From assembly GCA_018970395.1 (NCBI GenBank), contig JAGWWM010000008.1, positions 1 through 64,000 of the forward strand: a stretch of 64,000 bases of DNA, written 5' to 3'. Origin of the DNA: Bacteroidota bacterium (lineage in GTDB: Bacteria; Bacteroidota; Bacteroidia; Chitinophagales; Chitinophagaceae). Below are positions 1 to 64,000 of the stretch, in pieces (the stretch's first letter is position 1; each line of letters starts with the position of its first letter). The translations under genes and the position numbers were made by a program. The notes under the pieces are model-generated. The model was not told the DNA's origin. It saw only the letters and a program-made list of their open reading frames with translations, and searched no databases.

Positions 1-1148
1 GTGTGTTCATTGAATCGGGTTATCCATTCCAGCTGATGCTGTTGCGAGCGATTTTGGCTGATTACTATGGATGACATTTGTTGCCTGTCATTCATTTGTT
101 GCAACCATTCGGTTAGAGATTGCTGCTGCTCGACATTCCCTTTATAATGAAACATAGTGGTCGGTCGAATCTTAATTTCCCAAAACATAGCAGCGGAGAA
201 AAGAGAAGGACGAAGTTTGCCCTCCATTCGGTCGGAGATTTGCCAGGAATCATTTTTGGTAAATAACCTAGCCTGCTGAAAATTGGATTGCTGAATCTGA
301 TCATTTGTCCAGTGAAAATTACCGCGCACTAATTGTTTAGCACCAACCGGCATCAACAGATTCAGATGAAGATTTTTTTCCTCATTGAACCGATAGGCCT
401 GATCCGGCAGCGGGAGTCGAATGAACAGCGGCTGAAGGAGATAAGGTATCGTGTAATCCTTTCTTTCAACTCTGTCCTCTGTCATGGATTCAGAAAAATA
501 ATCGTTGTCAATACCCTTGTTCACACCTCGGTTATTGACACCACCGGTAATAAATGATTTTAATTTTCCGGATAAGCCCAGCAATGAGGACTGAACTTCC
601 CCCACACCCTGACGGTCATTTCGAAGTCCGGCTGCAACATTGATTTGACCATTCAAGCGGGCAAGGTTTTTATTGAGCGTAAGATTCAACACCGTTTTCC
701 CACCGGATTCCAAACCCTTCAAGAGCGGATGTTCAGGATCGTGTTCGATCGCCTGTACTTCCTGAATTAAATCGGCGGCAATATTTCGGGTGCCGGCAAC
801 ATAATGCTGACCAAGCAAATCATGTCCATCCAGCTTTACCGATTGAACCGTATTCCCTTTATACGTAATGCTGCCGCTGTGTGCGTCTATATGAATCCCT
901 GGCAGTTTACGAAGGATATCTTCCACTGATTTTTCCATCCCATCGCGATACCTTTCCAAGTTAAAAGTAGTCGTGTCTTTTCTTTTCTTCCAGGCATTTT
1001 TAGGAGCACGAATCAGTACTTCCTTTAATTGAAGAATAGAATCTTGTTCAGGTTTTAATTTCATCCAGTGACTCCCCGAAAGAGTTTGACCAATGATGCT
1101 GCTCGCACTGGCTGTGAAGAGAATTAGAACCAATAATCTCAATGACAT
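1..1148 (-). CDS. Outer-membrane beta-barrel protein, TonB-receptor-like (3' part outside window)
   Basis: An open frame runs from an ATG at 1148 to the window edge, giving 382 residues without a stop. Residues 1-20 look like a signal peptide ending near IIGQ. Residues about 50-150 resemble a TonB-dependent receptor plug: VEDILRKLPGI, then a short extended region with KLDGHDLLG and a GGKTVLNL stretch. The rest is rich in alternating polar and hydrophobic residues, as in barrel strands. There is no N-terminal carboxypeptidase-like domain. The start lies 9 bases after the stop of the GLPGLI gene, so the two are probably co-transcribed, a pairing common in Bacteroidota. Substrate is unknown; the C-terminal barrel is not visible. 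Confidence 0.75.
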   Translation of the reverse strand, partial: MSLRLLVLILFTASASSIIGQTLSGSHWMKLKPEQDSILQLKEVLIRAPKNAWKKRKDTTTFNLERYRDGMEKSVEDILRKLPGIHIDAHSGSITYKGNTVQSVKLDGHDLLGQHYVAGTRNIAADLIQEVQAIEHDPEHPLLKGLESGGKTVLNLTLNKNLARLNGQINVAAGLRNDRQGVGEVQSSLLGLSGKLKSFITGGVNNRGVNKGIDNDYFSESMTEDRVERKDYTIPYLLQPLFIRLPLPDQAYRFNEEKNLHLNLLMPVGAKQLVRGNFHWTNDQIQQSNFQQARLFTKNDSWQISDRMEGKLRPSLFSAAMFWEIKIRPTTMFHYKGNVEQQQSLTEWLQQMNDRQQMSSIVISQNRSQQHQLEWITRFNEH

Positions 1149-1157
1149 AAGAAAGAT

Positions 1158-1868
1158 TTAGTTGCTGATTCCAATTCCCGATTGTGCTTCGGGATAAATG
1201 ATTTCCAAGCGATCTACTTTCAGATGTACAGTGCCCCCCTCTGTGGCTTGTACTGTTTGCAGGTAGTGTGCGTAATGATTGACTGAGGAGGTAAATTGCC
1301 GGCAAAAATCCGTCCATTCTATCCAATCGTATGGATGAGTTTTTTGTAGAGGCACAAGGATGCGGGAAGGATAAGTAATAGCGCTGGCTTCAAAACCGTA
1401 GCTACCGTCTTCTGTTTCCACTGCCAGAATCATACCCGGCAATCCGCCAAACTTCCAGGGGCCGAGGGTGTAAGGTATTTCTGTAGTGTAATACGCGAGA
1501 TAATGTCTGCCCCTGAAAAAAACGCGGGCTGCTTTGCAAGCATATTGAAGAATAGTCTTCTCTCTTTCATCCGTCAATTGCCACGTCATCGGATGCAGAC
1601 TATCGGTTACATAAAAAGACTTGGTAAAGATAAAATCCTTTACATACAATCTTCCTTGCGTTAAATATTTCATTACAAAACTCACACCATCCGGATCACC
1701 GTCCGGCTGAAGCGCATCTTCCCAAAAGGAGAGCGTATCGGTTATATAGAGCTTACTTTCCGTGGGCTGTCCGGCATACACAGATTGGTAGGTAATGACA
1801 GGATGCTGAGCAAAGAGGATTGTCGAGTTAAAGATGAAGATAATAAAGAGATGATGTTGAAGGCGCAT
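1158..1868 (-). CDS. GLPGLI family protein
   Basis: This is a 236-residue exported protein. Residues 1-20 form a hydrophobic signal peptide ending in FAQ. The family signature is at about residues 138-147 (WKFGGLPGMI), which is the motif that names the GLPGLI family, known almost only from Bacteroidota. The family has no established biochemical role; its members are usually encoded next to TonB-receptor-like barrels, as here, which suggests a periplasmic partner of the barrel. The ATG at 1868 follows a strong terminator of the upstream small gene, so it needs its own promoter or read-through. I do not see a clear TAnnTTTG box in the 28 bases between. Confidence 0.85.
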   Translation of the reverse strand: MRLQHHLFIIFIFNSTILFAQHPVITYQSVYAGQPTESKLYITDTLSFWEDALQPDGDPDGVSFVMKYLTQGRLYVKDFIFTKSFYVTDSLHPMTWQLTDEREKTILQYACKAARVFFRGRHYLAYYTTEIPYTLGPWKFGGLPGMILAVETEDGSYGFEASAITYPSRILVPLQKTHPYDWIEWTDFCRQFTSSVNHYAHYLQTVQATEGGTVHLKVDRLEIIYPEAQSGIGISN

Positions 1869-1889
1869 ACAGTAGTTTTTTAGAATGAC

Positions 1890-1934
1890 GAAAAAAACAT
1901 GCGTACTGTTCCCCGTGAGGAACAGTACGCATGT
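1890..1934 (-). terminator. Strong intrinsic terminator
   Basis: A 16-bp perfect stem (1897-1912 with 1919-1934, loop CCGTGA) is followed on the minus strand by a run of seven T. It begins 6 bases after the stop codon of the small secreted-protein gene and ends 22 bases before the start codon of the GLPGLI gene. It therefore separates, or attenuates between, the two transcripts. Confidence 0.8.
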
Positions 1935-1940
1935 AAAGGT

Positions 1941-2231
1941 TTACCTTGTTTTCTTCATGAACAGGGTAGCCAGTCTGAAAGCAGCCTGGCAGGCCTCATA
2001 TTTGGTACAATCGCAGCTTGCGGTAACCGTATTGGTAACGCTGCCATGGGTAACGGATACGGTACAGGTTTGCTCGATTGGTTTTTCTGCGAGTACGGAA
2101 AGAGACAAGATGGGCTTCATGGGAAGCGGCCCCTGTTGAGCGGTTGTAGTGCTCGCTGCAAATGAAACAGCAGCGGTGAAAACGAGCGCCAGGCTCATCA
2201 AAAGGGTTTTCATTTTCATGGTTTTAATCAT
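1941..2231 (-). CDS. Small secreted Cys-containing protein
   Basis: This 96-residue frame starts at ATG 2231 (an in-frame ATG at 2219 is an alternative). Residues about 5-25 (MKTLLMSLALVFTAAVSFA) form a clean signal peptide. The mature part is about 70 residues with four cysteines, two of them in an SCDC pair, and ends in a basic KKTR tail. I do not recognise a family. A longer in-frame ATG exists at 2441, but the 70 extra residues are polar and would bury the signal peptide, so I reject it. It lies upstream of the GLPGLI/barrel pair on the same strand but is closed by a strong terminator. Confidence 0.55.
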   Translation of the reverse strand: MIKTMKMKTLLMSLALVFTAAVSFAASTTTAQQGPLPMKPILSLSVLAEKPIEQTCTVSVTHGSVTNTVTASCDCTKYEACQAAFRLATLFMKKTR

Positions 2232-2546
2232 TGAATCTTTCGTCTGTCTGTCGCCATGACGAAAATTTTCAGCGTCACGCAAAATCCCCGCTCCCGTGAA
2301 CTCGGTTTTTTCAGTTTTGCTTTCGCCGGGCTGTCTATCTTTAACCCCCGGGTTGTTTCGGATCAACCACCGCTTCCTTTTTAAATCCTGCCTTCCGGAA
2401 GATGAATGCAGGTTGATAGCTATCGGACTGGTGTTAATCATCGGTTACAACGGCTTACGATGACGATGTAAAATTGCAACCCTATCATGGCGCATAAAAA
2501 GGTAAATAGCTATTTGTCGAGGGGAAAATCCTTGTCGGAAAAACAT

Positions 2547-2573
2547 AAAAAACCCCGGAATTAACCGGGGCTT
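2547..2573 (-). terminator. Intrinsic terminator without an obvious gene upstream
   Basis: The stem CCCCGG/CCGGGG with loop AATTAA (2553-2570) is followed on the minus strand by six T. No protein gene is seen on the minus strand between it and the plus-strand gene at 2740, so it may end a small RNA. Confidence 0.55.
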
Positions 2574-2660
2574 TAAGCCTGGTGAGGGCCCTAGGTGCCT
2601 TCACTTAGAACGGCCTGTCAGTATATAATTTCATACCGACAAGTAAAGATTCAATAACTT
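2574..2660 (-). ncRNA. Candidate structured small RNA ending at the 2547-2573 terminator
   Basis: The 508-base gap between 2232 and 2739 holds no protein gene I can support. On the minus strand, just ahead of the terminator, two local hairpins can be drawn: GTCGGTA with TACTGAC (about 2612-2641), and GTGAAGG with CCCTCAC (about 2581-2606). Local hairpins followed by a GC-rich stem and a T run is the layout of a small RNA. I cannot assign a known RNA family or locate the 5' end; the start given is a guess. Confidence 0.3.
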
Positions 2661-2739
2661 TCCCCGGGGAATAATGGGAAAAAACCTATAAGATTATAGG
2701 AAAATATCTGAGAAAGATTTGGGAATTTAGCCGTTAGAT

Positions 2740-3405
2740 ATGATAAAATTTTTAATTGACAACCCGCACTTCACTTTTTTAATGGGAACAGCCATTATAT
2801 GTTTAATTATTACACTCATTAATTATTTTAAATTATTGAAATTACAGCTCTTACTATATGTTATTTTTTATTCATTTTCAATTTTAAGTTCAACACAATC
2901 AATATTTATAAAAAATGAAAATATATCAAATGTTATTTTAGGTTTATTTTTTTCCTTCGATATATTTTTTTTCTCTTATTTTTTAAAAAATGTATTAACT
3001 AAAGAATTAATAAATGTGCGTTTTATATATGATAAAATTGGTCTTATTAGTTTCCTTTTGTTTATGTTTATAAATATTTTCACACATTCATCGACTAAAA
3101 TTATTTCAATTATTAACTCAGGTATTATTCTAATTGCAAGCTTACCGGTTTTTTTAAAGTTTTATTCAGATGATAATGACAAAGTTTTAATTAAAGACTA
3201 TGAATTTTGGATTTTATCAGGGTACATCATAAATTCAATAACAACTTTGATTGGCAGCACAATTATTGTCATTTTTGACACATCTTATAAAAACATAATC
3301 TATCAATTATTATTTATAACTATGTATGTTTCTTGGGCATTAAAGTATTTAATGATTTTAAAATCAAATTCATGCAAAATGAAACACATCAAATATGGGG
3401 ACTAG
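2740..3405 (+). CDS. Multi-pass membrane protein of signalling cassette 1
   Basis: This 221-residue protein is almost entirely hydrophobic, with about seven predicted membrane segments, short loops and a basic C-terminus. It is strongly AT-rich compared with the flanks. The second half carries a D-Y/P-x-FW-x-(L/I)SG motif (near residue 155) that recurs in the membrane protein at 5550-6203. The two are paralogues by position and pattern, although overall identity looks low. The gene overlaps the histidine kinase that follows by 34 bases. The likely role, inferred from context only, is the membrane-embedded sensor for that kinase. Confidence 0.65.
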   Translation: MIKFLIDNPHFTFLMGTAIICLIITLINYFKLLKLQLLLYVIFYSFSILSSTQSIFIKNENISNVILGLFFSFDIFFFSYFLKNVLTKELINVRFIYDKIGLISFLLFMFINIFTHSSTKIISIINSGIILIASLPVFLKFYSDDNDKVLIKDYEFWILSGYIINSITTLIGSTIIVIFDTSYKNIIYQLLFITMYVSWALKYLMILKSNSCKMKHIKYGD

Positions 3406-4187
3406 TTTTATTGATTATTTTGTTAGTTACAATGGGTGCAACGATTTCGATTGTTCTCATTTTAAATCAAAAGAAATTTCATTTTAAAAAAAAGTTAGTC
3501 AAGGTAGAATCAGATTTTCAAAAAAGTATGCTTTTAACTCAACTAGAAATTCAAGAACAAACCTTCCAACAAATTTCCAGAGAAATTCACGATCATATCG
3601 GACAAAGATTATCTCTTGCAAGATTGTACATTAATGAATACTCTTCCCACTCAGATTCTGACCAATTAGATTCAGTCCATGAATCATCAAGTCTAATTGA
3701 AGAGGCAATTTCAGACTTAAAACAATTATCGAGAAGCCTAACTGCCAACCTTATTAGAGACGAGGGATTATTGCACGCCTTAAAACTAGAAATCAATAGA
3801 GTAAATAAGGTTACTTCAATTGACATTAACTTTTTTCAAGAAGGAGATCTACCTTTTATGTCTTCCGAAAACGAATTAATTCTTTTTCGCATTATTCAGG
3901 AATCCCTGCAAAACATTATCCGCCATGCAGAAGCAAGTAAGGTCGATATTCATCTGATCCATTGCACTGAACAGCTTTCCTTAATCATCAAGGATGATGG
4001 CAAGGGGTTTGACCCGGAAGCACAGGCTTCTCCCAAACCAGGAACCGGCGCCGGGCTAGCCAATATGAGAAACAGAGCCGCTCTTTTGCAGGGAGCAATG
4101 AAAATTATTGCTCAACCCGGGCAAGGCACTACCTTGCAATTTATATTTCCACAACCAAACCTTATTTCCAAAGATGCCAACAGCTAA
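3372..4187 (+). CDS. Sensor histidine kinase, HisKA_3 type (cassette 1)
   Basis: This is a 271-residue kinase from ATG 3372; a frame start at 3333 would add 13 residues and lengthen the overlap with the upstream gene. Residues 9-32 are a single membrane segment, followed by a coiled-coil linker. The phospho-acceptor His is near residue 73 (SREIHDHIGQRL), the NarX/DegS-type H-box. The ATPase part shows the N-box (QNIIRHAEAS), a DDGKGFDP G-box and GAGLANM. With almost no sensory domain of its own, it probably reads the membrane protein encoded just upstream. It overlaps the regulator gene by 14 bases. The first 500 bases are AT-rich and the remainder matches the genome background. Confidence 0.85.
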   Translation: MQNETHQIWGLVLLIILLVTMGATISIVLILNQKKFHFKKKLVKVESDFQKSMLLTQLEIQEQTFQQISREIHDHIGQRLSLARLYINEYSSHSDSDQLDSVHESSSLIEEAISDLKQLSRSLTANLIRDEGLLHALKLEINRVNKVTSIDINFFQEGDLPFMSSENELILFRIIQESLQNIIRHAEASKVDIHLIHCTEQLSLIIKDDGKGFDPEAQASPKPGTGAGLANMRNRAALLQGAMKIIAQPGQGTTLQFIFPQPNLISKDANS

Positions 4188-4842
4188 ATCAAGACCCACA
4201 CTCATCGCCCTGGTAGATGACCATATAGTACTTGCCAATGCCCTGGCGGAACTAATCAATAAATGGGAGGGTTATCATGTAATTTTTATTGCATCGAACG
4301 GAATTGAAATGCAGGAAAAAATCAAAAAATTCGGCAAACCCGACTTGTTGATTTTAGATTTGAATATGCCCAAAATGGACGGATACCAGACTTCCAACTG
4401 GCTGAAAGCAAATTACCCGGAGATTCTTATCCTGGTACTGACTATGTTTGATTCCGAAATACCGTTGATCCGCCTGCTGCAACAAGGGGTAAAGGGATTT
4501 ATAAAAAAAGATATTCATCCGGAAGAATTAAGAATTGCAGTAGCGACGATGAAAGACGAAGGCTACTATTACCCGATTCAAACGGTCGGTAAAATGGTCA
4601 ATCTTTTTCAAATGAACCGCCAAAACCGGCGGGAACTGGAAGTGAAATCCTTAACCCCAATGGAAATTGAATTCCTGAACCTGGTTTGCACCGACCTTAC
4701 CTACAAGGAAATCGCCCTTCGGCTGAATCTGAGTCCCAAAACCATAGACGCGCTCCGCGATCAGCTGTTCATTCGATTTGATGTTAAAAGTCGGGTTGGA
4801 CTGGCACTCTATGCAGTAAAAAATGGGGTTTACCATATCTGA
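4174..4842 (+). CDS. NarL/LuxR-type response regulator (cassette 1)
   Basis: This is a 222-residue two-domain regulator from ATG 4174. The receiver domain has the acidic pair near residue 15 (VDDH), the phospho-acceptor Asp near residue 62 (LDLNMPKMDG), and the switch residues in VLTMF and the Lys in FIKKD. The C-terminal HTH runs from about residue 157 (SLTPMEIEFL) through the recognition helix (LSPKTIDALRDQL). A frame start at 4108 would lie deep inside the kinase gene and adds no conserved residues. It is the cognate partner of the overlapping kinase. DNA targets are unknown, but the neighbouring gene at 5117 is a candidate. Confidence 0.88.
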   Translation: MPTAKSRPTLIALVDDHIVLANALAELINKWEGYHVIFIASNGIEMQEKIKKFGKPDLLILDLNMPKMDGYQTSNWLKANYPEILILVLTMFDSEIPLIRLLQQGVKGFIKKDIHPEELRIAVATMKDEGYYYPIQTVGKMVNLFQMNRQNRRELEVKSLTPMEIEFLNLVCTDLTYKEIALRLNLSPKTIDALRDQLFIRFDVKSRVGLALYAVKNGVYHI

Positions 4843-5116
4843 AAATCACCCTAAAAGCCCCCTTTGGTAGTTTCCCTGGTTGATTTACGAGGTATTTTCT
4901 CGTCAATCTACGTAATTTAGCAATCGTAATTTTACGCAAAAAAATCGTATTTTTTCGGATAATTTTACTATCTTTATGAAAATCAATAAAATTAAATCAA
5001 TTGATTTTCAATGTTTTAATGCTAAAAAAGACCTTTCAACCGGTCTTGTTTTGGATTGCAGACAGGTATTGTTTTTTAAAAATTAGCGGTATTAATAACC
5101 TCTAAAATTAAAAATC
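4843..5116 (+). promoter_or_regulatory. AT-rich spacer with possible promoter and leader hairpin
   Basis: The 274 bases between the regulator and the 5117 gene contain no gene. TACTATCTTTA at 4967-4977 resembles the Bacteroidota -7 box (TAnnTTTG with the last base changed). A 6-bp hairpin AAGACC/GGTCTT at 5028-5047, followed by GTTTT, lies in the presumed leader of the 5117 gene. Two near copies of the string TCGTA-TTTT occur at about 4924-4953. Promoter activity and a role for the hairpin are inference. Confidence 0.3.
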
Positions 5117-5473
5117 ATGCAAAACGTAGTAGAACAAAAAGTCCAGGTAGAGAAAGTAGGAGAAAACATTGGATTTGAAGCAGGTGAAGAAATGGTTAAG
5201 TCATTCTACGACAAACACCCAGAAATTGCCTATGCTAACGTTATGGGAAGAGAAATGATTGAGAAAATTTTAAATCAACCCGGTTGTTCTGGTATTGCAA
5301 TTTTACCCGGCTATAATAAAGAGATGGTGCGCCAAAGTGTTTTGGTAGGAGTTGACGAAAATTTCAAACCTATACTCTCTTATAATATCATTAATGCGTC
5401 TGGCGAATTAAGAAACTCAAATGGTATTGTTGCAGACAGAACTGCAACAGTTATGTGGGGAGAAAAAATCTAG
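5117..5473 (+). CDS. Conserved-looking small soluble protein between the two signalling cassettes
   Basis: This is a 118-residue soluble protein with no signal peptide. I do not recognise a named family. It has an amphipathic first half (KSFYDKHPEIAYANVMGREMIEKIL) and a beta-rich second half with GCSGIAILPGYN, LVGVDENF and GIVADRT. The pattern of a helix followed by a sheet with a GVD turn resembles small Bacteroidota proteins of unknown function that I have seen annotated as hypothetical. A single Cys is at about residue 54. It stands alone between two copies of the same signalling cassette, so it could be an output or an accessory of these systems. That is inference from position. Confidence 0.6.
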   Translation: MQNVVEQKVQVEKVGENIGFEAGEEMVKSFYDKHPEIAYANVMGREMIEKILNQPGCSGIAILPGYNKEMVRQSVLVGVDENFKPILSYNIINASGELRNSNGIVADRTATVMWGEKI

Positions 5474-5474
5474 T

Positions 5475-5533
5475 TATATCAAAACTACGTAGTAGTTATC
5501 CTACTTCCTTGATATAATTGTTTTGTATCTTTG
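5475..5533 (+). promoter_or_regulatory. Palindromic element plus TATCTTTG -7 box
   Basis: TATATCAA (5475-5482) pairs with TTGATATA (5509-5516). Between them is a second hairpin, AACTAC/GTAGTT with loop GTA (5483-5497). TATCTTTG at 5526-5533 matches the Bacteroidota -7 consensus TAnnTTTG exactly. The right arm of the palindrome holds a TTG 14 bases ahead of it, which is closer than the usual spacing of about 19-20. Transcription would start about 10 bases before the coding frame at 5550. Confidence 0.45.
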
Positions 5534-5549
5534 AATCAAATACAATGAA

Positions 5550-6203
5550 TTGGATTTAACAATAGAAGATAGTTTAAGACTTTCATCATTTTTGCCTGTT
5601 TTGTTATATTTCCCTTTCAAAAAGGAAAAAAATATAGCAAAACAGGTTTTATTTTTATTTTACGCTTTTGTAACTATTCACTCACTTTTGTATGCTTTAA
5701 TTACTTTTTATTTCAAAGAATACTCTCTGATTTTTAATTCTTTTTATATCCCAATAGAATTCCTGCTAATAAGTTATTTTTTTTTAAAGGCTGTTCAAAA
5801 TTCTGTTTATCAAAATTTTATTAAACTCATTAGTTTTCTATTTATAGGTGTTTTTATCACGAAATCAATCTTGTTTCCTTCCAATGATTTTGATTCAATT
5901 ATTAATGGAATTGAATCTATTATTATTATTTTTTTTAGTATTTCTTTTTTTTATGAGACTCTAAAAAGTCCTGACAGGATTTTTATAGATAAGGACCCTT
6001 TTTTCTGGGGAATTTCTGGATTCTTCCTATTTTTTTCAATTTCTTTTTTTGTTTTTTTATTAAGACAAACTTACTGGGATAGACCTGATTTTTTCTTCCA
6101 GTACATTTATATCCATGCACTTTCTGGAATACTGAGAAATGTAATTTGTTCCATAGCCCTTCTCATTAAACCCTACAAGGAGAAGGTGCCTGATTTTGCG
6201 TAG
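5550..6203 (+). CDS. Multi-pass membrane protein of signalling cassette 2
   Basis: This is a 217-residue hydrophobic protein with about six or seven membrane segments, AT-rich, ending in a basic KPYKEK stretch. It shares size, topology and a D-P-F-FW-GISG motif with the membrane protein at 2740-3405. The frame has no ATG near its start: the only common start is TTG at 5550, and the frame is closed by a stop at 5532. A nearby ATG at 5545 is in another frame and stops after four codons. It is followed after 8 bases by the second kinase. Sensor function is inferred from the repeated gene order. Confidence 0.6.
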   Translation: MDLTIEDSLRLSSFLPVLLYFPFKKEKNIAKQVLFLFYAFVTIHSLLYALITFYFKEYSLIFNSFYIPIEFLLISYFFLKAVQNSVYQNFIKLISFLFIGVFITKSILFPSNDFDSIINGIESIIIIFFSISFFYETLKSPDRIFIDKDPFFWGISGFFLFFSISFFVFLLRQTYWDRPDFFFQYIYIHALSGILRNVICSIALLIKPYKEKVPDFA

Positions 6204-6211
6204 ATAAAAAA

Positions 6212-7039
6212 ATGAATATGTTTTTACTTCAGGCAGCAACCAATAATGTAACCTATGTAGTGTATTTCGGCACCTTCGGAATGCTGTTGCTTGCGGTTGG
6301 ATTGATTGTATTTGTCATTTTTCACCAGCGTAAAGTAATTTACTATCAGGTAAAAATGCGCAACATGCAGGCGGAGCACCAGCGCATGCTGTTACAAGCC
6401 TCTCTGGAAAGTCAGGAAGAGGAACGCCAGCGTATTGCCGCCGATCTGCATGATGATGCGGGACCATTGCTGGCTACGGTCAGACTTTACCTGAATGAAA
6501 ATCTGGTGCATCAGGATCAGGCTACCCAATTGCAGTCTATATATAATGCCAAGCAGATTGTAGATGAAACCATTCAGCTCATCCGCAATATCTCCCATAG
6601 CCTCATTCCTCCCACCCTTAAAAACTTCGGTCTGGAAAGTGCCATCACTGATCTGATTCATAAAATCAACGGAGCAGGTACCATCCATGCCAGCTGTCGC
6701 TTCAACGATTATCAAAGAAGATTAAAACTGGAGCCTGAGCTATCTGTCTTTCGTATTATTCAAGAGCTCATCAACAATATCCTCAAGCACAGCAGAGCAA
6801 GTTTCCTTCATCTGACCCAAAATAAAAATGAACAATATTTTTATATCCGCATTCACCACGACGGGGAAGGACTGACACAGGCGGATTTTGAAGAACTCAG
6901 AGATGTTCACTCGGGATTAGGTCTCAAAAATATTCAGGGAAGAATTAAAATATTAGGCGGTAAAATCTTCTTCGAAAGAGACGCTACCAATACCTATTTC
7001 AAAGCAACCATCGAATTGCCGGCAGATATGGTGCAATAG
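6212..7039 (+). CDS. Sensor histidine kinase, HisKA_3 type (cassette 2)
   Basis: This is a 275-residue kinase. Residues 16-38 are one membrane segment. The H-box is RIAADLHDDAGPLL with the acceptor His near residue 80. The N-box is NNILKHSRAS, and the glycine motif is SGLGLKNIQGRI. The G1 box reads HHDGEGL instead of the usual DNGxGF seen in the cassette 1 and PAS kinases, a mild divergence that may affect nucleotide binding. Base composition is ordinary from the first codon, unlike the AT-rich 5' half of the cassette 1 kinase. The regulator follows after 47 bases. Confidence 0.85.
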   Translation: MNMFLLQAATNNVTYVVYFGTFGMLLLAVGLIVFVIFHQRKVIYYQVKMRNMQAEHQRMLLQASLESQEEERQRIAADLHDDAGPLLATVRLYLNENLVHQDQATQLQSIYNAKQIVDETIQLIRNISHSLIPPTLKNFGLESAITDLIHKINGAGTIHASCRFNDYQRRLKLEPELSVFRIIQELINNILKHSRASFLHLTQNKNEQYFYIRIHHDGEGLTQADFEELRDVHSGLGLKNIQGRIKILGGKIFFERDATNTYFKATIELPADMVQ

Positions 7040-7086
7040 CTTTCATTCTTTCTTTATCTTTATTCCTTTCCATCGATACAGCCGCT

Positions 7087-7737
7087 ATGTCGCCCATTCA
7101 AGTTGCCATTGCAGACGATCATCAGATTTTCAGAAAAGGAGTCATCCTATCGCTCCGTCCATTCGCCTCCATCAAATTTGTACTGGAAGCAGAAAACGGA
7201 GATGAATTGCTGAAAGGACTGGAAACCATTCAACCCGATGTGATCCTGATGGATTTGAGAATGCCGGGAAAAGACGGCATCGAAACCACCAAAATCATCA
7301 GCAAACAATATCCCAAAATTCATATTCTGGTGCTTTCAATGTATGAAGATGAAAGATTCGTAACGCACCTGATGGAAAACGGCGCCAACGGCTACTTGCT
7401 AAAAAATTCAGACGCTAACGAAATTAAAAAAGCCATTCTGGAAGTAATGGCCAAAGGATATTATCTCAATAATTTCGTGAACCGTATCCTGCTCAAAAAA
7501 TCACACCAAAAAGCAAAAGTCATTCCCTCGCTCAACAGCGAAATACAAATCAGCGATAAAGAACAACAGGTCATCCGTTTGGTCTGCATGGAATATACGG
7601 CACAGGAAATCGCAAAAGAAATGCAAATCAGTCCTCGCACGGTAGAAGCCATTAAAGATCGTTTAATGGAAAGATTCGGGGTAAAGAATTCAGTTGGACT
7701 GGTATTCTTCGCTATGAAAAACGGATTGATTGATTAA
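7087..7737 (+). CDS. NarL/LuxR-type response regulator (cassette 2)
   Basis: This is a 216-residue regulator. The receiver has the acidic pair DDH at residues 10-12, the phospho-acceptor Asp near residue 56 (LMDLRMPGKDG), the Ser/Thr switch in VLSMY and the Lys in LLKNS. The LuxR-type HTH is in the last 65 residues (ISDKEQQVIRL, then ISPRTVEAIKDRL). It is paralogous to the cassette 1 regulator along the whole length, including the C-terminal VGL-x-FAMKNG ending. The stop codon overlaps the stop codon of the convergent minus-strand gene by 2 bases. Confidence 0.88.
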   Translation: MSPIQVAIADDHQIFRKGVILSLRPFASIKFVLEAENGDELLKGLETIQPDVILMDLRMPGKDGIETTKIISKQYPKIHILVLSMYEDERFVTHLMENGANGYLLKNSDANEIKKAILEVMAKGYYLNNFVNRILLKKSHQKAKVIPSLNSEIQISDKEQQVIRLVCMEYTAQEIAKEMQISPRTVEAIKDRLMERFGVKNSVGLVFFAMKNGLID

Positions 7738-8477
7738 GCAAGCAAGGCTCTGATGGGGGCATAAGACAAAGAATCATCCAACAATCCCCCAATGAAATCC
7801 GCTAGCTTCGGATTGACGGTCGCCAGCAAATTCAAATCCGATTTTCCCAAAGAATATGCCTGCTCAACCGCTTGTTTATCGCCGCCCCATTCCAAAATGG
7901 TATTCTCCTCTCCCTCCTCCTTGTCTTCTTCAATATCTTTAAAATCATCCAGCAACAATATTGGTCTTGCCAGCGCATACCAGTACGGCAAGAAATCAGT
8001 TACCCATTCATCAGAGAGTTCCAAATCAGTAAGGGTAAACAAAAAGAAATCACTTCTTGCCAGTGCTTTGTGTTGTTCTTCAAATTGAAAAAAACGAGTT
8101 GGCTTTCCGGTGAATAACGCAAATAAATCTGCCGCAAGATGCGGTTGACGGACAGATCCTTCCAACAATTCTTTGCAGGCGGCAATGAAGGAAGACTGAT
8201 CTATTAGATTGTTTTCATACTGTTTTAAAAAATGAAATCCGCGTTCCATCAATGATACATGTCGATCCTCTAGTAACCGCTCGAGTTCAATGCCGCGTTT
8301 ATGCATCAGATCAAACGCAAAGGGGATCGTCAGAAAACCAAATCCTACCGATAAATAAATACGTTTGTTTTGCCAGAAAAGATTATCCGCCGGTATTGGC
8401 CGAAGGTTGGCAAAATAATCAGCGACGAAAGAATTTATCCCTAATTGCTCTTGCAGAATCCTGGATGTTATTACCAT
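7734..8477 (-). CDS. Unknown helical protein with an acidic DDxxDxxxD motif
   Basis: This is a 247-residue soluble, mostly helical protein. I cannot name a family with confidence. Near residues 177-190 it has LLDDFKDIEEDKEEGEEN, an aspartate-rich stretch in a helical context. That is reminiscent of the metal-binding motif of class I isoprenoid synthases, but the usual second motif is not clear. The start at 8477 lies 59 bases inside the preceding DUF4296 gene, so a later start is possible. It is the last gene of the bamD-to-DUF4296 set. Its frame meets the cassette 2 regulator tail to tail. Confidence 0.6.
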   Translation of the reverse strand: MVITSRILQEQLGINSFVADYFANLRPIPADNLFWQNKRIYLSVGFGFLTIPFAFDLMHKRGIELERLLEDRHVSLMERGFHFLKQYENNLIDQSSFIAACKELLEGSVRQPHLAADLFALFTGKPTRFFQFEEQHKALARSDFFLFTLTDLELSDEWVTDFLPYWYALARPILLLDDFKDIEEDKEEGEENTILEWGGDKQAVEQAYSLGKSDLNLLATVNPKLADFIGGLLDDSLSYAPIRALLA

Positions 8478-8859
8478 GTTGAATTTTTTCAGTAGTAACC
8501 GGTGCGTTCAAACTGATCATGCGACCGGAATAAGCTGCCAATGAATCGGTGAGGGTATTGAACAAAGCGGGATGATCCAAATAAAAATCCAGACTCTCTT
8601 TAAACGCTTCATAACGGGTGTTATGCAATTCAAAGATGCGCTGATAGTAAGTATGGTTTTCAGCGTAATGATCCATTCCTCCGAGTCGCGCTACCCTTTC
8701 GTTATTCAACGCATCTGCGATATACAATTCGTGGAGAATTACTTTCATGCTGTCGGGCTGCAATAAACTCCCCGGCACTTTGGCAGTGGTCGTATCACCA
8801 CAGGAAAAGATGCCTGTGATTCCCAACAATAAAATCATATTTCGCATATACCTGTTCAT
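8419..8859 (-). CDS. DUF4296 domain lipoprotein
   Basis: This is a 146-residue protein with a lipoprotein signal (hydrophobic 7-18, then FSC with the lipid Cys near residue 20). The body matches the DUF4296 pattern found in Bacteroidota: a helix with PDSMKVILHELYIADALNN, then YYQRIFELHNTRYEAFKESLDFYLDHP. Function is unknown. The ATG overlaps the porD stop by 4 bases, so it is translationally coupled to porD. Its presence directly after coaBC-porD is a recurring order in the phylum and hints at an envelope role. Confidence 0.82.
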   Translation of the reverse strand: MNRYMRNMILLLGITGIFSCGDTTTAKVPGSLLQPDSMKVILHELYIADALNNERVARLGGMDHYAENHTYYQRIFELHNTRYEAFKESLDFYLDHPALFNTLTDSLAAYSGRMISLNAPVTTEKIQHGNNIQDSARAIRDKFFRR

Positions 8860-9779
8860 TTCAACTCTTGTTTGTATTTATTGGCATTGCTTACGTCAAG
8901 TTTGCCAAGTATTTCTGCCACCCGCTGCCTCAACTGAGGGGATGCTTTTTTAAATATGCCAATCAATTCTCCCGACTTGCCCAGCATGAAAAACTGAATA
9001 ATCATCAGATTCGGTGTTTCTTTATTAATGTTTTCCAGTTGCAGCAGTGCATTGAAGATTTCTTCTCTGGCGGTCGCTTCATCCTCATACATGCGATCGA
9101 GCCCCTTTCGATAGTAGTTGTAATAAAAATCGTGAATGAGCGCGTAGCGATTATTGATAAGATTTTCGGTTAACCAGTAGCGGTTGCGGTTAATATCCTC
9201 AAAAGAACGCCAGCCGGTAATTTTAGATGCATCAGGCGCATTGTTGACAATATTCAGTGCTTTCTGAAAAAACTCATCCCCTCCCCTCAATGAAAACGAA
9301 TCATAGTCATAACCTAAAATCACATACACATAATAGACCATCACTGCCGTTAGATTGGACACGAGCGGATCACTCCCACTAACCCTGTTTTCATTAAACT
9401 CAAGCGGCTGTCCTTCTACATACTTGAACACGACATTCACATCCTGATAATTCACGATGGGTGACTGGTAGGTGGACTGATAAACCGGACGGGCAGACTG
9501 TATCATCAGGGTACCTTCATACACATTTTGTTCAATGACCGATTTAAGATTGAGCAGAAACTGACATTCAATTTTTTCATTGAGTTTGTAGCTGTCGTTG
9601 GTCCATTTTCTTTTATTGATAAAATTGGTCAGGGATGTTTCAAGCGTGCGAAATATCTTTTTATCAATCGTAGTGGGAAGCTGATTATCCATCACTTTTA
9701 CGCGAGCGGTAACTTCCTGCGCTGCCGCAGGCAGCGCAACACTCATCACCATCCACACCAAGACAAGCAACTTATGCAT
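8856..9779 (-). CDS. porD: Type IX secretion protein PorD (DUF4835)
   Basis: This is a 307-residue exported protein; residues 1-20 are a signal peptide ending AAAQ. The body follows the PorD/DUF4835 pattern: EVTARVKVM, an early FRTLETSLTNFIN segment, ECQFLLN, a central YYVYVILGYDYDSFSLRGG block, and ITGWRSFEDINRNRYWLTEN. PorD is an accessory component of the type IX secretion system, which exports proteins across the outer membrane of Bacteroidota. The start overlaps the coaBC stop by 8 bases. The coaBC-porD order is typical of the phylum and supports the call. Confidence 0.88.
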   Translation of the reverse strand: MHKLLVLVWMVMSVALPAAAQEVTARVKVMDNQLPTTIDKKIFRTLETSLTNFINKRKWTNDSYKLNEKIECQFLLNLKSVIEQNVYEGTLMIQSARPVYQSTYQSPIVNYQDVNVVFKYVEGQPLEFNENRVSGSDPLVSNLTAVMVYYVYVILGYDYDSFSLRGGDEFFQKALNIVNNAPDASKITGWRSFEDINRNRYWLTENLINNRYALIHDFYYNYYRKGLDRMYEDEATAREEIFNALLQLENINKETPNLMIIQFFMLGKSGELIGIFKKASPQLRQRVAEILGKLDVSNANKYKQELK

Positions 9780-10968
9780 CGAGCATTTTTTTAACGGTGT
9801 TTACAATATCTTCCGCTGTTTCTTTTTTGGTCTTTAATTCAAAATGATGCTCTGTGCCATTTTTCTCATAAATACTCACCCGGTTCGTATCTGCTCCGAA
9901 ACCGGTTTTCCCTTCTTCCCACATATTAAGAACGATGGCATCTGCATTTTTATCAGCCAGTTTTTTCAGCGCATATTCTTTTCCATTTTCAGTCTCTAAA
10001 GCAAAGCCAATCAGCAATTGATGGGGTGATTTCTGTACTCCCAATGTTTTAAGAATATCTTTTGTACGATGCAGTACAAGGGTCAATTCCTCCGACTGCT
10101 TTTTTATTTTTTGAGGACTCACATTGGCCGGCGTATAATCCGCTACTGCCGCCGCCATCATCAGCACATCCGCGTGTTTGGCTTCCTGCATCACCGCTTC
10201 ATACATTGCCTGCGCTGATTGCACCTGAATGGTTTGATGCATTCCCTCCGGCAGTGCAGCCGTAGCCGGACCGGTAATGAGGGTTACACTTGCACCACGA
10301 GCGGCGAATGACGCAGCCAGTGCATTGCCCATTTTGCCGGAAGCATGATTGCCGATATATCGAACCGGATCAATGGCTTCATGCGTAGCACCGGAAGTAA
10401 TGAGAATATTTTTACCTGCAAAATCATTTCTTTTGTCAAAATGCAATTGAATGGACGCAAGAATATCTTCCGGCTCCGCCATTCTGCCCTCTCCTGTTAA
10501 ACCACTTGCGAGAAAACCGTGTGTAACGGGAATTAGTTGATGTCCGCGCGCTAATATTTTTTGCAGATTTTCCTGAGTTGCCGGATGCTTCCACATGTCT
10601 TCATCCATAGCGGGGGCAATCATTACCGGACAGGTAGCAGAAAGATAGACTGCCATGAAAAGATTGTCACAAATACCATGCGCCATTTTTGCCAGCGTAT
10701 TACAGCTGAGCGGAGCCATGATCATCAGGTCGGCCCATCGCCCCAATGCTACATGATTTTCCCACTGATCGTTTTCAGAAAGCTCTATTACCACCGGTTG
10801 TTTGGATAAAGTTGCCAGTACCAAAGGAGATACGAATGCTTTGGCCGAAGGGGTCATCATAACTTTCACTTCCGCTCCTGATTTTACCAGCAGGCGAAGC
10901 AATAGAATGCTTTTATAGGCAGCGATGCTGCCACTGATACCCAGTAAAATTCTTTTTCCAGCCGGCAT
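9772..10968 (-). CDS. coaBC: Bifunctional phosphopantothenoylcysteine decarboxylase / phosphopantothenate-cysteine ligase
   Basis: This is a 398-residue two-domain enzyme for coenzyme A synthesis. The N-terminal flavin-dependent decarboxylase shows GISGSIAAYKS near residue 10, SCNTLAKMAHG, and the PAMDEDMW active-site segment. The C-terminal ligase begins with ITSGATHEAIDPVRYIGN, followed by ASGKMG and the KIKKQ lysine motif. I chose the ATG at 10968 because it leaves the conserved start only a few residues in; an ATG at 10986 is also in frame. It is the first gene of the coaBC-porD-DUF4296 unit. Confidence 0.95.
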   Translation of the reverse strand: MPAGKRILLGISGSIAAYKSILLLRLLVKSGAEVKVMMTPSAKAFVSPLVLATLSKQPVVIELSENDQWENHVALGRWADLMIMAPLSCNTLAKMAHGICDNLFMAVYLSATCPVMIAPAMDEDMWKHPATQENLQKILARGHQLIPVTHGFLASGLTGEGRMAEPEDILASIQLHFDKRNDFAGKNILITSGATHEAIDPVRYIGNHASGKMGNALAASFAARGASVTLITGPATAALPEGMHQTIQVQSAQAMYEAVMQEAKHADVLMMAAAVADYTPANVSPQKIKKQSEELTLVLHRTKDILKTLGVQKSPHQLLIGFALETENGKEYALKKLADKNADAIVLNMWEEGKTGFGADTNRVSIYEKNGTEHHFELKTKKETAEDIVNTVKKMLDA

Positions 10969-11047
10969 AAACGCTAAATTAAACAACCTCTTTCAAATAA
11001 AACGTAAAACCTGTTTTGCCATCACTCAGATACTCCATAAACAGCAA

Positions 11048-11069
11048 AGGCGGCCTGAAAAGACCGCCT
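11048..11069 (-). terminator. Hairpin after rpoZ
   Basis: AGGCGG and CCGCCT (11048-11053 and 11064-11069) form a GC-rich stem 22 bases after the rpoZ stop. The T tract on the minus strand is weak (TTTGCTGTTT), so termination may be partial. Confidence 0.4.
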
Positions 11070-11090
11070 GTTAAATAGGTAATGAAACGC

Positions 11091-11435
11091 TTACGCGAAG
11101 AGATTATTCTCTTCCGATTTGCGATAATAGATTTTATTTTCTACAAACTCCTGTGTGGCCAGAATTGCAGGATTGGGCAGACGCTCGTAGGCTCTTGAAA
11201 TTTCAATCTGCTCCTTGTTCTCGTGAATTTCTTCAAGACTGTCGGTATGGCTGGCGAATTCTTCCAGCTTATTATGCAATTCTTCTTTCAGCGTAATATT
11301 AATCTGATTGGCACGTTTGCTGATCACGGCAATGGACTCATAGATATTACCGGTTTTGGCCTTCAGTGAAGTGAGGCTCTTGGTTTCTACCACATTACTG
11401 GTATTGGCACTAACTTTTCTTAACAGTCTGCTCAT
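11091..11435 (-). CDS. rpoZ: RNA polymerase omega subunit, Bacteroidota type
   Basis: This is a 114-residue protein. The region NIYESIAVISKRANQINITLKEELHNKLEEF matches the RPB6/omega fold (a basic helix with R-A-x-Q-I). The short C-terminal part with AYERLPNPAILATQEFVENKIYY is characteristic of the Bacteroidota version. Omega helps assemble and stabilise RNA polymerase. The gene overlaps the end of bamD by 26 bases, an arrangement conserved in the phylum. It is often annotated only as a hypothetical protein; I rely on order as well as sequence. Confidence 0.82.
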   Translation of the reverse strand: MSRLLRKVSANTSNVVETKSLTSLKAKTGNIYESIAVISKRANQINITLKEELHNKLEEFASHTDSLEEIHENKEQIEISRAYERLPNPAILATQEFVENKIYYRKSEENNLFA

Positions 11436-12240
11436 GTTGAATAGCTTTTAAATGGTTCTGTGAAAGTTGAAAATATTTCTCGGCGTCTTTTGCTAATTTA
11501 CTATCAGGGAAGCGATCTACAAAATCATAATATTCTTCCAGCACTTTTCCGTAGCGTTCTGTCTGTTTGGTGGCGATGCTTTTGAATGCATATTCATAAC
11601 AAGCGCGGATGACCATGAGTTTGTACCGGTCTGCTGAGGGAGAATCGGGATAATGATTCAGAAGTTGTCTGAACGCGATGGCGGCAGCCCGAAAAGAGCC
11701 GACATTGAAATAGAGTTCAGCAGCAAGGTGTTCTTTCTTCTCCAGCTTTTGGTAGCATTTTTCTATTAGTTCAGCAGCAGCATTCGCCTTATCGGAATCA
11801 GGATAATTGTTGATATGCGCCTGCATCAGTCCGATTGTTTTTTGCGTAGTCGTCTGATCCAGTTCTACCTGAGGTGACTGCAGGTAAAAACTGTAGGCGC
11901 GCATATAGTCTATTTCAGCAGCTCGGGTACTTTTGGGGAATACATCCAGAAATCCTTTGAACAGGTTTTCCGAATTCAGATAATCTTTCTGATAAAAAGC
12001 GCAATAGGCATATTTGTAATACAGCTCTTCAAACCTGGCATCGTTTCTGAGCAGAGGGAAAAGCTCTTCTAAAATCATTTGTGCCTTGGTGTATTTTTTA
12101 GCAGCATAAAACTGCTCGGCCTTCCCGAATTTATACTCCGTATCCTTGCTTTTCATGATACGGGTCAACGAGTTGCGGCTACAGGCAATGCAGCAAATGC
12201 TCAAAACGAATATCCATATAGAAGACCTTAACAAGTACAT
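11410..12240 (-). CDS. bamD: Outer-membrane assembly lipoprotein BamD
   Basis: This is a 276-residue TPR lipoprotein. The start at 12240 gives a lipoprotein signal (FVLSICCIAC) with the lipid Cys near residue 20; an open frame reaching to 12375 runs through repeat DNA and is rejected. The body has about five TPR helices pairs, including KAEQFYAAKKYTKAQMILEEL, YKYAYCAFYQKDYLNSENLF and AAIAFRQLLNHYPDSP, as in the BamD/YfiO family. BamD works with BamA to insert barrel proteins into the outer membrane. TACCTTTG lies just upstream (12250-12257). Confidence 0.9.
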   Translation of the reverse strand: MYLLRSSIWIFVLSICCIACSRNSLTRIMKSKDTEYKFGKAEQFYAAKKYTKAQMILEELFPLLRNDARFEELYYKYAYCAFYQKDYLNSENLFKGFLDVFPKSTRAAEIDYMRAYSFYLQSPQVELDQTTTQKTIGLMQAHINNYPDSDKANAAAELIEKCYQKLEKKEHLAAELYFNVGSFRAAAIAFRQLLNHYPDSPSADRYKLMVIRACYEYAFKSIATKQTERYGKVLEEYYDFVDRFPDSKLAKDAEKYFQLSQNHLKAIQHEQTVKKS

Positions 12241-12249
12241 AGAGGGGTG

Positions 12250-12257
12250 CAAAGGTA
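12250..12257 (-). promoter_or_regulatory. -7 box TACCTTTG for bamD
   Basis: The sequence matches the Bacteroidota -7 consensus TAnnTTTG and ends 9 bases before the bamD ATG. No good TTG at the -33 position is seen, since that region is repeat DNA. Confidence 0.45.
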
Positions 12258-12266
12258 CGGAATTGG

Positions 12267-12324
12267 TTGATTTGTTGATGCGTTGATTTGTTGATGCAAC
12301 CGACAACCGATAACAGATAACCGC
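12267..12324. repeat. Octamer array followed by heptamer array
   Basis: Four octamers (TTGATTTG, TTGATGCG, TTGATTTG, TTGATGCA; 12267-12298) run into four heptamers (CAACCGA, CAACCGA, TAACAGA, TAACCGC; 12297-12324). The array ends at the stop codon of the receiver-only regulator. Confidence 0.75.
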
Positions 12325-12731
12325 TACCCCACATACTGCCTCATCTCCTCGCATACATACAAGCGCCCGGCGCATATTTCATCAATGGCTTTATATAATT
12401 CGGCGTGGGGAGAACTTTTGGTGACATAGCCCATGGCGCCCAGCGCCAACATCTGTTTGAGATAATTGGGCTGCGCATGCATAGACACTGCCATGATGCG
12501 AGTGTTGGGGGATTGCTGTCGGATAAGCGGCACGGCATCCGCTCCGGAATATTCTCCGAGATTTATATCAAGTGAAACGAGATCAGGCTGATGTTGCTTT
12601 ACCAACTCCATGGCTTCCTCAAAATCTCCGGTTGCGCCGGCCACTTCCACATCTCCCTTCCCTTCATAAATCTTCACCCATAAATCCCGAATGAGCGCAT
12701 GATCTTCCACTACCACCATTGTCTTTTTCAT
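12324..12731 (-). CDS. Receiver-only response regulator
   Basis: This 135-residue protein is a lone receiver domain. It has the acidic pair near residues 9-10 (VEDH), the phospho-acceptor Asp near residue 55 (SLDINLGEYSG), the switch Ser in AVSMH and the Lys in VTKSS. There is no DNA-binding or enzymatic output domain; the frame ends at residue 135 beside a repeat array. It follows the PAS kinase by 14 bases and is its probable partner. Lone receivers act by protein contact or as phosphate sinks. Loss of an HTH by repeat insertion is possible, but no remnant is seen. Confidence 0.82.
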   Translation of the reverse strand: MKKTMVVVEDHALIRDLWVKIYEGKGDVEVAGATGDFEEAMELVKQHQPDLVSLDINLGEYSGADAVPLIRQQSPNTRIMAVSMHAQPNYLKQMLALGAMGYVTKSSPHAELYKAIDEICAGRLYVCEEMRQYVG

Positions 12732-12745
12732 AATCTTTTATGATA

Positions 12746-14431
12746 TCAATTCAAATAAATAAATACGGTCAACTTGCAACCCTTGCCTGGTGCAGTCTCC
12801 AGCTGCATCTTTCCCGAATATAATTCCACTCGCTTCTGAATATTTTGCAACCCAATGCCCTTCGTCTTTTTGTCGGGATCAAAACCCTTCCCGTTGTCTT
12901 CAATCTCTAAATACACTTTATCGGTTTCATTGTACAGTTTAATGCTCAGACGGGTTGCTGAGGCATATTTAAGCACATTATTCACCTGCTCCTGCACGAT
13001 ACGATAAAAAACCAACTTACGGGTATCCGAAATCGCAACGCCCTGCTCCATAGATTCCTCGAAATGCACTTCCATTTTAACAGCCTGTGTCTGATCGAGC
13101 ACTAAATCTTTAATAGACTGAAACAGATCACGGTCGCCCAAAGTGGGCGTTACCAGGGAGTGCGACAGTTTTCTGATTTCCTGTAACGCCAGTTCAAGGT
13201 TCTGATAACTTTTCAGAATGGTCGCATCAGGTGTTTCTAATTTAGCTGCAAATAAATCCAAATACATTTTTGACGCAGCGAGAATCTGATTGATATTATC
13301 ATGCAACTCGGCTGCCAGTTCAGACTTTTCTTTTTCCTGAGACTGAATGGTAATTTCAGTGATCAGTTTTTGCTCGGTAATCTTTTGCCGAATCAATTTT
13401 TGCTCCAAAGCCTTCTGATCGGTAATATCACTAATCGCACCAATCATTCGAACGGGAGTTCCGGCTTCATCAAATAATATGTAGCCTCTATCCTCTACGG
13501 TACGATACGTACCGTTAGCATGGAGATAACGACATTCCATTTCCCAGTTGGGAATTTTGTGCGCAAAACAATATTCTATTTTCTGTTCCAGTGCTGCTCT
13601 GTCCTCAGGATGAAATCTATTCAACGCCCATTCGATCGAGTCTTCAATATCTTCCGGTCGGTATCCGAAATAGCGCAACATACCGGAACCAAATTGTATT
13701 TTTCGGGTAATTAAATTACTCTCCCAAATTACATCATTGGTAATTTCATTAACGACCAATTCGTAGCGTTCATTGACACTCCGGAGAGCATCGGAAGAAG
13801 ACAATAAATTTTGTTGTAAGCGATTGCTGACGAGCAGCAAAAAAATCACCTGGAAAATAGTAGCGATGGAAGCACCCAGAAAATTCATCTGCCATTCTAA
13901 GCGCAACTTCTCGGGACTCAACTGGTTTTCACCTTCAATCCGGATATCGGTACTCAGAAAAAAGGCAAGATAAAAAACAGCCAAAAAAGTTAACAGGTAG
14001 GCATAGATCTGTTCTCTTCCCTGAAAAGTAATCAGTGAGCCGAGGAAACAGGGAATGAAAAAAGCAAGAATACCCGTTTCTATACCCGTTACCATGCTTA
14101 TCAATCCAATGACCGTGGTCACCTGCATCATGTTGATCGTCTTAGAAAGCAAGGGGTATCCCCATCTGAAAAGCAAGTAAGCAATAGGGGTAATGAAAAC
14201 AGGTATGGTAGTAATATACTGCTGAATATTATATCCCATGAGGTACTGCACTATGGAAAAGATGACGCAGTAACTCATGACCAGCGCCAGGATCATAAGA
14301 TGCAGACGATTCCCTTTTTGCACCAGAATGTCTTCATCGGGAGGTAATACCTTGCCGCCCGATAATAAATTGAGCTGTAGAATTTGTTTTATTTTGGTTG
14401 ATAACGGATTCATAGTACTACTTCCACTCAT
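12746..14431 (-). CDS. PAS-domain sensor histidine kinase, HisKA_3 type
   Basis: This is a 561-residue membrane kinase. Residues about 40-215 hold six membrane segments. A PAS domain with its PAC part follows (about 225-345: EITNDVIWESNL, RFHPEDRA, RMIGAISDITDQK). The H-box is ELAAELHDNINQIL with the acceptor His near residue 385. The N-box (QVNNVLKYASAT), G1 box (EDNGKGFDP) and G2 box (KGIGLQNIQKR) are intact. It forms a pair with the receiver-only regulator downstream. An internal ATG at residue 7 is an equally good start. Confidence 0.88.
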   Translation of the reverse strand: MSGSSTMNPLSTKIKQILQLNLLSGGKVLPPDEDILVQKGNRLHLMILALVMSYCVIFSIVQYLMGYNIQQYITTIPVFITPIAYLLFRWGYPLLSKTINMMQVTTVIGLISMVTGIETGILAFFIPCFLGSLITFQGREQIYAYLLTFLAVFYLAFFLSTDIRIEGENQLSPEKLRLEWQMNFLGASIATIFQVIFLLLVSNRLQQNLLSSSDALRSVNERYELVVNEITNDVIWESNLITRKIQFGSGMLRYFGYRPEDIEDSIEWALNRFHPEDRAALEQKIEYCFAHKIPNWEMECRYLHANGTYRTVEDRGYILFDEAGTPVRMIGAISDITDQKALEQKLIRQKITEQKLITEITIQSQEKEKSELAAELHDNINQILAASKMYLDLFAAKLETPDATILKSYQNLELALQEIRKLSHSLVTPTLGDRDLFQSIKDLVLDQTQAVKMEVHFEESMEQGVAISDTRKLVFYRIVQEQVNNVLKYASATRLSIKLYNETDKVYLEIEDNGKGFDPDKKTKGIGLQNIQKRVELYSGKMQLETAPGKGCKLTVFIYLN

Positions 14432-14492
14432 TGTTTAAAGAAGCAAACAATCGGCGTGAAGGTACAAGATAGGAAGAAAAAACAAAAACGAT

Positions 14493-16895
14493 TTAAAACT
14501 CTACTACAAAACCAATACTGGGCAAGCGGGATCCGCTGGTGTTGGGTAGTAATGAACGCTGTGCATTCAATCTGCCTGCTGTAGTATTGGGATCATAAGG
14601 AGTCCCATCTTTAGTAGCTATGGTATTATCCGGATTGCGGCTCAACGTCCACCCCGGCTGTGTGGGATTTTGGCTGTTCAATACATTCTGTATATCGAGG
14701 AAAAGATCGAGAGTCCATTTTCTAAAATTCCATTTTTTATCAATCCGTAAATCCGCTGCGCTGAAAGCAGACAGTCTCAGTGAATTTACATTTTGATAAT
14801 CGAGGACTGCAGCATTGGTAAATGGATAATTTTCCAAACTTGCATTTTCATCATACGGTGTATAAGGCGCTTCGCCCTGATAACGGAAACGCACTCCGAT
14901 TTCCCAGTTGCGGGGCAATTTATAGCCACCCGTAAATGAAATCAGATGACGATTGTCCCAGGCGGAAGCAATCAATCGCGTACGATCGTTACCGCTGAAG
15001 AGACTGTAATAATACGTGTAGGCCAGAATGCCGTAAAAGTTTTTCGTCAGTCTTTCCTGATACAAAAATTCAAACCCGTAAGTCTGTCCTCTTCCATTAT
15101 CCGTTACCCTTTCATTTCCCAGTACCCCAAAGTTTCCCCCCAGATTGGCAAGAGAAATGCCTTTGTCGGCAGAAACCGGATAGCGATCATAATTTTTATA
15201 AAAACCTTCCACCGTAATTCTGCGCGATTCAGTTGGCATCCATTCTACACCCGCCACCAAATGATCTGATTGAATATAATTAACAGAACGATTGACCAAT
15301 TCACCGGTTGTTTGGTTGCGGTAACCGAGTACGGTATAAGGTGCAATTTTATAATACCTGCCTACTGATGCATTCACATTAAAGTTGGAGGTGATGCGAT
15401 AGCTGGCAGATAAACGTGGAGAAATCGTTCTTCCAAGATCGTTGCCGTTTGTAGTAAAAGTGTTGCCATCTGTTCTCAAGCCCGCGTTCAGCGAAAGCCT
15501 GCCATCCAGATATTTTTTTCCTGCCTGAAAAAATGCGCCATAACGAAGAAAATTGATGTCGGTTTCATAATTGGCGTTATAGCCGGGACGACGCTGGAAA
15601 GTGGCATTGCTGTATTGAGCAAACAATCCCACCACCCCTGCACTCAGTTGCCAACCATTCACTGAATGATTCCATTCATAACGGAAACGAGTTTCATCTT
15701 CCACCGAACGATAGCGAAGAATTTTTTCCGCTTCCACCGGCTTTTCATTGTCTTTGTACTGATCGGCCGTATTGACCAATCTGCTATTGCTCAATGCAAT
15801 CAGCCAATATCCTTTCGGAGTGGTATGTCGCCAGGTAATACCCGCCGTATTGGTGCGTTGGGTATTGAGGGGAATTTGTTCCAGAATAGCAAGCTGCTCG
15901 AGCGTAGGATTCTTCGGACGTTTAAAAGTAAAATTATCAATGGCACCCAAACCAATCAGATTCAATTCATTCTTTTTATCGAGCTTATGCGTCACCTTGT
16001 ATTGATAATCCCAGTAATCGGGGAGAAAGGGAAGTTCGATGAGTTGAAATAAAAACTGAAGATAAGAGCGACGCACGGATGCGATATAGGTTGTCTTACC
16101 ATTCTTTTTTCCGAGTGGACCTTCCGCTGTTAAGGCTGCTTCACTGGCACTCAATCTGAAATTTCCCTGAAATTTTTCCGGGTTTCCGTTTTTTTGTTTG
16201 AATTGCAACACCCCCGATAAAGGGTTATCGTATTTAGCAGGAAAAGTGGAAGTGTGAAGCGTTACGCCTTCAATGAAAGATACATTCAGCATGCCCACCG
16301 GCCCGCCGGCCGCGCCTTGTGTAGCAAAGTGATTGATAGAAGGAATTTCAATCGCATCTAAAAAATAAGTATTCTCATTGGGTGCGCCGCCTCTGAGAAT
16401 AATATCATTGCGAAAACCGACGGAACCGGATACGCCGGGAAGGGATTGTACCACTTTGGCGATATCGAAGTTGGCGCCCGGATATTTCGCAATTTCAGTA
16501 ACGCCCAATCGTTGCACCGAATTCACTACCCCCGCAGGTTTCAGATATGTCGCTTTGATTTCTACTGTTTTAAGTGATTTATATTCAGGCTCCAACTCAA
16601 AGTTCAACTCCGGAGTATTCCCGCTGGTGATGATGATGTCAAATTTCGTTTCGGAGCGATAACCCGTAACACTTGCTTCAATATTCCAGGATTTAAAAGG
16701 GATATCTGTCAATTTATAGAATCCATTTTTATCGGTAGTGGTTGCAATAGTAGAATTAACCACCTTTACCGTTGCACCTTCAATCGGCAAAAGCGTCCCT
16801 GCATCTTTCACAAATCCGTTTACGCTGCCGGTGTTTTGGCTGAAAAGAGTTAAGCTAACAACAACACACAAAGCAGTAAGTATAAAATTTTTCAT
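14493..16895 (-). CDS. TonB-dependent receptor with N-terminal carboxypeptidase-like domain
   Basis: This is an 800-residue outer-membrane receptor. The start at 16895 gives a signal peptide (FILTALCVVVSLTLFSQ); the frame is open upstream to 17099, but that part is repeat-derived and would hide the signal. Residues about 25-100 are a CarboxypepD-regulatory-like domain (GSVNGFVKDAGTLLPIEGATV). The plug follows (GANFDIAKVVQSLPGVSG, ILRGGAPNENTYFLDAIEIP), and the remainder is a barrel ending in an aromatic GFVVEF. No SusD partner is next to it, so it is probably not a SusC-type glycan transporter. Substrate is unknown. Confidence 0.88.
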   Translation of the reverse strand: MKNFILTALCVVVSLTLFSQNTGSVNGFVKDAGTLLPIEGATVKVVNSTIATTTDKNGFYKLTDIPFKSWNIEASVTGYRSETKFDIIITSGNTPELNFELEPEYKSLKTVEIKATYLKPAGVVNSVQRLGVTEIAKYPGANFDIAKVVQSLPGVSGSVGFRNDIILRGGAPNENTYFLDAIEIPSINHFATQGAAGGPVGMLNVSFIEGVTLHTSTFPAKYDNPLSGVLQFKQKNGNPEKFQGNFRLSASEAALTAEGPLGKKNGKTTYIASVRRSYLQFLFQLIELPFLPDYWDYQYKVTHKLDKKNELNLIGLGAIDNFTFKRPKNPTLEQLAILEQIPLNTQRTNTAGITWRHTTPKGYWLIALSNSRLVNTADQYKDNEKPVEAEKILRYRSVEDETRFRYEWNHSVNGWQLSAGVVGLFAQYSNATFQRRPGYNANYETDINFLRYGAFFQAGKKYLDGRLSLNAGLRTDGNTFTTNGNDLGRTISPRLSASYRITSNFNVNASVGRYYKIAPYTVLGYRNQTTGELVNRSVNYIQSDHLVAGVEWMPTESRRITVEGFYKNYDRYPVSADKGISLANLGGNFGVLGNERVTDNGRGQTYGFEFLYQERLTKNFYGILAYTYYYSLFSGNDRTRLIASAWDNRHLISFTGGYKLPRNWEIGVRFRYQGEAPYTPYDENASLENYPFTNAAVLDYQNVNSLRLSAFSAADLRIDKKWNFRKWTLDLFLDIQNVLNSQNPTQPGWTLSRNPDNTIATKDGTPYDPNTTAGRLNAQRSLLPNTSGSRLPSIGFVVEF

Positions 16896-16968
16896 CTGAA
16901 GAATTTTTATGACGAGTAATGGTAATGTAGTTAAACAAATGATTAAGGAAATTGTTTGATGAATGTAG

Positions 16969-17031
16969 GTCGTCTTCCTGAGCGTAAACGAAGGATCTCC
17001 TATTGAAGTCAAAAATAAAAAGGCAAAACCA
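16969..17031 (+). repeat. Interspersed repeat copy 1 (GTCGTCnTCCTGAGCG...CGAAGGATCT)
   Basis: A 30-base core at 16969-16998 matches the reverse complement of 19706-19735 with three mismatches, and similarity continues through an AAGTCAAA...AAAAGGCAAAA tail. Strings of this kind are found scattered in many Bacteroidota genomes from general experience. A heptamer array follows at 17045. Confidence 0.7.
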
Positions 17032-17044
17032 AAAGGTTTTATTG

Positions 17045-17065
17045 CTTTTGACCTTTGATCTTTGA
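17045..17065. repeat. Heptamer array (CTTTTGA, CCTTTGA, TCTTTGA)
   Basis: Three units with a 7-base period lie between the interspersed repeat copy and the DUF2141 gene. Confidence 0.6.
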
Positions 17066-17110
17066 TTTTATCAAAAAACATTTCGATAGCGCTCAACATA
17101 AGGTGCCATT

Positions 17111-17554
17111 ATGATTAGAAATAAAAAATTCTTCTTATTCCCTCTCCTCCTACTATTTACCAGTGGAATGCAAACAAGGGCACAACAACATACTCTACAG
17201 GTAGAAGTTACCAACATTGCTTCTGCTAAAGGCGAAATATGGTTTGCCTTGTTTTTGGGAGAAAAGGGTTTTCCGGAGAAAAGCGAGAACGCTTATCGTA
17301 CTGCCAGGGTGAAAGCGGAGCAAGGAATAATTTCCTTTACATTTAAGGAATTGCCTGCAGGCAATTATGCCCTTGCTGTATTCCATGATGAAAACGGAGA
17401 TGGCAAGATGAACAAAAATATGTTCGGTGTGCCAAAAGAAGCTTTCGGTTTCAGCAATAATGTAAAGAGTCTTTTACGGGCTCCTTATTTCAAGGAATGC
17501 GCTTTTACAATTCCTAAACAACAAAAAATTGAGATATCAATCAACTACTATTGA
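17111..17554 (+). CDS. DUF2141 domain exported protein
   Basis: This is a 147-residue protein with a signal peptide (residues 6-25, ending TRAQ). The mature part is a single DUF2141 beta-sandwich domain: LQVEVTNIASAKGEIWFALF, then LPAGNYALAVFHDENGDGKMN, and FGVPKEAFGFSNN. The DENGDGKMN stretch looks like a calcium-type loop. The family is exported and of unknown function. The gene converges on ispG, with one base between their stop codons. It lies between two inverted copies of an interspersed repeat. Confidence 0.85.
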   Translation: MIRNKKFFLFPLLLLFTSGMQTRAQQHTLQVEVTNIASAKGEIWFALFLGEKGFPEKSENAYRTARVKAEQGIISFTFKELPAGNYALAVFHDENGDGKMNKNMFGVPKEAFGFSNNVKSLLRAPYFKECAFTIPKQQKIEISINYY

Positions 17555-17555
17555 C

Positions 17556-19595
17556 TCAGTTCACTACTGCCGGCTCCACCCAGGCATCGTTATCTTTCAA
17601 TAACTGAATTAATTCCTGTACTGCAATTTCACTGTCAATATTGCGTTTTACAATTTCTTTCCCTTTGTATAAAGTGATCTTGCCCACGCCACTGCCTACA
17701 TAACCGAAATCAGCATCTGCCATTTCACCGGGACCATTCACAATACAACCCATAATAGCAATCTTCACGCCTTTGAGATGATTGGTAACAGACCTTATTT
17801 TCGCTGTGGTTTCCTGCAAGTCAAATAAGGTACGACCGCAACTCGGACAGGAGATATATTCTGTTTTGGAAATACGTGTGCGTGTTGCCTGTAAAATGCC
17901 GAATGCTGTTTGATTGAGAAAACTTTCCGGAGACGCGACTGATGTCTGCGCATAAATTCTTCCGCTTAGCTGATTGTCCGGATTACTGAAAGACTGAATC
18001 GCTTTCTGATTCATACTCAGCCATAATCCGTCTCCCATACCATCCAGTAATAATGCACCGCATTCCGTGGCATAATGAATGAGATGTTCATCGGAAGTTG
18101 TCCAGTGGCTATCGGTCATCAACAACGCCGGATTGCTGATTTTTTGTTGAATGAAAGCAACCATCATGGCACGAACGCTTTGCATGGCGTTGCTATTTTT
18201 GCTGCTTAGACAAATCACTACGGAAGGATCATTGGCCAATGATTCCAGATAAGAATAATCGTTGACAGAGGTCGTATCGCTGAAACAATCTACCATTACA
18301 AAATTCAAGGATGCATCTTTAGTTTCTGCTTCGGCAAAACCACTGTTCATAAAGAGCGGAAAATATTTTTGTTCCCCGGATGCAGATTGCTTACTTGATT
18401 TCCATGCTTCAGGAAATACAATTACCCTCAATGTGCCGGGCAATTCAAAATCCAGTAACTGATTTCCCGTGAAGACATAGTCCGCTGCCATATCTCCAAT
18501 ACTCCACTTATCGGTAACTTCATCATAATGATAGCCGATGGATTGCAAATGTTGCGGCGTGATTTTTTCAATATGTGATAAGTCCGCCACCACTACCGGC
18601 ACTTGTTTATCGCCGATATTTTGTACGGCATAAGTCGTTCTTCTTTGATATTCAAATGGCGAGTAAGGAAGTTGATCGATTGCCGGCACTTTTCCTGCAT
18701 TAGATTTTACAGGGAAACTATATCGCTTCACGAGATCCCGACAAACGGGAATTTCAAATTCAGGATCTTCAGTCAAGCTCACCCTTACCGTATCTCCAAT
18801 ACCATCTTCCAATAATGTACCAATCCCTGCTGCACTTTTAATGCGCCCGTCTTCTCCATCACCTGCTTCCGTTACACCAAGATGCAAAGGATAGGCTTCA
18901 TTGAACTCTTCCATCATTTGTTTCACCAGCAAGCGATACGCTTGCACCATTACTTGTGGATTGCTGCTTTTCATGCTCAATACAATCTGATGAAAGCTTT
19001 CCGCTCTTGCAATTCGCAGAAATTCCATGGCACTTTCCACCATACCAATAGCGGTATCGCCATACCGACTCATGATCCGGTCACTCAGTGAACCATGGTT
19101 GGTACCGATGCGCATGGCAGTGCCATGTTCTTTACAGATACGCACCAGCGGCGTGAACTTTTCCCGAATACGATCAATCTCTTCCAGGTATTCCACATCC
19201 GTATATTCAATCTGCTCAAATTTCTTTTTATCAACATAATTACCCGGGTTTACACGCACTTTCTCTACAATACGAGCTGCAATCTCAGCTGCATTGGGTG
19301 TAAAATGTATATCAGCTACTAAAGGTGTATGATACCCTCGTTTACGCAATTCGTTTTTGATATTGAGCAAATTCTCTGCTTCTTTCTTGGAAGGAGCGGT
19401 AATTCTCACGAGTTCTGCTCCGGCTTCAATACAACGAATGGATTGCTCTACCGTACCCATCGTATCCATCGTATCGGTAGTTGTCATCGTTTGCACACGA
19501 ATAGGATTGAAATTACCCAGCAAAAGATCCCCGATGCGCACTTCTCGGGTTGGGAGTCTTTTATATTCAGTTAATGATGGAGTATAGAGCTGCAT
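17556..19595 (-). CDS. ispG: 4-hydroxy-3-methylbut-2-enyl-diphosphate synthase, long form
   Basis: This is a 679-residue enzyme of the MEP isoprenoid pathway (also gcpE). The N-terminal TIM barrel carries VQTMTTTDTMDTMGTVEQ, ITAPSKKEAENL and VADIHFTP. The C-terminal reductase part carries the [4Fe-4S] cysteines in SCPSCGRTLFDLQ and GCIVNGPGEMADADFGYVG. It is nearly twice the length of the Escherichia coli enzyme because of a central domain at about residues 290-570; this long form is normal in Bacteroidota, Chlamydiae and plants. The upstream spacer is a heptamer array, and no clear promoter is visible. Confidence 0.95.
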   Translation of the reverse strand: MQLYTPSLTEYKRLPTREVRIGDLLLGNFNPIRVQTMTTTDTMDTMGTVEQSIRCIEAGAELVRITAPSKKEAENLLNIKNELRKRGYHTPLVADIHFTPNAAEIAARIVEKVRVNPGNYVDKKKFEQIEYTDVEYLEEIDRIREKFTPLVRICKEHGTAMRIGTNHGSLSDRIMSRYGDTAIGMVESAMEFLRIARAESFHQIVLSMKSSNPQVMVQAYRLLVKQMMEEFNEAYPLHLGVTEAGDGEDGRIKSAAGIGTLLEDGIGDTVRVSLTEDPEFEIPVCRDLVKRYSFPVKSNAGKVPAIDQLPYSPFEYQRRTTYAVQNIGDKQVPVVVADLSHIEKITPQHLQSIGYHYDEVTDKWSIGDMAADYVFTGNQLLDFELPGTLRVIVFPEAWKSSKQSASGEQKYFPLFMNSGFAEAETKDASLNFVMVDCFSDTTSVNDYSYLESLANDPSVVICLSSKNSNAMQSVRAMMVAFIQQKISNPALLMTDSHWTTSDEHLIHYATECGALLLDGMGDGLWLSMNQKAIQSFSNPDNQLSGRIYAQTSVASPESFLNQTAFGILQATRTRISKTEYISCPSCGRTLFDLQETTAKIRSVTNHLKGVKIAIMGCIVNGPGEMADADFGYVGSGVGKITLYKGKEIVKRNIDSEIAVQELIQLLKDNDAWVEPAVVN

Positions 19596-19600
19596 TTATA

Positions 19601-19635
19601 AGAATTAATAATTAGTAATTAAGAATTAATAATTG
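19601..19635. repeat. Heptamer array (ATAATTA type, five units)
   Basis: AGAATTA, ATAATTA, GTAATTA, AGAATTA and ATAATTG follow without a gap, immediately upstream of the ispG start codon. The same unit type recurs at 46804-46845. Confidence 0.75.
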
Positions 19636-19673
19636 TTGGCCTCGACACTGCGATACCATGACAACATGATAAC

Positions 19674-19735
19674 GTTTTTGCCTTTTGACCTTTGACTTTA
19701 ATAATAGATCCTTCGCTAACGCTCAGGATGACGAC
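19674..19735 (-). repeat. Interspersed repeat copy 2, inverted relative to copy 1
   Basis: The core (19706-19735) is the reverse complement of 16969-16998 with three mismatches. The tail (19674-19705) contains CTTTTGA and CCTTTGA heptamers like the tail of copy 1. The two copies bracket the DUF2141 and ispG genes. Confidence 0.7.
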
Positions 19736-19738
19736 TTA

Positions 19739-19773
19739 CAACCGCCAACCGATAACAGCCAACCGACAACGGG
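19739..19773. repeat. Heptamer array (CAACCGA type, five units)
   Basis: CAACCGC, CAACCGA, TAACAGC, CAACCGA and CAACGGG lie next to repeat copy 2 and just after the end of the beta-lactamase-like gene. The same unit type is found at 12297-12324. Confidence 0.75.
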
Positions 19774-19790
19774 CGAAAAATCTTTCGCCA

Positions 19791-20588
19791 CTACTTTTTC
19801 CCCTTCATAAAATCATAGTGCGCCAAAATATCCTTCAGCAATTTTTCCCTTACCGCCGGGAGATCCTGATTGGGGATGGTTCCTCTTGTGAATAAAACAA
19901 AAAAATACGGTCTTCGGTTCTCTTCAATCCATCCCACTATCCAGCCTAGATTTTCCTGAAGGCTCCAGCCGGTTTTGAAGCTAAGTTTATACAAATCTGT
20001 ACTTTCTCTGAGCATGACTTTTTTCACAATCTCTTGCGTGCGTTTCTGAAAAGGCAGTTGTTCGAAATATAATTTTTTCACCAGTCCAAGTTGTTCATCC
20101 GGAGATATTTGCAGGTTATTATTTAACCAAAATGAATCAATGGCTCCGCTGCAATTTTTATTGCCGTAAGCCAGTGTATCCAACCAGTACTGCATCGTAT
20201 CTCTGCCGATACGCCGCGCCACTTCCTGATAATAGGGAACGCTGGAATATTCAAAGGCTTTGCTCATATTGAGATCCTGATTCCAGTCTGGAAAAGATCG
20301 CGTTACCCCATCCCAGGAAATGATCATATTTTCATCTGTGATTTTTCCGGTTTCCAACCCAATCAGCGAATTCACAATCTTAAAAGTAGATGCAGGGGTG
20401 AAACGCTTGCGGTAAGTAGCCGAATCGTAAATGGTAAAATGTCCCTGGGCATTATCAAACAAAGCAAAAGAACCGGTCACTTTATACTTTTCAAAGTATG
20501 ATTTCAACTCCTCATCAATGGTTAAATTATTGATGGAGCAGGAAGAAAATAGTGCCGAAGTTATCAGTAATGCATAAAACAACCTCAT
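19791..20588 (-). CDS. Class D beta-lactamase-like lipoprotein (OXA family)
   Basis: This is a 265-residue serine beta-lactamase-like protein. The start at 20588 gives a lipoprotein signal (ITSALFSSC, lipid Cys near residue 17). All class D landmarks are present: STFK at 67-70 with the active Ser and the Lys that is carboxylated in this class, SSV at 115-117, YGN at 141-143 and KTG at 205-207. The tryptophans typical of the fold (GWIVGWIE) follow. These residues make hydrolytic activity on beta-lactams plausible; the spectrum cannot be read from sequence. No regulator such as blaR or blaI is adjacent, and it looks like a resident chromosomal gene. TACCTTTA upstream (20603-20610) is a weak -7 box. 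Confidence 0.87.
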   Translation of the reverse strand: MRLFYALLITSALFSSCSINNLTIDEELKSYFEKYKVTGSFALFDNAQGHFTIYDSATYRKRFTPASTFKIVNSLIGLETGKITDENMIISWDGVTRSFPDWNQDLNMSKAFEYSSVPYYQEVARRIGRDTMQYWLDTLAYGNKNCSGAIDSFWLNNNLQISPDEQLGLVKKLYFEQLPFQKRTQEIVKKVMLRESTDLYKLSFKTGWSLQENLGWIVGWIEENRRPYFFVLFTRGTIPNQDLPAVREKLLKDILAHYDFMKGKK

Positions 20589-20645
20589 AATCCAATTTTT
20601 GGTAAAGGTACGAGGATACAGATAACCATGACTACACAACAACCT

Positions 20646-21833
20646 TTAACCCACAACCTTCAACTTCTTACCCACCTTCACAAAGGCCTCAATGGCCTGA
20701 TCTAAGTGACGTTGTTCATGTGCAGCGCTCAGCTGAACACGTATGCGTGCCTGTCCTTTGGGTACCACCGGGAAGAAAAAGCCGATCACATAAATACCCT
20801 CATTGAGCAATTCCGCTGCGAAATTTTGCGCAATTACAGCATCATACAACATGATGGGAACGATGGGGTGTTCGCCTGGTTTGATATCAAAGCCGGCTTC
20901 TGTCATGCGCGTGCGGAAATATTTTGTATTCGCTTCTAGTTGATCGCGCAATTCAGTCGTGCTGCTCAATAATTTCATTACTTCTATGGAAGCACCTACA
21001 ATACTCGGTGCGAGTGTATTAGAAAACAAATAAGGTCTGGAGCGTTGTCGCAGCATTTCAATCACTTCTTTTCTTCCACTGGTAAATCCGCCACTGGCGC
21101 CACCCAAAGCTTTTCCTAACGTACCGGTGATAATATCAATTTTCCCAACCACACCGCGATGTTCATGCGTACCTCTTCCTGTTTTACCTAGAAAACCCGT
21201 AGAATGACATTCATCCACCATAATAACCGCATCATATTTTTCAGCCAGCTCAACAATTTTATCTAATTGCGCAATTGTGCCATCCATACTGAAACTGCCA
21301 TCGGTTACAATGATTCTGTTTCTGGCTTGGGAAGCCGACTTTAATTGCACTTCTAGATCAGCCATATCATTATGATTATAGCGATATCGCTGTGCCTTAC
21401 ATAAACGAACGCCATCAATAATGGAGGCATGATTTAACGCATCACTGATGATGGCATCCTGCTCTCCGAACAAAGGTTCAAACACACCGCCATTGGCATC
21501 AAAAGCAGCAGCATAAAGAATGGTATCCTCTGTTCCTAAAAATTCGGAGATCATTCTTTCCAACTCCTTGTGAATATCCTGTGTGCCGCAGATAAATCGC
21601 ACGCTGCTCATACCATACCCTCTTTCATCAATAGCTTTTTTGGCAGCTTCAATAACACGAGTATTAGAGGAAAGCCCGAGATAATTGTTGGCGCAGAAGT
21701 TCAATACTTTTTTGCCATTCACTATAATTTCCGGCCCTTGTGGACTCTCAATAATTCTTTCAGATTTAAAAAGTCCTGCTGCTTTGATGTCTTCAATTTC
21801 CGCAGCAATGCGTTGTACAAAAGATTCGTTCAT
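20646..21833 (-). CDS. kbl: Glycine C-acetyltransferase (2-amino-3-ketobutyrate CoA ligase)
   Basis: This is a 395-residue PLP enzyme of the alpha-oxoamine synthase family, close to the usual 397-398 residues of Kbl. It shows FCANNYLGLSSN near the N-terminus, the DECHSTGFLG motif and the PLP lysine in GTLGKALGGASGG. It cleaves 2-amino-3-oxobutyrate to glycine and acetyl-CoA in threonine breakdown. No threonine dehydrogenase gene is adjacent. BioF and serine palmitoyltransferase are related, but the Kbl-type spacing and SRPYLFSNTLAP favour Kbl. The start at 21833 is preceded by a -7 box. Confidence 0.9.
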   Translation of the reverse strand: MNESFVQRIAAEIEDIKAAGLFKSERIIESPQGPEIIVNGKKVLNFCANNYLGLSSNTRVIEAAKKAIDERGYGMSSVRFICGTQDIHKELERMISEFLGTEDTILYAAAFDANGGVFEPLFGEQDAIISDALNHASIIDGVRLCKAQRYRYNHNDMADLEVQLKSASQARNRIIVTDGSFSMDGTIAQLDKIVELAEKYDAVIMVDECHSTGFLGKTGRGTHEHRGVVGKIDIITGTLGKALGGASGGFTSGRKEVIEMLRQRSRPYLFSNTLAPSIVGASIEVMKLLSSTTELRDQLEANTKYFRTRMTEAGFDIKPGEHPIVPIMLYDAVIAQNFAAELLNEGIYVIGFFFPVVPKGQARIRVQLSAAHEQRHLDQAIEAFVKVGKKLKVVG

Positions 21834-21853
21834 GACAATACAATTCGTTAGCG

Positions 21854-21861
21854 CAAATGTA
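21854..21861 (-). promoter_or_regulatory. -7 box TACATTTG for kbl
   Basis: It matches TAnnTTTG and lies 20 bases before the kbl ATG, in the 48-base gap after the permease gene. No clear -33 TTG is visible. Confidence 0.4.
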
Positions 21862-21881
21862 GAGCAATTATTCATTTCCTT

Positions 21882-23156
21882 TTACTCATACCTTAACGCC
21901 TTAATAGGATCAAGTTTGGCGGCTTTCAAAGCCGGATATAGTCCGGCAATCAGCCCCGTTACAAAACAAATGACAACTCCCGTGAGTACCCATAACCAAG
22001 GAACAACAAAACCGGTTTTCAAAAACAAAGAGAATAAATTTCCAATTGCCACACCCAATAAGATGCCAAACAAAGCGCCCATCAGACTAATTAATATACT
22101 CTCCCATAAAAACTGATTTCTGATCACTGCCGCTTTGGCGCCTATGGATTTGGATAAACCAATTTCACGCGTTCTCTCATTGACCGCTACCAACATAATA
22201 TTAGTAAGGCCAATAGCGGCTCCCAGCAATGTGATGATTCCGATGACCATGGCAGCATACTGCACATATCGCAACGTATTTTTCAATGTCTCCACCAATG
22301 AATCACTTCTGTCCACATAAAAATTTTCTTCTTCCTTGAAATGTAATTTTCGAACCATTCTAAACAAACCTGAAGCTTCTCCAATGGCAGCTTCCATCTG
22401 TTTGAAATCATTTACTTTAACACTCAGGTTGTAGCTACCCGCATTATTGAAGACCCTTCTCACATTATTAAAACTTAGAATCACAATATTGTCGAGCGCC
22501 AGAAAAGAACTCGCGCCCCTCGGTTTTAAAGTTCCGATTACCCGATATCGGATCCCACCGATACGTATCAATTGACCCACTGCATAAGCATGTTTACCCC
22601 GAAACAATTTATCCACCAAATCGGTTCCGATAATCGCTAAAGAAGCACCGCTCTCCACATCCTTCACATTAAAATCCCTGCCTGATTCAATGGAGTAACC
22701 GCTATTCAGCAAATAATTTTCATCCCCTCCAATAACACGCACATTCGGATTAGTTTTCTTTTGCTCAAAAAAAATGGTCTCATTGCCCGAAGCAAATTTG
22801 GAAATACTTACGGTAGCAGGAAACATAAACCTTTCTTTGAATAAACGAGCTTCATCATAAGTTATGACCCTGTTGAGATTGGACTGACGCTGCCGACTTC
22901 CTTTTCGAGAAACCGACAAATCACTTTTAGGCGGACCTCCCAGTCTGAATTTTCTTTCCTTGAAACGAATGGTGAAAGAATTTGCGCCTAAGATGGAAAA
23001 GTTTTCATACAGACTTTGATTCATTGCCTCTATCGCTGTGATGATACCTATCAATGCCATGATGCCAAAAGCTATGATGGCAATGGTAATACCTGTACGC
23101 AGGCGATTGGATTGAACTGTACGCCAGGAAAGGAATAAAATATCATTGATTTTCAT
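21882..23156 (-). CDS. ABC transporter permease, MacB/FtsX type
   Basis: This is a 424-residue membrane protein. It has one N-terminal membrane segment (residues about 20-45), a large periplasmic MacB-PCD-like domain (about 50-290), then three C-terminal segments of the FtsX domain. The FtsX signature is [20 protein letters not shown], followed by [20 protein letters not shown] at the end. MacB-type permeases act in efflux or in lipoprotein or stress-related export, and need a separate ATPase. No ATPase gene is in the window next to it. It follows nuoN by 57 bases on the same strand. I chose 23156 because a start at 23183 adds only a non-conserved prefix. Confidence 0.88.
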
Positions 23157-23213
23157 AATCCTTCCCCAATTTACGATTTGCAAAACGGAAAAGCTCCAAA
23201 TAAATAAAATAAA

Positions 23214-24605
23214 TCAATAAACTGTAAGGACATCCAAGAGCAACTGATAAGGGAAGATGCCGAGCAAAAGAATCAATAGGGCAGCAAGCAATAAACCAAC
23301 TTTAAAGGAAGAACCAACCGCTGTTATCAAACCGGAGTTATCCGATGCAGGTTTAAAGTACATGGCTTGTATAACTTTGAAATAATAATAAACGCTGATA
23401 GCAGCGAATACTACAGCAGTAATCACCAACCATAAATAACCGCCCACTTTCACTACTGCTGCTAATAGAAAATATTTTGCAAAGAACCCACCTGTCAAAG
23501 GAATACCGGCAAGAGACATTAAAAATACTGTCAGACAAAAAGCGATGAAAGGATTTTTAGCCGCCAATCCATTGAATCCTTCATAAGTATAATCTTTCAT
23601 CTTGGTCAACACTGCAAAAATGCCAATGTTAGCCAAGCAATACACCGCTGCATACAACAGCAACCCTTGTCTTGCCATATCATTGGAAGCAAATACTGCC
23701 ATCAGCATAAACCCTGCTTGCGCAATAGAAGAATAGGCAAGCATGCGTTTAACACTTTGCTGATAGACCGCCGCAACATTGCCGATGATTAAGGTAGCAG
23801 CAATGAGCAAAGCAACAACAGATTGTATGCGCGCGCTGTCACTTGAAAATCCATTAAGAATTAATTGTGCGAAACCCACAAAAGCGGCGAGTTTCACAAT
23901 GGATGCCATGAATGAAGTAAAAGGCGTTGGGGCACCATCATACACATCCGGCGTCCAAAAGTGAAACGGAACAGCAGACACTTTAAAGGAAAGCGCAATT
24001 AAAATCAAGGCCAAACCAATATGATGATAAATGGCAGCCGCCTCCGTACCCTGCATCATATAATTTACTAATTGAAAAGAGCCGGTTGCTCCATAAATAA
24101 AGGCAATGCCCAACAATAAAATACCGGTAGAAAAAGCCCCCATTAAAAAATATTTGAGTGCTGCTTCATTGCTTTTTAAATTTCTTTTGTCACTGCCAGT
24201 CAAAATAAACAAGGGGATAGAAAGTATTTCGATACCCAAGAATAAAATGAGCAGATTATTAAAAAGCGTAACCAGTCCTGCCCCCGACATCACAAAAAAC
24301 AGCAGCGCGAAATACTCGGAAGGATGATTACCTACCTTGACTACTTCTTTTCCTGTAAGCCAGATATACAATATAAGCGCAATACTGATGATGAATAAAA
24401 ATAGATGACTGAATTTATCATACGCCAGCAATCCTTTAAAATCTGAATGAATAAAAGCGTACTCATGCAAATCAGCAAAACAGCCACCAGCCAAAATCAG
24501 GGAGCCCAGAAAAGCCAGCTGAACTGCATTCTCTTTTTTCTTAATAAATAATCCCGACAACATCATCACGATTCCCCATACAGCCGCTAATAGTATCAAG
24601 TTCAT
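23214..24605 (-). CDS. nuoN: NADH-quinone oxidoreductase subunit N
   Basis: This is a 463-residue antiporter-like membrane subunit with about 13-14 helices. It has the proton-channel helices typical of the family, including the VSAVPFHFWTPDVYDGAPTPFTSFM loop with conserved Lys before it, and KRMLAYSSIAQAGFMLM. It ends the nuo operon. Its length is slightly shorter than E. coli NuoN (485), within the normal range. It forms part of the proton-pumping arm of complex I. Confidence 0.93.
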   Translation of the reverse strand: MNLILLAAVWGIVMMLSGLFIKKKENAVQLAFLGSLILAGGCFADLHEYAFIHSDFKGLLAYDKFSHLFLFIISIALILYIWLTGKEVVKVGNHPSEYFALLFFVMSGAGLVTLFNNLLILFLGIEILSIPLFILTGSDKRNLKSNEAALKYFLMGAFSTGILLLGIAFIYGATGSFQLVNYMMQGTEAAAIYHHIGLALILIALSFKVSAVPFHFWTPDVYDGAPTPFTSFMASIVKLAAFVGFAQLILNGFSSDSARIQSVVALLIAATLIIGNVAAVYQQSVKRMLAYSSIAQAGFMLMAVFASNDMARQGLLLYAAVYCLANIGIFAVLTKMKDYTYEGFNGLAAKNPFIAFCLTVFLMSLAGIPLTGGFFAKYFLLAAVVKVGGYLWLVITAVVFAAISVYYYFKVIQAMYFKPASDNSGLITAVGSSFKVGLLLAALLILLLGIFPYQLLLDVLTVY

Positions 24606-24653
24606 GGTAGAATATTAAATTTCTAAATAGTCATTTATTCCAATTCAAAAAAA

Positions 24654-26093
24654 TCATTTTCCGAGCGACAGCAGAAACGCTACGGAATCTTTTACCAAAT
24701 TCAACATTGGAGTCGGATAAATTCCGAATACCAAAATAACCGGAATGATCAGAAGAAGCCCCCATTTCAATCCTCCCATTACATCCGCAACATTTGCCGT
24801 TGCGACTTTCACCTCTCCGTAAAATACATGCTGTATCATTCGCAAAGTATAAACCGCACTTAGTATGATACTCAGTCCGCCAACCGCCGCATAAATCAAA
24901 TTATATTTAAATAATCCGTTGAACATCATCAACTCGCCCACAAACGCATTGGTTAGCGGCAATGCAATATTGGCAAGTGCAACAATTATCAATAAAATAG
25001 TAAGGATGGGTGCTTTTTGAGCCAAGCCTCCCAATTCGCTGATTTTACGCGTACCTGTCTGCTGCTCAATCCATTCCACCACCAGCCACATGCCCAGTAC
25101 GTTTACACCATGACTAAAAAACTGAATCATCGCACCCTGAATACCACTTGCATTATGGATAAACAAAGCCGCACTCATCAGTCCGATATGCGCAATAGAA
25201 GAATAGGCAATCAATCTTTTGATGTCATCCTGTTTCATGGCAAGCATACTCGCATAAATCATTCCAATCACAGATAATAGAATAACCACATCTGCAAATT
25301 GTACAGATGCATGAGGAAACAGAGGGAGCAGCCATCTTACTACTCCAAACAAACCCATCTTTACCATTAAAGCACTCAGCACCATCGTAACGGGTGTAGC
25401 TGATTGTTCGTAAGTATCCGGCTGCCAGGTATGAAAAGGAAAGACCGGCATTTTAATGGCGAAGGCAACAAAAAACAACCAGAACAATACCGTTTCTTGA
25501 TTAGGAGTAAGCTTAGCCTGATACAGAGCATCGAGCGAAAAGGAATAATCAGCCGTATGATAGTAGAGATAAACCAATCCTGCAAGCATCAGCAAAGAGC
25601 CCAGGAATGTGTAGAGAAAAAATTTGAAAGTAACCTGTAATCTTTTCTCTCCTCCCCATTTGGAGCATAGAAAATAGACAGGAATAAGTGCGAGCTCCCA
25701 GCCAAAATAGAACAGCAAACCGTCTGCAGCAAGAAACACCAAATTGATACCTGCGTAAGCCAGCAGCAATAAACTGTAAAAAGCATTTGCGTTGGCATAC
25801 TGCGTATGTTTCACTGAACCGATAATGACGGGAAAACAAAAAGCGGTAAGCAAACAAAGAGAAGCAGCAACACCATCCATTTTAAGAGAGAAATCAGCTC
25901 CCAGTTGCGGTAACCAATCAATGAAAAAAGATTTTTGCGTTGCAGGAAAAAAACCGCCTAATAACCCAAGCATCAGTGCCAGTGTAGCGAGCGAAACCAA
26001 TAAACCAAGTGTTCGGCCGAGTGAAGCGGATTTCACGGCAAAGCCTGCCAATCCACCTGCCAAAGGAATCAATATTAATAATAATGCAATCAT
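24654..26093 (-). CDS. nuoM: NADH-quinone oxidoreductase subunit M
   Basis: This is a 479-residue antiporter-like subunit. Landmarks include the GWELALIPVYFLCSKWGG segment with the functional Glu, MPVFPFHTWQPDTYEQSATPVTMVL with conserved residues of the half-channel, and DDIKRLIAYSSIAHIGLM. It lies 18 bases after nuoL and 48 bases before nuoN. It forms one of the three proton channels in the membrane arm of complex I. Confidence 0.94.
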   Translation of the reverse strand: MIALLLILIPLAGGLAGFAVKSASLGRTLGLLVSLATLALMLGLLGGFFPATQKSFFIDWLPQLGADFSLKMDGVAASLCLLTAFCFPVIIGSVKHTQYANANAFYSLLLLAYAGINLVFLAADGLLFYFGWELALIPVYFLCSKWGGEKRLQVTFKFFLYTFLGSLLMLAGLVYLYYHTADYSFSLDALYQAKLTPNQETVLFWLFFVAFAIKMPVFPFHTWQPDTYEQSATPVTMVLSALMVKMGLFGVVRWLLPLFPHASVQFADVVILLSVIGMIYASMLAMKQDDIKRLIAYSSIAHIGLMSAALFIHNASGIQGAMIQFFSHGVNVLGMWLVVEWIEQQTGTRKISELGGLAQKAPILTILLIIVALANIALPLTNAFVGELMMFNGLFKYNLIYAAVGGLSIILSAVYTLRMIQHVFYGEVKVATANVADVMGGLKWGLLLIIPVILVFGIYPTPMLNLVKDSVAFLLSLGK

Positions 26094-26111
26094 ATAAACA
26101 CAGTCAATAGA

Positions 26112-28019
26112 TTAAGAAAAAATGGTAGTCATCAAAACAATTACTGCCACCAAACCCACAACCATCCATAAAATATAATTTCCAACCTGGCCACTTTGCC
26201 AGAAACGAATTTGACGGGCACTCCATTGCACCAGTTTACCAGTCCCATTCACCGCACCATCAATGGATTTTTTCTCTACAAACTTTAAAGTAAAGGAAGA
26301 TAATTGCTCCAAAGGTTTGGAAATAATGGCGGCATAGAGCTCATCCACATACCATTTGTTGGACAACAACTTACCAAAGCCGGATGGCTCAGACAAATCA
26401 GGTTTGGAAGCAAAACGTTTCCAGGCATATACTACCACAACCAAAATCAAAGTGATGCTGACACCCAACAATATATATTCCGTTTCATGTGTGATATGAT
26501 GCGCATGTGCCAACTCATTGGACTGTGCAAAAACAGGCGCTAAATATTTTTGCAACCAATGGGCATCCTTCGCAAATAATTCAGGAATTCCAATGAACCC
26601 GGAAACGATCGCCAACAGCGCCAGCACAATCAACGGCAATACCATAGATAAAGGACTTTCATGCAAATGATGTTCCTGTTCATGAGTCCCTCTGAATGAT
26701 CCGCGGAAAGTAGTGGCATACAAGCGGAACATATAGAAAGCCGTCATCAGTGCTCCCAATAAACCTATCCAGTATAAAATTGGACTTACATTATACGCAC
26801 CAATCAATATTTCATCTTTAGAGAAAAATCCACTGAAAGGAGGGATACCGGCAATCGCAATGCAACCCACTAAAAATGTCCAGTGCGTATGGGGTAATTT
26901 CTTGGCAAGTCCACCCATTTTTCTGATATCCTGTTCATGGTGCATAGCATGTATCACAGAGCCCGCACCCAGGAACAACAAGGCCTTGAAAAAAGCATGG
27001 GTCATCACATGAAATACTGCGCCTGTATAGGCACCGACACCCAAACCAACAAACATATAGCCGAGCTGACTCACCGTAGAATAAGCCAATACTTTTTTAA
27101 TATCGTTTTGTTTCAGTGCAATCGTAGCAGCAAGTAAAGCAGTGGCTAAACCAATAACTGTTACCACCGTTTGTGTTACAGGCGAGAGAGTATAAAGTAT
27201 ATTGCTTCTTGCGATCATGTAAATACCTGCCGTTACCATCGTTGCTGCATGGATTAAGGCAGATACCGGTGTAGGTCCAGCCATCGCATCGGGCAGCCAG
27301 GTATATAAAGGAATTTGCGCGCTTTTACCGGTAGCACCCACGAAAAGCAAAAGAGTAATCGTTGTTAGAACAGCCACAGAAGCACCGGTTGCCGCAGGCA
27401 TGATGGATACGTAATTCAGTGTGCCAAATTGTTGTAAGAGAAAAAATAGTCCAAGCAAAAATCCAAGATCACCAATGCGATTCATTACAAAAGCCTTACG
27501 AGCCGCTGCTCCATAATCCACATTCTTAAACCAGTATCCTATTAACAAATAAGAACACAATCCAACCCCTTCCCAGCCAATAAACATGATGAGATAGTTG
27601 GCTCCTAATACCAACAACAACATATTAAATACAAACAAATTCAGATAGGCAAAATAGCGGGCGAAATGCACATCCGACTCCTCGTGCATATAAGCGGTAG
27701 AATACAAGTGAATCAGAAAACCTACTCCGGTTATAATTAAGAGAAATAATGCACTCAAGCGATCAACCTGAAAAGCAAATGGAATTTTAAGATCATTGGT
27801 GTTGATGAAATCAAAAAGTTTGACGATTAAAGCATCGCTTTCAGCTCTTGTTTCATTAAAAATCAAAACACTCAAAATAAATGAAATCAAAATGACGCCA
27901 CTGCCAATGATACCCGTGAGGGATTTGCTTAGATAATTTCTACATAATCCATTGATCAGAAAACCAATCAAAGGAAGGAGCGGCACCCAATACACCAAAG
28001 AAGAAAAACTATTTGCCAT
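26112..28019 (-). CDS. nuoL: NADH-quinone oxidoreductase subunit L
   Basis: This is a 635-residue distal antiporter-like subunit. It carries GWEGVGLCSYLLIGYW with the conserved Glu, KSAQIPLYTWLPDAMAGPTPVSALIHAATMV and KKVLAYSTVSQLGYM. The C-terminal part has the extended amphipathic lateral helix expected for NuoL (from about residue 490) and a final membrane anchor. Length is close to the E. coli protein (613). Confidence 0.95.
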   Translation of the reverse strand: MANSFSSLVYWVPLLPLIGFLINGLCRNYLSKSLTGIIGSGVILISFILSVLIFNETRAESDALIVKLFDFINTNDLKIPFAFQVDRLSALFLLIITGVGFLIHLYSTAYMHEESDVHFARYFAYLNLFVFNMLLLVLGANYLIMFIGWEGVGLCSYLLIGYWFKNVDYGAAARKAFVMNRIGDLGFLLGLFFLLQQFGTLNYVSIMPAATGASVAVLTTITLLLFVGATGKSAQIPLYTWLPDAMAGPTPVSALIHAATMVTAGIYMIARSNILYTLSPVTQTVVTVIGLATALLAATIALKQNDIKKVLAYSTVSQLGYMFVGLGVGAYTGAVFHVMTHAFFKALLFLGAGSVIHAMHHEQDIRKMGGLAKKLPHTHWTFLVGCIAIAGIPPFSGFFSKDEILIGAYNVSPILYWIGLLGALMTAFYMFRLYATTFRGSFRGTHEQEHHLHESPLSMVLPLIVLALLAIVSGFIGIPELFAKDAHWLQKYLAPVFAQSNELAHAHHITHETEYILLGVSITLILVVVVYAWKRFASKPDLSEPSGFGKLLSNKWYVDELYAAIISKPLEQLSSFTLKFVEKKSIDGAVNGTGKLVQWSARQIRFWQSGQVGNYILWMVVGLVAVIVLMTTIFS

Positions 28020-28070
28020 AATCAGTTGATATTGATAAGAAGCGGCTTTTGCCAGACTTCAAACTATCTT

Positions 28071-28406
28071 TTAATGTTTTAAACGATTGAGGAAATTCAC
28101 ATCCACGCTATGAATGTTCCGATACATCATCACGATGATGGCCAATCCCACGCTTACTTCCGCCGCAGCAACCACCATGATAAAGAATACAAAAATTTGC
28201 GCCTCCGCACCCACATTTCCTGCCATATCAAAAGCAGCCAATTTAGCTGCATGCATTTTACTGAAAGCCACCAACAATAAGTTCACGGCGTTCAGCATCA
28301 ATTCCACACACATGAAAATGATAATTGCATTTCTTCTTGTCAGTACCCCCGTTACGCCAATACTAAAAAGCGCCAGGGCTAAAACGATGTAATAATGAAT
28401 CGGCAT
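28071..28406 (-). CDS. nuoK: NADH-quinone oxidoreductase subunit K
   Basis: This is a 111-residue three-helix membrane subunit. Conserved acidic residues are in [17 protein letters not shown] and [14 protein letters not shown], which line the proton path. The start at 28406 leaves a 10-base gap from nuoJ; a start at 28436 would lie inside nuoJ. Confidence 0.94.
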
Positions 28407-28416
28407 CTTATATTTT

Positions 28417-28920
28417 TTAATCTCCTTTTTTTCCAATGACTACGGCACCCACCATCGCGCTCAAAAACAAAATGCTGCTGATTTCGAAAGGCAACACATA
28501 ATCTTTAAATAGTACCATTCCCAGATTCTGAATCAATCCTGCATTTCCTTCTCCCACCGCTTTGTCAGCACCGGATTGCTCAACCTGACGTAACGCAGCT
28601 ACCAATACCAACAACAAGCTTCCGCCCGCAATGGTACCTGCCCATTTCAACCAACGGTTTTTTCTCGGCTCCGTTTCAGCATTCAGATTCATCAACATGA
28701 TCACAAATAAAAACAACACCATAATGGCTCCGGCATACACAATGATATTCACAATAGCGAGAAACTGGGCATTCAATAAAATATAATGTCCGCTGATGGC
28801 AAAGAATACAATAATCAGCCAGAGTACACTATAGACCGGATTTTTACTGGAGATCATCATCAAAGCACTGCCTATCGCCAGCGCGCTGAGGAACCAAAAC
28901 AGGATTTCACTGATATTCAT
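28417..28920 (-). CDS. nuoJ: NADH-quinone oxidoreductase subunit J
   Basis: This is a 167-residue membrane subunit with five helices. It has the family segment [24 protein letters not shown], which includes the pi-bulge region known in this subunit. It is separated from nuoI by 1 base and followed by nuoK after 10 bases. Confidence 0.94.
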
Positions 28921-28921
28921 C

Positions 28922-29488
28922 TTAAGCAGTCGTTTTATTTGCTTTTAATTTTCGTTCATCCACCAAACCTTTCGCTTTTGCATATTCATCGGGTCGCTCC
29001 TTGGGATGCGGGATGACTAAATTGTCTTTACCGTAAATAAAACTTTTGCGACTGTAATTGGAGGGGGCAAAAGTCTCTGTCAGATAAATCGCATCTTTCG
29101 GACAAGCTTCTTCGCACAATCCGCAGAAAATGCAGCGCAGCATATTGATTTCATATTTCGCTGCATATTTTTCTTCCCGATACAAATGTTCCTCACCCGG
29201 AAGTCTTTCTGCAGCTTCCATCGTGATTGCTTCAGCCGGGCAAGCCACGGCGCACAATCCGCAGGCCGTGCAATTTTCCCTTCCTTCACTGTCCCTGTTG
29301 AGAATGTGCAAACCGCGAAACACCGGACTGAAAGGTCTGGTTTCCTCCGGATAGTTGATGGTTACCTTTTTTTGAAACATGTGTTTCAGGGTAATGCCCA
29401 TCCCTTTTACAATAGCAGGGACATAGAATTTTTCTGCCAGACTCAATGGCCTTCTGTCCACTAATTTCGCTCGGTTTGTCAATTGCAT
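28922..29488 (-). CDS. nuoI: NADH-quinone oxidoreductase subunit I
   Basis: This is a 188-residue peripheral subunit with two [4Fe-4S] motifs: CTACGLCAVACPAEA near residue 75 and CIFCGLCEEACPKDA near residue 117 (clusters N6a and N6b). An N-terminal amphipathic region contacts the membrane. The C-terminal 40 residues (SNYSRKSFIYGKDNL...) are a family-typical tail. Confidence 0.95.
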   Translation of the reverse strand: MQLTNRAKLVDRRPLSLAEKFYVPAIVKGMGITLKHMFQKKVTINYPEETRPFSPVFRGLHILNRDSEGRENCTACGLCAVACPAEAITMEAAERLPGEEHLYREEKYAAKYEINMLRCIFCGLCEEACPKDAIYLTETFAPSNYSRKSFIYGKDNLVIPHPKERPDEYAKAKGLVDERKLKANKTTA

Positions 29489-29506
29489 ATTACGTCAATC
29501 ATTTAA

Positions 29507-30565
29507 TTATTTACCCAACCACAACATCACAGCACCTGTAATCAACATATTTATCAATGCCAACGGAATTAAATTTTTCCAACCCAAATTCATCAACTGA
29601 TCGTAACGGAAACGCGGGATCGTCCAGCGTACCCACATGAACAGGAAAAGGAAAAGAATAATTTTAGTCATGAGAACCGCACCGCCAATCAATGCCATGA
29701 TGTTGGCAGACAAGCCCCAGGATGCTTCCTGCACAAAAGGAATATCGTAACCTCCGAAATACAAACTTGCCATTACCGCACTGCTGATGAACATGTTGAT
29801 GTATTCGGCAAAAAGATAAAAGCCCAGTTTCATACTTGAATACTCCGCATGATAACCACCAATCAACTCGTTTTCCGCTTCCGGCAAATCGAAGGGTGTA
29901 CGGTTACATTCGGCAAAAGCGCAAACCAGAAAGATGAAAAATCCTAAAGGTTGGTATATGATATTCCAATTGCCGCCAATTTGCTGTGCCACCATTTCTT
30001 TCATGCTCAGCGTACCGGTGATCATCAACAATGCAATGAGTGAAAGACCCATCGGCAATTCATAGGAAATGATTTGAGAAGCAGCGCGCAAGCCCCCCAT
30101 CAAAGAATATTTGTTGTTACTCGCCCATGATCCAATCATGATCCCATACACGCCCATGCTTACCACACCGAATACATAGAGGATACCGATATTGATATCC
30201 GCAATTTGCAATTCAACCGTACGACCAAAAATTTCGACTTTATCTCCCCATGGAATCACTGCACCCGTGAGCATGGCAGTGATCATTGCCAAGGCAGGAC
30301 CGAGAATAAATAAAAAGCGGCTGGAAGAAGTGGGAATAATTTCTTCTTTGAAAATCAATTTCATCCCATCTGCCAGCGGTTGCAGTAAACCGAAAGGACC
30401 CGCACGGTTTGGACCTAGTCTGTCTTGAATGAAAGCGGCGACTTTTCTTTCCGCGTACGTGGTGTACATTGCCACTACCAAAGAGATAGTGATGATAAAA
30501 CCGATGAAAAGAAATTTCTCCAGCACCAGTAACCAGTCAACCGTCAATAAAAAAGCATTCATCAA
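29507..30565 (-). CDS. nuoH: NADH-quinone oxidoreductase subunit H
   Basis: This is a 352-residue membrane subunit with eight helices. It shows YAERKVAAFIQDRLGPNRAGPFGLLQPLADG, the quinone-chamber loop, and CNRTPFDLPEAENELIGGYHAEYSSM. The start codon overlaps the nuoG stop by 4 bases. The subunit links quinone reduction to proton translocation. Confidence 0.96.
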   Translation of the reverse strand: MMNAFLLTVDWLLVLEKFLFIGFIITISLVVAMYTTYAERKVAAFIQDRLGPNRAGPFGLLQPLADGMKLIFKEEIIPTSSSRFLFILGPALAMITAMLTGAVIPWGDKVEIFGRTVELQIADINIGILYVFGVVSMGVYGIMIGSWASNNKYSLMGGLRAASQIISYELPMGLSLIALLMITGTLSMKEMVAQQIGGNWNIIYQPLGFFIFLVCAFAECNRTPFDLPEAENELIGGYHAEYSSMKLGFYLFAEYINMFISSAVMASLYFGGYDIPFVQEASWGLSANIMALIGGAVLMTKIILFLFLFMWVRWTIPRFRYDQLMNLGWKNLIPLALINMLITGAVMLWLGK

Positions 30566-31671
30566 TTCGATTTCTTAATTGGTTTATAATTCTGAGAAGT
30601 GGTAGGACCTTTAATTTCGCTCAGTTCCACCTGATTCACTTCACTTATATCTTTAATATCCATTAATAGTTTGGGTACTCTTCCACCCATCACGCGCGGC
30701 ATTGTTTCTGCGGGTTTTTTAAGATGCTCGTAATGTCCTTGTGAAATCACCGAATGACGATTCACTTTGCTGGGACCTTCAATTACCCAATCGCTTGCTT
30801 TCTTTCTTTCGAAGCGACATTTATTACAGATCCAACCCGGGGTACCTTTAGAGCTTTGTTTAACTTCACCCCACTCATCTTTTCTGGCCGTTACGCGTAA
30901 CACTTCATCACCGCGCATCCAAAGTTGCACTTCACCGCTGCATGTATCGCAATTGCAATGTGCATCCACCGGTTTGGTAAACCATACCCGATTTTTGAAA
31001 CGGAAGGTTTTATCAGTCAAGGCTCCCACCGGACAAACATCAATTACGTTGCCTATGAAATCGTTGTTGAGGTTTTGTTCGATAAGGGTGGCGATCTCTG
31101 CATGATCACCCCGCATGAGAATACCATGTTTACGTTCGGTGCTCACCTGATCCGCTACATACACGCAACGATAGCAGAGGATGCAGCGCGTCATGTGCAG
31201 CTGAATGTATTCGCCTAAATTATGTTTGTCGAAAGTGCGGCGTTTGAATTCGTAGCGACTAGCGCCTTTACCGTGTTCGTAACTTAAATCCTGCAGGTGA
31301 CATTCCCCAGCCTGATCGCAGATGGGGCAGTCGAGCGGATGATTGATGAGTAAGAATTCCACTACACCATTTCTAGCATCGAGCACGCGTTCGCTCGTAA
31401 TGTTTTTTACCACCATGCCATCCATTACCGTGGTGCGGCAACTGGCAACCAGTTTGGGCATCGGGCGCGGATCAGCGGCGGAACCGGCTGCCACTTCTAC
31501 CAGACAAGTGCGGCATTTTCCGCCGCTGTCCTTCAGGGTCGTATAGTAACACATCGCAGGAGGCGCTACTTCACCGCCGATTTTGCGAGCTGCCTGCAAA
31601 ATGGTAGTGCCAGCCTCCACTTCAACAGTGATGTTGTCTATGGTTACTTTGAATAATTTGTTTTCGCTCAT
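30562..31671 (-). CDS. nuoG: NADH-quinone oxidoreductase subunit G, short form
   Basis: This is a 369-residue subunit holding the iron-sulfur part only. Motifs in order: a [2Fe-2S] ferredoxin domain (CYYTTLKDSGGKCRTC, then SCRT), the His/Cys cluster motif HPLDCPICDQAGEC, and a [4Fe-4S] motif CILCYRC with DVCPVG. Two further pairs, CNCDTC and CNKC, resemble the extra cluster at the start of the molybdopterin-like domain. That domain of about 500 residues is absent. The stop codon is coupled to nuoH, so this is an intact short form, as known in other Bacteroidota. Four bases overlap nuoH. Confidence 0.93.
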   Translation of the reverse strand: MSENKLFKVTIDNITVEVEAGTTILQAARKIGGEVAPPAMCYYTTLKDSGGKCRTCLVEVAAGSAADPRPMPKLVASCRTTVMDGMVVKNITSERVLDARNGVVEFLLINHPLDCPICDQAGECHLQDLSYEHGKGASRYEFKRRTFDKHNLGEYIQLHMTRCILCYRCVYVADQVSTERKHGILMRGDHAEIATLIEQNLNNDFIGNVIDVCPVGALTDKTFRFKNRVWFTKPVDAHCNCDTCSGEVQLWMRGDEVLRVTARKDEWGEVKQSSKGTPGWICNKCRFERKKASDWVIEGPSKVNRHSVISQGHYEHLKKPAETMPRVMGGRVPKLLMDIKDISEVNQVELSEIKGPTTSQNYKPIKKSN

Positions 31672-31703
31672 GTTATTTTATTTCGCACCTTATTGACTGT
31701 TAA

Positions 31704-31781
31704 AAGTCAAAGGTCAAAAGTCAAAACCAAAAAATTAAAATTCAATACATTTCAAAACTCAAAAGTCAAAACCAAGAAGTT
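31704..31781. repeat. Left arm of inverted repeat, heptamer units
   Basis: AAAGTC-type heptamers (for example AAAAGTC, AAAGGTC, AAAAGTC) run from about 31702, with a second block at 31755-31781. The block pairs with 32161-32247 in inverted orientation. It follows the nuoG start codon region by about 33 bases. Confidence 0.75.
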
Positions 31782-31792
31782 AGATACAGAAT

Positions 31793-32143
31793 CTAAATAC
31801 CTTTCTTCAACTTTATTATACAAGCAGCTATTATCCTGGATAATTCATCTGCTTCTCTAAGTATATCTTTCAACTCATCCGACTTTTCTTCAAATCCGTC
31901 CATCACTAATGAAATCCAATATTTTGTTTCGTTCGCCGATTTTAAAGCTATTTCATAATAGCGTTTAAATTCTAAGCGAGTTGAACTATTCTTAGCTTCA
32001 GTTAAATTAGCGCCTACTGATACAGCGGATCTCATTAACTGCTTAACTAATACTATTCCGAGATAATCCCATTTTTTACTTCTCAAAAACTTAATAATGC
32101 GAAGCGAAAAAAGATAAGATCTCTGGTTTAGGTGGAAATTCAT
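31793..32143 (-). CDS. Four-helix-bundle protein (23S rRNA intervening-sequence protein family)
   Basis: This is a 116-residue helical protein. The pattern of a first helix with RSYLFSLRIIKFL, then LVKQLMRSAVSVGANLTEAKNSSTRLEFKRYYEIALKSANETKYWISL and a last helix with ELSRIIAACIIKLKK matches the S23/IVS four-helix-bundle family. Members were first seen inside 23S rRNA intervening sequences and are common as scattered single genes in Bacteroidota; relatives serve as accessory proteins in diversity-generating retroelements. Molecular role is not established. The gene sits inside an inverted-repeat-bounded segment in the nuo operon, in the same direction as nuo. Confidence 0.82.
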   Translation of the reverse strand: MNFHLNQRSYLFSLRIIKFLRSKKWDYLGIVLVKQLMRSAVSVGANLTEAKNSSTRLEFKRYYEIALKSANETKYWISLVMDGFEEKSDELKDILREADELSRIIAACIIKLKKGI

Positions 32144-32160
32144 AAATAGGTGTATTTAGC

Positions 32161-32250
32161 AACTTATTGGGTTTTGACATTTGTCTTTTACCTTAACCAA
32201 AACCAACAGTCAACCAGTTATAGGTTTTGACTTTTGACCTTTGACTTAAC
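32161..32250. repeat. Right arm of inverted repeat, heptamer units
   Basis: GGTTTTGA, CTTTTGA, CCTTTGA and CTTAAC units (32223-32250) mirror the left arm. The arm overlaps the stop codon of nuoF (32246-32248). Confidence 0.75.
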
Positions 32251-33598
32251 TTAAAACCTCCAAAGGCTCCGCATACTTCGCCAACCCAAAATTTCTTTTT
32301 TGCGCCTCATCCGCATTCGTTACATGCCACTCAAACTCATCGCGAAAATGACGAATCGCTGCCGCAACCGGCCATGCAGCCGCATCACCCAGCGGACAAA
32401 TCGTATTTCCTTCAATCTTACGCTGTATATCCCACAACAAATCAATATCACTCATCTTGCCTTTCCCGTTCTCAATATTCAATAAAATCTTCTCCATCCA
32501 ACCCGTTCCTTCACGACAGGGAGAACACTGACCGCAACTTTCATGACGATAGAATCTTGCAAGCGTATAAGTATGCTTCACCACGCACTGATCTTCATCC
32601 ATCACAATAAATCCACCACTTCCCATCATACTGCCCGTTGCAAAGCCGCCATCACTCAGACTCTCATACGTCATCATGCGCGTTTCCCCTTTGGCAGTCT
32701 TCAATAATAAATTCGCAGGAAGAATAGGAACCGATGAACCACCCGGTATGCAGGCTTTTAAACGTTTGCCATTGGAAATACCACCGCAATATTCATCACT
32801 GTAAATAAATTCTTCTACCGAAATATTCATCTCTATTTCATACACACCGGGCTTGTTGATATTGCCGCAGGCTGAAATGAGTTTTGTACCGGTGGATTTA
32901 CCAATACCAATCTTTGCATATTCTTCTCCGCCATCGTTTACAATCGGAACAACCGCTGCAATCGTTTCTACATTGTTTACTACTGTCGGACATCCCCACA
33001 AACCTTTCACCGCAGGGAATGGAGGTTTGATGCGGGGGTTACCACGTTTCCCCTCGAGCGATTCGATTAATGCCGTTTCTTCACCGCAGATATAAGCTCC
33101 TGCACCCGGTTGTACATATACTTCACAATCGAAGCCGCTGCCTAAAATATTTTTACCCAACCATCCTGCATTTTTTGCTTCCGCAATCGCTTGTTCCAGA
33201 ATTTCTTTCACCCACCAGTATTCCCCACGGATATAAATGTAAGAACGATTACTACCAAGCGCATACGATGCAAGGATCATTCCTTCAATCAGCAAATGCG
33301 GAATGAATTCCATTAGATAGCGATCCTTAAAAGTACCCGGTTCACTTTCATCTGCATTACACACTACATAACGGGGAACGCCTTCAGGCTTTGCCAAAAA
33401 ACTCCATTTCATTCCTGTAGGAAATCCCGCACCACCGCGACCGCGCAATCCACTCTTTTTCACTTCTTCTACAATCGCTTCGGGACTCATGGACTTGAGG
33501 GCTTTTTCAACACTGCGATAGCCGCCTTCTCTGCGGTACACATCGTAATGACGTATGCCTTCAATATGTGCTTTGTCTAATAATAATTTTCTTCCCAT
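32246..33598 (-). CDS. nuoF: NADH-quinone oxidoreductase subunit F
   Basis: This is a 450-residue NADH-binding subunit. It shows GLRGRGGAGFPTGMKW (NADH/FMN site), CNADESEPGTFKDR (FMN) and the [4Fe-4S] motif SCGQCSPCREGTGWM with a later Cys in ICPLGDAAAWP. It takes electrons from NADH and passes them to the iron-sulfur chain. It follows nuoE after 9 bases. Its stop codon lies in the inverted repeat of the insertion. Confidence 0.96.
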   Translation of the reverse strand: MGRKLLLDKAHIEGIRHYDVYRREGGYRSVEKALKSMSPEAIVEEVKKSGLRGRGGAGFPTGMKWSFLAKPEGVPRYVVCNADESEPGTFKDRYLMEFIPHLLIEGMILASYALGSNRSYIYIRGEYWWVKEILEQAIAEAKNAGWLGKNILGSGFDCEVYVQPGAGAYICGEETALIESLEGKRGNPRIKPPFPAVKGLWGCPTVVNNVETIAAVVPIVNDGGEEYAKIGIGKSTGTKLISACGNINKPGVYEIEMNISVEEFIYSDEYCGGISNGKRLKACIPGGSSVPILPANLLLKTAKGETRMMTYESLSDGGFATGSMMGSGGFIVMDEDQCVVKHTYTLARFYRHESCGQCSPCREGTGWMEKILLNIENGKGKMSDIDLLWDIQRKIEGNTICPLGDAAAWPVAAAIRHFRDEFEWHVTNADEAQKRNFGLAKYAEPLEVLS

Positions 33599-33607
33599 AG
33601 TTACTGC

Positions 33608-34090
33608 TTATTTCTTTCTCCCCTCCTCTATCAATGCATCAATTTTTTCTTTCGTCAGATGTTCTCTGTAATCAGGCCCCAACTGCATCATTGGCGCATA
33701 ACCGCAAGCACCCAAGCACTCCACTACTTTCAAAGTGAATAAACCATCTTCAGTGGTTTGTCCGGGTTTAATGCCCAACTTCTCATATATGTACGCCACA
33801 ATATCATCACTTCCTCTCAACATACAAGGGCCGGTCTGACAAACCTCAAATACGGTTTTACCCACCGGCTGGAGATTATACATGCTGTAAAAAGTAGCAA
33901 CCTCATATACTTCAATCGGCTTGATATGGAGCAACTCTGCGGCATAATCCATTGCTTCTGAACTCAGCCATCCGCCGTTTTCTTTTTGAATGAAATGCAG
34001 CAGCGGAATTAAAGCACTCTTCTGCTTTCCTTCCGGATAATGAGATACGATCTCATCTACTGCCTTTAATTTATCTTCTGAAAATCGCAT
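33608..34090 (-). CDS. nuoE: NADH-quinone oxidoreductase subunit E
   Basis: This is a 160-residue thioredoxin-like subunit with the [2Fe-2S] ligands CQTGPC near residue 85 and CLGAC near residue 126. The start codon shares one base with the stop of the inserted nucleotidyltransferase gene (TAATG), so translation is coupled to the insert instead of to nuoD directly. Confidence 0.95.
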   Translation of the reverse strand: MRFSEDKLKAVDEIVSHYPEGKQKSALIPLLHFIQKENGGWLSSEAMDYAAELLHIKPIEVYEVATFYSMYNLQPVGKTVFEVCQTGPCMLRGSDDIVAYIYEKLGIKPGQTTEDGLFTLKVVECLGACGYAPMMQLGPDYREHLTKEKIDALIEEGRKK

Positions 34091-34566
34091 TATGAATTTT
34101 TTCTTTTTCTACTTTTAAGCTTTTCAACATCAGCAATGTCCTGAGGTCTTCCTGCTTTTAATTTCACTTTCAATAACTCATTATATCCAATGAATGGCAC
34201 TTCCACGTTTTCATAATTCACTATTTTTCTGTTCTCCCATGCCTCATCAAAAGATACTCCATCAATGTCATTTAATATGTCAATTCTTAAAGGCTCATAC
34301 CCCAATTGTGTAATAAAATTTGGACTCATAAAATCATCTTTTGTAAGATTTAATGAACCAAAACCAAATTCATCAATAACCCTTAAGAGCTTTTCGGCAT
34401 TTTCTAAAGTCATCTGAATACAAATATCCAGATCCTTTGTATATCTAGGGTAACCATGCACACTCACTGCGAATCCCCCAACCACCAAATACTTTACACT
34501 ATGTTTATTACAAATCTGCACAAAATCGAGAAAGTCTCCTTCAATATTTCGGGCATTACTATTCAT
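34090..34566 (-). CDS. Nucleotidyltransferase-like protein inserted in nuo
   Basis: This is a 158-residue protein. The motif VVGGFAVSVHGYPRYTKDLDI (about residues 28-48) has the GG and DLD elements of the DNA-polymerase-beta-like nucleotidyltransferase fold, as in the AbiEii/DUF6036-like group. A later acidic position is in LRIDILNDIDG. Related proteins include toxins of toxin-antitoxin pairs, but this one has no HEPN or AbiEi partner. A small protein gene overlaps its 5' end by 8 bases and is the likely partner. The start at 34566 is preferred over 34587. Complex I has no known need for it. Confidence 0.75.
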   Translation of the reverse strand: MNSNARNIEGDFLDFVQICNKHSVKYLVVGGFAVSVHGYPRYTKDLDICIQMTLENAEKLLRVIDEFGFGSLNLTKDDFMSPNFITQLGYEPLRIDILNDIDGVSFDEAWENRKIVNYENVEVPFIGYNELLKVKLKAGRPQDIADVEKLKSRKRKNS

Positions 34567-34768
34567 CGCACAAATTTCTTTTAACAATGACTCTCTCTAT
34601 TCTGTCAGGAATTTTCAAATCATTGCCGAATTGAATACTTCTCAACATAAATGCATGCCTCAACCTATCTTCATACGAAGCTTCACTCCAATAAAGATCA
34701 TCTGCCTCTTCTGCTTCCGCAAAAGAAACCTTTTTAACTACGGCCTGTATATTTCTTTTTTTCTCCAT
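34559..34768 (-). CDS. Small partner protein of the inserted nucleotidyltransferase
   Basis: This 69-residue protein has a basic N-terminus and a YEDRLRHAFMLRSIQFG helix, ending in RNLCDE. The pattern DDLYW-(S/A)-x-(A/L)SYEDRL resembles small Bacteroidota proteins encoded next to nucleotidyltransferases; I do not know a family name. The ATG shares one base with the nuoD stop (TAATG), and the gene overlaps the nucleotidyltransferase by 8 bases. A two-gene unit, possibly toxin-antitoxin-like, is inferred. Confidence 0.62.
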   Translation of the reverse strand: MEKKRNIQAVVKKVSFAEAEEADDLYWSEASYEDRLRHAFMLRSIQFGNDLKIPDRIERVIVKRNLCDE

Positions 34769-35994
34769 TACGCATCCAATTCACCCGCAATCAAATTTAG
34801 ACTACTCATCACCACAATCGCATCGCTCAGCATTGCTCCTTTTATCAACTCAGGATATGCCTGATAATAGATGAAACAAGGACGACGGAAATGCAAACGA
34901 TATGGCGTTCTTCCGCCATCACTGATCAAATAAAATCCCAACTCGCCATTCGCGCCTTCTACCGAATGATACACTTCCCCTTTCGGCATATCAATCTCAC
35001 CCATAATAATCTTGAAATGCCAGATCAACGCTTCCATACTGGTATATACTTCCTGCTTGGGAGGGAGATAATACTCAGGTACATTGGCATGATATACTTC
35101 CGCATCAGCACCTTTGATGTTCTGAATTTTTTGATACGCCTGATTGATCAGACTCAAGCTCTGCCACATTTCTTCATTGCGCACCAGGAAACGATCGTAT
35201 GAATCGCCCGTTGTACCGACCGGAACAATAAATTCAAAATCCTGATAAGAACAGTAGGGCGTATGCACCCGCACGTCATAATCTACCCCTGCCGCACGAA
35301 GATTCGGTCCGGTGAAACCATAATTCAGCGCTCTTTCCGCGCTGATTGGTCCGCAGCCAATGGTTCTTTCCATGAAGATGCGGTTGCGTGTAAAGAGATC
35401 TTCAAACTCTTTGAGTGCTTTGGGATATTCTTTCAGGAATTTTTCCAGTTTCTCCCAGGCAACAGGCGTAAAGTTTCTTTCAAAACCGCCAATTCTTCCA
35501 ATATTTGTTGTCAATCTGCTGCCGCAAATTTCCTCATAAATTTCATAAATCAATTCACGATACTCCATCAGGTACACAAATCCTGAGAAAGCACCGGTAT
35601 CAACGCCCAAAATGGAATTACAGATCAGATGATCGGAAATACGCGCTAATTCCATAATTATCACACGCATATAATCCACTCGCTTAGGCGTTTCAATGTT
35701 CAATAATCTCTCACAGGTTGTATGCCAGCCGATATTATTGATCGGACTGCTGCAATAATTCAACCGATCCGTGATGGGCGTTACCTGATAAAGAGGTCTG
35801 CGTTCTGCTAGTTTTTCAAAAGCACGATGAATATAGCCAACAGTAGATTCAGCACTTTGCACGCGCTCCCCATCCATCTCCAGAATATTCTGAAATACCC
35901 CGTGCGTAGCAGGGTGCGTAGGACCCAAGTTCAGCGTAGTCGTTTGCTTTTCTATCGAACCCTCGGGCAACAATATATTTTGAACGTCACTCAT
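34768..35994 (-). CDS. nuoD: NADH-quinone oxidoreductase subunit D
   Basis: This is a 408-residue 49-kDa-type subunit. It has LNLGPTHPATHGVFQNIL near residue 20, GYIHRAFEKLAE, and a C-terminal PYRLHFRRPCFIY region, as expected for the quinone-site subunit. NuoC and NuoD are separate genes here, unlike the fused E. coli form. The spacer to nuoC contains a heptamer array. Confidence 0.96.
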   Translation of the reverse strand: MSDVQNILLPEGSIEKQTTTLNLGPTHPATHGVFQNILEMDGERVQSAESTVGYIHRAFEKLAERRPLYQVTPITDRLNYCSSPINNIGWHTTCERLLNIETPKRVDYMRVIIMELARISDHLICNSILGVDTGAFSGFVYLMEYRELIYEIYEEICGSRLTTNIGRIGGFERNFTPVAWEKLEKFLKEYPKALKEFEDLFTRNRIFMERTIGCGPISAERALNYGFTGPNLRAAGVDYDVRVHTPYCSYQDFEFIVPVGTTGDSYDRFLVRNEEMWQSLSLINQAYQKIQNIKGADAEVYHANVPEYYLPPKQEVYTSMEALIWHFKIIMGEIDMPKGEVYHSVEGANGELGFYLISDGGRTPYRLHFRRPCFIYYQAYPELIKGAMLSDAIVVMSSLNLIAGELDA

Positions 35995-36015
35995 TTTCTG
36001 TTAATAAAGGTTATA

Positions 36016-36050
36016 AAACTTTCAACCTACAACCTACAACTTTCAACTTA
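36016..36050. repeat. Heptamer array (CAACCTA type, five units)
   Basis: AAACTTT, CAACCTA, CAACCTA, CAACTTT and CAACTTA lie between nuoD and nuoC. The stop codon of nuoC (36043-36045) is within the array. Confidence 0.75.
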
Positions 36051-36561
36051 TGTTTCCTCCCCTTCCAAACATCTCATCATCTTTATCAATTCGCGTTTGG
36101 TCTTCCAACGGAAACTCTTTCCTCAACGGAAAATAATCCATCTCATCTACATTCAATACCCTTTTCAAGTTTGGATGTCCCACGAAATTAACCCCAAAGA
36201 AATCGTATGTCTCCCGCTCCATCCAATTAGCCGTAGCAAATAGCTGCGTAGCAGTAAAAACATCCGGCTGATCTATCGAAGTAAATATTTTGAAACGAAT
36301 GCGCAGATTGTCCACCAGATTATGCAGATGATATACCACAGCTAATTCTCTTCCTTTATCATCAGGATAATGCACTGCCTGCAAGTCAGTCAGAAAACGA
36401 AACTTCAGTATTTCATCATCGTATAAAAATTGTAGCACCTTTAAATTCAGTTCCTTGGGTGCTTCAAAACTGAGCATGCCATAGGGCTCAGAGAAATTGC
36501 TCACCTGATCTCCAAACTTCTCGATTATTCTTGCCTGTACTTGTTCGTTCGTTAGTGACAT
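36043..36561 (-). CDS. nuoC: NADH-quinone oxidoreductase subunit C
   Basis: This is a 172-residue 30-kDa-type subunit. It carries RFLTDLQAVHYPDDKGRELAVVYHL and the family signature ERETYDFFGVNFVGHPNLKRVLNVDE (about residues 113-140), then FPLRKEFPLEDQTRIDKDD. Its last codons run into a heptamer array. It precedes nuoD as a separate gene. Confidence 0.94.
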   Translation of the reverse strand: MSLTNEQVQARIIEKFGDQVSNFSEPYGMLSFEAPKELNLKVLQFLYDDEILKFRFLTDLQAVHYPDDKGRELAVVYHLHNLVDNLRIRFKIFTSIDQPDVFTATQLFATANWMERETYDFFGVNFVGHPNLKRVLNVDEMDYFPLRKEFPLEDQTRIDKDDEMFGRGGNIS

Positions 36562-36575
36562 GAATCTTTAATAAT

Positions 36576-37166
36576 TTATTCGATGCCGTAGCTTTCGAGT
36601 AATGCTTTATAATGATCGCTGTTTCTTCTTCTCAAACTTTCTTGTCCTACCAGTTCCTGAATTTTTAAAATGCCATCCAGAATCGCTTCAGGACGGGGAG
36701 GACAACCGGGCACATATACATCCACCGGCACCACCTGATCGATTCCCTGCAATACACTGTAAGTATCAAAAATACCTCCACTGCTGGCGCAAGCACCAAC
36801 TGCCATTACCCAACGGGGTTCAGCCATTTGCAAGTAAACTTGTTTTACGATCGGTGCCATTTTTTTGGAGATGGTTCCCATCACCATCATCAGGTCGCAC
36901 TGCCGGGGCGTGAATGCCATACGTTCGGAACCGAATCTGCCCAGATCGTAATGCGCGGCAGCTGTTGCCATGAATTCTATCCCACAACAGGAGGTTGCAA
37001 AAGGAAGCGGCCAGATGGAATTTTTTCTTGCCAGTCCCACTACCTCATTGAACTTGGTGGCAAAGAAACCTTCTCCCATGTGACCTTCAGGGATATCCAC
37101 CATGCCGATATGCCCTTTGTAATCAGTGGCTTTAGGTTGTACGTTAAATTGAACCGGACGGGACAT
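36576..37166 (-). CDS. nuoB: NADH-quinone oxidoreductase subunit B
   Basis: This is a 196-residue subunit carrying cluster N2. The ligands are the paired cysteines in ATSCCGIEFMATA (about residues 60-72), one in GACASSGG and one in VPGCPPRPEAI. The C-terminal 30 residues (RRRNSDHYKALLESYGIE) are a lineage-specific tail. Confidence 0.95.
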   Translation of the reverse strand: MSRPVQFNVQPKATDYKGHIGMVDIPEGHMGEGFFATKFNEVVGLARKNSIWPLPFATSCCGIEFMATAAAHYDLGRFGSERMAFTPRQCDLMMVMGTISKKMAPIVKQVYLQMAEPRWVMAVGACASSGGIFDTYSVLQGIDQVVPVDVYVPGCPPRPEAILDGILKIQELVGQESLRRRNSDHYKALLESYGIE

Positions 37167-37254
37167 ATTTTAATTTTTATGCTATGCTAAACGAGATACT
37201 TACTCGATAACAATTTACCACTTTAAAAGTTTCAAAAAATCTATCAGTTTATAA

Positions 37255-37674
37255 TCAATCTTCCCAGTTCAACGCGCCTTTTTTCAGAATATAGAAAAAG
37301 CCGCAAAGAAAGAATCCTACAAACATGAGTACCGCCAAAAATCCTTCCCACCCCAATTGTTTAAAATTGACAGCATAGGGATAGAAGAAAATCACTTCCA
37401 CATCAAACAACACAAACAGAATAGCTACTAAAAAATATTTTACCGCCATAGGTTGACGGGCATTGCCATGAATTTCGATACCGCTTTCAAAGTTTTCCAG
37501 TTTCTGAGCCGTAGGTCTTTTGGGACCAACCAGATGAGTGATCACAAGAATCAAAGACACCATGCCAATGGCAAATAGCAATTGAATGCCTATCGGAAAA
37601 TAACTGGAAGGAAGCTGGGTATTCTTAATGGTATTCGTAACGGGGTTTGTTTGCAGCCAAAACATCCAATCCAT
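37255..37674 (-). CDS. nuoA: NADH-quinone oxidoreductase subunit A
   Basis: This is a 139-residue three-helix membrane subunit and the first gene of the operon. It has the conserved loop KLENFESGIEIHGNARQPMAVKYFLVAILFVLFDVEVIFFYPYAV. The 5' leader is about 14-20 bases if transcription starts just after the -7 box at 37695-37702. Confidence 0.94.
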   Translation of the reverse strand: MDWMFWLQTNPVTNTIKNTQLPSSYFPIGIQLLFAIGMVSLILVITHLVGPKRPTAQKLENFESGIEIHGNARQPMAVKYFLVAILFVLFDVEVIFFYPYAVNFKQLGWEGFLAVLMFVGFFLCGFFYILKKGALNWED

Positions 37675-37694
37675 GGGTATTTGATTTAACGCCG

Positions 37695-37702
37695 CAAAAA
37701 TA
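37695..37702 (-). promoter_or_regulatory. -7 box TATTTTTG for the nuo operon
   Basis: It matches TAnnTTTG on the minus strand and lies 20 bases before the nuoA ATG. The upstream part is T-rich (TGTTTTC), without a perfect -33 TTG. Confidence 0.45.
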
Positions 37703-37734
37703 CAAATCCAAAGGGAGAAAACAGGATAAATAAA

Positions 37735-37762
37735 ATAAAAAATCCCCTTAAAAAGAGGATTT
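37735..37762 (-). terminator. Terminator of the TPR-protein gene
   Basis: AAATCCTC pairs with GAGGATTT-like sequence across 37740-37762 with one mismatch. On the minus strand the stem is followed by TTTATTTTATTT. It separates the TPR gene (stop at 37794) from the nuo promoter. Confidence 0.5.
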
Positions 37763-37793
37763 AAAAATGATTTTTGTTTAAGTACTCAACGAT

Positions 37794-39455
37794 TTAGGGC
37801 TTTTTAGGCTTATCAGCCGCCGGTTTATTGCCGGAAAGCAATTGTCTGAATTCCTTAAATTCACTATCATTCGGATCAATTGCAAGGTACTTATCGCAAT
37901 ATTCCAGAGCAACCTTATTTTCTTTCTTTGCATTGTAGAAGCCGATGAAATAACGATGCGCCAGTTTCAGCGGATTTTTCACAGTGGCTGAATCTTTGGT
38001 GCTCATCATGGGCGTGGTGAGTTCAATGACTTTTTCAAAATAAGGATTTGCCAGACTCAATGCCATGGTTGAATCAATGCTCCAGTTCACTCTCGCTCTC
38101 CAATAGTATCCGTTATATTGGGTAGGAAATTTTTCTGTGTATAGTGCGAACAAAGTATCCGCTTTTGCATAGTAACTGAAGTCTTCTGAAGCGGCATCCA
38201 TGTAAGCTTTTCCCACATTAAACAAATCCAGATTGCTGGGATTCTTTTTGTTTTGATATTGAAGATTGGCCCAATAAGCAGTGGCTTTTTTGTCTTTTTG
38301 CGATTTGGCAAGTTCTACCGCCTTTTGAAGATAAGCCACTTTGTTTTCAGATATGGAGTCTGCCGTTATTGCCATTTCGTAATATGCGTAAGCTCCCGCT
38401 CTTTCATTGGGAATAGCAGCCAAAATATCTCCGTACAACTCATAATCTTTAGGGATCCAATCGGATGGATTGGCTTTGGAGAAAAAGGCATCTGCCGCCA
38501 GTTTTGCATTAGTGAAATCACTAAGTGATTTATAGCTATAAGCTTTTAATCGATAAATACGAGGTTTAACTCTTGGTCCTAGTTGGGCAATCAGTTGTTC
38601 GGCGCCCTGGATAGCTTCCTGAAACTTTTTGGAAGCATACAGCAAGTCGATGCGGTAGTAGTCATTTTGAGAATCCGGATCGATGCGTTCAATATATTTA
38701 TTCAAAAAATCTTCTGCTTTAGCTACATCCCTTTCATACCAATGAACATAGAGTGAGTAATAGGCAGGTCCGTACTGCGGATCCATCTGAATGGCTGATT
38801 CAAATTTGGGGAGATAAATTTCTTTATTCTTCTGCGATTTGTAGATCAATCCTTCTTTATATACTGCAGCAGCAAGTTGCGGATTCATTCCCAATGCTGT
38901 CTGATAAGCTACAACTGCATTCCCCCCATCCAGCAGTTTGCGATACGCATCTCCCAGTGTAACGTACACTGTTGCATCGTTGAACTTTTTTAAGTTAGTT
39001 GCTTTTTGAAGTTGAGCAATGGCATAATTGGCATCTCCATCTTTAGCATTCACGTTGGCTCTGCCGATAGCATGAAGCACTTCCAGGTCTTTTTCTTTGG
39101 AAGCCGACAAAGCCGTTTCAAACAGCGTGCGAGCTACCTCTTTTCTGGTATTCAGCAGTTCTATTTCCCCCATTCCCGACAATAAAAGCGGATCATTTAG
39201 ATTAGCATTGAGTGCGACTTGCAAAGTATTTTTTGCGGAAGTAAAATCCTCCAGCCCAATATACGCCTGCGCCAGCCAATATGCCGCTTCCGGCTGGTTG
39301 GGTTTTGATTGGAGAATCTTTTCAAACACTTGTTTGGCAGATAGATAACGTTCGTAGTAGATGAATTTTTTCCCTTCTTCAATGGACTGGGAGAATACGG
39401 ATGTTTGAAAGAAGAATAACAAAGCCGCTAAACTAAGTCGATACATGTTGCGCAT
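37794..39455 (-). CDS. Exported TPR-repeat protein
   Basis: This is a 553-residue exported protein with a signal peptide (YRLSLAALLFFFQTSVFSQ) and many TPR units along its length, for example YYERYLSAKQVFEKILQSKPNQPEAAYWLAQAYI and VALEYCDKYLAIDPND. The last residues are Lys/Pro-rich. The -7 box TAATTTTG at 39483-39490 overlaps a start at 39485, so ATG 39455 (or 39446) is preferred. Its neighbour is a PstS-like lipoprotein, a pair often seen next to ExbB/ExbD/TonB genes in Bacteroidota; those genes are not in the window. Probably a periplasmic scaffold. Confidence 0.8.
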   Translation of the reverse strand: MRNMYRLSLAALLFFFQTSVFSQSIEEGKKFIYYERYLSAKQVFEKILQSKPNQPEAAYWLAQAYIGLEDFTSAKNTLQVALNANLNDPLLLSGMGEIELLNTRKEVARTLFETALSASKEKDLEVLHAIGRANVNAKDGDANYAIAQLQKATNLKKFNDATVYVTLGDAYRKLLDGGNAVVAYQTALGMNPQLAAAVYKEGLIYKSQKNKEIYLPKFESAIQMDPQYGPAYYSLYVHWYERDVAKAEDFLNKYIERIDPDSQNDYYRIDLLYASKKFQEAIQGAEQLIAQLGPRVKPRIYRLKAYSYKSLSDFTNAKLAADAFFSKANPSDWIPKDYELYGDILAAIPNERAGAYAYYEMAITADSISENKVAYLQKAVELAKSQKDKKATAYWANLQYQNKKNPSNLDLFNVGKAYMDAASEDFSYYAKADTLFALYTEKFPTQYNGYYWRARVNWSIDSTMALSLANPYFEKVIELTTPMMSTKDSATVKNPLKLAHRYFIGFYNAKKENKVALEYCDKYLAIDPNDSEFKEFRQLLSGNKPAADKPKKP

Positions 39456-39482
39456 ATTTTGGTTAAATATCAAAAAAGTGCA

Positions 39483-39490
39483 CAAAATTA
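39483..39490 (-). promoter_or_regulatory. -7 box TAATTTTG for the TPR gene
   Basis: It matches TAnnTTTG. Transcription from it would start near 39477, excluding the longest possible start of the TPR gene at 39485. Confidence 0.38.
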
Positions 39491-39524
39491 GGTAATTATT
39501 ATTGTGAAGGTTTTATTAAAAAGT

Positions 39525-39573
39525 AAACCTCTAAACCCTAAACGCCTCAACGAATAAACGAATCAACAAATAA
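39525..39573. repeat. Degenerate heptamer array (TAAACCC / AATAAAC type)
   Basis: Seven units with a 7-base period (AAACCTC, TAAACCC, TAAACGC, CTCAACG, AATAAAC, GAATCAA, CAAATAA) lie between the TPR gene and the end of the PstS-like gene (stop at 39580). Confidence 0.65.
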
Positions 39574-39579
39574 ACGCCC

Positions 39580-40488
39580 CTACCGTATTTCCGTCTCCCG
39601 TACAATATGCGGTCGCCATGCCGGCACTAAATAGCCTCTTCGAAAAATCAATTGCCCCTGATCTTTTTTCATGAAATTGACGAAGGCTCTGCCCAGCCCT
39701 GCATGTGTTTCTTTTAGGATGTAGTACACCCCGCGCGTGTACGGATATCTGTTGTATAAGATTTCTTCCTGCGCGGGGTGGGAATATTGCTGACCTTCAG
39801 CACAATTCCTGCAACCCACCCAAACTATGCGCACCTTCTCTCTCAACCTTTGCTGCACCATATCCTCAGGATTACCTATAGCACTCACCCCCACAAAACC
39901 AATATGATTCGGATTATTCGCAATAAAATCTATCACTTCCCTTCCCGACTTGGCTGCAGAAATGCGACTAAGATCTGCTGGCGCTCCCTCCAAAATAGAA
40001 TCTATCGCATAACGAAAATTGGCGGTCGCACGATTGCCGTCAAAAACGGGTTTATAAGGTAACGATGATTTACCTGTAAGGATTTCTCTGACTTGCTGCT
40101 GCGTAAAAACAGAATCCAAAGCTTTTCTATTCACTATTAATGCCACTGCATCATAGGCAAGCTGTCCGCTTTCAGGATAAACACCGACAGAGTCGTAATA
40201 GTATTTCGTCTCTCCAGGATTTAATTTTTTCGTCACAATCAACATTCGGGTAGAGTCATTATACAAATCCTGCCAGCAATCCGCCTCAGATTTATAGTGT
40301 GCGATAATTTTTGTCTTAGGTTGTAACGCCTGGTAGACTTTTATCTGTTCTTCCAGAATTTCCCGAAATGATTCATCCACGCTGATATGAATCTGTCCTT
40401 CACTTGCAGAATCAGATGGCGCTGTTTGAGAAGCGGTGCTACAAGCCATCATTCCCAATAATAAAAAAGGGTAAAAAAATTTAAACAT
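39580..40488 (-). CDS. PstS-like phosphate-type substrate-binding lipoprotein
   Basis: This is a 302-residue lipoprotein; the start at 40488 places a lipobox (LGMMAC) with the lipid Cys near residue 15. The body follows the PstS-like periplasmic binding fold: IHISVDESFREILEEQI, AYDAVALIVNRKALDSVFTQQQVREILTG, GREVIDFIANNPNHIGFVGVSAIGNPED and YYILKETHAGLGRAFVNFMKKDQGQLI. No pstCAB genes are adjacent. In Bacteroidota such genes often sit beside TPR and ExbBD genes, so the role may not be phosphate uptake. Confidence 0.82.
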   Translation of the reverse strand: MFKFFYPFLLLGMMACSTASQTAPSDSASEGQIHISVDESFREILEEQIKVYQALQPKTKIIAHYKSEADCWQDLYNDSTRMLIVTKKLNPGETKYYYDSVGVYPESGQLAYDAVALIVNRKALDSVFTQQQVREILTGKSSLPYKPVFDGNRATANFRYAIDSILEGAPADLSRISAAKSGREVIDFIANNPNHIGFVGVSAIGNPEDMVQQRLREKVRIVWVGCRNCAEGQQYSHPAQEEILYNRYPYTRGVYYILKETHAGLGRAFVNFMKKDQGQLIFRRGYLVPAWRPHIVRETEIR

Positions 40489-40489
40489 A

Positions 40490-40723
40490 TCAATCTGAAT
40501 GGCGGGTTTTAAATCCTCTGTAAATTCGAAAGCCCCCATAGATCACGCATGCAATTCCAAATATTGACGCAACATCCTGAGGCGGGAATCTTAATTGAAT
40601 GCCCAACCGGGGAGCGAAAATTAACACAACGCCCACCCCCAGATAAATGAGTCCCATCACCCAGTCAAAAATGGCGCGAATGCTATAAGGCAGACGGGAT
40701 TGACGTTGACTTTTAGTTGACAT
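40490..40723 (-). CDS. Small two-helix membrane protein
   Basis: This is a 77-residue protein from ATG 40723 with a basic N-terminus and two membrane segments (WVMGLIYLGVGVVLIFAP and ASIFGIACVIYGGFRIY), ending in a basic tail. I recognise no named family. It precedes the PstS-like gene with one base between them, so it is probably in the same transcript. A longer start at 40765 lacks support. Confidence 0.62.
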   Translation of the reverse strand: MSTKSQRQSRLPYSIRAIFDWVMGLIYLGVGVVLIFAPRLGIQLRFPPQDVASIFGIACVIYGGFRIYRGFKTRHSD

Positions 40724-40840
40724 GAATGCAAAATTGTTACGCAAAATAGTCAAAACAACGGACAACCATATTTAACATGAATTATTAAATTGCGGTACCT
40801 TCACTTTTAAGGTCAACATAAAATCGGTCAAAATTTCTGA

Positions 40841-41842
40841 ATGAAGCATATCCTTATCCTTAAAGTCGGCGCTATCGGAGATGTGGTAATGCTCCTTCCT
40901 TTAATCACGGAAATACGAAAAAAAAATCCGCATGCAAAAATCACCTGGCTCTGCGGTAAACAGGTATTGCCAATTTTACAAAACGTAGAAGGGATTGATG
41001 AACTTATTCCTGTTGACGAAACCAGACTCTTAAAGAAAAGCATCTTTCATCAATTATCGGAAATTCTTCGGGTATGGACTAAAGTCGGCTTCCGCTCTTT
41101 TGATCTTCAACTTTTTTTCTACCATAGCTATTTGTATCGGGTATTGACATTGCCTGCATTTTTTAAAGAAACAAAAGGGTTTAGAGACAATAAAACGGGA
41201 AGCCGTCTTCCCGTGCCGGGACGCCATCATAGTAAAGAATATATAAGAGCATTCCTGGGAGAAGGAGGTGCGGTTGGAATTGCACCTGTTTATCCTACAT
41301 TCAGACCTAACGCCACCAAGATAAAAAAACAAAACGCCATCAAAAAAATTGTACTGGCTTGCGGTGGAGCGAGAAATATTTTACAAAACAATGACCTTAG
41401 GCGGTGGCCGCTTACCCACTATCAAAGTCTTGCTGAAAAAATCAACACTGCCGGTTATGAAATTATTCTTACGGGCACAGAGGGAGATGCCTGGGTAAAA
41501 AAAGGATTTGAAGGAATCCCTCATACCGACCTCATCGGGAAGCAAAATCTTGGCGAATTACTCGACACCCTTTTTGATGCCGATATGCTCATTACCCATG
41601 ATTCTGGCCCGTTACATCTGGCAGACCTGGTGAATTGTCCGGTTTTAGGCTTATTTGGTCCGACAATGCCTTCAGAAAAACACAGCCTGCAACACCATTC
41701 TGCTTTCATTTGGGGAGGAGAGCATTTGAGCTGTCGCCCTTGCTACGATGGAAAAGATTATGGCAATTGTTCCAGCAATGAATGTCTCCAATCCATCTCT
41801 CCCGATCGGGTATTTTCAAAAATGAAGGAAATGCTTGCTTAG
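40841..41842 (+). CDS. Glycosyltransferase family 9 (heptosyltransferase-like)
   Basis: This is a 333-residue two-domain GT-B enzyme. The N-terminal domain starts with ILILKVGAIGDVVMLLPLI. The C-terminal domain has KIVLACGGARN, RRWPLTHYQSLAEKI, ILTGTEGD and the THDSGPLHLADLVNCPVLGLFGPTMP motif of ADP-heptose:LPS transferases. It probably adds a sugar to the lipopolysaccharide core; the donor is not determined by sequence alone. It is divergent from the small membrane protein gene upstream. Confidence 0.88.
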   Translation: MKHILILKVGAIGDVVMLLPLITEIRKKNPHAKITWLCGKQVLPILQNVEGIDELIPVDETRLLKKSIFHQLSEILRVWTKVGFRSFDLQLFFYHSYLYRVLTLPAFFKETKGFRDNKTGSRLPVPGRHHSKEYIRAFLGEGGAVGIAPVYPTFRPNATKIKKQNAIKKIVLACGGARNILQNNDLRRWPLTHYQSLAEKINTAGYEIILTGTEGDAWVKKGFEGIPHTDLIGKQNLGELLDTLFDADMLITHDSGPLHLADLVNCPVLGLFGPTMPSEKHSLQHHSAFIWGGEHLSCRPCYDGKDYGNCSSNECLQSISPDRVFSKMKEMLA

Positions 41843-41890
41843 CATCCATCAATCCATTTGCAACCTTAGTTTTCCCTCTCCATCATGTCT

Positions 41891-41898
41891 TATCTTTG
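41891..41898 (+). promoter_or_regulatory. -7 box TATCTTTG for hisS
   Basis: It matches TAnnTTTG exactly and ends 4 bases before the hisS ATG, which predicts a leaderless or near-leaderless mRNA. TTTG at 41857-41860 is too far (30 bases) to be a standard -33 box. Confidence 0.45.
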
Positions 41899-41902
41899 AC
41901 CC

Positions 41903-43267
41903 ATGGCAAAAATTAACGTAAGCATCCCTCAGGGCACCAGAGATTTTGACGCAACCACCGTGTGGAAACGTCGCCATATTTTCCAAATCATTCAAGCTGT
42001 CTTTGAACAATACGGTTTTGAACCATTGGAAACGCCTGCCATGGAAAACCTCGATACGCTGATGGGTAAATACGGAGAAGAAGGAGATAAACTGATCTTT
42101 AAAATTCTCAACAACGGGTTGGATCACCCCTCTAAAACAGATAACGCAAGAATTGAATTTGAAAAAATATTGAGCGGCAAGAATTCAACCGGCATCACGG
42201 AGAGAGCCCTGCGATACGATCTCACTATTCCATTTGCCCGCTATGTAGCTATGAACCATGCTCAACTCACGATGCCGTATAAGCGTTATCAAATCCAGCC
42301 GGTATGGCGTGCCGATCGTCCGCAAAAAGGAAGATACCGTGAATTTTATCAGTGTGATGCTGATATAGTAGGCAGTAAATCTTTATTGAACGAGGTAGAA
42401 TTAGCAGGCATTTATCAAAATGTATTCCGCAAACTAGGCGTTGAAGTTAATATCAAAATCAATAGTCGTAAAATTCTGGCTGCTCTTGCGCATACATGTG
42501 GCAATGAAGAACATCTAACAGATATCACTGTTGCTATTGACAAACTCGATAAGATCGGAATAGATAAAGTAAAAGAAGAGCTACAACTACGAATGCTTTC
42601 GGCAGATGCCATAGCAGTGATTGAAAAATATCTTCAGACTGGCGGAACGAATCAGGAAAAAATCAATGCCCTGTCTTCTTTACTCAGTGATTCTGAAAAC
42701 AAAACTGAGGGGATAAAAGAACTCAATACTCTATTGAGTTATTTCCCTAAAGAAAGTAACCTGGTGATAGATCTTACTCTGGCGCGCGGACTCAATTATT
42801 ACACCGGCATCATCTTTGAAGTGCAGGCAAAGAATGTACCAATTGGAAGTATCGGAGGGGGCGGAAGATATGACGACCTGACCGGACTTTTTGGAGTATC
42901 TAATATTCCGGGGGTTGGTATTTCATTTGGACTGGATCGGATTTATGATGTAATGGAATCGCTGCAATTATTTCCTGCAGATACTCAAAAGGGTACAGCA
43001 ATTCTATTTTTCAATTTAGGTGATGCAGAAAGCAGAAAAGCACTTGAACTCATGCAAAAGCTTCGCGAAGCAGGCCATTCCTGCGAACTCTTCCACGATA
43101 ATCTGAAAATGGATAAGCAGTTCAAGTATGCCGAGAAAAAAAACATTCCCTACGTGGTTATCATTGGACAAAAAGAGTTGGCAGAAGGAGTCTGCAATGT
43201 CAAAAATTTAAGTGCCGGAAAACAGGAGACGGTGAATTCAGAGGCTTTACATTTATATAAATTCTAA
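41903..43267 (+). CDS. hisS: Histidyl-tRNA synthetase
   Basis: This is a 454-residue class II tRNA synthetase. Motif 1 region PQGTRDFDATTVWKRRHIFQII, motif 2 YRYQIQ...WRADRPQKGRYREFYQCDAD, the RYDLTIPFARY stretch and the histidine-binding ARGLNYYTGIIFE are all present, with motif 3 in GVGISFGLDRIY. The C-terminal anticodon-binding domain follows from about residue 365. It charges tRNA-His. Confidence 0.96.
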   Translation: MAKINVSIPQGTRDFDATTVWKRRHIFQIIQAVFEQYGFEPLETPAMENLDTLMGKYGEEGDKLIFKILNNGLDHPSKTDNARIEFEKILSGKNSTGITERALRYDLTIPFARYVAMNHAQLTMPYKRYQIQPVWRADRPQKGRYREFYQCDADIVGSKSLLNEVELAGIYQNVFRKLGVEVNIKINSRKILAALAHTCGNEEHLTDITVAIDKLDKIGIDKVKEELQLRMLSADAIAVIEKYLQTGGTNQEKINALSSLLSDSENKTEGIKELNTLLSYFPKESNLVIDLTLARGLNYYTGIIFEVQAKNVPIGSIGGGGRYDDLTGLFGVSNIPGVGISFGLDRIYDVMESLQLFPADTQKGTAILFFNLGDAESRKALELMQKLREAGHSCELFHDNLKMDKQFKYAEKKNIPYVVIIGQKELAEGVCNVKNLSAGKQETVNSEALHLYKF

Positions 43268-43311
43268 TAAAATAGCTCGTCCCGGACACCTTAAATTGAT
43301 AGAATTTTTAC

Positions 43312-43319
43312 TATCTTTA
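43312..43319 (+). promoter_or_regulatory. Possible -7 box TATCTTTA for hicAB
   Basis: It matches TAnnTTT plus A instead of G, with a TTG 13 bases upstream (43296-43298), closer than usual. It is 20 bases before the hicA ATG. The same string ACTATCTTTA occurs at 4968-4977. Confidence 0.33.
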
Positions 43320-43339
43320 CAGCATCTAACCTATTCAAC

Positions 43340-43519
43340 ATGAAATCAAGTGAATTTCACCGATTCATTAAAAAAAATGGCTGGCCTCACATCCGAACGG
43401 AGGGAAGCCATTACATCTATGAAAAAAACAATCGAACCTATCCCGTTCCCTTTCATGGCTCTAAGGAGATTGGAGAAGGTCTTAGAAAAAAAATTATTAA
43501 AGATCTTGATTTAAAATAA
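43340..43519 (+). CDS. hicA: HicA family mRNA interferase toxin
   Basis: This is a 59-residue protein (ATG 43340, stop 43517-43519). It has the HicA dsRBD-like pattern: KSSEFHRFIKKNGW, then RTEGSHYIYEK with the catalytic His near residue 24, then YPVPFHGSKEIGEGLRKKIIKDL. HicA toxins cleave mRNA when free of HicB. The antitoxin gene follows after 6 bases. The toxin-first order is typical of hicAB. It is short enough to be missed by length-filtered gene finding. Confidence 0.9.
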   Translation: MKSSEFHRFIKKNGWPHIRTEGSHYIYEKNNRTYPVPFHGSKEIGEGLRKKIIKDLDLK

Positions 43520-43525
43520 TTCTAT

Positions 43526-43927
43526 ATGAAACAAATCAAAATTATTATTGAAAAAACAAAAGATCATTACAGTGCATACGCTGAAAATGTTGCCGGCGTC
43601 TACGGAGGCGGCAACACGCCACAGGAGGCAAAAGCATCTATTTTTGAATCTATAGCGCTCTTAAAGAAATATAATACTGAAAAGAAAATTCCGGCAATAC
43701 TAAAAGGAAACTATGAAATTGTTTTCCGTTATGACATTATCAGCCTTTTGAATTATTATAAAAACATTTTCACACATTCCGCACTTGAAAAAATGACCGG
43801 CATTCATCAAAAACAAATTCAGCACTATGCATCAGGATTAAGAAAACCGAGAGAAAAACAAAGCAAAAAAATTGAAAGCGCATTTCATCAGCTGGGTCAG
43901 GAATTATTAGCAGTAGAGTTGGGTTAA
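43526..43927 (+). CDS. hicB: HicB family antitoxin with C-terminal HTH
   Basis: This is a 133-residue protein. Residues 1-60 form the HicB-like partial RNase H fold (IEKTKDHYSAYAENVAGVYGGGNTPQEAKASI) that binds HicA. The C-terminal part (about 85-125: SALEKMTGIHQKQIQHYASGLRKPREKQ) is an HTH for autoregulation. The gene pair sits between hisS and rlmN and is likely autoregulated at the promoter near 43312. Confidence 0.9.
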   Translation: MKQIKIIIEKTKDHYSAYAENVAGVYGGGNTPQEAKASIFESIALLKKYNTEKKIPAILKGNYEIVFRYDIISLLNYYKNIFTHSALEKMTGIHQKQIQHYASGLRKPREKQSKKIESAFHQLGQELLAVELG

Positions 43928-43983
43928 ATAAATTAAACCGGAGTTTGTAGTGTCAGATATCTTAATCTAACATCACAACGTGT

Positions 43984-43991
43984 TACCTTTG
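43984..43991 (+). promoter_or_regulatory. -7 box TACCTTTG for rlmN
   Basis: It matches TAnnTTTG exactly and ends 4 bases before the rlmN ATG, so the mRNA would be leaderless or nearly so. A -33 TTG is not clear. Confidence 0.45.
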
Positions 43992-43995
43992 CCCC

Positions 43996-45051
43996 ATGCA
44001 AAATGCATCCCCCAAAAATATCCGTCACCTTACGCTGGAAGAGATTGGCGCTTACTTTAAAGAACTAGGCGAGCCGACTTTTCGTGCCAAACAGGTGTAT
44101 GAATGGCTTTGGCAGAAAAAAGCCCAAAGTTTTGCGGATATGACGAACCTCAGCAAGGCGCTTCGTCAAAAAATGGGGGAACAATTTACTTTGCAGGCTT
44201 TATCAATTGACGCCACACAATATGCCGCTGACGGCACGGTCAAGTCGAGATTCAAAACCTTTGACGGTCATTTAATTGAAGGAGTACTGATTCCTACTGA
44301 AGACAGAAAAACGGCTTGCGTTTCTTCACAAATCGGCTGTTCACTCACCTGCAAATTCTGTGCAACGGGCTATATGCAGCGCAAAAGAAACCTGCTCTTT
44401 GATGAAATCTACGACCAGGTGGTGATGATCAATGATCAAAGCGAACGAATCTATGAAAAGAAATTAAGCAATATCGTTTTCATGGGCATGGGTGAGCCTT
44501 TGCTCAATTACAGAAATGTATTGAAAGCAATTGAGCGTATTACATCCCCTGATGGCATGGGTATGAGTCCGAGAAGAATCACTGTTTCTACAGCCGGTGT
44601 TGCCAAACAAATCAGACAACTGGGAGATGATGAAGTAAAATTCAAACTGGCCTTGTCGCTTCATGCTGCCAACGACGAAAAACGTCATAAAATCATGCCG
44701 ATCAATGAGACCAACGATATCAAGTCGCTGATCGAAGCGCTCAATTATTTCCACCAGAAAACCAAAAATGAAATTACTTTTGAATACATCCTTTTCCACC
44801 AATTCAATGACTCATTACAGGATGCGGACGAACTGATCAAGATATATAGACAAGTTCCGGCAGATTTGGTAAATATTATAGAATATAACCCAATCGCTCA
44901 GGGAGGATTTCAGAAACCGGATGAAAAAACAACCCAAAAGTTCATGAATTACCTGGAGAAAAATCGTGTGAATGTTCGCCTGAGAAAAAGCAGAGGTAAA
45001 GATATTGATGCAGCATGCGGACAATTAGCCAATAAAGAAGCGATTCATTAA
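43996..45051 (+). CDS. rlmN: Dual-specificity rRNA/tRNA adenine C2-methyltransferase
   Basis: This is a 351-residue radical-SAM enzyme. The [4Fe-4S] ligands are C115, C119 and C122 (CSLTCKFC). A conserved Cys in DIDAACGQLA near the C-terminus is the methyl-carrying residue. It also shows VFMGMGEPLLNY and GMSPRRITVSTAG. It methylates A2503 of 23S rRNA and A37 of some tRNAs. The related Cfr resistance enzyme is unlikely given the housekeeping context. Confidence 0.95.
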   Translation: MQNASPKNIRHLTLEEIGAYFKELGEPTFRAKQVYEWLWQKKAQSFADMTNLSKALRQKMGEQFTLQALSIDATQYAADGTVKSRFKTFDGHLIEGVLIPTEDRKTACVSSQIGCSLTCKFCATGYMQRKRNLLFDEIYDQVVMINDQSERIYEKKLSNIVFMGMGEPLLNYRNVLKAIERITSPDGMGMSPRRITVSTAGVAKQIRQLGDDEVKFKLALSLHAANDEKRHKIMPINETNDIKSLIEALNYFHQKTKNEITFEYILFHQFNDSLQDADELIKIYRQVPADLVNIIEYNPIAQGGFQKPDEKTTQKFMNYLEKNRVNVRLRKSRGKDIDAACGQLANKEAIH

Positions 45052-45081
45052 TCCCTGTTGTAAAACACTAAACTATTCGTT

Positions 45082-46086
45082 ATGCCAAATGCACATTTCA
45101 ACCGTTTCGGAAAAACCAAATCCAACGCGCAAAAAAAAGAAGCCATTCGTCAGGAGAAGCGAGCTGCCAGAGCTGAAAAGAACGCCTATTTTGAAAAAAA
45201 GAAAGCAGAAAAGGCGGCTGAAAAAGGGAAATCATTTGTTCCCAAAAAATCGAGATTAGCTAATGAAGAGCCGGCACAGAAAACAGCCGTTGTAAAACGG
45301 AATGCAACGAATGCGGAAGAAGTGATGCCCTTGAATAAATATCTGGCTCATTGCGGTGTATGCAGCAGAAGAGATGCTGCGGAAGAAATAAAAAAAGGAC
45401 TGGTAAAAGTAAATGGCGAACTGATTACCGAACCAGGTTATAAAGTAACCGATAAAGATAAAATCACCTTTAACGGGAAACCACTTCAGATTCAGCACGA
45501 ACTGGTGTACATTTTACTCAACAAACCTAAAGACTATATCACGACTAGTGACGATCCACAGGGAAGAAAAACAGTATTGGATCTTATTAAAGGAAATATT
45601 CCTCAGCGAGTTTATCCGGTGGGCAGACTCGACCGCAATACTACCGGAGTGTTGTTGCTTACCAACGATGGTGATCTTACCCAAAAATTGTCGCACCCCA
45701 GCTATCAGGTAAAAAAGATATATGAAGTAACACTGGATAAACCATTGGAGAAAGCGGATTTTCAGCAATTACTGAAAGGGGTTGTACTGGAAGACGGATT
45801 CATTGCTCCGGATGCACTCGGATATGCAGATCCAAAAAATAAAAAAATCATCGGGGTGGAAATCCACAGTGGAAGAAACCGGATTGTAAGAAGGATGTTT
45901 GAGCATCTGGGATATGATGTAAGAGGGCTGGATCGCGTTTTATTTGCCAATCTTACCAAAAAGAATGTTGATCGCGGTAAGTGGAGATATCTCAACGAAA
46001 AAGAAATCCGCTTACTGAAATTTCTGAATAAATCTTTTGTGAAATCCAAACCCAATTCAAAAACCGGCAATCGAGATGAAGTATAA
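45082..46086 (+). CDS. Ribosomal pseudouridine synthase, RsuA/RluB family
   Basis: This is a 334-residue protein. The first 80 residues are a Lys/Arg/Ala/Glu-rich disordered extension, common in Bacteroidota. An S4 domain follows (about 85-145: NKYLAHCGVCSRRDAAEEI). The catalytic domain has YPVGRLDRNTTGVLLLTNDGDL with the nucleophilic Asp, and KIYEV, then EIHSGRNRIVRRMFEHLGY. It modifies rRNA, most likely 23S (RluB-like), although family members differ in site. It overlaps the next gene by 11 bases. Confidence 0.88.
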   Translation: MPNAHFNRFGKTKSNAQKKEAIRQEKRAARAEKNAYFEKKKAEKAAEKGKSFVPKKSRLANEEPAQKTAVVKRNATNAEEVMPLNKYLAHCGVCSRRDAAEEIKKGLVKVNGELITEPGYKVTDKDKITFNGKPLQIQHELVYILLNKPKDYITTSDDPQGRKTVLDLIKGNIPQRVYPVGRLDRNTTGVLLLTNDGDLTQKLSHPSYQVKKIYEVTLDKPLEKADFQQLLKGVVLEDGFIAPDALGYADPKNKKIIGVEIHSGRNRIVRRMFEHLGYDVRGLDRVLFANLTKKNVDRGKWRYLNEKEIRLLKFLNKSFVKSKPNSKTGNRDEV

Positions 46087-46795
46087 ACCTGAAATTATTG
46101 CTGAAACCGCCAACTGGATTGCCATCAATAAGCCGGCAGGATTATTATCGATCCCCGACAGAACCCAATCCGAACCCTCCCTTAAAGATGTATTAGCAGA
46201 AAAATACGGCAAGATTTGGGTAGTGCACCGACTCGATCAACCTACCAGTGGACTGATTTTGTTTGCCAAAAACGAAAACTCCCATCAATACCTTTCACAA
46301 CAGTTTGAAACGAGAAAAGTAGAAAAGTTTTATGTTGGATTAGTTCTTGGATGCCCAATTGAAAAAACGGGAACCATCAATGCCAGCATAATAGAACATC
46401 CTGTAAAAAAAGGCACCTATGTCACCCATGCCAAAGGAAAAGAATCTCTGACTACCTACGAAGTATTGCATCAGTTTGGCCGCTACACCTGGATGCGCTT
46501 TCAGATACATACCGGCAGAACCCATCAGATACGCATACATCTGAAACACATTGGCACCCCAATACTGTGTGACGATATTTACGGAGACGGCAGTCCACTA
46601 TTACTTTCCTCAATTAAAGGAAAAAAATTCAAATTATCTAAAGCCGCTGAAGAAGAACGACCCATTCTACAACGCCTGGCACTGCATGCACAAACGCTTG
46701 AATTCACGGACGCAGATGGCACGTTAATTAAACTTGAAGCTGAACTTTCCAAAGATTTGCAGGCTACTTTGAAGCAACTGGAGAAATGGAGTTGA
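46076..46795 (+). CDS. Pseudouridine synthase, RluA/RluC/RluD family
   Basis: This is a 239-residue enzyme lacking an S4 domain. It shows AINKPAGLLSIPDR, the catalytic HRLDQPTSGLILFAK with the nucleophilic Asp, and HTGRTHQIRIHL. It acts on rRNA or tRNA; the exact site cannot be read. It overlaps the RsuA-type gene by 11 bases, so two pseudouridine synthases of different families are co-translated. A heptamer array follows its stop. Confidence 0.88.
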   Translation: MKYKPEIIAETANWIAINKPAGLLSIPDRTQSEPSLKDVLAEKYGKIWVVHRLDQPTSGLILFAKNENSHQYLSQQFETRKVEKFYVGLVLGCPIEKTGTINASIIEHPVKKGTYVTHAKGKESLTTYEVLHQFGRYTWMRFQIHTGRTHQIRIHLKHIGTPILCDDIYGDGSPLLLSSIKGKKFKLSKAAEEERPILQRLALHAQTLEFTDADGTLIKLEAELSKDLQATLKQLEKWS

Positions 46796-46803
46796 AAAAC
46801 TCT

Positions 46804-46845
46804 TGATTAATAATTAGTAATTAATAATTAATAATTAATAATTGA
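46804..46845. repeat. Heptamer array (TAATTAA type, six units)
   Basis: TGATTAA, TAATTAG, three copies of TAATTAA and TAATTGA run without a gap between the convergent pseudouridine synthase and rimM genes. The same unit type occurs at 19601-19635. Confidence 0.8.
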
Positions 46846-46885
46846 AAACTTACAACCAACAAATTCTAGTTTTTATCTTTTGTGC

Positions 46886-47401
46886 TCACAAATAGATTTC
46901 GAGCAATCCATCCGGCAGATCAGTGTGCACCAGTTTTTTAGAATGATTGACATTTTGAATCGTTGACTCGTTGAGCGGAATCAATACTTCCTTTTCCCGA
47001 ATGATGAGCCGACACAATATCTGATGAGGCTGCTCAATGATTTCTTCAATAACACCCAGTTCATTTTCTTTATCAAACAACCGATAACCTATCAATGAGA
47101 TGGGTGCAGTCTTACCGGCCACATTTCTAAAATCATCCTGACTCAACCATACTTTTTTGGAGCATAGTTTATGGGCAGATTCTTTTGAATCAACGCCCTC
47201 CAATTTGATATAGGTTTCCTTTTCATTTTTAGCAACTGCCTGAACGATGAAGTAAGGAAGGAATCTGTCGGCAACTGATTCTACAAACAATACCTGAATA
47301 CCTTTGAAATTCGTTTTCTTGCCAAGATTATGTTCCAGAATAATTTCCCCCTGCAAACGAAAAGTAGCAACCATTTTCCCGATACTGAAGTACTGTTCCA
47401 T
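46886..47401 (-). CDS. rimM: Ribosome maturation factor RimM
   Basis: This is a 171-residue protein. The N-terminal domain starts with YFSIGKMVATFRLQGEI, and the PRC-barrel domain follows with LIGYRLFDKENELGVIEEI and VLIPLNESTIQNVNHSKKLVHTDLPDGLLEIY. It aids 30S assembly. The start at 47401 lies 2 bases after the rfbD stop; a start at 47449 would overlap rfbD. It is an unrelated housekeeping gene at the end of the sugar operon; rpsP and trmD, its usual neighbours, are not here. Confidence 0.9.
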   Translation of the reverse strand: MEQYFSIGKMVATFRLQGEIILEHNLGKKTNFKGIQVLFVESVADRFLPYFIVQAVAKNEKETYIKLEGVDSKESAHKLCSKKVWLSQDDFRNVAGKTAPISLIGYRLFDKENELGVIEEIIEQPHQILCRLIIREKEVLIPLNESTIQNVNHSKKLVHTDLPDGLLEIYL

Positions 47402-47403
47402 GG

Positions 47404-48267
47404 TTATGTCTTTAACTGCGCGATACAATGCGTCAAACTTATTCTCCAATCAGGAATATCAACTCCAAAAATAGCACTGATTTTATCCGTATTCAACAAA
47501 GAAAATTTAGGGCGCTTTGCAGGAGTAGGGTAATCGGCAGTAGGAATAGGATGAACGACACAAGATGATCCAATCATTTCTTTAATAGCCACTGCAAAAT
47601 CGTACCAGCTCATCTTACCTGAATTGCTGTAATGATAAATGCCGGATTCCCATTTGCCTGAATCAATAATATGCATACAAGCTTTGGCCAAATCCGCAGC
47701 ATAAGTCGGTGCGCCGATCTGATCATTCACGACTTTAATTTCAGGACGTTCTTTCATCAGGCGCATCATGGTTTTCACGAAATTATTTCCAAACTCCGAA
47801 TACACCCAAGCAGTACGAATGATAATGGCATCCCCATTTTCCTTTATGCACAACTCCTCTCCTTTCAGCTTCGAAATACCGTAAATGCTGATGGGGGCGG
47901 TTTTATCATCCGGCTGATAGGGTGTTTCGCTTTCACCATCAAAAACATAATCCGTTGAAATGTGAATGAGTTTCGTATTAAATTTTTTGCATACTGCTGC
48001 GAGATTACCTACAGATTCACCATTTACGAGCATTGCCATCTCCTGCTCCGATTCTGCTTTATCAACCGCAGTGTACGCTGCACAGTTGATACAATACTGA
48101 GGATGCAAACCGGCAAAGAAATTCTCCACCAATCCGAAATGATGCAACTTCAAATCTTCTCTGGAAGCAAATACAAAACGATAGGCAGGATAATCAGCAG
48201 CAATTTGCTGAAGTTCTTTACCCAATTGTCCGTTGCTGCCGGTGACGAGAATGACGGGTTGCGACAT
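47404..48267 (-). CDS. rfbD: dTDP-4-dehydrorhamnose reductase
   Basis: This is a 287-residue SDR enzyme. It has the nucleotide motif GSNGQLGKEL, STDYVFDG, and YGISKLKGE with the catalytic Tyr and Lys. It makes dTDP-L-rhamnose in the last step of the pathway encoded by the adjacent genes; the glucose-1-phosphate thymidylyltransferase (rfbA) is not in the window. Confidence 0.94.
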   Translation of the reverse strand: MSQPVILVTGSNGQLGKELQQIAADYPAYRFVFASREDLKLHHFGLVENFFAGLHPQYCINCAAYTAVDKAESEQEMAMLVNGESVGNLAAVCKKFNTKLIHISTDYVFDGESETPYQPDDKTAPISIYGISKLKGEELCIKENGDAIIIRTAWVYSEFGNNFVKTMMRLMKERPEIKVVNDQIGAPTYAADLAKACMHIIDSGKWESGIYHYSNSGKMSWYDFAVAIKEMIGSSCVVHPIPTADYPTPAKRPKFSLLNTDKISAIFGVDIPDWRISLTHCIAQLKT

Positions 48268-48276
48268 GAATTAAAT

Positions 48277-48831
48277 TTAAAAGAAGCAATCTTCAGGTAA
48301 AGCTGCCAACACAGGATGAATCTTATCCTTATCCGATACGATGGCTTTATCTAATGGAATCTGCCAATCAATCTCCAAAGCAGGATCATTGTATAATAGC
48401 CCTCCCTCACTTTCCTTATGATACAATGCATCACATTTATACAACACTTCTGCCATTTCAGAGAGAACAGAAAATCCGTGCGCAAAACCTTTCGGCACGA
48501 GCAATGCGTTTTTCTTTTCAGCACTAAGCTCTATTGCAAAAACCTCTTTGAATGTGGGCGAATCTTTTCTCAGATCAACTACCACATCTAAAATAGATCC
48601 ACTCAAAACACGTACCAGCTTGGTTTGCGCTTTATCTCCTTTCTGAAAATGCAACCCGCGAATAACGCCATAAACAGAACTGGATTGATTATCCTGCACC
48701 CAGTTGTAATTCAGTCCTTCATCCACAAATAACTGATGATTGTAGGATTCAAAAAAATATCCCCGGGCATCGCCAAAAACTTTTGGTTCAAAAATCACGA
48801 GACCGGGAAACTTTGTATGAATGAACTGCAT
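48277..48831 (-). CDS. rfbC: dTDP-4-dehydrorhamnose 3,5-epimerase
   Basis: This is a 184-residue cupin. Landmarks are EPKVFGDARGYFFESY, GVIRGLHFQ with the catalytic His, and LVPKGFAHGF. It lies 8 bases after rfbB and 9 bases before rfbD. Confidence 0.95.
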   Translation of the reverse strand: MQFIHTKFPGLVIFEPKVFGDARGYFFESYNHQLFVDEGLNYNWVQDNQSSSVYGVIRGLHFQKGDKAQTKLVRVLSGSILDVVVDLRKDSPTFKEVFAIELSAEKKNALLVPKGFAHGFSVLSEMAEVLYKCDALYHKESEGGLLYNDPALEIDWQIPLDKAIVSDKDKIHPVLAALPEDCFF

Positions 48832-48839
48832 AAATAATA

Positions 48840-49904
48840 TTATCTGTGTGCGTATTGTTCTTTATAATAATGCTGATAATCTCCGCTGGTAACATGCTGT
48901 ACCCACTCCTCGTTATTCAGATACCAGTCTACCGTCTTCTCCAAACCTTCTTCAAATTGGAGAGAAGGCGACCAGCCTAATTCTTTATTCAATTTAGTTG
49001 CATCAATGGCGTAACGAAGATCATGACCCGGACGATCGGTAACATAAGTAATTAACTTGGCACTCTCCCCTTCTGCTCGGTTCAATTTCTTATCCATAAT
49101 ACCACAAAGAAGATGTACCAGGTCAATATTCTTCCATTCGTTGAAGCCGCCTACATTGTAACTCTGTCCTAATTTTCCTTTATGGAAAATCACATCAATC
49201 GCTCTCGCATGATCTTCAACATATAACCAATCGCGCACATTTTCTCCCTTACCATAAACAGGCAGCGGTTTGTTGTTTTTAATGTTATTAATCATTAAGG
49301 GAATCAGCTTCTCGGGGAAGTGATGTGAACCATAATTATTACTGCAATTACTCATCACCACCGGCATACCATAGGTATCATAATACGCCATTACAAAATG
49401 ATCAGAAGCTGCTTTGGATGCAGAATAGGGACTATGCGGATCATAAGGCGTTTCTTCTGTAAAGAATCCGGTTTCTCCTAACGTGCCGTACACTTCATCG
49501 GTTGAAACATGGTAGAATAATTTTCCTCCATATTGTCCGTTCCAGTATTTACGGGCAGCATTCAATAAAACTGCCGTACCCAGTACATTTGTTTTCACAA
49601 ATGCCAGCGGATCGAGAATACTTCTATCCACATGACTTTCTGCTGCCAAATGAATCACGGCATCAAAATGATATTGCTTGAAGAGCTCATCCACTCTTGC
49701 CTCATCCGTGATATCCATTTTTTCAAATGCATAGTTGGACTTCGACTCAATATCTTTTAAATTTTCAAGATTGCCTGCATAAGTCAAGGCATCTCCGTTT
49801 ACAATTTTGTAATGGGGATATGTATTAACGAACAAACGCACCACATGGCTGCCGATAAAGCCGGCGCCGCCCGTGATCAAAATGGTTTTTTCAAAATGAC
49901 TCAT
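48840..49904 (-). CDS. rfbB: dTDP-glucose 4,6-dehydratase
   Basis: This is a 354-residue extended SDR. It shows GGAGFIGSHVV, the HVSTDEVYG motif and YSASKAASDH with catalytic Tyr and Lys. Its start codon shares one base with the stop of the upstream dehydrogenase gene (TAATG). It makes the 4-keto-6-deoxy intermediate of dTDP-rhamnose and other deoxysugars. Confidence 0.95.
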   Translation of the reverse strand: MSHFEKTILITGGAGFIGSHVVRLFVNTYPHYKIVNGDALTYAGNLENLKDIESKSNYAFEKMDITDEARVDELFKQYHFDAVIHLAAESHVDRSILDPLAFVKTNVLGTAVLLNAARKYWNGQYGGKLFYHVSTDEVYGTLGETGFFTEETPYDPHSPYSASKAASDHFVMAYYDTYGMPVVMSNCSNNYGSHHFPEKLIPLMINNIKNNKPLPVYGKGENVRDWLYVEDHARAIDVIFHKGKLGQSYNVGGFNEWKNIDLVHLLCGIMDKKLNRAEGESAKLITYVTDRPGHDLRYAIDATKLNKELGWSPSLQFEEGLEKTVDWYLNNEEWVQHVTSGDYQHYYKEQYAHR

Positions 49905-51193
49905 TATAAACTCCAGTATTTACGTGACATAGAATAATTTCTGAATATGCCTTTTAAATCGGCAAACAAGGCATGCGGCTGAGTAATGGATTCAAAATAG
50001 GCAACATCAAGCGCTTTATATTCATCATGAGGAACCGCAAGAATAATAGCATCATAATGATTTTTAAGCGAAGCGCTCAAACTGAAACCATATTCATGTT
50101 TCAATTCATCATCGGATGCGTGCGGATCGGTCACATCTACATTCAATGAAAAAGATTGTAACTCTTTCACCACCGCTGCTACTTTGGAATTTCGGATATC
50201 ACTGACATTCTCTTTAAAAGTAGCGCCCATCACTAATACGTTGGCTTCTGCCACATTCTTTGCATGCTTGATAATATGCTGAACTACTTTTTTCGCCACG
50301 TACGCGGGCATATCATCATTGATATTTCTTCCGGCTAAAATCACCTGCGCATCATAACCTAACTGATTCGCTTTATAGGTAAGATAATAAGGATCAACGC
50401 CAATACAATGCCCTCCAACCAAACCCGGTTGAAATCTTAAGAAATTCCACTTAGTACCTGCAGCTTCCAACACTTCAAACGTATTGATATCCATCTTATC
50501 AAAGATGATAGACAATTCATTCATCAAAGCAATATTCAGATCACGCTGCGTATTTTCAATAATCTTCGCCGCTTCAGCTACTTTAATGGAGGAAGCACGA
50601 TGCACGCCGGCTGTCACCACTATTTCATAAGTTTTGGCAATTTCTTCTGCTGCTTCGGCATCACTTCCCGAAACGACTTTGACGATCTTCGCCAGTGTAT
50701 GTTCTTTATCTCCGGGATTAATTCTTTCAGGCGAATAACCTAATTTAAAATCTACCCCCAATTTAAGTCCGCTTAATTTTTCAATAATTGGCAAACAGTC
50801 TTCTTCTGTACAACCGGGATAAACAGTTGACTCATAAACTACAAAATCTCCTTTCTTGATCACCTTCCCTATTGTTTCCGAAGCTTTTGTTACCGGAATC
50901 AAATCCGGAATATTATGTTCGTCTACCGGAGTGGGAACTGCAACAATATAAAAAGATGCTTCTCTTAAAACATCCAATGAGTCAGTAAAGACAATATCAC
51001 AACCCTCAAAAGCAGATGACTCCAGTTCTTTACTAGGATCAATTCCCTGTTTCATCAGTTCAATCCGTTGAGCGTTGATATCAAATCCGATTACGGAAAG
51101 ATGCTTTGCAAATTCCAAAGCAATCGGAAGACCAACATACCCCAAACCAATGACAGCCAGTTTTTTTTCTTTATTGAGAAGTTGCTGATACAT
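49904..51193 (-). CDS. Nucleotide-sugar dehydrogenase (UDP-HexNAc type, VipA/TviB/WbpA group)
   Basis: This is a 429-residue UDP-sugar 6-dehydrogenase. It has GLGYVGLPIALEFAKH at the NAD site, VYESTVYPG, GYSPERINPGD and the active-site segment GGHCIGVDPYYLTYKA. GHCIGVDP is the form found in UDP-N-acetylhexosamine dehydrogenases, in contrast to the GSCFPKD form in the other dehydrogenase of this operon. The substrate is thus probably UDP-GalNAc or UDP-GlcNAc, but this is inferred. Confidence 0.88.
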   Translation of the reverse strand: MYQQLLNKEKKLAVIGLGYVGLPIALEFAKHLSVIGFDINAQRIELMKQGIDPSKELESSAFEGCDIVFTDSLDVLREASFYIVAVPTPVDEHNIPDLIPVTKASETIGKVIKKGDFVVYESTVYPGCTEEDCLPIIEKLSGLKLGVDFKLGYSPERINPGDKEHTLAKIVKVVSGSDAEAAEEIAKTYEIVVTAGVHRASSIKVAEAAKIIENTQRDLNIALMNELSIIFDKMDINTFEVLEAAGTKWNFLRFQPGLVGGHCIGVDPYYLTYKANQLGYDAQVILAGRNINDDMPAYVAKKVVQHIIKHAKNVAEANVLVMGATFKENVSDIRNSKVAAVVKELQSFSLNVDVTDPHASDDELKHEYGFSLSASLKNHYDAIILAVPHDEYKALDVAYFESITQPHALFADLKGIFRNYSMSRKYWSL

Positions 51194-51206
51194 ACGAGGA
51201 TTAAAT

Positions 51207-52190
51207 TTATTTGATACTTATAAACTCCTTAGGCTGTTTGACCCACTCTGAAGGAGGCAAGTTTTTAAAATATTCGTAGGTGATCTTCAACCCTTCAGTG
51301 CGGGAAACTTTTGGCTCCCATCCTAATATTTCTTTTGCTTTTGTTATATCCGGTTTACGTTGCTTCGGATCATCTTCCGGCAAGGGCTTATACACAATTT
51401 TTTGTTGCGTACCCGTCAGCTTAATCACTTCTTCCGCAAATTCTTTCAAGCTGATTTCAGCAGGATTACCAATGTTCACCGGCATATCATATTCACTCAT
51501 CAACAAACGGTATATACCATCTACCAGATCGGCAACATAGCAAAAACTTCTGGTTTGTGAGCCATCGCCAAATACGGTTAAATCTTCTCCGCGCAATGCC
51601 TGTCCAATAAATGCAGGCAATGCTCGTCCGTCATTGAGTCGCATCCGCGGACCATAGGTGTTGAATATTCTGATGATGCGGGTTTGAACACCGTGAAAAC
51701 GATTATACGCCATCGTAATACTTTCCATAAACCGCTTGGCTTCGTCATATACGCCGCGCGGCCCTACCGGATTCACATTACCCCAGTATTCTTCCGTTTG
51801 CGGATGCACCAAAGGATCGCCATATACTTCTGATGTAGAAGCCACTAAAATGCGCGCACCTTTGGCTTTTGCCAAACCCAGACAGTTATGCGTTCCGTGC
51901 GCGCCCACTTTCAAAGTCTGAATGGGTATTTTCAGATAATCAATCGGACTTGCAGGAGAAGCAAAATGAAGGATATAATCCAGCTTGCCGGGAACATGAA
52001 TGAACTTGGTTACATCATGATGATAAAACTCAAACTGTTCAAGTTTGAACAGATGTTCGATGTTCATGAGGTCACCCGTAATTAGATTATCCATCCCAAT
52101 TACATGGTAGCCTTCTTTGATAAAACGATCACAAAGATGCGATCCTAAAAATCCGGCTGCACCGGTGATAAGAATTCTTTTTCTTTCCAT
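51207..52190 (-). CDS. UDP-glucuronate decarboxylase (UDP-xylose synthase)
   Basis: This is a 327-residue SDR enzyme. It has [40 protein letters not shown] and [11 protein letters not shown] with catalytic Tyr and Lys. The [11 protein letters not shown] string is characteristic of UXS-type decarboxylases. It converts UDP-glucuronate, the product of the adjacent ugd gene, to UDP-xylose, so the two genes form a short pathway. Confidence 0.9.
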
Positions 52191-52195
52191 ATTTT

Positions 52196-53512
52196 TTATT
52201 TGTTGGTAACAGCTAAACGGCCTACGCTCTCATAATGAAAACCTAAGGTTCTCATTTGAGCAGCATCAAATACATTTCGGCCATCGAATATTACGCGTTG
52301 TTTTAATGATGTGGTTATTTTTTCAAACTCAGGCGTTCTGAACTCGCTCCACTCCGTAGCAATGATCAATGCATCCGCGTCTTTCAAAGCATCATATTGT
52401 CCTTCGGCAAATTCAATTTTATCACCTACCACCTGACGCACATTCGGCATCGCTTCCGGATCAAAGGCACTCACACTTGCACCCGCAGCAGTTAATGCGT
52501 CAATCATATACAAAGCAGGCGCTTCTCGAATATCATCCGTATTGGGTTTGAAAGCAAGTCCCCATAATGCAAAACGCCTTCCTTTCAGATCGCCGCCGAA
52601 ATACTGTAATATTTTCGGCATGAGAAACAATTTCTGTTCCTCATTCACTTTCATTACCGCATCCAATATTTCAAAATTGTAATTGACCTCGTTAGACGAT
52701 TTCACCAATGCTTGCACATCTTTTGGGAAACAGCTGCCTCCGTAACCAATACCCGGGAAAAGAAAACGCTTTCCGATACGCTCATCGCTGCCAATTCCTT
52801 TACGCACCATATCCACATCGGCACCTACTCTTTCACATAAGCGTGCGATTTCATTCATGAAAGAAATCTTCACGGCAAGAAATGAGTTGGCCGCATATTT
52901 AGTGAGCTCAGCACTTCTTTCATCCATAAAAATCACCGGATTGCCACTGCGTACAAACGGAGCATACAATTCCGTCATCACTTGCTTGGCCTTCTCATTA
53001 GTTGTTCCCACCACCACGCGATCGGGCTTCATGAAATCATCCACAGCAACACCTTCTCTTAAAAATTCAGGATTGCTGACGACAGCAAATTCACCTTTAA
53101 AATTTTTTGCGATGGCTGCATGTACTTTATCTGCTGTACCTACCGGCACTGTGCTCTTATCGACAATCACTTTATAATCGGTCATCAGCTTGCCTAAATC
53201 ATCTGCCACACCGAGAATATATTTCAAGTCAGCACTGCCATCTTCACCCGGAGGCGTTGGCAATGCGAGAAATACAATCACCGCATCTTTGATGCCTTCA
53301 GCCAGACTCGTCGTGAAATGCAAACGACCCTCTTTTAAATTTCTAAGAAAGATTTTCTCGAGTCCGGGTTCGTAAATGGTAATCTGTCCGTTGGATAATT
53401 TCTCAACTTTTCTTTGATCAATATCCACACATGTCACCTGATTTCCGGTTTCAGCAAAACAGGTTCCGGTTACCAAACCAACATAACCTGTTCCTACTAC
53501 TGCTATTTTCAT
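52196..53512 (-). CDS. ugd: UDP-glucose 6-dehydrogenase
   Basis: This is a 438-residue enzyme from ATG 53512 (53518 is an equal option, two codons longer). It shows [37 protein letters not shown], the Lys in [18 protein letters not shown] and the catalytic Cys in [11 protein letters not shown]. It oxidises UDP-glucose to UDP-glucuronate, feeding the UDP-xylose synthase next to it. Confidence 0.94.
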
Positions 53513-53549
53513 AAACATTTAGCCCATTAAGGAATGGGACAACCTTTAA

Positions 53550-54698
53550 CTAAAACTTATTCAAATATTCCAGTACTTTTTCAGCGATAAAACTTTGAGT
53601 TTCATTTTTTAATTCAGTGTGCATCGGAAGGGAAACAACCCGATCAGTTAACCAATCGGTAACAGGCAAATCAAACGCAGATGAACCATAAGCAGCAAAC
53701 ATATTTTGTCTGTGCGAAGGTACCGGATAATAAATCATGGAGGGTATCTGATGTTGAGCTAAGAACTGTGTTAAACCATTTCTCACTTCTGCTACATCAT
53801 TGTATCCATCTAAAGTTAAAGTGTATTGATGGAACACGTGTTTCGTCCAGGACGCCCTAAAGGGAGTGGCAATATGCTTATGATCTTTGAACAATTCATC
53901 ATACACATCAGCTGCACGTTGTCTGGCAGCATTGTATTCATCCAAATGTTTCAGTTTAATTCGAAGCACTGCTGCCTGTATAGTATCTAATCTTGAATTA
54001 CACCCCACCATTTCATGGTAATAGCGAACTTTCTGGCCATGATTGGCAATCATCCGCATCTTGTCTGCCAATACATCATCATTAGTGAAAATGGCGCCTC
54101 CATCTCCATAACATCCAAGATTTTTGGAAGGAAAGAAAGAAGTACAACCGATATGGCCAATAGTAGCCACTTTCTTCCTATCTCCATCAGGATAAATATA
54201 ATCGCTTCCGATTGCCTGTGCAGTGTCTTCTATTACATATAATCCAAATTCATGAGCAATCTCCATAATCTCTTTCATCGGAGCAGCATGTCCATATAAA
54301 TGAACCGGAACGATCGCTTTAGTTTTTGGAGTGATGGCATTACGCAAAGATTGCGGATCCATGCAAAAAGTTTTAGGATCCACATCTACGAATACAGGCT
54401 TTAGTCTTAATAAAGCAACCACTTCTGTAGTGGCGATATAAGTGAAAGAAGGCGTAATTACTTCATCCCCCGGCTCCAAACCAAGCGCCATCATAGCAAT
54501 TTGTAAAGCATCGGTACCGTTCGCACAGGGAATCGTATGTTTTACGCCAAGATAAGCAGACATTTCCTCCGCGAAAAGCTGAACCGGCCTACCATTAATA
54601 AAAGCAGCACTATCAAGTACTTCCAGCATCGCTGCATCTACCTCGTTTTTTATGTGGAGATACTGCGTTTTCAAATCCACCATCTGAATCGGAGTCAT
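53550..54698 (-). CDS. DegT/DnrJ/EryC1/StrS-type sugar aminotransferase
   Basis: This is a 382-residue PLP enzyme. It has ALGLEPGDEVITPSFTYIAT, VIEDTAQAIGSDY and the PLP lysine in SFFPSKNLGCYGDGG. These enzymes transfer an amino group to keto-sugar nucleotides. Together with rfbB it could make an amino deoxysugar (Qui3N/Qui4N or Fuc-type), but the position cannot be read from sequence. It is the first gene of the operon and has the best promoter in the window. Confidence 0.88.
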   Translation of the reverse strand: MTPIQMVDLKTQYLHIKNEVDAAMLEVLDSAAFINGRPVQLFAEEMSAYLGVKHTIPCANGTDALQIAMMALGLEPGDEVITPSFTYIATTEVVALLRLKPVFVDVDPKTFCMDPQSLRNAITPKTKAIVPVHLYGHAAPMKEIMEIAHEFGLYVIEDTAQAIGSDYIYPDGDRKKVATIGHIGCTSFFPSKNLGCYGDGGAIFTNDDVLADKMRMIANHGQKVRYYHEMVGCNSRLDTIQAAVLRIKLKHLDEYNAARQRAADVYDELFKDHKHIATPFRASWTKHVFHQYTLTLDGYNDVAEVRNGLTQFLAQHQIPSMIYYPVPSHRQNMFAAYGSSAFDLPVTDWLTDRVVSLPMHTELKNETQSFIAEKVLEYLNKF

Positions 54699-54717
54699 CT
54701 TGCTTTTTTAATGGCGG

Positions 54718-54748
54718 CAAAAGTACGCCATTCATGGCTGATTGTCAA
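54718..54748 (-). promoter_or_regulatory. Promoter of the polysaccharide operon: TTG, 20-base spacer, TACTTTTG
   Basis: On the minus strand TTGA (54745-54748) and TACTTTTG (54718-54725) are about 20 bases apart, which fits the Bacteroidota consensus TTTG-N17-23-TAnnTTTG. The -7 box is 19 bases before the ATG of the aminotransferase gene. It can drive eight genes down to rimM. Confidence 0.65.
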
Positions 54749-54848
54749 GGTTTATATCTACCAAGATTGCGCTGAATCAATTACTTAATTTCAAAGATTG
54801 TTTAACGTTTGCCGACGATGCATAAACAGGAGATATTATTGTAAATCA

Positions 54849-54856
54849 TAGCTTTG
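54849..54856 (+). promoter_or_regulatory. -7 box TAGCTTTG for waaA
   Basis: It matches TAnnTTTG and ends 5 bases before the waaA ATG, again predicting a nearly leaderless mRNA. No -33 TTG at standard spacing. Confidence 0.42.
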
Positions 54857-54861
54857 CCTGT

Positions 54862-56106
54862 ATGATACTGCTCTACCATCTTTTTCGATGCTTATTTTTG
54901 GGTGGGATAAGAATTGCCTCTTTCCGAAATAAAAAAGCCGAAAAATGGATTCAGGGTCGCAAGAATTGGAGCGCAAAACTGATAAAAGACTGGAGGCCTA
55001 CACCCTCAGATAAAGTCATCTGGATGCACTGTGCATCAGTGGGTGAGTTTGAACAAGGGCGCCCCCTGCTGGAATCCTTTAAAAAAATCTACCCCAATAC
55101 AAGGCTCCTCCTTACCTTCTTTTCTCCCTCAGGCTACGAATTGCACAAAAATTACAGCGGGGTTGACAAAGTCGTGTATCTTCCTTTTGATTCGAAAAAA
55201 AATGCAGCAGCATTTATTGAATTAATTCAACCCTCACTGGCAATCTTTGTAAAATATGAATTCTGGTATTTTTATCTGACCACGTTAAAAAAACAACAAA
55301 TTCCGACCCTTCTGGTTTCCGGCTTATTCAGGCTCAATCAACCTTTTTTCAAATGGTGGGGAAGTTTTCATCGCAAGATGCTCGACTGTTTTACCTTTTT
55401 CTTTTTACAGAATACAGCATCTGTTAAGCTAATTGAATCCATCGGCTATCATAACAAATGCATGATTTCAGGAGACACCCGCTTTGATCGCGTTGCGGCA
55501 ATTGCAGCCGTTCCTACAAGCCTCCCTTTGGTCGAATCATTCTGTAGCGAAAACACATTAATCGCCGGCAGTACCTGGCCGGAGGATGAAGCATTGTTGC
55601 AGGAATGGTTTAATCTGCAAAAAAACTGGAAACTCATCCTCGTACCACACGAAATTGACCCGGTACACCTTTCAGCATTAAAGAAAAAATTTCCATCCTC
55701 TCAACTGTATTCAGATTTATCAGGAGAAAAAATCCTTTCTGAAACCAATGTATTAATTATTGATACAATGGGTATTCTCTCCCAAATTTACCGATACGGA
55801 ACGCTCTGTTATATCGGAGGCGGATTGAAAAAAAGCGGACATCATAATATATTGGAAGCAGCGGTGTACAGCAAGCCGGTGGTAACCGGTCCTTATATTC
55901 ATAAATTCAGCGAAAGTGTAACACTGAATCAAATGGGAGGAAGTTTTGTGGTGACGAAAGGAGAAGAATTATGGCAAATAAGCCGTAACCAAAAACGGAT
56001 GGAAGATGCCGGAAAAAAAGCGGGTGAATATGTGACAATGCAACTAGGCGCTACAAAGAAAATCATGGATTGGATTCAGGCAAACCTTCTCCTAACCAAA
56101 GCATAA
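54862..56106 (+). CDS. waaA: 3-deoxy-D-manno-octulosonic acid transferase (Kdo transferase)
   Basis: This is a 414-residue GT-B enzyme (also kdtA). It has HCASVGEFEQGRPLLES with the catalytic Glu, LLTFFSPSGYE, SGDTRFDRV, GSTWPEDEALL and YIGGGLKKSGHHNILEAAVYSKPVVTGP. It adds Kdo to lipid A at the inner membrane. The first 16 residues act as a membrane-associated helix. Its 3' end overlaps the convergent gene by 31 bases. Confidence 0.93.
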   Translation: MILLYHLFRCLFLGGIRIASFRNKKAEKWIQGRKNWSAKLIKDWRPTPSDKVIWMHCASVGEFEQGRPLLESFKKIYPNTRLLLTFFSPSGYELHKNYSGVDKVVYLPFDSKKNAAAFIELIQPSLAIFVKYEFWYFYLTTLKKQQIPTLLVSGLFRLNQPFFKWWGSFHRKMLDCFTFFFLQNTASVKLIESIGYHNKCMISGDTRFDRVAAIAAVPTSLPLVESFCSENTLIAGSTWPEDEALLQEWFNLQKNWKLILVPHEIDPVHLSALKKKFPSSQLYSDLSGEKILSETNVLIIDTMGILSQIYRYGTLCYIGGGLKKSGHHNILEAAVYSKPVVTGPYIHKFSESVTLNQMGGSFVVTKGEELWQISRNQKRMEDAGKKAGEYVTMQLGATKKIMDWIQANLLLTKA

Positions 56107-56855
56107 AAATCCTGTGTTACCGATTTCTCATTATCCCAACCGAGTTTTACTTTAAGTTCTCTTTCCATCCAGTATTGAGCCTCCGCATAAATGGCAAAAT
56201 TATTGATCGTCTTCAGACTGCGATCATACATCGTCTCATCCCCTCTGAATAACTCATTGATGAACACAAAGCGATCATTCAAGCCAATCGCTTTTCGTAA
56301 ATCTTTGATAGGCGCGGCACCTAATTGATCAGCCAACTCATTCCGAGTAGTGGCCAGCCGATCATTCAGCGTAGGCAGGTGAATTTGCTCCTCTAATTTA
56401 TTAGAAAACGCTTCATTTTTTTCTTCCTCTTTCGAACCTTCCTGATGGATAAAGGTGGGCAACTCCTGTACGCCTTCCTCCCAATCAAATAACAAACCGG
56501 ATTGGGTTTTGGAAGCCACAGGCGGTTTTTCTTTAGGCGCATCAACGGTTACAGGAATGATTACAGGCTCATTTAACTCTTGGGCAACCTCCTGTTCATC
56601 TACTTCCAAAACAAATACATCTTTTTCCTCTTTGTTCGGAGTTGCGGCATCTGAAGCCAATAAAAAATCTGTCGACTCCACTGTTTGCAGGCCGGGCAGC
56701 AAGACCGCCACTCTTCTTTTTTCTTTAGGGAAAGAGGTTGAATGTTGCAGTAAACATGACTGCAGTTCGTTGACTAATAAAAGTAGCTTACCGGATTCCG
56801 CCCCTTGGCGGTAAGCTTCTTGTAATTCCTGTATGAGCGAAGCAATTCGTTCCAT
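56076..56855 (-). CDS. Conserved hypothetical protein (regulatory or structural role unknown)
   Basis: This is a 259-residue soluble protein. The N-terminus is a helical segment (RIASLIQELQEAYRQGAESGKLLLLVNELQ). A long middle part rich in Glu, Pro and Lys is probably disordered. The C-terminal 80 residues (DLRKAIGLNDRFVFINELFRGDETMYDRSLKTINNF...WMERELKVKLGW) are a block I recall as conserved in many Bacteroidota hypothetical proteins, but I know no function. It converges on waaA with a 31-base overlap. Confidence 0.72.
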   Translation of the reverse strand: MERIASLIQELQEAYRQGAESGKLLLLVNELQSCLLQHSTSFPKEKRRVAVLLPGLQTVESTDFLLASDAATPNKEEKDVFVLEVDEQEVAQELNEPVIIPVTVDAPKEKPPVASKTQSGLLFDWEEGVQELPTFIHQEGSKEEEKNEAFSNKLEEQIHLPTLNDRLATTRNELADQLGAAPIKDLRKAIGLNDRFVFINELFRGDETMYDRSLKTINNFAIYAEAQYWMERELKVKLGWDNEKSVTQDFYALVRRRFA

Positions 56856-56956
56856 AAGTTTTATGCTTACTTTTGGAAAGTATTCTTTAACGTAATTTCA
56901 ACTTTTTTTTGAAATGCGGATAAATTTACAACTAGTTTTATTATAAATCATCATTC

Positions 56957-57523
56957 ATGTTCATAGAACCACTAATAAAAGGGGAAAAAAGAGGCTGGAT
57001 TGAGGTAATCTGCGGCTCCATGTTCAGCGGCAAAACCGAAGAACTCATTCGAAGGCTCAAACGCGCCCAAATCGCCAATCTCAAGGTGGAAATATTTAAG
57101 CCGCTGATGGACATACGATACGACGAACAAAAAATTGTATCACACGACGACAATGCCATTCATTCCACCCCTATTGATCACTCTCAAAAAATGTTGTTGC
57201 TGGCTCAAGAGGTAGATGTGGTGGGTGTAGATGAAGCACAGTTTTTTGATCCGGAAGTTACCTCCGTTTGCGAACAATTGGCACTGAGAGGCATCCGAGT
57301 AATTGTGGCAGGTCTTGATATGGATTATCTCAAACAACCTTTCGGACAAATGCCGCAATTGTTAGCAGTGGCTGATTATATTACCAAACTTCACGCTATC
57401 TGTGTAGTATGTGGCAATATTGCGAATTATTCATACCGTAAGACCGCAGAACAAACACAGGTATTATTGGGAGAGAAAGATAAATACGAACCCCGCTGCC
57501 GGCATTGCTATCACCAGAGTTGA
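56957..57523 (+). CDS. tdk: Thymidine kinase
   Basis: This is a 188-residue type II thymidine kinase. It has the P-loop [11 protein letters not shown], the DEAQFFD motif with the catalytic Glu, [12 protein letters not shown], and the zinc-binding cysteines in CVVCGN and CRHCY. It salvages thymidine to dTMP. Confidence 0.95.
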
Positions 57524-57605
57524 TGGACATGTTCTATTAAAAGCCGAATTCTACTACTGATATAAAAATATACCTATCACTTCTTTACGCATCATAACCG
57601 CTCTC

Positions 57606-58238
57606 ATTAAAAAAGAAATTCTGCTGGAAACCCGGCAGCAACACAGCTTCTATGGCGTACTGCTGTACATTGCCTGTACTGTTTTTGTATTGTACCTGTC
57701 TATGGGTCAACCTGAAGCTGCTGTGTGGAACGGATTGTTTTGGATGAACCTGCTTTTCATCGGCATCAATGCAGTTGCCAAAAGTTTTTTGCAGGAAGGA
57801 AAAGGCAGGCTGCTCTATTACTATACTATTGCCCACCCCACTGAATTCATCCTTTCCAAACTCTTCTACAATCTCCTGCTGATGTTGCTGATGAGTCTGC
57901 TTACTTTATTATTATTCAGTTTTTTTTTAGGTCATCCCTACGAAACCTGGCTCCGTTTTACCGGCTGCACGCTCCTCGGAGGTGCCGGCATCAGTCTGGT
58001 CTTTACCTTCCTCGCGGCTATAACTGAAAAAGCCAATCAACATGCTGCCCTAATGGCCATCCTCGGCTTCCCTTTACTCATTCCACAATTGCTGCTGCTC
58101 ATTCGTCTTTCAAAATTTGCCTTCGGAGAAATCTTTCGCGACCAGGCAGTTTTGCAAATAACCGGCGTGCTCCTCGCACTCGATGGAATGACCATCGCAC
58201 TCAGTGTGATTTTATTCCCCTTTTTATGGAAAGATTAA
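57606..58238 (+). CDS. ccmB: Heme exporter protein CcmB (start uncertain)
   Basis: The frame is open from 57561 to the stop at 58238. The N-terminal part LIKKEILLETRQQHSFYGVLLYIACTVFVLYLS is clearly CcmB and starts at 57603, well before the first ATG at 57690. There is no ATG, GTG or TTG between 57561 and 57620, so the start is an unusual codon (ATT 57606, ATA or ATC upstream) or lies elsewhere. The rest has six membrane segments and AVAKSFLQEGKGRLLYYY. CcmB is the membrane part of the exporter for cytochrome c maturation. No ccmA ATPase gene is next to it. Confidence 0.8.
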   Translation: MKKEILLETRQQHSFYGVLLYIACTVFVLYLSMGQPEAAVWNGLFWMNLLFIGINAVAKSFLQEGKGRLLYYYTIAHPTEFILSKLFYNLLLMLLMSLLTLLLFSFFLGHPYETWLRFTGCTLLGGAGISLVFTFLAAITEKANQHAALMAILGFPLLIPQLLLLIRLSKFAFGEIFRDQAVLQITGVLLALDGMTIALSVILFPFLWKD

Positions 58239-58249
58239 CCCCCTCCCCT

Positions 58250-58257
58250 TACCTTTG
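58250..58257 (+). promoter_or_regulatory. -7 box TACCTTTG ahead of ccmC
   Basis: It matches TAnnTTTG and begins 12 bases after the ccmB stop. A frame start at 58255 would lie inside the box, so a later start (GTG 58282 or ATG 58294) fits better. Confidence 0.38.
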
Positions 58258-58293
58258 CGAAGCAAAAATGATGCTAGATCAGTGGCCAGCTAC

Positions 58294-58965
58294 ATGCGTA
58301 ATTATTGGTGGAAAATAATAACGGTCGTACTTCTTCTCTATACTTTTATAGCAGGCTTTCTAGTGCCCGTTCCCTTCATCGGCAACCTCTACCATACGAT
58401 CCGAAATCTGTTCTTTCATGTACCGATGTGGTTTGGTCAAATGATACTGCTGCTCGTTTCACTCATCTATTCAATTCTTTACCTTCGAAAAGGAAAATAT
58501 CAGTCCGATATCGCAGCACGCTGCTTTGCCGCAACAGGTATTGTATATGGCATACTAGGACTAGTTACCGGCGCCATCTGGGCCAATTTTACCTGGGGAG
58601 AACCCTGGAGCAATGACCCCAAACAAATAGCAGTCGCCATTGCTTTACTCATCTACCTCGCTTATTTCGTACTCAGAAATGCTTTACCCGACCCCGATAA
58701 AAGAGCCAAAGTAGCTGCCGTCTATAATGTGTTTGCATATGGGATGTACATCCCCCTCATCATGATTCTTCCCCGGCTGGTAGAATCCTTGCATCCGGGA
58801 GGGAAAGGGGTCGAAGGAAATCCCGCACTCAGCGGACAAGACCTTGATCCAACGATGCGACTGGTATTCTGGCCCGCCGTCATTGGATGGACATTACTCG
58901 GCGTTTGGATCACTCAACTCTATATCCGATATTGGAAATTGAAAGAAAAAGAATGGTTACAATGA
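58294..58965 (+). CDS. ccmC: Cytochrome c biogenesis protein CcmC/CcsA
   Basis: This is a 223-residue six-helix heme-handling protein (from ATG 58294; the frame is open to 58255). It has FFHVPMWFGQM with a heme-ligand-type His and the tryptophan-rich periplasmic motif WANFTWGEPWSNDPKQ. A further His is in VESLHPGGKG. It passes heme to the maturation system. It follows ccmB by 55 bases and overlaps the ccmD-like gene by 4 bases. Confidence 0.9.
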   Translation: MRNYWWKIITVVLLLYTFIAGFLVPVPFIGNLYHTIRNLFFHVPMWFGQMILLLVSLIYSILYLRKGKYQSDIAARCFAATGIVYGILGLVTGAIWANFTWGEPWSNDPKQIAVAIALLIYLAYFVLRNALPDPDKRAKVAAVYNVFAYGMYIPLIMILPRLVESLHPGGKGVEGNPALSGQDLDPTMRLVFWPAVIGWTLLGVWITQLYIRYWKLKEKEWLQ

Positions 58966-59114
58966 TACAGTCAACATTACTTTCCATCGATATGCAACAA
59001 AATGAAAAAATTTATGTGGTGATGTTGGTTTGTTTGGTAGTTTTGACCGGACTGATTGCCTACCTTTTCCGGCTCGACAAGAAACTGTCGAAGTGGGAAA
59101 AGGAAAAGAAATAA
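58962..59114 (+). CDS. CcmD-like small membrane protein
   Basis: This is a 50-residue protein with one membrane segment (IYVVMLVCLVVLTGLIAYLF) and a basic C-terminus (RLDKKLSKWEKEKK). Its ATG overlaps the ccmC stop (ATGA). Size, topology and position after ccmB-ccmC fit CcmD, which helps release holo-CcmE, but sequence alone is weak. An upstream start at 58953 is possible. Confidence 0.7.
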   Translation: MIQSTLLSIDMQQNEKIYVVMLVCLVVLTGLIAYLFRLDKKLSKWEKEKK

Positions 59115-59146
59115 TTGCTTCTTAATTCTATAAAACAACGATTGTT

Positions 59147-60565
59147 ATGTCAAATCCACACTACAGCTTTTTTGAAAGCGTTCAAAAAAGTTTCGACAAA
59201 GCAGCCTCCTTCACACAATTAGACAAAGGCCTGCTGGAACAAATTAAAGCCTGCAACAGTGTTTATCAGATGCGCTTCCCCGTTAAACTCGATAACGGAC
59301 ATATTGAAGTGATCGAGGCTTATCGTGTACAACACTCTCATCACAAAACGCCTTGTAAAGGGGGGATTCGTTTTGCCGCAGAAGTAAATCAGGATGAAGT
59401 AATGGCACTGGCAGCGTTAATGACGTATAAATGCGCTATTGTGAATGTTCCTTTCGGTGGCGGTAAAGGCGGGATTAAAATCAACCCTAAAAAATATTCC
59501 ACTTACGAACTGGAAAAAATCACCCGTCGTTATACCACTGAATTAATCAAGAAAAACTTTATTGGACCTGGCACGGATGTACCGGCTCCTGACTATGGTA
59601 CGGGCGAAAGAGAAATGGCCTGGATTGTGGATACTTATCAGACCATGAAACCCGGAGAACTGGATGCTGCCGGTTGTGTTACAGGAAAACCCGTAACTCA
59701 GGGAGGTGTTAGAGGAAGAAGAGAAGCTACAGGTCTGGGTGTATTCTATGGTATCAGAGAAGTATTGCTGATGGAAGAGGAGATGAAAAAAAGAGGATTA
59801 ACACCGGGCGTGAAAGACAAGCGTATTGCGATTCAGGGATTGGGAAATGTGGGTTATTACAGTGCTAAATTTTTCTCTGAAGCAGGTGCAAAAATTGTTG
59901 CCATCGGCGAATATGAAGGCGCTATCTACAATGAAAACGGATTAGATTATGATGCGGTTTTCAAGCATCGCAAAGCCACCGGCTCTATCCTCAATTTCCC
60001 CGGCGCACAAAATCTTGACAAAAATTCAGATGCACTGGAAGTAGATTGTGATGTATTGATTCCTGCAGCACTGGAAAATGTTATTAATGGTGAAAACGCC
60101 CCACGCATTAAAGCAAAAGTAATCGGTGAAGCAGCGAATGGTCCGCTCACACCCGAAGCCGATGAAATTTTTATCCAAAAAGGCGTACTGGTTGTGCCGG
60201 ATATGTTCCTCAATGCAGGAGGTGTAACGGTAAGTTATTTCGAGTGGTTGAAAAACCTGAGTCACGTACGTTATGGTCGTCTTGAAAAGCGTTTTACAGA
60301 AAACCAAAACAACGTATTGCTCGATCAGATGGAAAGTCTTTCGGGTAAACCCGTTGATGGAAATATTCGTAAAAATATTTTACACGGGCCGGAAGAAGTG
60401 GATCTGGTGTATAGCGGTTTGGAAGAAACCATGATTACCGCGGTGAATGAAGTAATGGACTGCTGGAAAAACAATCCTTCCATTCCCGATATGCGTACGG
60501 CTGCATATGTAGTTGCCATCAGTAAGGTAGCGGTATCTTACGCCGAACTCGGCATCTTCCCCTAA
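59147..60565 (+). CDS. gdhA: Glutamate dehydrogenase family enzyme (Glu/Leu/Phe/Val dehydrogenase)
   Basis: This is a 472-residue enzyme. It has the substrate-binding region [44 protein letters not shown] with the catalytic Lys, [19 protein letters not shown], and the NAD fold [14 protein letters not shown]. An extra C-terminal part (about 390-472) is longer than in the compact hexameric forms. It interconverts glutamate and 2-oxoglutarate; cofactor preference is probably NAD but not certain. Confidence 0.9.
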
Positions 60566-60568
60566 TCG

Positions 60569-60587
60569 AATAAGGCTATGCCTTATT
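60569..60587. terminator. Shared hairpin between convergent gdhA and carA
   Basis: AATAAGGC and GCCTTATT form a perfect 8-bp stem with a 3-base loop, beginning 4 bases after the gdhA stop. It includes the carA stop codon (60576-60578). T tracts are short on both sides, so termination may be weak. Confidence 0.4.
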
Positions 60588-61706
60588 TGATTGGATCATT
60601 TGAATAAACTGATCAAAAAGGTAACGGGAATCATGCGGACCGGGCGTGCTCTCCGGATGATATTGCACGGAGAAAGCAGGTCGGTCTTTTAAACGAATAC
60701 CTTCTATTGAACCATCATTCAGGTTCACATGGGTGATTTCTACATTCTTTGCTTGCTTGACTGATTCAGGATCTACTCCAAAACCATGGTTCTGTGTGGT
60801 GATTTCGCAATAACCGGTAAGCAGATTTTTAACCGGATGATTTAACCCCCGGTGTCCGTGATGCATTTTGAAAGTTGAAAGTCCATTGGCAAGCGCAAGC
60901 AATTGATGTCCCAGACAAATTCCAAAAGTTGGTTTTCCATCTTTCAGTAAACTTTGAATCGTCTGCACTGCATAATCCATACTGGCCGGATCGCCGGGAC
61001 CATTAGAAATAAAATAGCCATCGGGCTGCCATGCTCTGATTTCATCGGCAGAGGTTTTAGCAGGAAATACTTTCAGCTTTGCTCCTCGGTCAATCATACA
61101 CTGCAGGATATGTTGTTTAACACCAAAATCCAACACCGCTATTCTTACAGTCGCATCTGTAGAACCTGATTCATAAGCAGTTGCTGTTGTAACAGAACTA
61201 GCAAGTTCAAGTCCAGCCATTGAAGGCACTTTTTTCAACTGTGCTGCCAGCAATTCGACATCCAATACTTCAGATGAAATAATACAGTTCATTGCACCTT
61301 TGGTGCGCACATGGGTTACCAAAGCACGCGTATCAATATCTTCAATAGCTACAACATTTTGCCTTTCAAGATATTCCTGAAGAGAACTGTCTGCCCAATA
61401 GCGGGAGTATCTTTCTTCCAAATTACGTCCGATTAATGCTTTGATTTTTACACTACCGCTTTCAACGTCTTTTGGAAATGTGCCATAGTTTCCAACATGC
61501 ACATTATTCATAATGATGACCTGACCTGTGTAGCTTGGATCGGTAAATACTTCCTGGTAACCGGTCATGCCGGTATTGAAACAAATTTCACCGGAAGCAG
61601 TGCCTAATTTACCAAAAGCTTTTCCGTAAAACACATTGCCGTCTTCCAGTACTAAAACGGCAGATCTTTGAGAAGATGAAGTAGAAGGGTTGGTTATTGA
61701 ACTCAT
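60576..61706 (-). CDS. carA: Carbamoyl-phosphate synthase small subunit
   Basis: This is a 376-residue glutaminase subunit. It begins with a CPSase small-chain domain (VLVLEDGNVFYGKAFG, GEICFNTGMTGYQEVFTDPSY) and ends with a class I amidotransferase domain: nucleophile Cys in GICLGHQLLA and the HPEST His/Glu pair. It feeds ammonia to CarB for arginine and pyrimidine synthesis; carB is not adjacent. Position after rplQ is a conserved Bacteroidota order. Confidence 0.95.
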   Translation of the reverse strand: MSSITNPSTSSSQRSAVLVLEDGNVFYGKAFGKLGTASGEICFNTGMTGYQEVFTDPSYTGQVIIMNNVHVGNYGTFPKDVESGSVKIKALIGRNLEERYSRYWADSSLQEYLERQNVVAIEDIDTRALVTHVRTKGAMNCIISSEVLDVELLAAQLKKVPSMAGLELASSVTTATAYESGSTDATVRIAVLDFGVKQHILQCMIDRGAKLKVFPAKTSADEIRAWQPDGYFISNGPGDPASMDYAVQTIQSLLKDGKPTFGICLGHQLLALANGLSTFKMHHGHRGLNHPVKNLLTGYCEITTQNHGFGVDPESVKQAKNVEITHVNLNDGSIEGIRLKDRPAFSVQYHPESTPGPHDSRYLFDQFIQMIQSNKA

Positions 61707-61711
61707 ATCTG

Positions 61712-61747
61712 CAAAATAAAAGAGGCCTTACTAAATGCAAGGCCTCT
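61712..61747 (-). terminator. Terminator after rplQ, reaching the carA start
   Basis: AGAGGCCTT and AAGGCCTCT (61721-61729 and 61739-61747) form a perfect 9-bp stem with a 9-base loop. The minus-strand T-rich tail TTTATTTTG ends 5 bases before the carA ATG. TTATTTTG within that tail resembles a -7 box, so terminator and carA promoter may overlap. Confidence 0.72.
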
Positions 61748-61773
61748 CGTTGAGAAAATTTTATCAACATCAA

Positions 61774-62292
61774 TTACTCAGCAGGTGCTTCTTCAGCAGC
61801 TGCGGTTGATGAGGCCTCTTCGGTTGGAGCGGTTGTTGCCGGCTCTTCAGTGGCTGCCTTCTTTTTAGCACCACCTGCACGACGCGTTTTCTTGGCGGGG
61901 GCAGCAGCTTCACCTTTACCTTTTACATAAGTCTCATTGAAATCAACCAGTTCAATCATCGCTTGTTCCGCATTGTCACCAATCCGAATACCAAGTTTGA
62001 TTACCCGTGTGTAACCGCCGGGACGTGCAGCGATTTTAGCCGCCACTACATCAAACAATTCTTTCACCGCTTCTTTGTTTTGCAAATAGCTGAATACTAT
62101 TCTTCTGCTGTGAGTCGTATTGTTTTTTGATTTCGTTAAAATGGGCTCAATCCAGGTACGAAGGGATTTCGCTTTTGTTAAAGTAGTAACGATTCTTTTG
62201 TGGCGAATTAATTCAATCGCCAGATTGGTAAGAAGGGCTTTTCTGTGGGAAGCCGTTCTGCTGAGATTTTTAATTTTGTCTCCGTGACGCAT
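61774..62292 (-). CDS. rplQ: 50S ribosomal protein L17
   Basis: This is a 172-residue protein. The L17 core occupies about residues 1-125 ([72 protein letters not shown]). A low-complexity Ala/Glu/Thr-rich tail of about 45 residues follows, typical of Bacteroidota L17. It ends the rpsD-rpoA-rplQ operon at a strong hairpin. Confidence 0.95.
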
Positions 62293-62388
62293 GACATTTA
62301 ATTTTTATTCCCCTGAAGGGAGAAAGCAAATTGCTTTCGGTTTACAATAGAAGATACCGTGTCAGGAATTATCTTCTTTATCCGTTTA

Positions 62389-63387
62389 TTAATCAATATT
62401 ATCTAATCCTAATTTAGCGAGATCCATTCCGAAATGCAGTCCTCTTTCACCTAATACCACCTCAATTTCAGAGAGTGATTTCTGACCGAAGTTGCGGAAT
62501 TTCATCAGATCTTCTTGCTCATACTGTACCAGTTCACTCAGTGAATTGATTTTAGCAGCTTTCAGGCAATTGAAGGCACGCACGGAAAGATCCAGATCTT
62601 CCAATGGGGTTTTCAATACTTTGCGCAATTGCAGCATTTGCTCATCCACTACATCTTCTTTCTTCTCTTCACGATTATCGAAAGTGATATTTTCATCTGT
62701 GATGATCATCAGATGCTGAATCAGAATGCGACTTGCTTGTTTTACCGCTTCTTCCGGATGAATAGTGCCATCAGTAACCACATCCATCAATAATTTTTCG
62801 AAATCGGTGCGTTGCTCCACACGCGTATTCTCTATAGCATATTTCACGTTTTTAATGGGTGTGAAAATGGCATCAGTAGGAATATATCCGAAAATTGGCT
62901 CTTTGGGTTTATTTTCTTCAGCAGGTACATAGCCGCGACCTTTCGCAATATGAATCTCAATATCCAGTTTTGCACTGGGATCCATGGTGCAGATCAGTAA
63001 CTCAGGATTCATTACTTCAAAACTCTGAGAAGCATCTACCAGATTTGAAGCATAGAAAGCGGTTTTGTTTTTAAGGCTGAGATTGATTTTTTCAGTCGTA
63101 ACATCATGCTCTACTTTCTTCTTAAAACGAACTTGTTTTAGGTTCAGGATGATTTCAACCACATCTTCAGAAATCCCTTTAAGGGTTGCGAATTCGTGAT
63201 CTGCACCTTCAATTTTAATCCCTACAATTGCATAACCCTCGAGAGAGCTAAGCAGTACGCGACGGAGCGCGTTACCGATGGTAACGCCGAAGCCCGGCTC
63301 GAGCGGACGAAATTCAAAAGAGGCAGAGAAATCCGTTGCTTTCTGAAGAACAATTTTATCGGGTTTTACAAAATTCAATATTGCCAT
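62389..63387 (-). CDS. rpoA: RNA polymerase alpha subunit
   Basis: This is a 332-residue subunit. The N-terminal assembly domain has FRPLEPGFGVTIGNALRRVLLSSLEGYAI near residue 30. The C-terminal domain (about 255-320: LEDLDLSVRAFNCLKAAKINSLSELVQYEQEDLMKFRNFGQKSLSEIEVVL) contacts promoters and regulators. Order rpsD-rpoA-rplQ is conserved. Confidence 0.97.
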   Translation of the reverse strand: MAILNFVKPDKIVLQKATDFSASFEFRPLEPGFGVTIGNALRRVLLSSLEGYAIVGIKIEGADHEFATLKGISEDVVEIILNLKQVRFKKKVEHDVTTEKINLSLKNKTAFYASNLVDASQSFEVMNPELLICTMDPSAKLDIEIHIAKGRGYVPAEENKPKEPIFGYIPTDAIFTPIKNVKYAIENTRVEQRTDFEKLLMDVVTDGTIHPEEAVKQASRILIQHLMIITDENITFDNREEKKEDVVDEQMLQLRKVLKTPLEDLDLSVRAFNCLKAAKINSLSELVQYEQEDLMKFRNFGQKSLSEIEVVLGERGLHFGMDLAKLGLDNID

Positions 63388-63438
63388 GATACTTTTTTTA
63401 AGGGGTGAATATTAATATTTATCAATTGCAATCAGCTG

Positions 63439-64000
63439 TTACTTGCTGTACAACTCTACTATCAGTTGTTCCTTAATGTTTTCGGGAATGCTTTCACGCT
63501 CAGGATAAGCAATGAAAGTTCCTTTCATATCAGCTTCATTCCAGTCGAGCCAGCTGAACTTAGGATTTTTTCCGCGAATTTGACTGGTTACTGAAGTATT
63601 GTCTTTGCTCTTATCTTTCAAAGTTACAATATCACCGGGTCTCAAAGTAAAAGAAGGAACATTTACAATAACGCCGTTAACGATAACGTGCTTGTGACTC
63701 ACCAGCTGACGGGCAGCGGGACGGCTAGGAGCAATTCCCATCCGATAAATCGTATTATCTAAACGAGCTTCCAATAAACGCATCAGGTTTTCACCTGTTA
63801 CCCCTTTCAAACGAGCTGCTTCTTCAAATGTTTTGCGGAATTGTTTTTCCAAAACACCGTAAGTGTATTTGGCTTTTTGTTTTTCGCGGAGCTGTAGAGC
63901 GTACTCACCTAAACTTTTACGTTTACGGGTGGCTCCATGCTGTCCGGGAGGATTGCTGTTTTTATCCAGCCATTTTCCATTTCCTAAAATGGGCTCACCG
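63439..64000 (-). CDS. rpsD: 30S ribosomal protein S4 (5' end outside window)
   Basis: The frame from 64000 to the stop at 63439 gives 186 residues; about 15 N-terminal residues lie outside the window. It shows PPGQHGATRKRKSLGEYALQLREKQKAKYTYGVLEKQF and the S4 domain (about last 110 residues: LEARLDNTIYRMGIAPSRPAARQLVSHKHVIVNG). S4 nucleates 30S assembly. An internal Met at 63852 is not the true start, since the frame continues with S4 sequence upstream. Confidence 0.96.
   Translation of the reverse strand, partial: GEPILGNGKWLDKNSNPPGQHGATRKRKSLGEYALQLREKQKAKYTYGVLEKQFRKTFEEAARLKGVTGENLMRLLEARLDNTIYRMGIAPSRPAARQLVSHKHVIVNGVIVNVPSFTLRPGDIVTLKDKSKDNTSVTSQIRGKNPKFSWLDWNEADMKGTFIAYPERESIPENIKEQLIVELYSK

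Follow-up and report, generated by a model that had tools for sequence, protein, structure and literature searches.

In REPIN-RAYT systems, a gene is flanked by a repeat with GTAG palindromes that is also scattered without the gene, often in inverted pairs, through the genome. The names REPIN-RAYT and, for heptamer repeats, STRR are used here for repeats to which we take them to apply. In the intervening sequence (IVS) of Coxiella 23S rRNA, tandem GACAGAT heptamers precede the open reading frame (ORF) of S23p, and the IVS is excised by RNase III; excerpts of that report describe both S23p and a Xanthomonas protein as pentameric and give S23p no known function (PMC4990558). In an excerpt of another report, the family to which S23p belongs, PF05635, is said to resemble Avd (PMC10053308). 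Heptamer repeats of the STRR type include TAACTGA of Beggiatoaceae, GGGAATC of Xanthomonas, and the heptamers of Nostoc, and 70 and 75 inverted heptamer pairs have been counted in two Xanthomonas genomes; excerpts of these papers give no settled cause for the arrays of cyanobacteria, Beggiatoaceae, Xanthomonas, and others (PMC4692102, PMC4679880). In the open-access literature, we found no paper that links intergenic heptamers with genes of the S23p family, called IVP genes below.

The IVP gene between nuoF and nuoG

The window analyzed here is a stretch of 64,000 nucleotides from a Bacteroidota bacterium (assembly GCA_018970395.1, contig JAGWWM010000008.1). The host gene names nuoF, nuoG, prfB, P5CDH, gyrB, and pheT are our presumptive assignments from the translations, nuoF and nuoG having also been named in a preliminary description of this DNA. 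An element of about 0.5 kb lies between nuoF and nuoG, with the following features in the order of transcription.

32246..33598, minus strand: nuoF, the host gene upstream in transcription, its C terminus ending in the arm (ORF list; junction comparison)
32217..32247, minus strand: 5' heptamer arm (gene sense), perfect core 32223-32247, overlapping the nuoF stop codon
32161..32202, minus strand: right inner heptamer copy, degenerate (D2, I2, I8)
31793..32143, minus strand: IVP/S23p four-helix-bundle gene, 116 aa, in sense with the nuo operon (PF05635, TIGR02436, AF2)
31752..31782, plus strand: left inner heptamer copy (direct-repeat family D1; inverted pairs I3, I8)
31696..31734, plus strand: 3' heptamer arm, repeating the 5' arm in inverted form (perfect core, 31704-31728)
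30562..31671, minus strand: nuoG-type host gene, downstream in transcription (ORF list; junction comparison)

Most of what the preliminary description had reported for this segment was reproduced. Recomputation gave 31704-31728 as the exact reverse complement of 32223-32247 over 25 nt, and the inner pair 31765-31781/32161-32178 is near-complementary (GTCAAAACCAAGAAGTT versus GTCAAAACCCAATAAGTT), with one bulge and one mismatch. The 116-aa minus-strand ORF is, as claimed, a single intact four-helix-bundle gene in the operon direction, with scores of 66.8 bits against PF05635 (curated cutoff, 33.8) and 78.7 bits against TIGR02436 (curated cutoff, 24). It is also the sole ORF of at least 80 aa in the element on the ORF list, which bears out the claimed absence of a transposase; among ORFs of that length, the element does not encode the transposase that defines a classical transposon. 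TRF assigned both arms a period of 7 with the unit AAAAGTC/TTTTGAC. The arm pair scored 25. None of 200 first-order resamplings of the flanks gave more than 19.5, and 25 was also the highest value among 369 ORFs taken from the window plus 400 kb of further stretches. AF2 modeled the protein as four helices (residues 3-21, 27-51, 56-83, and 89-113; mean pLDDT, 95.3). The nearest solved folds, 2rld and 2gsc (XCC0516 of Xanthomonas campestris), each contain five chains. Avd (4dwl) and a DGR RNP (8ub7) came further down the ranking, after some unrelated bundles and with weaker E values (at least 0.16).

The element had also been described as landing cleanly in the operon. This was not borne out: nuoF takes its stop codon from the arm, and its last residues (...EPLEVLS) differ from those in the same-genus locus L072 (...EVAVPTA). 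Elsewhere in the same operon, a nucleotidyltransferase-like gene (DUF6036/DUF2204) and more sequence lie between the nuoE-type and nuoD-type genes (window positions 34090-34770), where no heptamer arms were seen by eye.

Inverted arms, words, and orientation across IVP loci

PF05635 matches were found in 150 of 195 genomes of the same taxonomic family. In a first set of 32 loci (34 less L021 and L040, whose ORFs were mis-framed), the inverted flank score exceeded the direct score in 31, lay above all 200 resamplings in 27, and reached 13.5 in 29; where the best flank periodicity reached 0.76, the period was 7 in 21 of the 32 loci and 8 in 6, with no other period from 3 to 12. An earlier control, which compared left flanks with the right flanks of other loci, had a null 95th percentile of 49.5 and was spoiled by orthologous loci and by the mis-framed L021 and L040. 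A second set took every listed IVP gene of five genomes and so avoided the choice of best matches (54 matches, two of them second pieces; L331 and L332 were not used). Among these 52 genes, inverted exceeded direct in 47, and 42 lay above 100 resamplings. The preliminary description had looked to other copies without such flanks as evidence against a repeat-bounded unit; 42 of the 52 have strong inverted flanks (score of at least 13.5), while 10 fall below that score and three loci (L041, L052, and L322) are without any signal. With the same score applied to control ORFs of at least 90 aa, taken from the window and 20 other 20-kb stretches, only 3 of 369 reached 13.5, one of them the window gene itself, and inverted exceeded direct in 38.5%.

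The pooled set behaved similarly, with scores of at least 13.5 in 91 of 119 loci and inverted above direct in 110. It was obtained by removing 8 short-contig loci (leaving 135), 10 loci with stops, short ORFs, or short flanks (leaving 125), and 6 near-duplicates at 90% identity, of the kind exemplified by L133, which is L035 from another collection; the 90% removal applies also to the linkage, polarity, 4-fold-site, and own-flank tests below. The source genome itself has four PF05635 genes. At each of them the inverted flank score exceeds both the resamplings and the direct score, and their words differ: about ACGATAA at L001, TAATTAG at L002, and AAAAGTC in the window, with a GC-rich inverted match of no clear period 7 at L003. 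The IVP gene of L003 adjoins a long GC-rich array of ~56-nt units (1051-1440).

A multiphylum scan gave 79 usable loci, the best 80 of at least 586 matched stretches of named genomes less one incomplete locus; being picked by similarity to one subfamily, they are not a random sample of phyla. Inverted exceeded direct in 71 and lay above all 100 resamplings in 51, and among 60 loci with clear periodicity the period was 7 in 38, 8 in 19, and another in 3. The titles among the matches listed, many of them metagenome bins, include Bacteroidota, Planctomycetes, Clostridia, Acidobacteria, Elusimicrobia, Omnitrophota, Nitrospirae, SAR324, Deltaproteobacteria, Campylobacteraceae, a Gottesmanbacterium, and others. 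A tblastn search with the window protein matched 24 plasmid records, 10 of them from Nostoc. Of 10 plasmid records examined, nine had inverted arms above 200 resamplings (in L338, an arm of 39 nt without mismatch); the exceptions in form were L337 with direct arms only, L334 with a direct score of 42.5 versus 29 inverted, and L339 with a long inverted repeat of no clear period. The words of the Nostoc plasmid copies L338 and L340 are TAATTCG and GGAAGTC, respectively. The loci gathered before the plasmid records gave no match to Escherichia coli 23S rRNA, the L012 protein gave none in a phage collection, and annotation by PADLOC gave no defense match. The heptamer-arm design is real and general around IVP genes.

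Where both arms are periodic, the period is identical in 64 of 66 loci, with medians of 4.6 and 4.4 repeats per arm, and 64 of 99 loci have no more than 20 nt between the stop codon and the start of the 3' arm. Of 93 loci, 85 have more G than C on the strand that reads inward, 5 have less, and 3 have equal amounts; the excess of G is seen in 15 of 16 protein clusters, compared with 137 of 306 control ORFs. The window copy is one of the five against the usual polarity. Chromosomal armed loci show a strong orientation bias: 85 of 95 lie in sense between co-directional neighbors, with 3 antisense, 6 divergent, and 1 convergent (99 loci with near-duplicates kept, less 4 without two readable neighbors), against a background co-directional share of 52.5% of 913 ORFs in 60 stretches. 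Ten plasmid copies, by annotation, comprised 5 in sense between co-directional genes, 3 divergent, and 2 antisense (L336 and L337), and with no such bias the sense rule fails on plasmids. In L336 and L337, both cyanobacterial plasmids, the IVP genes lie between cas2 and cas1, antisense to both.

The arms are matched to their own locus. The own right flank was a better match than every right flank from loci of less than 50% protein identity in 82 of 119 cases and ranked in the top 5% in 102. Between taxon labels, motif similarity followed protein identity (Mantel r = 0.205, reached in 0 of 999 permutations; 93 armed loci after near-duplicate removal at 90%, with home-family names merged). A different taxon here means a differing name label in the record title, which is not always another phylum. 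A common motif (5-mer cosine of >0.3) was found in 24 of 56 pairs at 60% amino acid identity or more, 27 of 408 at 50 to 60%, and 37 of 2,621 below 50%; at this threshold, 32 of the 56 different-taxon pairs of the closest class had no common motif. Among pairs whose 4-fold degenerate sites were less than 45% identical, the word was common to 25 of 97 at 55 to 90% amino acid identity and to 16 of 36 at 60% or more. Copies from Desulfobacteraceae and KSB1, in the set without near-duplicate removal, are both of the AGGCACAA type at a 4-fold identity of 0.19.

As judged from these sequence comparisons, the heptamer word differs by locus but is evidently linked to the protein subfamily, even across phyla at which synonymous sites look saturated. 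Since unconstrained drift would be expected to erase a common word, selection on the word is the simplest reading, and recognition by the protein would be its natural cause; common descent of a linked unit can also give rise to the linkage. The preliminary description of a repeat-bounded cargo unit holds for the one-gene unit and not for mere cargo: arm word and protein subfamily go together.

Occupied sites, empty sites, and gene-less arrays

The nuoF-nuoG junction was compared in 28 cases, including that of the window (L098 and L099, distant nuoF-like matches, were excluded). Four junctions carry an IVP element, one of them decayed (L088), and another 10 are empty and short. A PF13366-type gene with arms of a different kind occupies 6; of the rest, 2 have a non-coding inverted element, 1 has a solitary period-9 array, and 5 were unreadable. 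The contrast of 4 occupied with 10 empty junctions supports the one-gene unit with heptamer ends that had been proposed, and with the IVP gene at only 4 of 28 junctions, the outcome that had been named as contrary evidence, the same gene at the same place in most relatives, did not arise among these relatives. In the 520 nt after prfB (prfB-P5CDH junction, read by eye), an IVP gene is present in the source genome alone of 14, and L236 has a gene-less inverted pair there.

What the element displaces was read from pairs of occupied and empty sites. At nuoF-nuoG, comparison of L074 with L073 indicates that some 40 nt were replaced (by eye). On Nostoc plasmids, the element lies inside a DNA cytosine methyltransferase gene in L335, L347, and L348, while the gene is intact in L344 to L346 (six of 33 matching records were examined). 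The segment between common anchors measures 330 bp in the intact gene, and in the interrupted gene it consists of 454 to 468 bp of element; CAATTCG, which is the word of this element, occurs in the intact gene 7 nt inward from the left anchor. L338 and L349, which are plasmids from a single strain, have 432 versus 198 bp between anchors and are then identical for 530 nt at the right. No target duplication was seen in these two plasmid cases, with 330 bp and 198 bp replaced, respectively. Target replacement is shown in three comparisons, as far as aligned sequences tell, and the claim of clean insertion is contradicted at these further sites (nuoF-nuoG relatives and plasmids) as well.

The Nostoc arms carry CAATTCG in four copies on each side in L335 and L347 and three on each side in L348. 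Concerted arm length, at which these copies hint, was rejected: Planktothrix disagrees, and the whole set gave a rho of 0.09 (p = 0.47). In the Planktothrix plasmids L334 and L355, the IVP gene adjoins the DISARM gene drmD, and the copy number of the 5' arm varies between strains.

A second gene family, PF13366 (GxxExxY-type PD-(D/E)XK), also occurs in inverted arrays, both at nuoF-nuoG (L077, L079, L082, L085, L090, and L092) and at L100 to L129. Its identity at the junction was confirmed at L082 and assigned by position for L085, L090, and L092; L077 and L079 look frameshifted. These arrays have periods of about 8 to 9 and words such as CGCAAAGA, ACACGGATN, and CACAGAGG, and inverted flanks lay above resamplings in 18 of 27 usable loci (30 less three short ones), some loci having higher direct scores. 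The non-coding inverted element CCCCCTAAATCCCCCAAAGGGGG (L075, L076, and L262) was found in same-genus genomes at nuoF-nuoG, with related sequence at gyrB-DUF1835.

Heptamer arrays also occur away from IVP genes, and two in the window resemble arms of the same genome.

17014..17070, no strand assigned: gene-less hairpin of similar AAAAGTC-type heptamers, read by eye
46801..46856, no strand assigned: solitary TTAATAA/TTAGTAA heptamer array without a gene, matched (cosine, 0.93) by the arms of L002, an IVP copy of the source genome

The window further contains three consecutive arrays of different words (TTAATAA, AAAAGGC, and CAACCGA types) at 19598-19770 and, in the nuo operon, a solitary AACCTAC-type heptamer array at 36013-36052 whose best IVP-arm match comes from another genome. 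Across 464 kb of two genomes, 19 intergenic arrays had a period of 7 or 8 (one being the window element's own arm) and none had any other period from 4 to 13; within coding sequence of the same 464 kb, four arrays had period 7, two had period 6, and one had period 12. Some gene-less arrays form inverted pairs whose members are separated by a few dozen bases or fewer, most clearly at L228 (3976-4073; inverted, 18.0; direct, 7.5); at L215 (11070-11210) and L216 (19075-19167), inverted and direct scores are about equal because the word is nearly palindromic. In 1,264 kb of five genomes (60 stretches of 20 kb plus the window), 36 arrays lying apart from the listed IVP genes were each scored against every IVP arm. 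The best-matching arm came from the array's own genome in 22 of 36 cases, where 6.0 were expected, although 29 of the 36 come from two genomes with few words and so have limited independence; the other 14 matched an IVP arm of another genome better.

Candidate explanations and relation to known systems

The reading that we favor, at a probability of roughly 0.6, is that IVP genes and their arms form a widespread, compact, selfish one-gene element whose ring protein recognizes its own heptamer arrays. The unit would comprise a 5' heptamer array, the IVP gene, and an inverted 3' heptamer array, in all about 0.5 kb. The four-helix-bundle protein, whose solved relatives are five-chain rings, would recognize its own subfamily's word in about four to five repeats per arm, and such recognition would mark the element's ends. 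The medians of 4.6 and 4.4 repeats per arm are close to five, and one repeat may be bound per subunit, of which the closeness is no proof. Gene-less arrays of the same word would be non-autonomous or decayed derivatives. On chromosomes, the IVP gene would be expressed by read-through from the host operon, which under this proposal would account for its persistence mostly in sense between co-directional genes. The element would move, giving rise to the presence and absence seen among relatives, by a cutting or copying activity supplied from elsewhere, and its insertion would replace some target DNA and leave no evident target duplication. In this analysis, movement was not observed and no enzyme was found. 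Y1 transposases, present in all five genomes, were rejected as partners, as none of nine Y1 genes examined (of 15 listed matches in the five genomes) had heptamer flanks. Three Y1 transposase genes (L359, L360, and L362) are flanked by GGCTCCGTAGGAGCC-like (GTAGGAG-type) hairpins that are REP/RAYT-like and without heptamers.

An unlikely competitor is an RNA element in the manner of an IVS: within the operon transcript, the arms would form a stem for RNase III to cut, with release or destruction of the IVP segment, and they would serve in RNA processing and not as DNA ends. The preliminary description had similarly suggested that the arms loop the gene out of the message. The element RNA does fold with its arms paired (z = −3.93; 1 of 100 shuffles was as good), the sense bias is 85:3 among co-directional chromosomal junctions, and the Coxiella 23S IVS, in the excerpt cited, offers a precedent in its RNase III-cut stem and tandem heptamers before S23p (PMC4990558). 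Moreover, 35 of 69 loci have arms whose agreement in register goes beyond that of a common word (p < 0.05), a count that includes near-duplicates and the selection bias of local alignment. Against these points, G-U-compatible mismatches are not enriched in the arms, the skew being opposite (53 wobble-type versus 79 mirror-type; p = 0.03; 99 loci reduced to 93 by removal at 85% identity), which speaks against selection on pairing of the sense RNA; loop-out, though it may occur, is unsupported by the single direct test, that of wobble, and excision followed by religation finds no support in these data. A stem would need neither period 7 nor a word held in common across phyla, gene-less arrays and single arms exist, and two plasmid copies are antisense to both neighbors. 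RNA-mediated mobility resembling that of Avd, in which the protein would bind element RNA through the heptamers and a trans-acting reverse transcriptase would copy it into new sites and replace target DNA, seems to us less probable again. It would accommodate the fold match to 4dwl and 8ub7, the resemblance of PF05635 to Avd stated in the excerpt of that report (PMC10053308), the chromosomal sense bias, and the replaced target DNA, but a reverse transcriptase (PF00078) was found in only two of the five genomes and is absent from three, including the source genome (G000), and was on that ground rejected as a partner; no retro-signature was noticed in unsystematic reading.

The remaining alternatives separate the arms from the gene. 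Heptamer hairpins might spread independently, with IVP genes as passengers that land in them, and gene-less hairpins do occur, even (L236) at a junction that holds an IVP gene in another species, as does PF13366 in similar inverted arrays. We consider this improbable, given that 82 of 119 loci find their best match in their own right arm and that the word follows the subfamily across phyla with saturated synonymous sites; such linkage within and across hosts, which would count against passengers, is largely present, with descent of a linked unit as its alternative source. Ordinary slippage repeats beside a small gene, with no functional unit, would account for period-7 arrays elsewhere in the genome, yet with strong inverted flanks at 42 of 52 IVP genes versus 3 of 369 control ORFs, and inverted above direct arm scores in 110 of 119 loci, this explanation carries hardly any weight.

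A broader form of the favored reading is more tentative, and we give it somewhat less than even odds: IVP genes would be pan-bacterial, recombinase-free mobile elements whose ring reads a 7- or 8-letter word, about one per subunit; the STRR load of Bacteroidota, cyanobacteria, and perhaps Xanthomonas would be largely solo ends and gene-less copies; and rRNA IVSs would be copies that landed in rRNA genes. If true, such an element would be mobile without itself encoding a recombinase, and an overlooked class of small mobile elements may explain puzzling repeats in many genomes. Linking the heptamer arrays with S23p makes the questions about both testable, since the predicted binding word of each protein can be read from either flank of its gene, and subfamilies that differ in word provide built-in swap controls.

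Of the known systems, the 23S rRNA IVSs are the closest relative of the element. They share the protein family, an ORF between inverted arms able to form a stem, and the sense orientation with the host transcript. They differ in place, as the window element lies between nuoF and nuoG and others lie between or inside protein genes and not in a 23S rRNA helix, and in their arms, since those of the element consist of heptamer arrays and change from one subfamily to another; RNase III processing is a feature of IVSs, whereas the element is known from sequence. REPIN-RAYT systems are alike in that a gene is flanked by a repeat also found gene-less and inverted-paired in the genome and unlike in that the IVP element has no transposase and carries arrays of 7- to 8-nt units instead of GTAG palindromes. 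Avd of diversity-generating retroelements has a fold similar to that of the window's IVP protein (4dwl and 8ub7); no match to the reverse transcriptase family PF00078 was found in the source genome. STRR-type repeats, in the excerpts cited above, have the same period of 7 and are largely intergenic, in Bacteroidota and cyanobacteria among others; there they are described without a link to IVP genes, whereas the arrays analyzed here are tied to IVP genes.
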